DNA of 35,218 nucleotides, from positions 1 through 35,218 of the forward strand of contig JAILQK010000063.1 of the NCBI GenBank assembly GCA_024699045.1. The letters are read 5' to 3'. This DNA is from Lachnospiraceae bacterium. GTDB taxonomy: Bacteria > Bacillota > Clostridia > Lachnospirales > Lachnospiraceae. Below, in pieces: positions 1 to 35,218 of the stretch (within the stretch, counting starts at the first letter, position 1; each line of letters opens with the position of its first letter). A model generated the notes under the pieces. It was not told where the DNA came from, did not search any database, and saw only the letters and a list, made by a program, of their open reading frames with translations. Position numbers and translations under genes: made by a program.

Positions 1-1172
1 ATCCCGAAGGTTCCCCATGACGTTCCTGTCGCAAATGCAAGGAAGCATGAGATAAGGAAGATTATCGCCGGGAGCAGATTGAGCAGGGATCCTGCCGTAT
101 TCGACACGATGGAAGCCACGTATTCTTTTGCCTCCAAAACATCGGTTATCCCCTTGAGCGTCCAGGCAAGCGAAAGGATGCAGATCGCGGGGACCATGGC
201 CTTAAAGCCTTCCGTTATACAGCTCATGCAGTCCTTGAACGGAAGAACCCTTCTTATCAGATAAAACACTATCGTGATAAACAGTGCGCAGAACGCCCCG
301 AGAACGAGTCCTACCGATGCGTCGGAATTAGCAAATGCATTTACTATATCCTCGCCCTCAAAGAATCCGCCCGAATAGATCATCCCGATAACACTGGCGA
401 TTATGAGCACGATGACCGGAAACAAAAGATCTACGACCTTCCCCTTCCCCTGCGAAGCGACCTCATCATCTGCCTTCTTTCCGGGATTGACCGTAAAAAG
501 ATCCCCTGCCAATGCATTCTTTTCATGCTTCAGCATCGGACCGTACTCCTGCTTTGTAAGGACAAGTCCGATCATCATCACGAGCGTGAGCAGAGCATAA
601 TAGTTATAGGGTATGGCACGGACAAAAAGCATGAATCCGTTAGTCCCCTCCGGTGCAAATCCGGATACGGCCGCCGCCCAGGATGAAATTGGAGCGATTA
701 TACATATAGGAGCGGCCGTTGCATCGATAATGTAAGCAAGCTTGGCCCTCGAGATCTTATGCCTGTCCGTCACGGGACGCATCACCGATCCCACGGTAAG
801 GCAGTTGAAATAATCGTCTATGAATATGAGGCAGCCTAAAAGAATAGTGGCAAGTTGCGCTCCAACCCTTGTCTTTATATGCTCCGATGCCCATTTCCCG
901 AAAGACGCAGAACCTCCGGCTTTATTCATAAGCGCAACGATCGCCCCCAGAAATACCAGGAAAATAAGTATTCCGACATTGTAAGGGTCCGAAAGCGCCG
1001 TGATCAGACCGCCGCTGAAGATCTGGTTCATGGCCCCCTCGAAATTGAATCCGGAGCAAAACAGCGCTCCGACTATGATCCCGACAAAGAGGGAACTGTA
1101 AACCTCTTTTGTGATAAGTGCCAGCACGATAGCTATTATCGGCGGTACAAGTGCCCAAAATGTTCCGTTCAT
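1..1172 (-). CDS. nhaC: Na+/H+ antiporter, NhaC family (partial, C-terminus off the window)
   Basis: Translating the minus strand from the ATG at 1172-1170 gives an open frame to the window edge (about 390 residues) with no stop. It begins MNGTFWALVPPIIAIVLALI and is almost entirely hydrophobic helices separated by short loops. The segment FIDDYFNCLTVGSVMRP, followed by ITDRHK-like and IDATAAPICIIAPISSW stretches, resembles the conserved core of NhaC-type antiporters, which exchange Na+ for H+ across the cytoplasmic membrane. A good SD (GGAGG, complement of 1178-1183) sits just upstream and fixes the start. The gene follows the tRNA-Glu terminator and a set of 15-bp repeats; I could not find a convincing promoter between them. 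Substrate specificity (Na+, or an organic anion such as malate/lactate as in some relatives) cannot be settled from sequence alone. Confidence 0.85.
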   Translation of the reverse strand, partial: MNGTFWALVPPIIAIVLALITKEVYSSLFVGIIVGALFCSGFNFEGAMNQIFSGGLITALSDPYNVGILIFLVFLGAIVALMNKAGGSASFGKWASEHIKTRVGAQLATILLGCLIFIDDYFNCLTVGSVMRPVTDRHKISRAKLAYIIDATAAPICIIAPISSWAAAVSGFAPEGTNGFMLFVRAIPYNYYALLTLVMMIGLVLTKQEYGPMLKHEKNALAGDLFTVNPGKKADDEVASQGKGKVVDLLFPVIVLIIASVIGMIYSGGFFEGEDIVNAFANSDASVGLVLGAFCALFITIVFYLIRRVLPFKDCMSCITEGFKAMVPAICILSLAWTLKGITDVLEAKEYVASIVSNTAGSLLNLLPAIIFLISCFLAFATGTSWGTFG

Positions 1173-1210
1173 TACCAGCCTCCTTACTATACTTAAATCA
1201 ACTCTCCCCG

Positions 1211-1309
1211 GATCCGTTCATGAAAGAACCTGTCACGAAAGATACGATCATGAAAGATACGATCATGAAAGATTCTGTCGTGAATGATCCTGTCATGAAT
1301 GATCCGAAC
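1211..1309. repeat. Six tandem 15-bp repeats plus a partial unit
   Basis: Six in-phase 15-bp units run from 1211 to 1300, followed by a 9-bp partial unit to 1309. The plus-strand consensus is GATNCNNTCATGAAA. Units three and four are identical and the others differ by a few bases. Each unit centres on TCATGA, itself palindromic, or a one-base variant. The block lies between the tRNA-Glu terminator and the antiporter start. It could be a regulator-binding array, a spacer that expanded by slippage, or part of the antiporter leader; nothing here decides between these. Confidence 0.8.
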
Positions 1310-1343
1310 AAAAAAACCCCGAAGATGCAACTCATCTTCGAGG
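1310..1343 (-). terminator. Rho-independent terminator after tRNA-Glu
   Basis: On the minus strand, an 11-bp stem (CCTCGAAGATG paired with CATCTTCGGGG, one G-T pair) with a 5-nt loop is followed directly by seven T residues. It starts six bases after the tRNA 3' end and is a textbook intrinsic terminator. Confidence 0.93.
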
Positions 1344-1349
1344 CTTTCG

Positions 1350-1421
1350 TAGCTCGTAGCGGAATCGAACCGCTGTTTCCGCCGTGAGAGGGCGGCGTCT
1401 TAACCGCTTGACCAACGAGCC
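1350..1421 (-). tRNA. tRNA-Glu (anticodon CTC)
   Basis: The minus strand folds as a 72-nt cloverleaf. The acceptor GGCTCGT pairs with ACGAGCT (first pair G-U). The anticodon stem CCGCC/GGCGG holds the loop CTCTCAC, giving anticodon CTC that reads GAG (Glu). The T-arm is AGCGG-TTCGATT-CCGCT. The discriminator is A and CCA is not encoded. It has its own promoter and terminator, so it is a single-tRNA transcription unit. Confidence 0.96.
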
Positions 1422-1432
1422 GCACAAAAGGT

Positions 1433-1461
1433 ATATTAGCAGACCGCTATACCTTTTGCAA
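1433..1461 (-). promoter_or_regulatory. Promoter of tRNA-Glu
   Basis: The minus strand carries TTGCAA (1461-1456), a 17-bp spacer and TAATAT (1438-1433). The -10 lies about 12 bp before the tRNA 5' end, so the leader is very short. The -35 overlaps the region just after the EAL-HDOD stop codon. Confidence 0.8.
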
Positions 1462-1469
1462 GCACTTTT

Positions 1470-2696
1470 TCACCCTACTGTCAGAAGGTCCTTGAACCAT
1501 CTGAGAGAATCAAGATATGCGGAGTATACGGAATCCATATCGATATCGCGCAGTACCATCTGTCTGGAAACTTCCTGCCAGGAAGCCGTCTCATACTCCT
1601 CTATAAATGAAAGGACTTCTCCGAGATCTCCTTTTCTCTTTAGGAGCGCTTCGTCTATCGTCTTTGAGATCTTGACCATCGAAAGAGCCTCCTCCATGGT
1701 CTTGTCAAGCATAAGATCAAGCACAGAGAACATTCCGGTAAGGAAAAGCTCCTGAGCCAGGCCTCCGATCCCGAAGATCTCGGCCAGATTCTCCGCAAAT
1801 TTCGCGCGGAGCATCGATATACGGGTGATCTCTGAAGGTCTGTCTGCGCAAAGTTCCTTCGTCACCGCCGTATTGATCCATTTTTTCAGCTCCTTCTGTC
1901 CGAGCATCGCCGCCGCATGTCTGACCGATGTGATCTCGGAATTCATCGCCATGTGATTGACGATCTCAAGGAGCGATACGACCAGCGCCGCGTCGTTCTG
2001 AATGATGTCCGCCGCCTTTGTAAGATCAAAGTCGGTATCGTTCACTATATTCAGAAGGTCAAGATAATTCATCTTTAAGGGAGCAAGCTCTCTTTCTCCG
2101 GAAGTCTTGGGAAGTCTGAAGAAATCTCCCTCATAAAGGCTGTAGCCTCCGTCTGCGGTGAGCTTATCATACTCCTCCTGTGAGTCCACATTTATGCCGA
2201 CCAGCTTGAGGTTCGGGAACTGGGTCTGGAAATATACCCTTGCCACCTGGATCTTGATCTTCTTGTGATCAAGGAAGATATAATCAAGGAGCTTGAGGAT
2301 GACCCGGTATTCTTCAAATTTATCTATCGGAAGATTTCTGATCGCAAGCTTATATCCCTCGTTCTTAAGCGCTGCAAGACGTCTTACGTAATTCTCCGTG
2401 GGAGTTATATCCGGCTCCATGAGGAGCACCAGCTTGTCATGAGGCGCATTGCACTGGGAATCGATATCCGCAAAAATGGATATGTCGTTTACTTCAATAA
2501 AGACCTCTTTGCTTCCCGACAGTGTATCTATCCCCGTCGAATCCACGATATCAAGTCCGGTGACAAATCCGGCGCCGTCAAACCTCGCAGAACCTGCCGC
2601 CGCGGGAGTCATCAGAAGATTTTCCTTCTGGGCGAATACGGAGTAAGCGCATGTCATCATGTTCTTGTCAAATAACGGTATCAAAGTAGCAAGCAT
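1470..2696 (-). CDS. EAL-HDOD (YuxH-like) signalling protein with degenerate EAL domain
   Basis: This 408-residue protein has the two-domain layout of YuxH-type regulators. Residues 1 to about 200 form an EAL-like domain and residues about 210 to 400 an HDOD domain (LDLLNIVNDTDFDLTKAADI, then LLEIVNHMA and the AAMLGQKELKKWI helix). The EAL signature is lost: the expected Glu-Ala-Leu and the later metal-binding acidic clusters are not visible, and the region reads LLMEPDITPTENYVRRLAAL. It is therefore unlikely to hydrolyse c-di-GMP and may instead bind a nucleotide or partner. HDOD domains are predicted to act as protein-interaction scaffolds without phosphohydrolase activity. The gene is soluble, has no membrane segment, ends just before the tRNA-Glu promoter and has a good SD (AGGAGAGG). 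Its precise role is unknown. Confidence 0.85.
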   Translation of the reverse strand: MLATLIPLFDKNMMTCAYSVFAQKENLLMTPAAAGSARFDGAGFVTGLDIVDSTGIDTLSGSKEVFIEVNDISIFADIDSQCNAPHDKLVLLMEPDITPTENYVRRLAALKNEGYKLAIRNLPIDKFEEYRVILKLLDYIFLDHKKIKIQVARVYFQTQFPNLKLVGINVDSQEEYDKLTADGGYSLYEGDFFRLPKTSGERELAPLKMNYLDLLNIVNDTDFDLTKAADIIQNDAALVVSLLEIVNHMAMNSEITSVRHAAAMLGQKELKKWINTAVTKELCADRPSEITRISMLRAKFAENLAEIFGIGGLAQELFLTGMFSVLDLMLDKTMEEALSMVKISKTIDEALLKRKGDLGEVLSFIEEYETASWQEVSRQMVLRDIDMDSVYSAYLDSLRWFKDLLTVG

Positions 2697-2751
2697 GTCT
2701 TGTCCCTCTCCTGTGATTTATTATTCAAAAACGTTTACGGATCTCAAAAAA

Positions 2752-2813
2752 GCCTTTCGGCCCGATACCCCCGGACAGACGATTTATCAAGTCTGACCGC
2801 GACTATAATTATA
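2752..2813 (-). promoter_or_regulatory. Probable promoter and structured leader of the EAL-HDOD gene
   Basis: A perfect -10 box TATAAT lies at 2813-2808 on the minus strand, but the -35 is poor. The transcript would have a leader of about 105 nt. It contains a 5-bp hairpin (CAGAC/GTCTG, 2776-2795) and then a short GGCC-GAAA-GGCT hairpin followed by six T residues (2746-2762), which resembles a weak attenuator. No conserved c-di-GMP riboswitch core was recognised. Confidence 0.45.
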
Positions 2814-2845
2814 CACCACAAAACGCCCCGGTGCATTATTATTTT

Positions 2846-3586
2846 TTATTCCCACTGCTCTCTTTTGGAAACGGGGATGCTCCATTTCTTATGCAGACAT
2901 TCAAGAAATGCCTTCCATTCTTCCGGATACTCGTTCGTCCCCTGGCTTTCACACTTAAGTGTCAGACTGTTTGCTTTTACCGACCACGTGTCCCCGTCGA
3001 ATATCCCGGGCTTTGTATATCTGCGTCCGTCCCATGAAGAGAGTCCTATAGCCTTCATATCATCAAGAAACTCCTGAAGGCGCTGTCCCAGTTTCATCTC
3101 CCCGTATGACAGATCCACGGACCAGGAAAGATACATCTTTTCCTGACTTTCCTTTACCACGATGTGATATCCGGTACGGTACAATCCCCAGGCATCCGCC
3201 CAGGTAAATTCAAATACCGGCTCAACCTGCTCGCGTTTTATGCGGACCTGCTTATCATCCGCTCCGGAAGCCTCCTGTGCCGACTCGGCCGAAGCCTGTT
3301 TTCTGTCTTCCTGTTTATGACCTTTTTCCTGCTTCTCCTTTTTCCCGGGACGGTCATTACGGTTGTGCGGTTTTCCGCCTTTGGGTTTGCGGTCCTGTTT
3401 CTTATCCGATCCGTCTTTTTTCTCATGCGGTTTTGGACGGTTTTCCTTCTTCTCCCGGGTCTTCACCCCTTCGTCCGCTGACTGCTCCTGACCTGTCTGT
3501 TTTCCCTGTCCTCCGGACTTGTCGTTATTCTTTCCGCGATAGTGCCTTCTCTTACCGTGCTTCTTTTTTTCTGTATTTTCTTCCAT
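2846..3586 (-). CDS. Protein of unknown function with basic disordered N-terminus
   Basis: This 246-residue protein has two parts. Residues 1 to about 115 are low-complexity and very rich in Lys, Arg, Gly, Glu and Gln (for example KKKHGKRRHYRGKNN), with no predicted fold. Residues about 120 to 246 look like a compact globular domain rich in aromatic residues (EFTWADAWGLYRTGYHIVV, then YLSWSVDLSYGEMKLGQRL and WDGRRYTKPGIFDGDTWSV). I do not recognise this domain. The basic tail suggests contact with RNA or DNA, which is inference. There is no signal peptide or membrane helix. It has its own near-consensus promoter behind polC and an SD-like GAGG five bases before the ATG, so it is a real gene expressed independently of polC. 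Confidence 0.75.
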   Translation of the reverse strand: MEENTEKKKHGKRRHYRGKNNDKSGGQGKQTGQEQSADEGVKTREKKENRPKPHEKKDGSDKKQDRKPKGGKPHNRNDRPGKKEKQEKGHKQEDRKQASAESAQEASGADDKQVRIKREQVEPVFEFTWADAWGLYRTGYHIVVKESQEKMYLSWSVDLSYGEMKLGQRLQEFLDDMKAIGLSSWDGRRYTKPGIFDGDTWSVKANSLTLKCESQGTNEYPEEWKAFLECLHKKWSIPVSKREQWE

Positions 3587-3661
3587 ATAAACCTCGTCGC
3601 ATTGATCTGTTGACCCGGATTTTCCGTGATGCGGCTGATAAAAGCCTTATAATGCCTAATA

Positions 3662-3690
3662 ATTATATGTTAATCCACCAATATAGTCAA
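3662..3690 (-). promoter_or_regulatory. Near-consensus promoter of the 246-aa protein gene
   Basis: The minus strand has TTGACT (3690-3685), a 17-bp spacer and TATAAT (3667-3662), one mismatch from the sigma-A consensus. It begins about 20 bp after the polC stop. The leader is about 70 nt and includes a short GGCT...AGCC hairpin. Confidence 0.85.
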
Positions 3691-3710
3691 AATATACGGC
3701 CATTCCGCTC

Positions 3711-6700
3711 TCACATATCAAATAACGACAACTGATTGGATTCCGGAAGCTCCTCAAGTATGCCGAGTTCCTGCAGTCTGTCCGCCATCGCCTTTGACGC
3801 CCCGCTGCGGTTGCAAAAATCCTCCTTTGAGAGGAAAGGTCCACCGTCTGCAGTCGCCCTTATCCTGGTGATGAGCGCATCCGCCGCCTTCGCGCCTACC
3901 GCCGAGATCGATGAGAGCGCCGGCATGATCTTACCGTCTACTATCTGAAAGCTCCTGGCGGAAACCTTGTAAAGATCGATCGGACAGAACTCCAGCCCCC
4001 TTGCGTACATCTCCTGGGCTATGCGCATATCCTTAAGTTCCTTGGTCTCGGCATCCGAAAGGCTGTTCTCACGTTTCCTGTAATCGGTTATCAGCTCGGA
4101 GAGCATCGCTGCGCCCTGACAGCACTTCTCATAACTGAAGCCCTTGGCTCTGACCGAGAAATACCCGCAGTAATATGCAAGGGGCATGTATACTTTAAAC
4201 CAGGCGATCCTGTATGCCATCATGACATATGCGGCCGCATGCGCCTTGGGGAACATGTATTTAATGGTCTCACATGAGCTTATGTACCAGTCGGGGACCC
4301 CGTGGTCCGCCATATCCTGTTTCCATTGATCCCATTCCTTGCACTTGCCCTTGGCCACTTTACCCTTACGGACATTCTCCATTATCTTGAAGGATTCCTG
4401 ACTGTCGAGTCCTTTCCCGATAAGATACAGCATGATATCGTCACGGCAGCAGATACAGGTTGACAGAGTCGCCGTCCCGTTTTTTATCAGGGTTTCCGCA
4501 TTCCCCTTCCAGACGTCGGTCCCGTGGGCAAGCCCCGAGATCCTTACCAGATCCGTAAAGTTTTGAGGGTCCGCATCCATTACCATCTTGATCGCGTTAT
4601 CGGTCCCAAACTCAGGAAGTCCCATGGATCCGTTCTGCGTTCCACCGATATCGGAGGTCTTGATCCCGAGAGCCGAGGTATCCTTAAACAGAGTCATTAC
4701 CTTATGATCGTCAAGGGGTATCCCGGTAGGATCGACACCGGTGATATCCTGAAGGAACTTGATCATCTCCGGATCCTGATGTCCCAGATTATCAAGCTTC
4801 AGCAGATTGTGCTCTATCGAATGATAATCAAAATGGGTGGTGATGGTCGGGTCATCCATCTTGTCGGCCGGATGCTGTACCGGAGTGAAGGTATCGATCT
4901 CTTCGCCGTGCGGGAGCACTATCATCCCCCCCGGATGCTGTCCGGTAGTGCTGAGGATCCCCCTGCATCCGCGGGAGATCCTGTCGATCTCCGCCGATCT
5001 CGGGTTCTCACCGTGACCTTCATAATACTTCTTCGTATATCCGAAAGCGGTCTTTTCCGCAACCGTCTCCAGTGTCCCTGCCCTGAACGCATAACCGCTG
5101 CCAAAGATGACCTCCGTGTATTTATGCGATTTGGACTGATAATCCGACGAGAAATTCAGGTCGATATCAGGCTCTTTGTCACCCTTGAATCCCAGGAATG
5201 TTTCGAACGGTATATCAAAGCCCATCTTCTGGAGCTTCTCTCCGCACACGGGACAATCCGCATCGGGAAGGTCTATCCCGCAGGTATTTTCCTCATGATA
5301 CTTTTTCACGATATCCGAATCGAAATCAGAGTACTTGCATTTAGGGCACAGATAATGCGGGCGGAGCGAATTGACCTCGGTTATTCCCGCCAGATATGCC
5401 GCAAAGGACGAGCCGACAGATCCACGGCTTCCGACCAGATATCCGTCCTCATTGCTCTTCCATACGAGCTTCTGGGCGATGATATACATGACGGCATATC
5501 CGTTACCGATTATCGACTTAAGCTCCGTATCCATCCTGTCCTGCACGACCTCCGGAAGCTCCTCCCCGTAGAGTTCATGCGCTCTGTTGACGCAGATGGC
5601 TCTCAGCGTCTCATCGGATTTTTCGATGACAGGCGGGCATTTGTCGGGACGGACCGGCTTGATGCGGTCGATCATGTCCGCTATCAGGTTCGTATTCTCT
5701 ATTACGACCTCCCGGGCTTTATCCGAACCGAGATACTGGAATTCGGCAAGCATTTCGTCAGTAGTCCTGAGGAAAAGCGGAGGCTGTCCCGTCTGTCTCT
5801 TGTCATCGGGATTGAACTTAATGATCTCACGGTATATCCAGTCATCCGGATCGATAAAATGCACGTCGCCCGTGGCGCATACCGGCTTGTCCCAAAGCTC
5901 TCCCAGCTCTACGATCCTGCGGTTCAGGTTCCTGATGTCCTCCTCCGAGTTGATATCGTTATCCCGTTCGATGAGCGAAAGATAGTTTACGGCAGGCTGG
6001 ATCTCAAGATAATCATAAAATGCCACTATATTTGCTATCTCCTGCTCCGGTCTGTCATCTATCAGCGCCCTGTAGAGCTCCCCTCGCTCACAGGCGGTCC
6101 CGAGTATCAGGCCTTCCCGGTGTTTGATGAGCTCACTCTTGGGGATACGGGGGACTTTTTCATAAGAACCGCCGAAATATTTCATATGTGACATCGATAC
6201 CAGTCTGTACAGATTTACCCTTCCGGTCTCATTCTTTGCAAGTATCGTCACATGGAACGGCATCAGATGCTTCATCGCCTCATCGGGCATGGAAAGCTTC
6301 TCCTTCGCCTCCATCAGCTCTTCTATCCCGTTATCCCTTAGCAGATCGCACAGCTTCACCCATATGCCTCCGGTAGCGGTCGCGTCATCCACCGCCCTGT
6401 GATGCTGGGTCAGGACAACTCCGAGCTCCTTAGCCACTCTGTCCAGAGTATGCCTTGCAAGTCTCGGAAGCAATATCCTCGAGAATATGAGAGTATCCGC
6501 ATACACCCGGTCAAAAGGTATGTTAAGCCTTCTGGCGTTTTCCGCGATAAAGGAGATATCAAAGGTGACATTATGACCGACCATCACGGCGCCTCTTGAA
6601 AACTCCAGAAATCTCGGGAGCACCTTGTCTATGGTATCGGCATCCTTTACCATATTGTCGGTTATCGAGGTAAGCTTTGTGATCCGGTACGGGATCGGGC

Positions 6701-8291
6701 ATTCCGGATTCACAAACTCGTCATAGCTGTCGATTATCTGTCCGCCCTGCACGATGACGGCACCGATCTCTATTATCCGGTTATGTACCGGAGAAAAACC
6801 TGTGGTCTCTATATCAAACACGCAATAAGTGTCATCAAGCATATGCGGGACCGTCAGATCCGGGTCTCCCGTATGATCGACAGAAGCCTTCATATCATCG
6901 ACCATGTAGGCTTCCATCCCGTAGATTATCTTGAAGTCCTTATTCTCAAACTCCTGATGGTTGGCCTCTGTGAATGCCTGTACCGATCCGTGATCGGTTA
7001 TCGCAAGCGCCTTCCACCCCCATCTGTCCGCCGTTGCCAGAAGATCCTTGACCGGTCCTGTCGCATCCATGTTGCTCATCTTGGTATGGCAGTGAAGCTC
7101 GACCCTTGTACTGACGGCATTGTCATGACGCTTCTCCCTGAAGTCCGGTATCTTTCTCACGCCCTTTATCATGCCTAAGGAAGGCTCATGCTCATATTTG
7201 CCCATGCCCATGACTCCTTTTATCTTCAGGAATTTCCCGGGCGCTATGTCCTTTTTAAGCTTCTCCCCTACCTCTACCGGCGGGAACATCTTTACGCCGA
7301 CAGTATCGGTATAATCGGTGATATTGAACATCATCAGGAGAAGGGTTCCTTCCTTGACCACCTTATCCTCATAGGAAACAACCTCGCCTTTTATCGTTAC
7401 TTCACCGTTTATGGTGTCTATCTCGGATATCGGAACGGACGGATCCGAAACATCCTCCCTCCCATAGCTGTAGATCACATCCGGATCATCATTTTCCAAT
7501 GAATAAGATCTTCTTTTCCCCGCTCCCGAAGACGAACGGGATGAGCCGCTCCAGCTTTTGCCTCCGCTCCAGCTTTTGCCTCCGTTCCTGCTCTTTCCGT
7601 CGTTCCGGTCGTTACCGCTGCCACGGTTATAGCCTTCGTTCCCAGTGCTCTTACGCGCGGCTTTTGTTTTTTCGGGATCGCGTTCTGCCTTTTCGCGAAC
7701 CTGCGATGCCCTTTCCGAGATCTCTGATATTACCATCTGAAGCCTTCTTTCGGCTTCCAGGCTCTCAGCCGAAACCTCGGGTTTTTCATAGTCTATCTTT
7801 ACGGTAAATTCAAGTCCCGCCTTCTCCTCAAAGACATCATGCAGATATTTCTCAAGCTCGTCCGCCATATCATGGGCTATGACGGTATCCGGAAGCGTAA
7901 CGACCATGCTTTCACTGTCCTCAAACCTCTTTTTGGCCTGATGAAAGATGGAATACATCATCGGCTTTTCGGACTTCATCCCGTATGCAAGGCTTCCCTT
8001 GTATTCATCGTAAAAATTGGACGCATTGTACTGTGAGGACAGGTTATAGTGCTCATGAAGCTTAACCCGTACTCTCCCTTTTTTATCGAGCGATCCCGCA
8101 AGCTCCTTCTGGATCGCATATATATCCTTCCTGTGCAAAGGATGCGGACTTTCTATGAATACATCGATCTTCGACCTGTCCGACTTCATCGTTATGCCGG
8201 ACACGCTCACATCGGATAAAAGCCCCTTTATCTCCTCCGATCCCGGCTCATAGGCCATAAAAACTTCAAAGAAAGGCTTTTTTAAGCTCAT
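3711..8291 (-). CDS. polC: DNA polymerase III alpha subunit, PolC type
   Basis: This is the replicative polymerase of Gram-positive bacteria (1526 residues, somewhat longer than the roughly 1440 usual for the family). Visible domains in order: N-terminal domain (1-190); a low-complexity Gly/Ser/Asn/Lys linker (about 205-265, with repeated GGKSWS); an OB fold (about 285-385); a PHP domain starting at RVELHCHTKMSNMD (about 395); an inserted DEDD 3'-5' proofreading exonuclease starting at YCVFDIETTGF (about 488) with VGHNVTFDISF; a zinc-binding CPKC...CPVC module (about 983-1018); the palm with catalytic PDIDLNFS (about 1044); and a helix-hairpin-helix-like C-terminus. The last residues, NQLSLFDM, form the QLSLF type of sliding-clamp-binding motif. 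The start overlaps the 3' end of ispG by 26 bp, so the two are translationally coupled. The extra length comes largely from the linker. Confidence 0.98.
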   Translation of the reverse strand: MSLKKPFFEVFMAYEPGSEEIKGLLSDVSVSGITMKSDRSKIDVFIESPHPLHRKDIYAIQKELAGSLDKKGRVRVKLHEHYNLSSQYNASNFYDEYKGSLAYGMKSEKPMMYSIFHQAKKRFEDSESMVVTLPDTVIAHDMADELEKYLHDVFEEKAGLEFTVKIDYEKPEVSAESLEAERRLQMVISEISERASQVREKAERDPEKTKAARKSTGNEGYNRGSGNDRNDGKSRNGGKSWSGGKSWSGSSRSSSGAGKRRSYSLENDDPDVIYSYGREDVSDPSVPISEIDTINGEVTIKGEVVSYEDKVVKEGTLLLMMFNITDYTDTVGVKMFPPVEVGEKLKKDIAPGKFLKIKGVMGMGKYEHEPSLGMIKGVRKIPDFREKRHDNAVSTRVELHCHTKMSNMDATGPVKDLLATADRWGWKALAITDHGSVQAFTEANHQEFENKDFKIIYGMEAYMVDDMKASVDHTGDPDLTVPHMLDDTYCVFDIETTGFSPVHNRIIEIGAVIVQGGQIIDSYDEFVNPECPIPYRITKLTSITDNMVKDADTIDKVLPRFLEFSRGAVMVGHNVTFDISFIAENARRLNIPFDRVYADTLIFSRILLPRLARHTLDRVAKELGVVLTQHHRAVDDATATGGIWVKLCDLLRDNGIEELMEAKEKLSMPDEAMKHLMPFHVTILAKNETGRVNLYRLVSMSHMKYFGGSYEKVPRIPKSELIKHREGLILGTACERGELYRALIDDRPEQEIANIVAFYDYLEIQPAVNYLSLIERDNDINSEEDIRNLNRRIVELGELWDKPVCATGDVHFIDPDDWIYREIIKFNPDDKRQTGQPPLFLRTTDEMLAEFQYLGSDKAREVVIENTNLIADMIDRIKPVRPDKCPPVIEKSDETLRAICVNRAHELYGEELPEVVQDRMDTELKSIIGNGYAVMYIIAQKLVWKSNEDGYLVGSRGSVGSSFAAYLAGITEVNSLRPHYLCPKCKYSDFDSDIVKKYHEENTCGIDLPDADCPVCGEKLQKMGFDIPFETFLGFKGDKEPDIDLNFSSDYQSKSHKYTEVIFGSGYAFRAGTLETVAEKTAFGYTKKYYEGHGENPRSAEIDRISRGCRGILSTTGQHPGGMIVLPHGEEIDTFTPVQHPADKMDDPTITTHFDYHSIEHNLLKLDNLGHQDPEMIKFLQDITGVDPTGIPLDDHKVMTLFKDTSALGIKTSDIGGTQNGSMGLPEFGTDNAIKMVMDADPQNFTDLVRISGLAHGTDVWKGNAETLIKNGTATLSTCICCRDDIMLYLIGKGLDSQESFKIMENVRKGKVAKGKCKEWDQWKQDMADHGVPDWYISSCETIKYMFPKAHAAAYVMMAYRIAWFKVYMPLAYYCGYFSVRAKGFSYEKCCQGAAMLSELITDYRKRENSLSDAETKELKDMRIAQEMYARGLEFCPIDLYKVSARSFQIVDGKIMPALSSISAVGAKAADALITRIRATADGGPFLSKEDFCNRSGASKAMADRLQELGILEELPESNQLSLFDM

Positions 8292-9324
8292 CTTCCAATG
8301 CCCCCACTATCTCTGATTCGGAAACCTTCCTTATGATCTCTCCCTTTCTGAATATAAGACCTTCCCCATGGCCTCCGGCAACGCCTATGTCCGCCTCTCT
8401 TGCTTCCCCCGGACCGTTCACCGCGCAGCCCATCACGGCCACCTTGATATTAAGGTCTTTGTATTTCACGAGCATCTGCTCTATCCTGCCCTCAAGTGAT
8501 ATGAGGTCGATCTCGGTACGTCCGCAGGTGGGGCAGGAGACTATCTCCACCCCGCCGCTCCTGAGGCCCAGTGATCTCAGGATGATCCGGGCGCTCTTTA
8601 TCTCTTCGACCGGATCCCCGGTAAGGGAGACCCTGACGGTATCCCCTATGCCCTCATAGAGGATGATCCCTATGCCTACCCCGGACTTGATATTTCCCGA
8701 TACCAGAGAGCCTGATTCGGTTATCCCGACATGCAGCGGATATGGACACACGGGCGCCAGCTTTTCATGGGCCTTCACCGACATCATCACGTCCGAGGAT
8801 TTGATGGATACGACTATATTCTCGTAGCCGGCTCGCTCTATCATTGATACTTTATCAAGAGCGGACTCCACTATGCCCTCTGCCGTTACTCCGCCGTAAC
8901 GCTCCACGATCTCCCTTTCAAGAGAGCCTGAATTTACCCCTACCCTTATCGGGATATCCCGTTCCCTGGCGGCTTCCACCACTTTTATGAGCTTTTCCTC
9001 TCCGCCTATGTTCCCGGGATTGATCCTTATCTTATCTGCGCCGTTTTCGATGGCGAGGATCGCCATGCGGTGATCGAAATGAATGTCGGCGACAAGCGGG
9101 ATATGTATCCTCTTTTTTATCCCGGCTATCGCATGCGCCGACTCCTCATCCGGCACCGTACAGCGGATGATGTCACATCCTGCCTCTTCAAGCCTTAATA
9201 TCTGCTCTGCAGTCGCCTCGACATCCGCTGTCCTTGTATTAGTCATGGACTGGATCAATATGGGATTTCCTCCCCCTATGACCCTGTCGCCTATCCGTAT
9301 CACCCGTGTGTTGTCCCTGTACAT
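8266..9324 (-). CDS. ispG: 4-hydroxy-3-methylbut-2-enyl diphosphate synthase (flavodoxin)
   Basis: IspG/GcpE converts methylerythritol cyclodiphosphate to HMBPP in the non-mevalonate isoprenoid pathway, using a [4Fe-4S] cluster. The protein starts MYRDNTRVIRIGDRVIGGGN, contains the barrel motif PILIQSMTNTRTADVEAT, and has the cluster region near the C-terminus with SCPTCGRTEIDL and MGCAVNGPGEA, giving the expected Cys-Cys...Cys plus Glu ligands. An upstream in-frame ATG at 9357 would add 11 residues. I prefer 9324 because family members begin at this MYR-N-T motif, and the promoter at 9376-9403 would leave only about 12 nt before 9357 with no SD. IspG and PolC overlap and should be cotranscribed. 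The dxr and rseP genes often found upstream in Clostridia are absent here. Confidence 0.96.
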   Translation of the reverse strand: MYRDNTRVIRIGDRVIGGGNPILIQSMTNTRTADVEATAEQILRLEEAGCDIIRCTVPDEESAHAIAGIKKRIHIPLVADIHFDHRMAILAIENGADKIRINPGNIGGEEKLIKVVEAARERDIPIRVGVNSGSLEREIVERYGGVTAEGIVESALDKVSMIERAGYENIVVSIKSSDVMMSVKAHEKLAPVCPYPLHVGITESGSLVSGNIKSGVGIGIILYEGIGDTVRVSLTGDPVEEIKSARIILRSLGLRSGGVEIVSCPTCGRTEIDLISLEGRIEQMLVKYKDLNIKVAVMGCAVNGPGEAREADIGVAGGHGEGLIFRKGEIIRKVSESEIVGALEDELKKAFL

Positions 9325-9375
9325 CTGTCCTGTCCCTGCCCCATCCTGTCTGACCATATCTGATCTTTTTTAATG

Positions 9376-9403
9376 ATTATATCAAATCATTTCCTTATCT
9401 CAA
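9376..9403 (-). promoter_or_regulatory. Promoter of the ispG-polC unit
   Basis: The minus strand has TTGAGA (9403-9398), a 16-bp spacer and TATAAT (9381-9376). The -35 lies inside the last codons of the Ig-like protein gene. The predicted start of transcription is near 9369, giving a 45-nt leader to the ATG at 9324. Confidence 0.75.
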
Positions 9404-11315
9404 AACCTGCGGAATCTTCAGCATTATTGCCGAATTCATCCATCGCGATGATCTGAAGGCGGTATCTTCCGCTCTTCGTGACCTCACTTCCGTCATAATC
9501 CATTCCGTTAAGCATGACCTTGACCTGCACCATACTGCTGTCCTCGGCGATCTCATCCCCGACCTGCATCATAAAGCTTTTCAGAGTACTCCCGTTAAGC
9601 CCCGGAAGCCCTTTTATCACCGGAGCTTCTTTGTCTATCGCAAAGGCGATGCTTCGCAGGGTCCTGTTTCCCGCAAGGTCTGAAGCCTCCGCTTTGACGA
9701 TATATACTCCGCTGTTATCGAAGATCTCCTTATATTCTCCCGTATCCGTATGAAGCTCCGTATCCTTCAGATGCTCTCCGGCCAGGTCGTATCTGCTTAC
9801 CGTCCCGCTTATATGACACTTCTCATCCGAATCATCCTCTGCGGTAACCGACAGCGTCACGTCTTTACCGTAAACCCCCTTGTCGGTCACCCCCGAAAAG
9901 TTAAGTCCCGGCGCCTTACCGTCGCGTTTTTCGACCGTAAACTGTGAAGACGTTTCGTTCCCCGCCGCATCGGCCGCCGATACCGTATAGGTTCTCATCC
10001 CGTACGGCATATCGGAAATATCGATCTTCACTCTCTCCTTCTTCCCGCTGCCCTGATACAAAGCCCTGCTGCCGGTAGATATCATGACTTTCCCGACCCC
10101 CGCCGTATCATCTGCTGCGCTCACGGTAAGTTCCAGCTGATCCTCACTGATCTCGGCATCGTCGACTGAGATAACGGGAGGCCGGTCATCCACGATAAGC
10201 TCCTCGCAAAGGCAGCGCTTTCCGGTACTGTTGCCCGATCTGTCGGTCGCAAAATAATCTATCCGCCCCTTAAACGGCGGAAGGATGTCGATCTCATCTG
10301 CCGCCACGGACTCCAGACCGTTACATTCAATATAGATCCCCTCAAGCCCCGACAGCTCGTCATAAGCCTTAAGTTCTATATGTAAAGGCGCCTGGGAGAT
10401 CCGGGGCAGCTCTTCCGGCTCATCTATGACAGGAGGAGTACGGTCAAGCACAAGCCTTGAAGGAATATCCGCATAGGTCCTGTGTCCCATTCCGTCCTCC
10501 CCGTATACATATATACTGTATTCTCCTTCTTCATCGATGATGAATTCCGTATCCTCCGTGACTTCCTCCACCGATCCGTTCTTATGCCCCCTGATTTCGC
10601 AAAACACATGGGAATAAGGAAGCGGTGAGACCTTTAATGTGTATTTCCCATCCTCTTCATTAAGTACGGCTTCAGGCACATCATATATCCCGTCCACTAT
10701 ATCCGCCTGATATACCCCGCCGTGAAGTCTGGTCATTTCTCCCTCCGCATTCACTTTGTAAAAAACCACTCCCATGTTCTCAGCCCCTGAGCCGGATGTG
10801 GTCCCTCCCGCGGCCTCACTTCCCGAGGCCGGTATAGTCCCTCCTGTGGCCTCACTTCCCGAGGCCGGTATAGCGCCTCCCGCGGCCTCACTTCCCGGGC
10901 CAGGTATAGCGCCTTCCGCGGCCTCACTTCCCGGGCCCGGTATAGTTTCTCCTGTGTCCCCCGTCCCCGGGCCTGACATATATCCTTCCGTACCCTCCGA
11001 TCCGCAGTTCAGAATATATTCCCCGTTCTCTACCGGATTCAGGACGCTTCCGTCATCAAAGGCATAGATCTCTCCCGGAACAAGCTTATCCATGTTAAAT
11101 ACAAATCTTACCGGACCGGCGCATCTGGTATGATGATCCCCATCAAACCCGACCACGTGTCCCGCAGCATCAAAGGCCTCTGCCGCGCCATCCGTCTGGT
11201 CAGAGCAGGTTGCGGCAAACGCGTGGTCATTTGCAGAAATGACCGCAGCGGCAAAAACCGTACAAAAAAATAACAACGCCTTGAGCACGCACTCTGTCGT
11301 CTTTTTCTCTCTCAT
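9387..11315 (-). CDS. Secreted protein with multiple Ig-like domains
   Basis: This 642-residue protein begins with a signal peptide: a charged start MREKK, a hydrophobic core ALLFFCTVFAAAVISA and a likely cleavage at AFA-A near residue 34. Residues about 110-170 form a 12-residue repeat region (consensus PGPGSEAAGGAI). The rest is beta-rich, with at least three boundaries typical of bacterial Ig-like domains: DRTPPVIDEPEEL, DDRPPVISVDDAEI and DKEAPVIKGLPGL. Each is followed by YDLAGN- or DAAGNETS-like strands as in surface adhesin or carbohydrate-binding repeats. The C-terminus (EDSAGFEIRK) has no LPXTG, SLH or membrane anchor, so the protein is either released or held by non-covalent contacts. 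The start is set by the SD AAGGAGA. It has its own promoter and is not part of the ispG-polC unit. The ligand is unknown. Confidence 0.85.
   Translation of the reverse strand: MREKKTTECVLKALLFFCTVFAAAVISANDHAFAATCSDQTDGAAEAFDAAGHVVGFDGDHHTRCAGPVRFVFNMDKLVPGEIYAFDDGSVLNPVENGEYILNCGSEGTEGYMSGPGTGDTGETIPGPGSEAAEGAIPGPGSEAAGGAIPASGSEATGGTIPASGSEAAGGTTSGSGAENMGVVFYKVNAEGEMTRLHGGVYQADIVDGIYDVPEAVLNEEDGKYTLKVSPLPYSHVFCEIRGHKNGSVEEVTEDTEFIIDEEGEYSIYVYGEDGMGHRTYADIPSRLVLDRTPPVIDEPEELPRISQAPLHIELKAYDELSGLEGIYIECNGLESVAADEIDILPPFKGRIDYFATDRSGNSTGKRCLCEELIVDDRPPVISVDDAEISEDQLELTVSAADDTAGVGKVMISTGSRALYQGSGKKERVKIDISDMPYGMRTYTVSAADAAGNETSSQFTVEKRDGKAPGLNFSGVTDKGVYGKDVTLSVTAEDDSDEKCHISGTVSRYDLAGEHLKDTELHTDTGEYKEIFDNSGVYIVKAEASDLAGNRTLRSIAFAIDKEAPVIKGLPGLNGSTLKSFMMQVGDEIAEDSSMVQVKVMLNGMDYDGSEVTKSGRYRLQIIAMDEFGNNAEDSAGFEIRK
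10790..10976 (-). repeat. 36-bp tandem repeats within the Ig-like protein gene
   Basis: About five 36-bp units encode the 12-residue motif PxxGSEAxGGxI. Third positions vary less than in neighbouring sequence and units differ by one to four bases, so the array looks recently expanded. In-frame units preserve the reading frame when copy number changes. Confidence 0.8.
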
Positions 11316-11403
11316 ATGAATTTGTCTCCTTAAAACGATATGAATATATCAACAGTGACTTTTTAGAATCAAAAAGACAAATGCAAGATCTAAAAGTGAA
11401 TAA

Positions 11404-11432
11404 ATATTACCACAGCCCGACCGCTCTGGCAA
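11404..11432 (-). promoter_or_regulatory. Promoter of the Ig-like protein gene
   Basis: The minus strand has TTGCCA (11432-11427), a 17-bp spacer and TAATAT (11409-11404). The leader would be about 85 nt and includes a T-rich segment before the SD at about 11323. Confidence 0.7.
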
Positions 11433-11469
11433 GAAAACAAAAAATCTGTTCAGCTCAAAGGCTAAAAGA

Positions 11470-12309
11470 TCATCCCCTCATCATCTTTATTATCGAATCA
11501 CGTTCTTTCCCCTGTACTTCAAGGATATCCAGGGCTTTTTCAAATGTGACACCCATATTCTTCATGAGATTTTGAACGGCATTATATAGACCTTCTTCTC
11601 GTCCCTGCTTTATTCCCTCTTCTACTCCCTCATCCTTTGCATCCTGTATAATAACCCATTCTTTCATGTACTGCGTCCTCCATAGCTCATTACTTCTACC
11701 CCTGACTACCGCTTCATCTATCTTTTTTGTAAGTTCATTACCTGCCTTACCGGTTTCTATATATTCATAGAACTCCCTCAGGCTCTCCGGGATATCCTCT
11801 CCCCTATAACAACAATTATAAAATATCTTTGCTGTTCCGTCATTTAGCAGAAGATCCATATCTTCATCACAACGTTCTCTAAAGCTGTACTTACTGAGTC
11901 CTCCTCCAAAGGGATCAAATGTGCAAATAAACATCACACTGCTTTCAGGCAAGCTCTTATATGAATTTCCCTTGTTCATATAGTCTATATCGATCGAACC
12001 CTGATAGAATCTGCTCCTTTCCGGCAGATAATGTGACTCCACGCTTTTATGGTTCAGGTTTTCCATCTCTGTATCGTATATATTCCGGTCAGTGTCCTCA
12101 TTATAAACATCCAGTCTGATCGGCTTACCATCCGCCGTATAGTGAAACTCCCTCTGCGTCTGCAGTTCTTTAAGCTCTCCTATCGGCCTTTGAAGCAGGC
12201 ATTCCAATACCTCTCTGCAAAGCTCTTTATCTTCCATGACCTTGCCAAACATGAAGTCATCTCTGAAATCAAGTTCCTCATAACTCTTCATTGCTCTTTT
12301 GCTGCTCAT
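11470..12309 (-). CDS. Rpn-family / PD-(D/E)XK nuclease-fold protein
   Basis: This 279-residue protein belongs to the Rpn (recombination-promoting nuclease, putative transposase) group. It has the N-terminal LDFRDDFMFGKVM signature and the nuclease-core strands IRLDVYNEDTDRNIYDTEMEN, where D and the ExE residues are candidate metal ligands. It continues through SRFYQGSIDIDYMNKG and CTFDPFG, and ends with a KEGIxQGREEG-type coiled segment (KDEGVEEGIKQGREEGLYN) typical of these proteins. Rpn proteins are multi-copy in many gut and rumen Clostridia; some promote RecA-independent recombination or act in phage defence, but the role of this one is unknown. The surrounding DNA is more AT-rich than the rest of the window and the gene stands alone, which fits a mobile accessory gene. 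The SD is an AGGAAAGGGGAAGG stretch upstream. Confidence 0.9.
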   Translation of the reverse strand: MSSKRAMKSYEELDFRDDFMFGKVMEDKELCREVLECLLQRPIGELKELQTQREFHYTADGKPIRLDVYNEDTDRNIYDTEMENLNHKSVESHYLPERSRFYQGSIDIDYMNKGNSYKSLPESSVMFICTFDPFGGGLSKYSFRERCDEDMDLLLNDGTAKIFYNCCYRGEDIPESLREFYEYIETGKAGNELTKKIDEAVVRGRSNELWRTQYMKEWVIIQDAKDEGVEEGIKQGREEGLYNAVQNLMKNMGVTFEKALDILEVQGKERDSIIKMMRG

Positions 12310-12628
12310 TTTCCTTCCCCTTTCCTGTTTTAGAGTTTGGCAGAAAATGAGTACATCTGTCTTTATACTCTATAATTCCTGCCTGTTGTTTATTGGATTT
12401 ATAAGCAAGAATTACAGAATCGTATAAGATATGAGATTCAGACGACTTTGTTAAAGTCACTTATGATTGATAATGCCTGCTTATGATGTGATTATAGCAC
12501 AAATAAGCCTTTATTGAACTGAAATATGATTTCGTTTATTAGTTTATTAGTTTATTAGTTTTTTATAAGCTGGATATAAGCATTAATATAAGTCTTCAGT
12601 CCCGCCGGTAACTTCTGTTGGCAAAATA
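12310..12628. other. AT-rich intergenic region with Rpn promoter and short tandem repeat
   Basis: This gap of 319 bp holds no supported gene. A consensus TATAAT on the minus strand (12496-12491) is the best candidate -10 for the Rpn gene, giving a leader of about 175 nt; its -35 (near GTTCAA) is weak. Three perfect 8-bp units (TTTATTAG on the plus strand) lie at 12535-12558. No intrinsic terminator for the upstream phosphatase operon is visible. Confidence 0.55.
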
Positions 12629-13414
12629 TCAGTTGCGGAAAAACACCTCGGGGATATCCTTTACCCCTGCGGCGCGGCATAATGCCGATGACGGTCCACT
12701 GTAAGACAAAGGCTCTCCCTTAGTATCGGTCACGGTGCATCCGGCTTCCGAAGCAATAAGGGAAGCCGCCGCGTAGTCCCATAACTGCAGCCGCATTTCA
12801 AAATATAGCGAACACTTCCCACTTGCGACACAGCACATATCCCAGGCTGCGGTTCCGGAACGTCTGATGTCGACACACTGATCCATGAGTCCCTTGGCGA
12901 TATTAAAGGTCGCATCACGAAGCTCGGTATAATACGGTGCGGTCCCGAAGACTGCCAGGGAGTCGGAAAGGGGCATATCCGATGAGTTGATCCTCTCGTC
13001 GTTCATATATGCTCCCTGTCCTGAAACCGCCTTAAAAAGCAGCTCGTCATAGGGGTTGTACACGACTCCCATATAAGGGCTTCCCTCCTTCATCAGTCCG
13101 ATCGAAACGACCGAAGGAGAATAAGCATAAATAAAATTCGAAGTCCCGTCTATCGGATCTATCACGAAAAGATATCCATGGCTCATCTTGGAAGTAAATA
13201 CATCCTGTCCGTCCTCTTCGCCAAGAAATTCAGCCTCAGGAAACAGCTCACTCAGTCTTTCGATGAGAAACCTCTGGACCTTTTCGTCAGTCTCGGTCAC
13301 AAAATTGGCATGTCCGCTCTTTTCAAAAACCTTAGGGCGTACCGCCTCCTTCATTATCCTTCCCGCTTCATGTGCCGCGCTGCATATTCCTTCCAAAAGC
13401 CTTTTCTCTTCCAT
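12629..13414 (-). CDS. Inositol monophosphatase family protein
   Basis: This 261-residue protein has the Mg2+-dependent phosphatase signatures in order: FLGEEDGQDV near residue 60, DPIDGTSNFIYAYSPSVVSI near residue 85, and the C-terminal WDYAAASLIASEAGC near residue 215. These are the metal ligands of the IMPase / fructose-1,6-bisphosphatase / CysQ superfamily. The length matches IMPase. The substrate could be inositol-1-phosphate, fructose-1,6-bisphosphate or 3'-phosphoadenosine phosphate; I cannot choose between them. It is the third gene of the operon with the two chromate-transporter proteins, only 3 bp after the second one, so it is cotranscribed with them. What links a phosphatase to these transporters is not evident. 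Confidence 0.92.
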   Translation of the reverse strand: MEEKRLLEGICSAAHEAGRIMKEAVRPKVFEKSGHANFVTETDEKVQRFLIERLSELFPEAEFLGEEDGQDVFTSKMSHGYLFVIDPIDGTSNFIYAYSPSVVSIGLMKEGSPYMGVVYNPYDELLFKAVSGQGAYMNDERINSSDMPLSDSLAVFGTAPYYTELRDATFNIAKGLMDQCVDIRRSGTAAWDMCCVASGKCSLYFEMRLQLWDYAAASLIASEAGCTVTDTKGEPLSYSGPSSALCRAAGVKDIPEVFFRN

Positions 13415-13417
13415 TAT

Positions 13418-13993
13418 TCATACTCCTCCGAATTTAAATATCACTCCGATCACAGCAGATATCGCAATAAAAAGCACAGGATGGACCTTAAACTTCTGTC
13501 TTACGACAAAGATGATCACGGCAAGGATAAGCGCCTTTATTATAAACAGCTGGCTTATATCATGGGTTGCCTCAAATGCCGGGATATTTAAGAGCGCTAT
13601 TTTTACGACATTTATCCCGGCAGCCGAGATCATCGCTATCGAGGCAGGTCTTAGACCGTAAAACGCCGCCTCCACATATCTGTTACCCTTAAACCTATCA
13701 AGAAATTTCGCCACGATCAGTATGACTATGAAGGACGGAAGCGCAAGCCCAAGTGTCGCGGTCAGACCTCCCGGAATCCCTGCCGTGCGAAAGCCCGCGT
13801 AAGTGCTCATATTTATGCCGATTGCCCCGGGCGTCGATTCGGATATAGCTATCATATCAGCCACATCGGCATGGGTGAACCATCCGGTCGTATCCGAGAT
13901 CTCATACAGGAACGGAAGGGTTGCGAGTCCTCCTCCGACAGAAAAAAGACCGGTCTTAAAAAACTGCAAAAACAGCATGATAAGTGTTATCAT
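13418..13993 (-). CDS. Chromate transporter family protein, second subunit
   Basis: This 191-residue membrane protein has one CHR domain (MITLIMLFLQFFKTGLFSVG, then GGLATLPFLYEI and ISESTPGAIGINMSTYAGF) and about six hydrophobic helices. It is a short-type CHR protein, which works as a pair with another short subunit. Its start overlaps the stop of the first subunit by 4 bp (ATGA), a sign of translational coupling. CHR proteins are best known for chromate efflux, but in anaerobic Clostridia the natural anion is uncertain, so the name describes family only. Confidence 0.92.
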   Translation of the reverse strand: MITLIMLFLQFFKTGLFSVGGGLATLPFLYEISDTTGWFTHADVADMIAISESTPGAIGINMSTYAGFRTAGIPGGLTATLGLALPSFIVILIVAKFLDRFKGNRYVEAAFYGLRPASIAMISAAGINVVKIALLNIPAFEATHDISQLFIIKALILAVIIFVVRQKFKVHPVLFIAISAVIGVIFKFGGV

Positions 13994-14547
13994 CGCGATA
14001 CCTCCCTGTGTCCCCTGATCAGCACACCGGCAACCCCGGCTGCCACCACGAGCACTGCCGCAGGGATATCGACCGGAAGCAGGTCTGATGTTACCATCAG
14101 GATGAAGATGATCGCATAGATCACAAATGCTGTCACATCGACGATGGATTTCTTCCAGAGCCTTATCACCGCTTCAAGTATGAGAACACAAACGCAGACC
14201 CTTATTCCCGCGAAGGCATTCTGAACAAGGGGAATATCAGCGAAATTGGTAAGGAACGCCGCTATGATAAGGATCAATATCACGGGACATGTAAGAAATC
14301 CAATGGTCGCCGCGGCCGCCCCCGCTACCCCCTTCATCTTATTTCCGATAAAGGTCGCAACATTTAAGGCGATCACCCCGGGAGTACACTGTCCTATCGC
14401 AAAATAGTCCATCAGCTCTTCGGTCGTAACCCATCCCCTTTTCTTATTGAGGTCCTCCTCAAGCAGCGGAAGCATGGCATAGCCACCTCCGAAATTAACG
14501 GCTCCTATCTTTAAGAAAGCGATATATAGATCAAACAGTTCTTTCAT
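13990..14547 (-). CDS. Chromate transporter family protein, first subunit
   Basis: This is a short CHR-domain protein of 185 residues starting MKELFDLYIAFLKIGAVNFG. It contains GGYAMLPLLEEDL and the conserved YFAIGQCTPGVIALNVATFI, and has several membrane helices. The frame is open to 14640, but the ATG at 14547 has a strong SD (AGGAGGG) a few bases upstream and matches the family start, so I chose it. The gene heads an operon with the second CHR subunit and an IMPase-family enzyme. Its promoter overlaps that of the divergent alanyl-tRNA editing gene. Confidence 0.92.
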   Translation of the reverse strand: MKELFDLYIAFLKIGAVNFGGGYAMLPLLEEDLNKKRGWVTTEELMDYFAIGQCTPGVIALNVATFIGNKMKGVAGAAAATIGFLTCPVILILIIAAFLTNFADIPLVQNAFAGIRVCVCVLILEAVIRLWKKSIVDVTAFVIYAIIFILMVTSDLLPVDIPAAVLVVAAGVAGVLIRGHREVSR

Positions 14548-14611
14548 ATCATGACCCTCCTGTCTGTATGCCCAAAGCTTCGATCCGGTTATACAAACCG
14601 CACAAGACGGG

Positions 14612-14640
14612 ATTATATCATCTTCCGCACGTTTGGACAA
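14612..14640 (-). promoter_or_regulatory. Promoter of the CHR-CHR-IMPase operon
   Basis: The minus strand has TTGTCC (14640-14635), a 17-bp spacer and TATAAT (14617-14612). Its -35 overlaps the -35 of the plus-strand promoter (TTGGAC, 14633-14638), so the two polymerases would compete for the site. Confidence 0.7.
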
Positions 14641-14662
14641 TGCCGAAAGACCATGCTATTAT
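14633..14662 (+). promoter_or_regulatory. Promoter of the AlaX-type gene
   Basis: TTGGAC (14633-14638), an 18-bp spacer and TATTAT (14657-14662) lie on the plus strand. The leader would be about 63 nt and ends with the SD AAGGAGA. Confidence 0.6.
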
Positions 14663-14732
14663 TGCAAAGACGGGATCGGCCGTGATCGCGTTATCCCAAT
14701 TTAAGAGTCGTTATCAAAGGAGACGTTAAGAC

Positions 14733-15908
14733 ATGTCCACCGAAAAACTATATGACAGTTCCCCCTATGAGACCGAGTTTGAAGCAACTGTTTTGGAGAT
14801 CACTCCCGCAGGCGACGGACTCTGTAATGTGATACTCGACAGGACACTCTTCTTTCCGGAGGAAGGAGGACAATCCCCCGACACAGGACTTCTGGGAGGC
14901 TATGCGGTAACTTATGTATCAATAAAGGACGAAACGATAACCCATACGATAAGATGCGATGCGCCGGATCTTAAAGAAGGCTCCTCCGTCAAGGGGTCGA
15001 TCGACTGGCCGCACAGATTTTCAAATATGCAGAATCATTCCGGAGAGCACATCCTTTCAGGTCTGCTCCACACCGGGTGGGATTCCGATAATGTAGGTTT
15101 CCACCTGTCGGACAATACCGTAACACTGGACACCTCCCGTGAACTCACAGAGGAAGATCTGAAAAAACTCGAGGCAGAGGCAAATCACGCCATATACCGG
15201 GATCTTCCTGTAACCTGCAGGTATTACACTCCTTCCGAAGCTGCCGGGATCGATTACCGCAGCAAAAAAGAATTCACCGGTGATGTGAGGCTCGTCACGA
15301 TCCCCGGAGTCGATATCTGTGCATGCTGCGCCCCTCATGTATCCAGGACCGGTGAGATCGGGATCATCAAAATAATAAAAGCGATAAAATATAAGGGCGG
15401 CATGCGCCTTACGATACTCTCCGGAGCAAGGGCCTACCATTATCTTGCATCGATACAGTCCACTGCGGACACACTGTCCCACCTCCTGTCCGAAAGCATC
15501 GACACTCTTCCCGATGCCGTAAACAGACTATTGGATGACAATAACAGCCTTAAGATAAAGATAAAAAACATTTCCAGGGCAAGGCTTGAGGCAGATATCG
15601 CTGCTCTTCCCGAAGATACTAAAGCGCCTATCCTCTTCACCGACGCGCTTGACAATGTAGTCCAAAGAAATGCCGTCAACGAGCTTACCGCTTCTCATTC
15701 CGGTATCTGTGCCGTTTTTGCCTCCGATGACAAAGGCGGTTATAACTACATATGCGCATATCCCGGAGGTGATGCCCGCACTGTCTCATCGCTCCTTCAC
15801 GAAAAGCTCAATGCCAGAGGGGGCGGATCCGAGGCTATGGTGCAGGGAAACGTTGCTTCTTCCGAAGCGGAGATCCGCGCATTACTTGACAGCATCATAG
15901 AAAAATAG
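14733..15908 (+). CDS. alaX: Alanyl-tRNA editing protein, AlaX type with DHHA1-like C-terminus
   Basis: This 391-residue protein is a free-standing editing domain that hydrolyses mischarged Ser- or Gly-tRNA(Ala). The N-terminal half resembles the second additional domain of alanyl-tRNA synthetase: FFPEEGGQSPDTG near residue 45, the zinc-ligand motif NHSGEH near residue 100, and CACCAPHVSRTGEIG near residue 195, which supplies the second Cys/His pair. Residues about 265 to 391 form a DHHA1-like tail containing GGxS-type RGGGSEAMVQG. The start is supported by AAGGAGA ten bases upstream. It is the only plus-strand gene of the window and is monocistronic. Downstream lies the repeat element at 15922. 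Confidence 0.93.
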   Translation: MSTEKLYDSSPYETEFEATVLEITPAGDGLCNVILDRTLFFPEEGGQSPDTGLLGGYAVTYVSIKDETITHTIRCDAPDLKEGSSVKGSIDWPHRFSNMQNHSGEHILSGLLHTGWDSDNVGFHLSDNTVTLDTSRELTEEDLKKLEAEANHAIYRDLPVTCRYYTPSEAAGIDYRSKKEFTGDVRLVTIPGVDICACCAPHVSRTGEIGIIKIIKAIKYKGGMRLTILSGARAYHYLASIQSTADTLSHLLSESIDTLPDAVNRLLDDNNSLKIKIKNISRARLEADIAALPEDTKAPILFTDALDNVVQRNAVNELTASHSGICAVFASDDKGGYNYICAYPGGDARTVSSLLHEKLNARGGGSEAMVQGNVASSEAEIRALLDSIIEK

Positions 15909-15921
15909 ATTGTATTATTTA

Positions 15922-16180
15922 TGACTCTCGGGATGCAAATATACTTTGCGAGGGAATAACTGAGCCGTACTTAGCTCAGACGAGATCCAGTACCCGCAAT
16001 TACTTGTTGAGGAGAAAATAGAGATTTATCGACATTTTCTCACGAAACACAGTAATGCGCGGTACTTAGCTCGGATGAGCGTTGGCTCTGACCGAGCAAA
16101 GGATATTGCATCCCGAGAGTCAGAGCAAAGGATATTGCATCCCGGGAGTCAGAGCAAAAAATATTGCATCCCGGGAGTCA
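15922..16180. repeat. MITE-like palindromic repeat element, copy 1, with three 29-bp terminal units
   Basis: The core element (15922-16122, 201 bp) has perfect 16-bp terminal inverted repeats: TGACTCTCGGGATGCA at 15922-15937 and its complement at 16107-16122. Between them is a large imperfect palindrome, best seen where ATTACTTGTTGAGGAGAAAA (from about 16000) faces ATTTTCTCACGAAACACAGT (from about 16034) across a short loop. The right end is a 29-bp unit (GAGCAAAGGATAT plus the terminal repeat) that is repeated three times without spacers at 16094, 16123 and 16152. No protein is supported. The structure matches miniature inverted-repeat elements; I do not recognise the family. It follows alaX by 13 bp and may act as its 3' end. 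Confidence 0.8.
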
Positions 16181-16215
16181 GCGATCATTTATCACACTCT
16201 ATGAATAGTTGATTT

Positions 16216-16511
16216 TATATCTCGAGGGTGAAATATACTTTGCGAGGGAATATATGAGCCGCACTTAGCTCAGACGAGATCCAGTACCCGCAATTACTTG
16301 TTGAGGAGAAAATGGAGATTTATCGACATTTTCTCACGAAACACAGTAATGCGCGGTACTTAGCTCGGATGAGCGTTGGCTCTGACCGAGCAAAGTATAT
16401 TGCATCCCGAGAGTCAGAGCAAAAAATATTGCATCCCGAGAGTCAAAGCAAAGGATATTGCATCCCGAGAGTCAGAATAAAGGATATTGCATCCCGAGAG
16501 TCAGAGCAAAA
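16216..16511. repeat. MITE-like palindromic repeat element, copy 2, with four 29-bp terminal units
   Basis: This is a direct repeat of copy 1 displaced by exactly 294 bp. Over the aligned 186 bp from 16231 to 16416 I count about five substitutions and no gaps. The left terminal repeat is degenerate here (CTCGAGGGTG in place of CTCGGGATGC). The right 29-bp unit occurs four times (16388, 16417, 16446, 16475) and a fifth unit is cut after GAGCAAAA, where it runs into the gdhA terminator. A stretch of about 35 bp (16181-16215) between the copies is not repeated. Confidence 0.8.
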
Positions 16512-16544
16512 AGACTGCCATGCGATCATGCACGGCAGTCTTTT
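16508..16544 (-). terminator. Terminator after gdhA (bidirectional)
   Basis: A perfect 11-bp stem AAAAGACTGCC / GGCAGTCTTTT with a 14-nt loop lies 35 bp after the gdhA stop. The A-T flanks give T runs on both strands, so it can also stop plus-strand transcripts from alaX through the repeats. Confidence 0.93.
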
Positions 16545-16578
16545 ATTATCCTTGCATATATTATAGCCGCTATGTTTA

Positions 16579-17937
<1,359 letters not shown>

Positions 17938-17967
17938 CTACAAGAAAAATATTTGATAAATGATAAA

Positions 17968-18007
17968 GCGCCAACGAAAGAGGCTTAATGCCTCTTCTCG
18001 TTGACGC
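17968..18007 (-). promoter_or_regulatory. Strong hairpin in the gdhA leader
   Basis: On the minus strand GCGTCAACGAGAAGAGGC pairs with GCCTCTTTCGTTGGCGC around a 5-nt loop, making a 17-bp stem with one bulge and one G-U pair. It is followed by TTTATCATTTATC, not a clean T run, and lies between the gdhA promoter and SD. It may be an attenuator, an mRNA stabiliser, or a terminator for read-through from the upstream SH3 gene. Confidence 0.7.
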
Positions 18008-18021
18008 CATTGTCGACTAAC

Positions 18022-18050
18022 ATATTACCTTAAATCCCGGCATCATGCAA
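18022..18050 (-). promoter_or_regulatory. Promoter of gdhA
   Basis: The minus strand has TTGCAT (18050-18045), a 17-bp spacer and TAATAT (18027-18022), beginning three bases after the stop codon of the SH3 protein gene. The leader is about 90 nt and contains the hairpin at 17968-18007. Confidence 0.8.
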
Positions 18051-18053
18051 GTA

Positions 18054-19313
18054 TCAGTTTTTACTTGCATAATCACCCTTGATATATCCGGTCTGGCCTT
18101 TGAAGTCTATCTGATACCAGCCGTCGACCTCTCCGGTAAGAGTATAGGTCTCTCCGGAATTTGCCTTTCCGATGATATTGTCATTGCTGTTAGTATCGGC
18201 AGACGATCTCACACGCACATCGCTGTCATTTACGGTGATCGAGCCCGATGCCGCCTGAGCTCCTCCGCCGTCGTTGGTCGTTTCCGCAGTTGCCTCTCCG
18301 GTAGTCGCATCCGCAGGGGCCGCTCCGTCGACCGGAGTATCCACGACCTCACAATATTCCGAGCTGACGTACGCTTCGGTATCCTTGTACCGGATCTTGG
18401 TCCATTCGCCCTCTTCACCGATCTTGGTGTAGGTGTCTCCGGCCGCAGCCTTGGCTATGACATTACTTTCATCGTCCTTGCTTGCCGATGACCTTATCCT
18501 GACCGAATCCGTAAGCTTTACCGTGACCTCCTGGGTAGTGTTTTCCGAGACTGCCCCCGCCTCATCAACGGTGGCTCCGGATGCGAGCCTTGCCGCTACC
18601 GCCTCATCAAGCCTTGCCGGAAGCGCATCCATGAATGCCTTGAGCGTCTTATCCGATTCCACGGCATTATTATATTCGGTATCCACCTGGCTCAAGAGCG
18701 CCACTACATCCTCCTGCGCGGCCACTCCCTTTATATAATTGGAAACATTCTCCGAAAGATCACCGTTATACACATATAAAGAACCTGTATTCTCATCGGT
18801 GCATACATACAATGAAGAAAGTCCGGGCGCTTTGGTATCGATGTTCACGTACTTTATCTGGTAGTAAGCGAACACGATATATGAATTGGGGATAGGTCCC
18901 GGCTTGGTATAGCATTTAAGGTCATCATAGCTTTCCGTATAATTGGCCTTCTCCTGTATCCTTATCTTCGCAGCATCATCGAGATCGCTGCAGATCGTGG
19001 AAAGCGTCGCTACATCGCCCGTTGCCATCGCGGTAAAATAAGAGCTTACCAGCGCATTAACCTCAGGATAGGCATCTACCTTGAGCTCCTCCTGAGGGAG
19101 CGGGATCTCGGCATTTTCATCATAGGTCGTCTCGGTCGTAGTCTCGGTTACTTCCGTGGCCTCCTCATCTTTCTTGTCACCCTTATGCTTTGCTGAAAAG
19201 ATCGCAAGCACGACCACCAGTATTATAAACAGTCCGCCTACTATGAGATACTGATAATGCGTCATCAGAAAATCTCTTATATCAAAATCATCTCTGCCTC
19301 TTCTTCTCTTCAT
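18054..19313 (-). CDS. Membrane-anchored protein with two bacterial SH3 domains
   Basis: This 419-residue protein has a short basic cytoplasmic start (MKRRRGRDDFDIRDF), one membrane helix (residues about 19-39, YLIVGGLFIILVVVLAIF) and a long extracellular part. Residues about 75-210 form an alpha/beta region resembling an NTF2-like or uncharacterised domain (ALVSSYFTAMATGDVATLS, then YIVFAYYQIKYVNID). The C-terminus has two SH3b repeats, near residues 268-325 (SVRIRSSASKDDESNVIAKA) and 360-419 (DVRVRSSADTNSNDNIIGKA). SH3b domains often bind peptidoglycan, so a cell-wall role is plausible. The start has an SD (GGAGG) and the gene lies downstream of tRNA-Arg with no terminator between them, so it may be read through from that promoter. 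A Thr/Glu-rich linker follows the helix. Confidence 0.85.
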   Translation of the reverse strand: MKRRRGRDDFDIRDFLMTHYQYLIVGGLFIILVVVLAIFSAKHKGDKKDEEATEVTETTTETTYDENAEIPLPQEELKVDAYPEVNALVSSYFTAMATGDVATLSTICSDLDDAAKIRIQEKANYTESYDDLKCYTKPGPIPNSYIVFAYYQIKYVNIDTKAPGLSSLYVCTDENTGSLYVYNGDLSENVSNYIKGVAAQEDVVALLSQVDTEYNNAVESDKTLKAFMDALPARLDEAVAARLASGATVDEAGAVSENTTQEVTVKLTDSVRIRSSASKDDESNVIAKAAAGDTYTKIGEEGEWTKIRYKDTEAYVSSEYCEVVDTPVDGAAPADATTGEATAETTNDGGGAQAASGSITVNDSDVRVRSSADTNSNDNIIGKANSGETYTLTGEVDGWYQIDFKGQTGYIKGDYASKN

Positions 19314-19420
19314 TATATGATCCTCCGTATTCCGGCAAATCCTCGCAGCCTTTTGCTGCAGATCCGTTTCCTATCATTTCGGTCATTGGATCCCGGCACT
19401 TAACACCGGATATCCTGCAG

Positions 19421-19494
19421 TGCGTCCAGGGGGATTCGAACCCTCGACACCAGGCGTCGGAGGCCTGTGCTCTATCCAACTGAGCTATGAACGC
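19421..19494 (-). tRNA. tRNA-Arg (anticodon CCG)
   Basis: A 74-nt cloverleaf on the minus strand. The acceptor GCGTTCA pairs with TGGACGC, the D-arm is GCTC-loop-GAGC, and the anticodon stem CAGGC/GCCTG holds the loop CTCCGAC, giving CCG that reads CGG (Arg). The T-arm GAGGG-TTCGAAT-CCCCC has an A-C mismatch at the second pair. CCA is not encoded. No terminator follows before the SH3 protein gene. Confidence 0.94.
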
Positions 19495-19514
19495 CGGGGT
19501 GTTGTCCACCCTTA

Positions 19515-19578
19515 CGGGGAGAGCTGACTCTCCCCGCATACGGAGTATATGTTACCATAACATATCAGGCACTTGCAA
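19515..19578 (-). promoter_or_regulatory. Promoter and hairpin leader of tRNA-Arg
   Basis: TTGCAA (19578-19573) and TAACAT (19554-19549) on the minus strand are 18 bp apart; the -35 is inside the last codons of the DUF5688 gene. A perfect 19-bp palindrome (ATATGTTA-CCA-TAACATAT, 19547-19565) covers the -10. Between it and the tRNA is a perfect 9-bp hairpin (CGGGGAGAG / CTCTCCCCG, 19515-19536) with no T run, which would sit in the tRNA leader. Confidence 0.55.
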
Positions 19579-20479
19579 CTTTTTTTGATCTTCCGGGCAC
19601 TACGATCTCTATATCATCGCGCTCTCGCGAGTATCTGTACAGTGAATAGGAAAGGATCTCTTCTCCGGAGACCTGTGTATCGTTAACCTCACCTATCATC
19701 TCTGCAAGGCTTTCCGGGCAGAAGATCTCCGACTCCGGCACAATTATTATCTCATGTACCGAAGACGGGAGTATATAAAGATCCCTTCCAAGATTACCCG
19801 CAAATTTTCTTAGTACACCGTCATACAGCATCGCAGAGGCACCGTTGATCCGTTCCTTGTTTGAAAGGATATACATCGGGGCCTCTTCCCCGGACTCATC
19901 AACGCTTACCCCCATGTCACGAAGGATATCTCCCATCGTCCATATCGAAGAGGGCAAAAGCCTTGGGGTATTATTCAGTGCAAGATCCCGTATCTCATCC
20001 TCGGATGTCCCCCACATTTCCATATGCTCGTTCCTTATAAGGACCGAAGAGAACGAATCCTTGTAGCTCCCCATATAGACCCCGAAGACAAGCGAAAGAT
20101 CCAGCATGGGATGACTGGGGATCTTCTGAAGCAGAGCAAGGTTTTTTCTGGAATTCACCAGCTTGAAAAAAATCCTGTCCCTGACCCACTCAAAATCCGA
20201 AAATTTCTCGGTCTCTATATCAGGTCCGAGTCGGTTTTCCGAATAGATCTTCAGTATATCGTTTATGATCTCCTGAATATCCCTTCCGTCACAATAGTCG
20301 GTGTAGAATTCATCCATGTAGATGGTCGGGGCGACATTATTGTCGTTTTCCTTTATCGATATTCCCTTATGCACCACGGAGTTATTCTTTATGGCCTCGT
20401 ACACCGAAACCGAAAATTCCGCCCCGCATATCTCCTCAAGCTTTGATCTTACCAGTTCGTTAAATTCATCAAATCTCAT
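19565..20479 (-). CDS. DUF5688 family protein
   Basis: This 304-residue soluble protein starts MRFDEFNELVRSKLEEICGA and has the features of DUF5688 proteins: the GISIKENDNNVAPTIYMDEF segment near residue 38, FFKLVNSRKN near residue 105, and the later NTPRLLPSSIWTMGDIL and ERINGASAMLYDGVLRKFAG segments. Many Lachnospiraceae carry several of these genes, and the function is unknown. They are often found near phage or accessory loci, but here the neighbours are tRNA-Arg and efp. There is no signal peptide or membrane helix. The SD is AGGAGG. The gene is preceded by the efp terminator, so it must have its own promoter, which I could not identify with confidence. Confidence 0.88.
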   Translation of the reverse strand: MRFDEFNELVRSKLEEICGAEFSVSVYEAIKNNSVVHKGISIKENDNNVAPTIYMDEFYTDYCDGRDIQEIINDILKIYSENRLGPDIETEKFSDFEWVRDRIFFKLVNSRKNLALLQKIPSHPMLDLSLVFGVYMGSYKDSFSSVLIRNEHMEMWGTSEDEIRDLALNNTPRLLPSSIWTMGDILRDMGVSVDESGEEAPMYILSNKERINGASAMLYDGVLRKFAGNLGRDLYILPSSVHEIIIVPESEIFCPESLAEMIGEVNDTQVSGEEILSYSLYRYSRERDDIEIVVPGRSKKVASA

Positions 20480-20542
20480 ATTTTACCTCCTGAAATGAAA
20501 ACAGATTATCCGGATTCCCGGCAGAGTGAAATTTCAGAAGAT

Positions 20543-20569
20543 AAAAAAGGGACCGCTCATGGCGATCCC
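20543..20569 (-). terminator. Terminator after efp
   Basis: The minus strand has the stem GGGATCGC / GCGGTCCC (8 bp, one T-G pair) with a 5-nt loop and six T residues, about 40 bp after the efp stop. Confidence 0.92.
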
Positions 20570-20608
20570 CTGAATTGGAAAATTCGATAGTTGATACTAA
20601 AAAGATGC

Positions 20609-21166
20609 TCAGACTCTGGACAGATACTCTCCTGTCCTTGTGTCTATCTTAAGCTTGTCGCCTATATTCACGAAGAGAGGAACCATAACCTGGGCTCCGG
20701 TCTCGACGGTGGCGGGTTTGGAAGCTCCTGTTGCCGTATCACCCTTAAGGCCGGGCTCGGTCTCGGTCACCTCAAGCTCTACAAAAAGCGGAGGCTCTAC
20801 GGAGAACACGCTTCCTTTATATGAACAGATCTTGCAGCTGTCATTTTCTTTGACAAACTTCATCGCATCACCGACTATATCCTGGTTTATCCCGATCTGC
20901 TCGTAACTTTCAGGATCCATGAAGTTATAAACATCCCCGTCGCTGTAAAGATACTGCATATCTTTTCTGTCTATATGCGCGGTCTCAAACTTTTCCGTAG
21001 GACGGAAAGTCTTCTCCACAACTCCGGAATTGATCACATCCTTAAGCTTGGTCCTTACGAACGCAGCGCCCTTTCCGGGCTTAACATGCTGAAACTCCAT
21101 GATCTGATAGACTGTACCATCTATTTCCAAGGTCACACCATTCTTAAATTCACCTGCCGATATCAT
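20609..21166 (-). CDS. efp: Translation elongation factor P
   Basis: EF-P (185 residues, the normal length) binds ribosomes stalled on proline runs and promotes peptide bond formation. Domain I carries the loop [14 protein letters not shown], with Lys32 at the tip that contacts the peptidyl-transferase centre. In some Firmicutes this Lys is modified. Domains II and III follow, with [19 protein letters not shown] and a C-terminal [17 protein letters not shown]. The gene has its own promoter and terminator and is therefore monocistronic. The start is set by the strong SD AAGGAGG. It sits between the DUF5688 gene and the vanZ end of the aspS cluster. Confidence 0.98.
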
Positions 21167-21204
21167 TAGAAACTACCTCCTTATGAGACATAAATGCACG
21201 CCAT

Positions 21205-21233
21205 ATTATAAACCAGTATCAAAATAAACGCAA
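21205..21233 (-). promoter_or_regulatory. Promoter of efp
   Basis: The minus strand has TTGCGT (21233-21228), a 17-bp spacer and consensus TATAAT (21210-21205), located just after the vanZ stop. The leader is about 32 nt. Confidence 0.85.
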
Positions 21234-21240
21234 GATTCCC

Positions 21241-21819
21241 TTAAGAGTCCCAAGGGCCCTTCCGCCCGGATTCTTCATCCTCTGTTCTCTGCTGCCCGAA
21301 TTCATCTTCCAAAGGTCTCTGCTGTCCGGATTCATCTTCCAAAGGCCCCTGCTGCCCGACTTCTTCCATACAGGATCTAACGAGACCGCAGATCATCATG
21401 GCGATAAACACCCCGATCAGGTCAATAAAGACATCGACCGGCATCCCGCTCCTTCCGAAAACATAGGTCTGATGCCATTCATCGGTAATCGCATAGAGCG
21501 TGCAGATGAACGCCGTGACTAAAGCGGTCTTAAGATAAGACGAAAAATAAATCCTGAGTGCCAGATACAGCAGGATAAAAAGGATGGCATACTCGGTAAT
21601 ATGAGCCAGCTTCCGGATATAGGGTTCAATGGCCAGACTCCATCTGACCTGTCTTAGAGCATCCATACCCGAAAACCTGGCATATACTCCTATGATCTGA
21701 TCCGTTATGGCTTCGCTCTCACTCGAAGAGACAAATGACGGCCGGCCTGAAAGCCAGAAGATAATGCCCATCCAGAATAAGGCCGGTATAAATCTTATAA
21801 GTCCGACGGACTTGTTCAA
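21241..21819 (-). CDS. VanZ family membrane protein with repetitive C-terminal tail
   Basis: This 192-residue protein has the VanZ-type arrangement: an N-terminal helix (FIPALFWMGIIFWLSGRPSF), the conserved YIRKLAHITEYAILFILLYL near residue 68 and the DEWHQTYVFGRSG motif followed by PVDVFIDLIGVF near residue 115, with four membrane helices in all. VanZ relatives include teicoplanin-resistance proteins, but most family members in Firmicutes have no proven function and this one is not in a van cluster. The tail from residue about 150 is a Gln/Glu/Asp-rich stretch of 10-residue repeats (ESGQQRPLED-like) absent from typical VanZ. The start overlaps the aspS stop by 4 bp, so it is cotranscribed with aspS. 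Confidence 0.88.
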   Translation of the reverse strand: MNKSVGLIRFIPALFWMGIIFWLSGRPSFVSSSESEAITDQIIGVYARFSGMDALRQVRWSLAIEPYIRKLAHITEYAILFILLYLALRIYFSSYLKTALVTAFICTLYAITDEWHQTYVFGRSGMPVDVFIDLIGVFIAMMICGLVRSCMEEVGQQGPLEDESGQQRPLEDEFGQQRTEDEESGRKGPWDS

Positions 21820-23585
21820 TCCGTATCCTCGGCTACGACAGCTATGTGAACATCCTCAAGCTGTTTGGGCATAACCTCCGCAGGAGCTCCCATCATCAGA
21901 TCCTCCGCATTTTTATTCATCGGGAAAGGTATGATCTCCCTGATCGATTCCTCCCCTGCGATGAGCATTATCATGCGGTCCACTCCCGGAGCGATACCGG
22001 CATGGGGCGGCGCCCCGTAGCAGAATGCATTGTACATTGCCGGGAATTTGGCTTTGACATCCTCCTCGCCGAGTCCCACGAGCCTGAAGGCTTCTATCAT
22101 TATCTCGGGATCGTGATTTCTGACTGCTCCCGATGAAAGCTCCACGCCGTTGCACACCAGATCGTACTGATAGGCCAGTATCTTCAAAAGCTCTCCGTTC
22201 TTAAGCGCTTCAAGTCCCCCCTGCGGCATGGAGAACGGATTATGACAGAATTCGGGTTCTCCCGATTCCTCGCCTATCTCATACATGGGAAAGTCCACTA
22301 TCCAGCAGAATTCATAAGCTTCCTTATCCATATGTCCGGGGATCGAGGCTCCTATCGTCTTGATGAGCGTCCCCCCGGTCTTTAATGCCTGACCCCGGGT
22401 CCCGGCACTGAAGAATACCACATCTCCGGGTTTGAGATCATATCCTGCGATCAGCTCTCCCTGCTTATCCGCGAGGAATTTGGCGACTCCACCGGCAAGA
22501 GATGCCCCGTCGTCTCCGCATTTGACCCAGTAGCTCTTTCCGCCTGACACGACCTCCGCATCCGAAACGATCCTGTCTATGACCTTTCTCGAACCTTCAA
22601 ATCCGTGCACGACCACGGCTTTTATCGTCTCTGCCGTGTCAAAAGGCTCAAATCCGATCCCCCCTTTAAGCTCCGAAGCATCGTCGAGTTTCAGATCTAT
22701 GCGCAGATCCGGCTTGTCCGTACCGTAGGTTTCAAGCGCCTCAAGATAAGGGATCCGCTTAAACGGAGCCTTTGAAGCCTTTTTGTATTTTCCGTATTTT
22801 GCAAAGATCGGCGGGAGCACATCTTCTATAACTTCAAACACATCCTCCTGAGTGGCAAAGGCCATCTCCATATCCAGCTGATAGAATTCTCCCGGAGACC
22901 TGTCCGCCCTTGCATCCTCATCCCTGAAGCAGGGCGCTATCTGAAAGTACCTGTCAAATCCCGAAGCCATAAGGATCTGTTTGAACTGCTGCGGAGCCTG
23001 CGGCAGGGCATAGAACTTTCCGGGATGAAGTCTTGAAGGAACCAGATAATCCCTTGCTCCTTCAGGAGACGAGCATGTCAGGATCGGAGTGGTGATCTCC
23101 ATGAAATCATGCTCCTCCATAGATCTGCGAAGCTCCGAAACGATCTTCGATCTGAGGATCATCTTCGCCTTGACATCGGGATTTCTAAGATCCAGATATC
23201 TGTATCTTAATCTCGCATTCTCGTCCGCTTCCCTTGAACGGTTCACCTCGAACGGAAGCTCGCTGTATCTGCACTTTCCGAGTACCGTGATATCGCTCGG
23301 CACTACCTCTATCTCGCCTGTGGGAAGCTCCGGGTTCTTGCTGGATCTTTCCCTTACGGTCCCTTCTATCCGGAGCGTGGACTCGGTATTTATTCCCGAG
23401 AGTTTTTCCATCATCTCCTCTGTTTCTATAACTATCTGTGTCACGCCGTAAAAATCTCTCAGCACGAGAAATCCCAGATTTTTGCTGACCTTTCTCATGT
23501 TCTCGTAATACCCTGCGAGCGTTACCTTTTTGCCGGCGTCACTCAGTCTCAGATCTCCGCATGTGTTAGTTCTTGACTGCCTCAT
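21816..23585 (-). CDS. aspS: Aspartyl-tRNA synthetase
   Basis: This is a class IIb synthetase of 589 residues, the usual length for bacterial AspRS. It has an N-terminal OB-fold anticodon-binding domain (LRLSDAGKKVTLAGYYENMR), motif 1 (near residue 155), motif 2 FRDEDARADRSPGEFYQLDM near residue 220, a GAD insertion (residues about 290-420) and motif 3 PPHAGIAPGVDRMIMLIAGE near residue 530. The start at 23585 is inside the 3' end of the CNNM gene (20-bp overlap), with GGAG upstream in that gene acting as SD. Cotranscription with hisS and rel is common in Firmicutes. Whether it is discriminating or also charges tRNA-Asn depends on gatCAB, which is outside the window. Confidence 0.98.
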   Translation of the reverse strand: MRQSRTNTCGDLRLSDAGKKVTLAGYYENMRKVSKNLGFLVLRDFYGVTQIVIETEEMMEKLSGINTESTLRIEGTVRERSSKNPELPTGEIEVVPSDITVLGKCRYSELPFEVNRSREADENARLRYRYLDLRNPDVKAKMILRSKIVSELRRSMEEHDFMEITTPILTCSSPEGARDYLVPSRLHPGKFYALPQAPQQFKQILMASGFDRYFQIAPCFRDEDARADRSPGEFYQLDMEMAFATQEDVFEVIEDVLPPIFAKYGKYKKASKAPFKRIPYLEALETYGTDKPDLRIDLKLDDASELKGGIGFEPFDTAETIKAVVVHGFEGSRKVIDRIVSDAEVVSGGKSYWVKCGDDGASLAGGVAKFLADKQGELIAGYDLKPGDVVFFSAGTRGQALKTGGTLIKTIGASIPGHMDKEAYEFCWIVDFPMYEIGEESGEPEFCHNPFSMPQGGLEALKNGELLKILAYQYDLVCNGVELSSGAVRNHDPEIMIEAFRLVGLGEEDVKAKFPAMYNAFCYGAPPHAGIAPGVDRMIMLIAGEESIREIIPFPMNKNAEDLMMGAPAEVMPKQLEDVHIAVVAEDTD

Positions 23586-24846
23586 CCTTTATCTTCTCCT
23601 TTATCTTCTCCTTTGTATCGGTTAATATGATCCTTACCTTGTCTATACGGTTTTTGGAACCCTCCACTATCTCAAAAGTGATCCCTTCATCATCCACATA
23701 GGTCTCCGAAACCTGCGGGATCCTGTCGCTGATTCCTATGATATAGCCGCCCACCGAATCATAATCATCGGAGTGCAGCTCTGTGCCGATCTCATCGTTT
23801 AAGTCATCAAGCTTTACCGAAGCCTCCACGAGATACTCTCTCTCCGAGATCTCCTCTATCAGGTCCTCTTCGTCCTCATCGTATTCGTCCCGGATCTCAC
23901 CCACGATCTCTTCGATAAGGTCCTCCATCGTGACGACTCCCTCAGAGGCTCCGTATTCATTCAGCACTATGGCCATGGGAGCCGACTCCTCCTGCATCTC
24001 CACCAGCAGCTCGGATGTGCTCTTGGTCTCATAGGTATAATAAGTGTCTCTCATGACATCGGTAGGACGGAAATGCTCGGGATCCGCGCTGATAAAGAAA
24101 TCCTTGATATTTATGACCCCGATGATATTATCCCTGTCGTCCTTATATACCGGGATCCTCGTGTATCTTTCCTCAGTAAACACTTTCCTGACGTCTTCGT
24201 ACGATGCGTCGATCGCCACCTCGACCACGTCTATGCGGGGAGTCATGATATCCTTTGCCTTGGAATCACCGAAGTCCACCACGTTATTTATCATCTCTTT
24301 TTCTTCCGACTCGATGACACCGTCCTCATGACTCACATCCACGATGGTCCTCAGTTCTCCCTCAGTCATGATGGTCTGCGAATCATTCATGTTTACCCCG
24401 AACAATCTGAGCACTAAGCTGCAGATCAGATTGACTATCTTTATGACGGGTGTGAGCAGGAACATCAGCGCATAGATGATCCTGGCATAAAAAAGTGAAA
24501 GCTGGTCGGCCTTTACCGCCGCTGCATTCTTGGGCGTGATCTCCCCGAAGATCAGAATGATAAAGGTCAGGACAAGAGTCATGACCCCTATATTGAAGCC
24601 TATCGACATCGCTATCGTGGTAGCAAGCGCGGAAGCCGCGATGTTCACTATATTATTTCCGATAAGGATCGCCGAAAGCATATTGGGCTTATCCTCGGAC
24701 ATCCTGAGAAGAAGCGCGGCCGCTTTATTGCCTGCCTCCGATCTTTCACGCATCCTTATCTTGCTGAATGTGGTGAGCGCGGTCTCTGCCGCAGAAAAAA
24801 AAGCGGAAAAGAAGATCAGGACTATTAGTTCCACCCATTCGACCAT
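23566..24846 (-). CDS. HlyC/CorC (CNNM) family transporter
   Basis: This 426-residue protein has an N-terminal DUF21/CNNM membrane domain (VELIVLIFFSAFFSAAETAL, three or four helices, residues 1-150). It then has a CBS pair (residues about 200-320, with MTPRIDVVEVAIDASYEDV and NEYGASEGVVTMEDLIEEIV) and a C-terminal CorC_HlyC domain (residues about 345-420, with VGGYIIGISDRIPQ). CBS domains bind adenine nucleotides and regulate Mg2+ or other divalent export in related proteins. The old label of hemolysin is not supported by activity. The gap to the upstream TenI-like gene is one base and it overlaps aspS by 20 bp, so all are likely in one transcript. Confidence 0.93.
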   Translation of the reverse strand: MVEWVELIVLIFFSAFFSAAETALTTFSKIRMRERSEAGNKAAALLLRMSEDKPNMLSAILIGNNIVNIAASALATTIAMSIGFNIGVMTLVLTFIILIFGEITPKNAAAVKADQLSLFYARIIYALMFLLTPVIKIVNLICSLVLRLFGVNMNDSQTIMTEGELRTIVDVSHEDGVIESEEKEMINNVVDFGDSKAKDIMTPRIDVVEVAIDASYEDVRKVFTEERYTRIPVYKDDRDNIIGVINIKDFFISADPEHFRPTDVMRDTYYTYETKSTSELLVEMQEESAPMAIVLNEYGASEGVVTMEDLIEEIVGEIRDEYDEDEEDLIEEISEREYLVEASVKLDDLNDEIGTELHSDDYDSVGGYIIGISDRIPQVSETYVDDEGITFEIVEGSKNRIDKVRIILTDTKEKIKEKIKDEAVKN

Positions 24847-24847
24847 A

Positions 24848-25480
24848 TCAGAGTATCTCCCTGGTAAGCTTCCTCAAAGATGAGGCCGCCGCTGTCACAT
24901 CACTCTGACCGAAGATGCTTGTAGCCGCTCCTATTCCCGATATTCCGGTTCCCCTCAGCATATTTATATCCTCAAGTCCGCCGTAAGCTATGACCGGTAT
25001 GTCCACTACGGCACAGACTGCTTCAAGCTCATCTGTGGTGATACTGTCCGGTTTATCCTTGTCATGTTTATCATTTACCGGACCGCACATAAGGAAGGAT
25101 GCGCCTCCCTCCGCGGATTTCTCGGCTTCCTCCGGTTTTGAGACCAGGACTCCGATGCTTCGGTCGGCACCGAGTACGGCTCTTATATTGACCGGATCAA
25201 ACTCCTCATAAGCAACTACGATGCCGTCCGCATCGACAGCATCCGCTATATCCACATGCCTCATCATGATGAACGGTATATCATGCATCCCGCAAAGGAT
25301 CTTCAGTCTTACCGCCTCCTTCATAAGCGCATCGTGAGGGAGCGTAGGCTCATTAAGCACGACCATCGTGACTCCGCCTTCTATCGCTTCCTGCGCTGCA
25401 TCCCTTAATGTCTTATTGACTCTCATGCTGGAGAGATCGGTCACCGCTACCAGCCCCAGATCCCTTTTTAACAATCCCAT
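24848..25480 (-). CDS. TenI/ThiE-like TIM-barrel protein lacking ThiE signature residues
   Basis: This 210-residue protein has the size and strand order of thiamine phosphate synthase and TenI. It starts with GLVAVTDLS, then has a GGVTMVVLNEPT strand where ThiE usually has the QLREK motif. MMRHVDIADAVDADGIVVAY replaces the INDRVDIALAVGADGVHLGQ motif, and GGASFLMCGPVNDKHDKDKP corresponds to the GADYVGVGPVFPT segment. IAYGGLEDINMLRGTGISGI matches the ThiE end. Key ThiE residues for pyrimidine pyrophosphate binding, including the Arg of QLREK and the Asn-Asp, are not conserved. It is therefore more likely a TenI-type or diverged paralog than an active ThiE. It lies between hisS and the CNNM gene, without thiamine genes. 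The SD is weak. Confidence 0.72.
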   Translation of the reverse strand: MGLLKRDLGLVAVTDLSSMRVNKTLRDAAQEAIEGGVTMVVLNEPTLPHDALMKEAVRLKILCGMHDIPFIMMRHVDIADAVDADGIVVAYEEFDPVNIRAVLGADRSIGVLVSKPEEAEKSAEGGASFLMCGPVNDKHDKDKPDSITTDELEAVCAVVDIPVIAYGGLEDINMLRGTGISGIGAATSIFGQSDVTAAASSLRKLTREIL

Positions 25481-25514
25481 AATTGCTTTGATCCCATAAG
25501 AAATGATTTATCTG

Positions 25515-26771
25515 TCATTTATTATAATAATCCTTAAAAGAAGTATATCCGGATCTTTCCAGATTCTCCTTTTGAAATTTCCTGTTCTTTGCCATGCGGG
25601 TCACAAGGACGGTCTTTCCTTCGCTCCTCAGATCGCGCGCCTCCTTCATTATGCCGGCAAGCCTGTCCGCAGGCATCCCCTTCTCCACGAGAAACGCCGT
25701 CTTCTCGGGCGAGCTCGGAACCTTAAAGCCTTTATCCAGGAGGATCGTTATGATCCTTTCAAACCCGATCGAAAAACCGCAGGCCGGGACATCCTGTCCG
25801 GTGAATCTTCCGATCATCCCGTCATATCTGCCGCCCCCGGCTACGGAACTTCCGAATTCCTCCATCTCGATCTCAAAGATCGGTCCGGTATAATATCCCA
25901 TCCCCCTCACCAGGGTCGGATCGAATTCCATGACATAATCAGCGCCGCTGTTGTCCCCTGTCGCGGCAAAGATCTCGGCAAGATTTTCCGTTACCCCTTC
26001 GGGAACCCTGTCACCCAGAAGCTCTCCCAACTGTCTGACTCCCTGCGCAGACCGGTCGATCTTCCTGAAATAATCAAGGTATTTCTCCACGGCTTCGCTC
26101 CCGCATCCCGCTGCCTTAAGCTCCTCACCGACACCCTCGACTCCTATCTTATCCATCTTGTCTAAGATGATAAAGACTTCCGGGAGTTTATCCTCTTCAA
26201 ACCCTGCACAAAGACCCATTGCCCTCAGCAGTCTCCGGTCATTTATCCTCACCTTGAACCCGCTGAATCCAAGCTTCCCCAAAAGCGTGGTCGTCGCATT
26301 CACAAGCTCGATCTCCGCAAGATCCGACGGATCCCCTATTATATCTATGTCACATTGCTTGAACTGTCTGAACCTTCCCTTCTGCGGCCGTTCAGCCCGG
26401 AACACATTACCTATCTGCAATGCCTTAAAGGGCATTGCCAGCGAGGGATTGTTATTGGCATAGTATCTTGAAAGCGGAAGTGTAAGATCGTAACGAAGCC
26501 CGGAATCCGCAAGATCGTTTTCATTCTTTGCTCCTGCAATGTCGAGTTTCTCTCCCCTTTTCATCACCTTGAATATCAGCTTTTCATTTTCTCCCCCCTG
26601 GTCGGAGCACAGATTCTCTATATGCTCCACGACCGGGGTCTCTATATGTTCAAAACCGAAACCCGCATATACCTCGCACACGGTGCGTTCCACATAATCC
26701 CTGATCTCCATCTCCGCGGGAAGGATATCCTTCATTCCCGTGGTCGGTTTTTTTATCAATTTATCCGCCAT
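25515..26771 (-). CDS. hisS: Histidyl-tRNA synthetase
   Basis: This class II synthetase of 418 residues has the HisRS motifs: KPTTGMKDILPAEM at the start, SDQGGENEKLIFKVMKRGE near residue 60, LRYDLTLPLSRYYA near residue 92 (first His-binding segment), motif 2 FRAERPQKGRFRQFKQCDID near residue 124, the histidine-binding RGMGYYTGPIFEIE near residue 270 and GGGRYDGMIGRF near residue 292. The C-terminal anticodon-binding domain is present. It precedes aspS by two genes, a conserved arrangement in Firmicutes, and follows the MBL gene by 24 bp, so it is probably part of the rel operon. The SD is AAGGGTGAG. Confidence 0.97.
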   Translation of the reverse strand: MADKLIKKPTTGMKDILPAEMEIRDYVERTVCEVYAGFGFEHIETPVVEHIENLCSDQGGENEKLIFKVMKRGEKLDIAGAKNENDLADSGLRYDLTLPLSRYYANNNPSLAMPFKALQIGNVFRAERPQKGRFRQFKQCDIDIIGDPSDLAEIELVNATTTLLGKLGFSGFKVRINDRRLLRAMGLCAGFEEDKLPEVFIILDKMDKIGVEGVGEELKAAGCGSEAVEKYLDYFRKIDRSAQGVRQLGELLGDRVPEGVTENLAEIFAATGDNSGADYVMEFDPTLVRGMGYYTGPIFEIEMEEFGSSVAGGGRYDGMIGRFTGQDVPACGFSIGFERIITILLDKGFKVPSSPEKTAFLVEKGMPADRLAGIMKEARDLRSEGKTVLVTRMAKNRKFQKENLERSGYTSFKDYYNK

Positions 26772-26795
26772 TATCGCTCACCCTTCCATCCGGTC

Positions 26796-27425
26796 TTATA
26801 ATCCCTGCAAATACATGTTGTATTTCTTTTCATCCCCGATCACGGTGATCCCCCCGTGCCCCGGATAGACCTCGATATCATCGGGAAGCGTTACTATCTT
26901 TTCCTCAAGCGACTTAAACATCACCCGCATGTCCCCCGTCGGAAGATCCGTCCTGCCTATGGAGCCTTCAAAAAGAGTATCCCCCGATATCAGGATCTTC
27001 ATCGATTCCTCGAGGAAACAGCATGAGCCTTCCGTATGACCCGGAGTATGCAGGCATTTAAAGGTCATTCCCGCCGCTTCAAACTCTTCCTCGTCATCAA
27101 GAAATACATCCGCTTTGACCGTGATCCCTCTCCCGTAAGACATGAGCGAATGATTCAGATCGACATCACTCAGAAGTCTTTTCTCGTCGGAAGAAGCATA
27201 TATCGGTATATGCCACTTTGAGACAACTCCCTCGACCCCGGCTATATGATCGTAATGACCGTGAGTGAGCAATATCGCCACCGGACTTATACCGTTCCTT
27301 TCGGCATATGCCACTATCATCTCCGGGCTGTCCGCCGGATCGACGATGACGCATTCCTTTGTCTCATCGTTTATTATGAAGTACACGTTAGTCTGTACCG
27401 GACCTAATACCATGCTTTTTATCAT
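26796..27425 (-). CDS. MBL-fold metallohydrolase (glyoxalase II-like)
   Basis: This 209-residue protein has the full metal-binding set of the metallo-beta-lactamase fold: LLTHGHYDHIAG (THxHxDH) near residue 53, CLHTPGHTEGS near residue 128, SGDTLFEGSIGRTDLPTGD near residue 148 and VYPGHGG near residue 188. The fold and length fit the glyoxalase-II-like hydrolases found in Firmicutes between rel and hisS. The substrate is unproven. Its start overlaps the rel stop by 4 bp (ATGA), so it is translationally coupled to rel. Confidence 0.93.
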   Translation of the reverse strand: MIKSMVLGPVQTNVYFIINDETKECVIVDPADSPEMIVAYAERNGISPVAILLTHGHYDHIAGVEGVVSKWHIPIYASSDEKRLLSDVDLNHSLMSYGRGITVKADVFLDDEEEFEAAGMTFKCLHTPGHTEGSCCFLEESMKILISGDTLFEGSIGRTDLPTGDMRVMFKSLEEKIVTLPDDIEVYPGHGGITVIGDEKKYNMYLQGL

Positions 27426-29695
27426 CCGATCGCCCTTTCTACGTCTATTACGCTCTCGACACGTCTCAGCTTGTTTATCGTGCCTTCAAGCTCGGCCGTA
27501 TTGTGTATCTCAAATCCCATGGTGACGGTCATAACCCCCTGTCTGGAGGCTTTGGAATTGATGCTTGAGATATCGATGCCCGCCTCGGTAAAGATCTTTG
27601 AGATGTCGACCAGAAGCCCGCTCCTGTTGTTTGCGTATATGTTGATCTCCGCCAGATAGGTCTCATCCGGCGATCCCTTTATCGTGCTCTTGTCCCACTC
27701 TGCCTCTATGAGACGGCCCCTCTCAAGCTCCGAAAAGCTCATGATATTTGCACAGTCGGTACGGTGTATCGAGATCCCGCGTCCTCTTGTGACAAAGCCT
27801 ACGATCTCATCCCCCGGAAGAGGCGCGCAGCACTTTGAGAACCTTACCGATACGTCATGGACTCCGCGCACCACTATACCGCCGTTTCTCTTTCGCTTGA
27901 TGGTCTTTCTCGTGTTCTCATCCAGATCCTTCAAAAGCTCATCGTCGGAGATCTTCTTTGCATGATCCTTCTTGTAGAGCTCCTGCATCCTGTTGATGAC
28001 CTGTCCCTCTTTGAGACCCCCGTGTCCTACCGCGGCATATACGGCATCCCATTCCTTAAAGCCGTATTTATTCATGACCTCTTCCATATACTCGGGCTTC
28101 ATCAGGTCCGTCATATTAAGGCCGTGTGATTTGCAGTAGCCCGCAAGGATCTCCTTGCCACGGACGATATTATCCTCCTTAAGCTCCTGCTTGAACCACT
28201 GATTTATCTTGTTCTTGGCCTGGGTCGACTTTACGAAATTGAGCCAGTCCATGGACGGTCCTTTGGAATTCTGAGAGGTTATGATCTCTATCCTGTCACC
28301 GTTCTGAATCTCATATTCGATATGAACAAGCTTTCCGTTGACTCTGGCTCCGATCATCTTGTTGCCGACTGCGGAATGGATCGCATAGGCAAAATCCACC
28401 GGAGTGGAGCCGTACGGGAGAGTCTTGACGTCCCCCTGCGGAGTAAAGCAGTATACCTGGTCGGAGAATAAATTCAGGTCGCCCTTTAAGGACTTCAGGA
28501 ACTCCCGGCTGTCAGACATATCCTGCTGCCATTCAAGGATCTGCCGAAGCCACGAAAGCTTCTCTTCCTCCTGCATGTCGGGATCTTCTCCGTTGGATGC
28601 CTCTTTATACTTCCAATGGGCCGCGATACCGTATTCAGCGGTCTTATGCATGTCATAAGTCCTGATCTGTATCTCGAAGGGTATCCCCGAATGACCTATG
28701 AGTGTAGTGTGAAGGGACTGATACATGTTCTCCTTGGGCATCGCGATATAATCCTTGAATCTCCCGGGGATCGGCTTGTACATCTCATGAATGATGCCAA
28801 GCGCCGCGTAGCAGTCTTTCACCGAGTCCACATATATCCTCACCGCAAACAGATCATAGATCTGATCTAGAGTCTTTCCCTGATTGACCATCTTCTTATA
28901 TATGGAAAAGAAATGTTTGACCCTTCCGTCAACCTGTGCCTTTATCCCCGCTTCATCCATATGCTTTTGGACCTCAACGACGATAGAAGTGACAAAGTCT
29001 TCTCTCTCGCTGCGTTTCTGATCGATCTTGTCCGCAAGATCATAGTAGACATCGGGTCTCAGATATTTCAGCGCCAGATCATCGAGCTCAACCTTGATCT
29101 TTGAAATACCCAGTCTTTGAGCGATCGGACAATATATCTCCAATGTCTCCCTCGCTATCTCGATCTGCTTTTCCGGAGGCTGGAACTTTAAGGTGCGCAT
29201 GTTGTGAAGACGGTCGGCAAGCTTGATTATTATGACACGGATATCTTTCGCCATGGCAAGGAACATCTTTCTCAGGTTGTCCGCCTGAAATTCCACCTTG
29301 TCACCGTTATACTGAAGCTTGCTCATCTTTGTGACGCCGTCCACGAGAAGCGCCACGTCATCTCCGAATTGCCGGTCTATGTCCTCATAAGTTAGTATCG
29401 TATCCTCGACCACATCATGGAGCAGCCCGGCCACTATGGTCTCTTTATCCATCTCGAGATCCGCAAGGATTATGGAGACGCAAAGCGGATGCACGATATA
29501 GGGTTCTCCGGATTTTCTCCTCTGCCCCTCGTGCGCTTCACTGGCGATCTTATATGCTTTCTCGATCATGGAGATATCATCGGAGGGATGATATTTTTTG
29601 AGCTTGGCTATCAGCTCATCATACAGCTCACGCGGATCCTGATATTCCTGTTCCGGCGGATCGAGCGGTACTCTTTCGACCAATACATTACTCAT
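27422..29695 (-). CDS. rel: Bifunctional (p)ppGpp synthetase/hydrolase
   Basis: This Rel/SpoT homolog makes and degrades (p)ppGpp. From the start at 29695 it has 757 residues and the domains in order. An HD hydrolase (YIVHPLCVSIILADLEMD, then LLHDVVEDT) retains the His and Asp ligands. The synthetase carries the RFKD loop (GRFKDYIAMPKENMYQSLHT) expected of bifunctional Rel rather than the EFDD of monofunctional RelA. TGS follows (YCFTPQGDVKTLPYGSTPVD), then the zinc-finger/RIS region (SKCCAPLPGDEIVGFVTRGR) and a C-terminal ACT domain (NRSGLLVDISKIFTEAGIDI). The frame is open to 29770, but the ATG at 29695 has the SD AAGGAGG just upstream. It begins the rel-MBL-hisS-TenI-CNNM-aspS-vanZ cluster. 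Confidence 0.97.
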   Translation of the reverse strand: MSNVLVERVPLDPPEQEYQDPRELYDELIAKLKKYHPSDDISMIEKAYKIASEAHEGQRRKSGEPYIVHPLCVSIILADLEMDKETIVAGLLHDVVEDTILTYEDIDRQFGDDVALLVDGVTKMSKLQYNGDKVEFQADNLRKMFLAMAKDIRVIIIKLADRLHNMRTLKFQPPEKQIEIARETLEIYCPIAQRLGISKIKVELDDLALKYLRPDVYYDLADKIDQKRSEREDFVTSIVVEVQKHMDEAGIKAQVDGRVKHFFSIYKKMVNQGKTLDQIYDLFAVRIYVDSVKDCYAALGIIHEMYKPIPGRFKDYIAMPKENMYQSLHTTLIGHSGIPFEIQIRTYDMHKTAEYGIAAHWKYKEASNGEDPDMQEEEKLSWLRQILEWQQDMSDSREFLKSLKGDLNLFSDQVYCFTPQGDVKTLPYGSTPVDFAYAIHSAVGNKMIGARVNGKLVHIEYEIQNGDRIEIITSQNSKGPSMDWLNFVKSTQAKNKINQWFKQELKEDNIVRGKEILAGYCKSHGLNMTDLMKPEYMEEVMNKYGFKEWDAVYAAVGHGGLKEGQVINRMQELYKKDHAKKISDDELLKDLDENTRKTIKRKRNGGIVVRGVHDVSVRFSKCCAPLPGDEIVGFVTRGRGISIHRTDCANIMSFSELERGRLIEAEWDKSTIKGSPDETYLAEINIYANNRSGLLVDISKIFTEAGIDISSINSKASRQGVMTVTMGFEIHNTAELEGTINKLRRVESVIDVERAIG

Positions 29696-29809
29696 TATCT
29701 CCCTCCTTTCTATTCTATGCTGTATAACTGTCCTGCAACCCTGTCGCAGGCAATAAAAGCTCCCCCGCATATCCGGGTCGATCCGATCCCATTGACAAAC
29801 TTATCGGAT

Positions 29810-29839
29810 ATTTTACTATATCCCACCTGATTTGTGCAA
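29810..29839 (-). promoter_or_regulatory. Probable promoter of the rel operon
   Basis: TTGCAC (29839-29834), an 18-bp spacer and TAAAAT (29815-29810) on the minus strand. The leader would be about 107 nt. A TATAGT just upstream of the -10 could be an alternative -10. Confidence 0.55.
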
Positions 29840-29926
29840 TTAAATCCGCCCTCATCCCCCGGTCATACCGCCTGACCCACTGTCTCGGTCCTTTTCCCGG
29901 ATCGACCGGTTCGTACGCCCTGTTTC

Positions 29927-30871
29927 TCAGATCGCGACAGGGATATCTTTTATCTGAGGTCCGTATTCATAGTCGGTAAGGGAAAAGTCATCTACCGTGA
30001 AATCATAAAAATCCCGGATCTCGCGAAGGATGGTAAATTTCGGAGCCGGATATTGAGGACGCGAGATCAGCTCCCTTATCATATCAATATGTCTGTCGTA
30101 AACATGCGCATTTCCGATCACATGAACGAATTCTCCCGCCTTCATACCGCAGATATGCGCCAGCATGTGAATAAGGACCGCATACTGTACCACGTTCCAG
30201 TTTCCTGCCGCCAGAAGGTCGTTGGAGCGCTGGTTCAGGATCGCATTCAGGACCGGTCTGTCATCATTCCCGCCCCTCGTGACCATGAAAGTCATCTCAT
30301 AGGCACAAGGCGCCAGATGCATTTCGTACTGATCCTCCGGGTTCCACATCGTGACAAGGATCCTTCTGGAAAAGGGGGTGGTCTTCAGATCGTATATCGC
30401 TTTATCAAGCTGGGTCATCATGAAGCCTTCTCTCCCGTCCCTTGATGCCTTTTCGGCATAGAGATGTCCGTTCGCTCCCTGCAGTCCACCGAAGGCCTTG
30501 CAGATCGCTTCTTCCTTTACATCGGTATAAAAATGCTTTTTTGCCTGCTGGTACCCGTATGCTTTGCCTATCGATCCGGCCTCATCCGCCCAGGAATCCC
30601 AGATATGCCCCTTAAGATCATGTATATTGGCAGACTGTCTCTGCCAGATCCAGAGAAGCTCATCGATACAGGTCTTAAAAGCAACCTTCCTGAAGGTAAG
30701 CGCCGGAAACTCCTTTGCAAGATCATACCGGTTTACGACACCGAATCTTGCAAGGGTGTAGGCAGGCTCTCCGTCATCCCAGTGAGGACGTATCGCCTCT
30801 CCCTTATTATCCGTTCCGTGAGCGAGGATATCCTCGCACATCTCCTTAAATATGATATCTGCCTGACTCAT
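29927..30871 (-). CDS. thyA: Thymidylate synthase
   Basis: This folate-dependent enzyme converts dUMP to dTMP. The 314-residue protein has IDELLWIWQRQSANIHDL and IWDSWADEAGSIGKAYGYQ near residues 75-105, the catalytic Cys in HLAPCAYEMTF near residue 190 and the dUMP-binding SRRILVTMWNPED before it. NQRSNDLLAAGNWNVVQYAV follows, and the end is KDIPVAI, as in ThyA. It differs from the E. coli form by having Ala where His follows the catalytic Cys, GNAH instead of GDxH, and an insertion before residue 150. It resembles the Clostridial and phage phi3T-like group. It follows the arginase-fold gene by about 20 bp and has an AAGGAAAGAG SD. Its 3' neighbour is the rel promoter region; a terminator was not found. 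Confidence 0.95.
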   Translation of the reverse strand: MSQADIIFKEMCEDILAHGTDNKGEAIRPHWDDGEPAYTLARFGVVNRYDLAKEFPALTFRKVAFKTCIDELLWIWQRQSANIHDLKGHIWDSWADEAGSIGKAYGYQQAKKHFYTDVKEEAICKAFGGLQGANGHLYAEKASRDGREGFMMTQLDKAIYDLKTTPFSRRILVTMWNPEDQYEMHLAPCAYEMTFMVTRGGNDDRPVLNAILNQRSNDLLAAGNWNVVQYAVLIHMLAHICGMKAGEFVHVIGNAHVYDRHIDMIRELISRPQYPAPKFTILREIRDFYDFTVDDFSLTDYEYGPQIKDIPVAI

Positions 30872-30892
30872 TCTCTTTCCTTCCCGTCACAT

Positions 30893-31570
30893 TTAACTAC
30901 AGCCCGTCCCTGTATATCTTTCGATCAGTTCAAGATTAAATCTGCGGTTTCTGTCCCAGGGCCTTTCGGGAGCATCCTCTCCGCAGACGTCAAAAGCCAT
31001 GATCCTCCTGGTCTCAAAGAACATGTCCAGGACCTCAAAAAGCTCTTTCCTGCTCATTTCCCCCTGATCCCAGTTTGTCTCAAGAACATCAGTAGAAAGT
31101 ATATCTTTATCGAGTGAAATATACAACGGCCGTTCTGAGACTTCATACTCTGTCCCCATGTCCTCCGGTTTCCGTATCAGCATCGATCGCTCCAGATAAC
31201 GGTTTTCCTTACGGATATCGAGCCTCCAGGAGCCGCAGGACTTAAGCCCCTCAAATGCCGGAGGCTGGTCATCGGTATGGTTGTCCAGGGTGATCATATC
31301 AAACGGTTCATCGGCAAAAGAGGCCAGAAGCCTTGTCATATAGTGATGGTTTCCGTTATCCAGGAATCTGAGAGCATATCCGCCGGGAAATCCGGCTTTG
31401 GAAAGCCTCTTAAGGATCTCTTTTTCAGCCTCTCCGTCAATATACATATCGGTCCCGGCAAGGTCGGAAAAGCCGATCGCCGTCCCGGATCCGCATAGTC
31501 CCTCTTTTTCATATACTCCTGTAAAATCACAGAGCAAAACCCGTTTTTCCATATGGAGATTATATTCCAT
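30893..31570 (-). CDS. Arginase-fold (ureohydrolase superfamily) protein
   Basis: This 225-residue protein has the metal-binding motifs of arginase-like enzymes: ITLDNHTDDQPPAF near residue 93 (the DxHxD type of site), ISLDKDILSTDVLETNWDQG near residue 150 and FDVCGEDAP near residue 197, corresponding to the SxDxDxxDP and GExxP segments in shortened form. The usual arginase length is about 300 residues, so this is a small divergent member and I would not call it arginase or agmatinase. The first Met (31570) and Met7 are both possible starts and neither has a strong SD. It precedes thyA closely and may share a transcript with it. Confidence 0.75.
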   Translation of the reverse strand: MEYNLHMEKRVLLCDFTGVYEKEGLCGSGTAIGFSDLAGTDMYIDGEAEKEILKRLSKAGFPGGYALRFLDNGNHHYMTRLLASFADEPFDMITLDNHTDDQPPAFEGLKSCGSWRLDIRKENRYLERSMLIRKPEDMGTEYEVSERPLYISLDKDILSTDVLETNWDQGEMSRKELFEVLDMFFETRRIMAFDVCGEDAPERPWDRNRRFNLELIERYTGTGCS

Positions 31571-31656
31571 GGGATATAAAGCTTCAAATCACTTTACTAA
31601 GATATGATAGCTTTACGGAATGATATGACCGGTTTTTGATAGAAAGAGCGTTTCTT

Positions 31657-33840
31657 CTACTGCTCCCTGGCCCATTTTGAGACAAATCTGCGAGTCTGCC
31701 GGGTTTCGTTCTCACCGGTCGAAGGCACGGATGCCGATACATCGTCCTGCTCCGACTCTGAAGAAACAAAGCTGAAGGTAGTGCTTATCCTGCTGTCTTC
31801 GCCGTCTGCGGAGGCATAGCGTCCTTTGCCCGTAGCGGTGACCCTTATCACGGTCCCTGCAGGGATGATATCGCATTTAAGATCAACCGGATCTCCGGCA
31901 TTTACATTCACCTTTTCATATTCTCTGCCCCAGATATCGACACGGCGCTCTACCGTCGTATCGTTCTCATAGGTATACTCGAGATCCCTTTCATAATCAA
32001 AGCCTGCCGCCAGTCTGGATCCCATCGCGTCATATATCCTGACCGTAGGATGACACAGGCGCGGTCTGTCGGAATACACCACATCGGAAGCGACGATGGT
32101 CCCGGATGCCAGACTGTCAGGATCCGCCGTCTCATCCTCCGAAGATCCGCTTTCGGTATTTTCGCCATCCTCAGGATCATTTTCGGGCTCGCCTATCGAA
32201 AGGGTATATCTGACCTCCTCGTCAAACACCTCCGGATCGGAACCGTTTTCATTCTCCTCTGCTCCCGGAAGCTCACCATACCACAGATCAAGATCCAGAT
32301 GGACACTCTTCATAAGTCCGAGTCCGTTACTTCCCTCTCCGAATCCCGTGAATCTGCTCGTAAACTGCCATGCCTTCAGAGCACCCTCATACGAGGTGGA
32401 ATAAACCCCGTCATCTCCGTTATCGACGAAGTTAGCCATCCAGATCAGATGCTCCTCGGGAATGTCCTCAAGCTCGATGTCCTTTTGAAGCATACTCTTA
32501 TTGGCATATATTCCGGGAGTATAACCCTCTTCCTCGACTCTGTCACAGAATGCGTTCACTATCCCCGTATGCTCATCTGCGTTAAGATCCGCCCCTCTGA
32601 GACGTCCCGGAGAGCCTGAATACTCATAGTCGATCACAACGGGAAGGCTTATCCGGTCCTTGTGCCCGTCTATGATCTGCATGCAGTGATCTGCTTCATC
32701 CTCCGCTTCCTCCACCGAGATCGCCTGTGAAAAATAATAGATCCCTACCGCGATCCCTGCGTCATCCGCATTATCGATATTTTCCCCGCAGCACACATCC
32801 TCGTTCAATGATCCTCCGGCGCCGTATCCGCGGTATCCGGCTCTTATAAATACAAAATCTATGCCGTAGGTATCCTTCAAAGTCCTGAAATCGTCGACGG
32901 AAATAACTCCCTGATAGCGGGAGATATCCATCCCGCAGTGAACCTCGGGAAGATCATCCTTCATGGAATCAAAGAAACTCGGATATCTGTACTTAAAATC
33001 AGGATTAAGGATCAGTGTATACGGATCCCTTACTCCATCAAACCTGTCTTCCGTATTCTTAAGCGGGATCTCGATGCCTCCTCCGTTAAACTCGGGATCC
33101 GTCACCCTCTTGTACATTTCGGGATCCTCAGGCTCAAACTCCCAATGTTCGCCGTTCTCATCGACATAATCAAGCATGCCGTTTTGGTTTTCGGTAATGC
33201 CGTGCTCCTTAAGCCACTCTTCCTCGGCCTTTTTCTGTTCTTCGGCCTTTTTTTCTTCCTCGGCCTTTTTCTCTTCCTCGGCCTTCTTTTCTTCTTCGGC
33301 TTTTTTCTGCTCCTCGGCCTTCTTCTCCTCTTCTTCGGCAGCTTCCTTTGCCTTCCTTTCGGCCTCCTCAGAAGCAGCCTCCTCATCGGTCTCATCGGTT
33401 TCCGAAGCAGCTTCTTCCGTCACTTCCTCATCCTCGGAGGCATCTTCCGTATCCCTGTGTAGAGCCATGAAGGAAACACCTTCATCCTCACTTGAGACAT
33501 CGGTATCCGCACCCTGTCCCGATGCCACAGCCTCCGCCTCACCGGCGTTTACCATCACGGAATCAGCCGGGGTTGTCCCCGTCGTATCGCTGCCGGCCGC
33601 TGTTTCTGTCCCATCCGTAGTTTCTGCTGCAGCAGACGTCTCCTCCGCTGCCCCCTGGCCGGTACCGGCGGTCTCACTACCCTCTTCAGTGCCTGAAGCC
33701 GTCTCGGCAGACTGCTCCGTTGCAGCCTCTCCGCTGGAGTTTTCGGAGACAGCGTCAAGATCAGCGGCAAATATCTGTGTCATAAAAACAGATGCCGCAA
33801 GTATCATACTTATGAAAGCTGCCCCGACCCTTTTATTCAT
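31657..33840 (-). CDS. Secreted GH25 (lysozyme-type) muramidase-like protein
   Basis: This 727-residue protein has a signal peptide (MNKRVGAAFISMILAASVFM, cleavage near AFA-A at residue 25). Residues about 30-160 are a Thr/Ser/Ala/Glu-rich region, and residues about 165-215 form a Lys/Glu helix with six or so AEEEKK repeats. The GH25 catalytic domain follows (residues about 300-525): it starts CGMDISRYQG, contains VFIRAGYRGYG and VVIDYEYSG (the DxE acid pair near residue 405), and ends near VHLDLDLWYG. The C-terminal 200 residues are an unrecognised beta-rich region (TIVASDVVYSDRPRLCHPTV). GH25 enzymes cut the MurNAc-GlcNAc bond of peptidoglycan, so remodelling or lysis of walls is likely. 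No wall anchor was seen. The SD is AAGGAGAG. Confidence 0.9.
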   Translation of the reverse strand: MNKRVGAAFISMILAASVFMTQIFAADLDAVSENSSGEAATEQSAETASGTEEGSETAGTGQGAAEETSAAAETTDGTETAAGSDTTGTTPADSVMVNAGEAEAVASGQGADTDVSSEDEGVSFMALHRDTEDASEDEEVTEEAASETDETDEEAASEEAERKAKEAAEEEEKKAEEQKKAEEEKKAEEEKKAEEEKKAEEQKKAEEEWLKEHGITENQNGMLDYVDENGEHWEFEPEDPEMYKRVTDPEFNGGGIEIPLKNTEDRFDGVRDPYTLILNPDFKYRYPSFFDSMKDDLPEVHCGMDISRYQGVISVDDFRTLKDTYGIDFVFIRAGYRGYGAGGSLNEDVCCGENIDNADDAGIAVGIYYFSQAISVEEAEDEADHCMQIIDGHKDRISLPVVIDYEYSGSPGRLRGADLNADEHTGIVNAFCDRVEEEGYTPGIYANKSMLQKDIELEDIPEEHLIWMANFVDNGDDGVYSTSYEGALKAWQFTSRFTGFGEGSNGLGLMKSVHLDLDLWYGELPGAEENENGSDPEVFDEEVRYTLSIGEPENDPEDGENTESGSSEDETADPDSLASGTIVASDVVYSDRPRLCHPTVRIYDAMGSRLAAGFDYERDLEYTYENDTTVERRVDIWGREYEKVNVNAGDPVDLKCDIIPAGTVIRVTATGKGRYASADGEDSRISTTFSFVSSESEQDDVSASVPSTGENETRQTRRFVSKWAREQ
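33220..33330 (-). repeat. 18-bp repeats encoding the AEEEKK helix
   Basis: About six 18-bp units within the GH25 gene encode AEEEKK, sometimes AEEQKK. The protein segment should form one long charged helix or coiled coil that spaces the catalytic domain from the cell surface. Confidence 0.75.
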
Positions 33841-33878
33841 TGGGTTTAAATCTCTCCTTTAGAGTTATGGTAACCTTC

Positions 33879-33908
33879 ATTATAACATCCTTACGGCATC
33901 TTTGTATA
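33879..33908 (-). promoter_or_regulatory. Promoter of the GH25 gene
   Basis: A consensus TATAAT (33884-33879) on the minus strand with TATACA (33908-33903) at 18 bp. The leader is about 33 nt and ends with the SD AAGGAGAG. Confidence 0.6.
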
Positions 33909-33934
33909 GATATTTGTTTTTTGCCTTTCAGGCT

Positions 33935-35092
33935 TTAACTCTCCAGCAGGTCTTCGAACCTCCTTCCGGTATTTCTGATCCGCTTCTCGCCAAGACTTCC
34001 GTCCTTTAATCCGGAAGATGTAACAACGGAAAGGTACCTTACATTTGCGAGAAGTTTTATCTTGTTTAAGACCTCTTCGTGTCCTTTGCTGTCCGTATCC
34101 CTGAGATAACCTTCATAGCACCTGTCCCATATAAGATCCGCCATCTCTTCTTCGATCCCGAGAAATCTTAAGGAATTGCCCGGTTCATCCTCATTAAACA
34201 GTTTATAAGTCACGTAAAGTCCCGCCATATCAAATATCGGGTCTCCCAGACTCAGGGTATCCATATCGATCAGCATCGGCTCATCATCCACAAGCATCAC
34301 ATTCTTCATCTGACAGTCACCGTGAACAAGGAATGGCTTATCGGGGATGGACAGGATAAAATCCTTTATCCGCGGGTACTGTGTTTTGCCGGTATACTCT
34401 TTCATCTGCTCCAATGCTTTAATCAGGCTGTCCTTATAAGCCGGAAGAGATCCGCTGTCCATTACCGTCTTATGGACCGAGATCAGAAACTCTATATACT
34501 GAGCTATGATCGTCTCCGCCCTTTCCGGCTCCTCGATGATCATATCGTTAAAGGTCCTGGCCTTAAGCAGCTCAAATACCGAGCCGTAGCTGTCCCCTAC
34601 GCGCACCACATCATATGAGATCGCAGTCGGAACACCTTTAAGAAATGCCATTCTTGCATTTTTTCTCTCATTTTCGATCATGGGAAGGCTTTCGGGTGAA
34701 TCATAAACTTTGACTATCGTGTCGGGATCAAGACGGTATACCGTTCCGTAAAGACCCTTTCCTATCACCTCACAGCCCTCGACCGAGACCCGTCTTACGG
34801 CCTTTTTCACGTCAAGAAGCTCCGTAAAACCTGTCGTATCGAATATCTCATATACTGTGGGAGAAACCTCGGTCACACTGACCGGACGGCCCAGCTTTTT
34901 TCTGGCCTTCATGAGTATCCGAAGTCCTGCGCTGGAAATATATACGAGCCCCGAGGCATCGAAAGATATCTCCTTGTCCCCGTTAGTCTCGAGAAATCCG
35001 TCGAGCTCGTTTCCGATCTCAGCCGCATTAGAGGAATCTATCCGTCCCTCGAGAAATATCACCGTATGGTCCTTTAAGGTCTGTGTCCTCAT
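33935..35092 (-). CDS. STAS domain fused to an APH/choline-kinase-like domain
   Basis: This 385-residue protein joins two domains. Residues 1 to about 100 are a STAS domain of the anti-sigma-factor-antagonist type (VIFLEGRIDSSNAAEIGNEL, then SFDASGLVYISSAGLRIL), with candidate phospho-acceptor Ser53 and Ser54. Residues about 108 to 385 are an aminoglycoside-phosphotransferase/choline-kinase-like fold. It has a glycine-rich GKGLYGTVYRL loop, a VKVYDS lysine strand, the catalytic-loop motif FLVHGDCQMKNVML near residue 256 and LIDMDTLSLGDPIFDMAG near residue 272, where Asp binds metal. All essential kinase residues look present, so the enzyme is probably active, but its substrate is unknown. Antibiotic resistance is not implied. 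The SD is GGAGAG. Upstream lie two 15-bp palindromes. Its neighbours give no pathway. Confidence 0.86.
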   Translation of the reverse strand: MRTQTLKDHTVIFLEGRIDSSNAAEIGNELDGFLETNGDKEISFDASGLVYISSAGLRILMKARKKLGRPVSVTEVSPTVYEIFDTTGFTELLDVKKAVRRVSVEGCEVIGKGLYGTVYRLDPDTIVKVYDSPESLPMIENERKNARMAFLKGVPTAISYDVVRVGDSYGSVFELLKARTFNDMIIEEPERAETIIAQYIEFLISVHKTVMDSGSLPAYKDSLIKALEQMKEYTGKTQYPRIKDFILSIPDKPFLVHGDCQMKNVMLVDDEPMLIDMDTLSLGDPIFDMAGLYVTYKLFNEDEPGNSLRFLGIEEEMADLIWDRCYEGYLRDTDSKGHEEVLNKIKLLANVRYLSVVTSSGLKDGSLGEKRIRNTGRRFEDLLES

Positions 35093-35134
35093 ATGATCTC
35101 TCCGTATATGCCTTGCGTTATTGACCTGAACCTT

Positions 35135-35184
35135 ACCGGTATTCCCGGTTCTTATTGCTTTGCTACGGCACCGGTTATCCCGGT
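35135..35184. promoter_or_regulatory. Twin 15-bp palindromes upstream of the STAS-kinase gene
   Basis: ACCGGTATTCCCGGT (35135-35149) and ACCGGTTATCCCGGT (35170-35184) are direct repeats 35 bp apart, differing at two central bases. Each is an imperfect palindrome with ACCGG / CCGGT ends. They lie 43 and 78 bp before the start codon and could be operator sites; the regulator is not known. Confidence 0.5.
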
Positions 35185-35218
35185 ACCCGTTATTTAAGCC
35201 GCGTTTACTCCAATACCG

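Follow-up and report, generated by a model that had tools for sequence, protein, structure and literature searches.

The gene gap between alaX and gdhA in a contig of a Lachnospiraceae bacterium (GCA_024699045.1, JAILQK010000063.1) contains a nearly palindromic sequence in two closely spaced copies, and this raised the question of whether the pair is a local curiosity, a mobile repeat or a structured RNA. The window analysed here is the whole stretch of 35,218 nucleotides. An earlier note made from this sequence alone had described a 201-bp element with perfect 16-bp terminal inverted repeats, a second copy 294 bp further on with about five substitutions over 186 bp, a hairpin-forming interior and no supported ORF, and had left a MITE or a structured RNA as possible readings. 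These observations were confirmed on re-examination of the sequence. The region 15922-15937 equals the reverse complement of 16107-16122 and the match extends to 17 bp (15922-15938/16106-16122), whereas positions 15937-16122 compared with 16231-16416 showed exactly 5 differences in 186 (15959, 15960, 15968, 16020 and 16102). The 201-nt + strand folded at -99.2 kcal/mol as against -48.0 (sd 4.0) for shuffled sequences (z -12.7, 0 of 200 as good), and the - strand gave z -10.7, also with 0 of 200. No convincing ORF was found, and of the ORFs of 80 aa or more only an 84-aa one (16312-16566) overlaps copy 2. In addition, the Tandem Repeats Finder detected two 29-bp tandem arrays of the right terminus that the note had missed. 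The interval given in the note ends at 16511, which is about the end of the second array, and copy 2 itself ends at 16416. The features of the locus are as follows.

14733-15908, + strand: flanking alaX-like gene (391 aa; Pfam tRNA_SAD and tRNA-synt_2c)
15922-16122, + strand (as modelled): copy 1 of the hairpin element, model R1 core 15943-16104 with 158.5 bits
15985-15988, + strand: internal-loop strand ATCC of copy 1 (16279-16282 in copy 2)
16021-16032, + strand: apical GAGATTTATCGA with tandem G-A mismatches in copy 1 (16315-16326 in copy 2)
16067-16069, + strand: opposite loop strand TAG of copy 1 (16361-16363 in copy 2)
16094-16181, + strand: 29-bp tandem array of the right terminus, 3.0 units
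16220-16416, + strand: copy 2 of the hairpin element, 96% identical to copy 1 over 197 nt, model R1 core 16237-16398 with 166.7 bits
16388-16510, + strand: 29-bp tandem array of the right terminus, 4.2 units
16509-16544, no strand assigned: terminator-like hairpin between the second array and gdhA (inverted repeat, arms 16509-16523/16530-16544)
16579-17925, - strand: flanking glutamate dehydrogenase gene (448 aa; Pfam ELFV_dehydrog), converging on the element

A similar array of terminal units, about 27 bp apart, flanks the copy on contig C179 of the same genome (G000). Because each unit can pair with the left arm, we infer that an array offers alternative closings of the hairpin. Elsewhere in the window, tandem repeats of 36/72 bp and 18/36 bp were found at 10801-10973 and 33217-33327, respectively, apparently inside coding regions.

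The number and distribution of copies, which the note had proposed as a check of the MITE reading, were examined next. The own genome G000, a MAG of 81% completeness, contains seven copies on five contigs, and the other six are 90-96% identical to the query over the parts aligned. Blastn found the element in 10 of the 61 genomes searched, own included, all in the genus. A covariance model of 26 copies (R1) detected it in 14 of 48 genus genomes, and a broader model later added one further genome, G066, from the remaining 34. A pattern scan of 84,980 named species genomes returned 27 stretches, of which 25 were titled Lachnospiraceae (nearly all MAGs, many from rumen, plus the strain AC3007), in agreement with the host family named in the note. 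The other two, in Schleiferilactobacillus, are chance hits as they do not match R1 and do not fold as the hairpin. When R1 was applied to an order-wide sample, 3 of 392 genomes were hit, two of the genus and one of another genus (G345). The addition of G345 and diverged genus copies gave the broader model R2, which hit 31 of 397 genomes of the bacterial family in 28 of 334 genera at E 0.001 or better, with at most seven candidates scored per genome; two of the 31 hit genomes (G000 and G061) had supplied sequences to the model. The genus of G345 is not among these 28, so that the family spans at least 29 genera. On fuller scoring, 12 chosen multi-copy genomes gave 43, 36, 19, 15, 14, 12, 10, 8, 7, 7, 5 and 3 matches at E 0.01 or better. 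These are counts of matches: of the 36 in G518, 32 lie at distinct places, and second hits on the opposite strand are not ruled out among the others. The E-values are rough, and the weakest hits (G545, G706 and G574) rest on 29-37 bits. Thus, the two repeats belong to a large and apparently undescribed family of long hairpin-forming elements scattered between genes in many Lachnospiraceae.

The anatomy of the element was then compared across copies using three alignments. A2 holds 26 of 32 stretches drawn from the genus and does not include window copy 2, A3 holds 30 hand-picked sequences, and module-bearing and truncated copies were left out of both; A4 has 108 rows and was fitted to the model. 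From the tip downwards the rod, of about 200 nt, consists of a stem carrying tandem GA mismatches below the loop, an ACTT/TAGT-bearing stem, an internal loop whose strands are AUCC and UAG, stems around GAGCCG/GUUGGCUC with an almost invariant G-U pair (89 of the 94 distinct sequences with letters there), and an outer stem of about 20-25 bp. The tip is GAGATTTATCGA in most genus copies and nearly constant in A2, whereas genus variants and other genera keep GA...GA with a different tip, in forms such as GA-AGG-CTCT-CCT-GA elsewhere; of 28 loci considered in that comparison, the 18 that met our motif filter were folded. In A4 the AUCC (columns 52-55) and UAG (columns 299-301) letters are 99-100% conserved in 108 rows, and unpaired columns are on average more conserved than paired ones (0.73 against 0.61 top-base frequency). 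Within the genus alone, loops and stems of A2 are about equally variable (mean entropy 0.715 and 0.743). The outer stems differ between genomes and between many copies of one genome yet pair, whereas recent copies in G000 and in the genus genomes G020 and G024 share theirs. Outside the genus, the foot of the outer stem is CA|G...C|GTCC in 12 of 56 rows at the automatically placed foot, although many rows in that analysis stop inside the hairpin, and CGTCC stands in the 40-nt right flank of 24 of 29 G518 copies.

Compensating changes, which the note had linked to the structured RNA reading, were found in all three alignments. The pairs with changes on both sides were 36 of 55 in A2, 46 of 57 in A3 and 56 of 57 in A4 (98 distinct sequences), as against shuffled means of 24.8, 33.1 and 49.8, respectively. 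The covariation scores were 0.344, 0.359 and 0.538 as against 0.149, 0.159 and 0.169 for shuffled and at most 0.094, 0.130 and 0.103 for slid controls. All three lean towards the structure, because A4 was fitted to the model and the structures of the MAFFT alignments A2 and A3 were voted from single-sequence folds of the same sequences, and one measure did not exceed its control within the genus (further pair types in A2, 68 against 65.1, reached by 109 of 500 shuffles). No Rfam match was found at the element in window 15000-17500, at 15 genus loci or at 20 further loci (19 of other genera and one of G066). Known regulatory or structured RNAs, namely a T-box below its cut-off, TwoAYGGAY, a SAM riboswitch and Clostridiales-1, lie within about 1 kb of some elements.

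The evidence on the strand is mixed. The modelled strand folds better than its complement in 95 of 98 distinct core sequences with RNA energies and in 96 of 98 with DNA energies, but the model itself chose that strand. Over all pairs G-U exceeds A-C (83:36 in A2 and 292:123 in A4). When only pairs that are Watson-Crick in at least 60% of sequences were counted, however, the ratio was 18:20 in A2 and 36:18 in A3 with pairs from + strand folds, and 19:12 and 36:18 with pairs from - strand folds, which weakened the asymmetry. Strand-specific selection is therefore suggested by the fixed G-U pair and the folding energies but not proven, and folded RNA, single-stranded DNA and a duplex palindrome are all compatible with these data.

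Signs of mobility were sought by comparing loci between genomes. Between most loci, blastn found similarity in the element only. The gap between an Iso_dh (leuB-like) and an ilvD-like gene is 18 nt and empty in the genus genome G033, carries the element in G021 and carries it in the opposite orientation, with an inserted module, in G023. Similarly, the gap between a leucyl-tRNA-synthetase gene and a 460/463-aa gene is empty in G005 and filled directly behind the stop codon in G021. G018 and G023 have the element beside the same gene in the same orientation, so some insertions may be old. In G000, contigs C136 and C153 have homologous flanks, 84% identical, that carry the element in opposite orientations, and in C136 the flanks beyond the element also pair with each other; the other G000 copies do not have homologous flanks. 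These gaps indicate mobility, although no transposition was observed and most genomes are drafts or MAGs. A TA was seen on both sides of the C136 copy only, the other own-genome copies lack it, and the empty sites are too diverged to read a target duplication. For the window itself no empty site could be shown, because the gene order differs from that of relatives: in seven genus relatives gdhA is followed on the same strand by the alaX-like gene (gap of 82-868 nt between the matches, no R2 match), whereas in the window the two genes converge, so one was inverted beside the element pair.

The copies are found between genes. Of the 54 R1 matches in the genus, 51 were analysed (three partial ones were left out), and 50 of these overlap no long ORF when ORFs under 110 aa overlapping the element are ignored. 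Gene contexts, which all rest on a simple ORF finder, were -- 19, ++ 11, +- 5 and -+ 3 for the 38 of 51 genus copies scored (one ++ rests on the doubtful 84-aa ORF), and +- 18, -- 14, -+ 13 and ++ 9 for 54 placements outside the first genus set, two G066 loci included. In G518, 15 of the 29 placed copies (of 36 matches) lie between convergent genes and 1 between divergent ones, but by the contexts of the 54 placements a 3'-end preference is not universal. The element is also found in nested arrangements. In G021, G022, G023, G024 and G005 a second family of palindromic modules (several hairpins with 3-nt loops, such as AGACACGCCATGCGTGTCT) has entered an arm, left or right, in either orientation, at nine loci. 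In G345 the hairpin sits inside larger non-coding palindromes, part of a nested set of 79 bp to about 1 kb with shared ends AAATTGCGGTTTGTCGGGGAG, which occurs 28 times in that genome (0 for the control) and also bounds a bare 79-bp hairpin. G757 has three direct copies 277-295 bp apart, like the 294-bp pair of the window.

No mobiliser was identified in the sequences searched. A pattern search of the own genome with one end, allowing 3 mismatches, gave eight matches, all at element copies or their arrays. Among the 28 matches to the ends in G345, no transposase was seen, with ORFs listed for two loci and the others read by eye, and a 3-kb interval on its contig C118 that might have been an autonomous transposon is, in our reading of the translation, a penicillin-binding-protein-like gene. 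No recurrent neighbour was found, as at most 3 of 81 flanking proteins share a Pfam family (81 of the 91 found were scanned, all but a few from outside the genus). A phage or plasmid origin was also rejected: pattern scans of viral contigs gave 0 hits in one case and 4 in another, 0 of 4 of which match R2, and a plasmid search with a single other-genus element gave 0 hits.

The interpretation offered in the note was thus partly supported, each of its alternatives being half right. The many intergenic copies and the gaps filled in one genome and empty in another make this a dispersed mobile-type repeat, and the conserved pairing indicates that the fold itself is constrained. What the sequences show directly is two tandem copies of a non-coding, dispersed element, numerous and family-wide, one strand of which folds into a rod with the apical tandem G-A motif, the AUCC/UAG loop, further conserved loops and an outer stem that changes letters but keeps pairing, together with two gaps that hold a copy in one genome and are empty in a relative. 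It is our inference, held with moderate confidence, that an enzyme encoded elsewhere recognises the folded element by its shape and loops rather than by terminal sequence, and copies or inserts it into gaps between genes (in the two slots read, directly behind a stop codon). In this view the arms can be duplicated afterwards, as in the 29-bp arrays and tandem copies, and can accept other palindromes, and the copies in place are probably near-neutral passengers that add a strong hairpin to neighbouring transcripts.

Other explanations were considered and found less likely. A host-useful structured RNA, acting as a 3'-end stabiliser, processing site or terminator or binding an RNA protein, with dispersal being secondary, would agree with the conserved loops and covarying stems, the almost invariant G-U pair, the better folding of the modelled strand and the convergent contexts in G518. 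This is possible but unlikely, because the orientation towards neighbouring genes is not fixed, the copy number varies from none detected (34 of 48 genus genomes by R1, G066 among them being found later by R2) to 43, flanking genes share no family, and G-U is not favoured over A-C at variable pairs within the genus. A palindrome kept complementary by DNA-level copying between arms, through template switching or gene conversion at a cruciform, would give paired changes without selection on a folded single strand, and the near symmetry, the 18:20 ratio, the pairing flanks of C136, the inverted element in C136 and C153 and the arm arrays fit with it. It is doubtful, since arm correction would erase the asymmetric internal loops, yet AUCC/UAG is conserved, and it does not explain dispersal to dozens of sites or loop conservation across genera.

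A REPIN/IS200-like element moved by a Y1 (HUH) transposase acting on single-stranded hairpins was regarded as the least likely. Palindromes, head-to-head pairs and the foot motif outside the genus resemble such a system, and in the left replichore of G518, 14 of the 16 copies considered are lagging-sense. However, only 6 of 16 are lagging-sense in the right one, giving 20 lagging-sense and 12 leading-sense among 32 of the 36 matches, which is no clear bias. Furthermore, Y1_Tnp is present in 5 of 14 R1 carriers as against 19 of 34 others in the genus (6 of 15 against 18 of 33 with G066 moved to the carriers), and is absent from 7 of 20 carrier genomes that we chose, including two with 8 and 10 matches at 99% and 92% completeness. 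The association with Y1 transposases was therefore rejected.

The element was also compared with described repeats by its features. The BOX, RUP and SPRITE repeats of Streptococcus (PMC3049150) are likewise short non-coding interspersed elements that form stem-loops, BOX being modular, are over-represented between convergent genes, and MITE-type repeats there are thought to borrow transposases of the host; the present family spans at least 29 genera with a conserved internal-loop core, compensated variable outer stems and nested palindromic modules. The REP/BIME/REPIN repeats, including CGTC-tagged REPs (PMC3733652), are also intergenic palindromes paired in opposite orientation with short unpaired tags such as CGTC and CCA beside the stem. 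The REPs are 20-40 bp, with 8-9 bp stems in CGTC families, whereas the rods here are about 200 nt with many internal loops, and CCA lies 5' and CGTCC 3' of the stem, apparently the reverse arrangement in our reading; the text of that paper has no mention of Firmicutes or Clostridi. MITEs have been reviewed (PMC10969869). Like the classical MITE, the present element is non-autonomous and non-coding, has inverted ends and is dispersed between genes, but the strict MITE reading is not shown, as no target duplication was recognised, no matching transposase was seen in the sequences examined, and between genomes the ends vary while the core stays constant, the reverse of a classical MITE. No description of the family was found in a limited full-text literature search, from which most subscription papers are missing. 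The element works like BOX, REP and MITE repeats, but it fails the tested defining features of REPINs, and the specific features of a classical MITE (shared ends and target duplication) were not shown. We therefore place it among the bacterial interspersed palindromic repeats. A more far-reaching reading, that this is a family-wide class of mobile elements recognised by three-dimensional hairpin shape (folded RNA or single-stranded DNA) rather than by terminal sequence, for example a bacterial SINE-like RNA or the substrate of a hairpin-reading recombinase yet to be identified, with shape conserved and letters free across at least 29 genera, is not excluded but remains tentative.

Lachnospiraceae are among the main bacteria of gut and rumen. 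A repeat family with up to dozens of copies per genome and a nearly invariant internal loop, with no match in Rfam 15 for the loci tested, implies an unidentified recognition and mobilisation machinery in these bacteria. It makes shape-based DNA mobility testable in a relative with a strain genome, the cultured isolate Lachnospiraceae bacterium AC3007, and it affects assembly, as many copies lie at contig ends, as well as intergenic annotation and perhaps gene expression.
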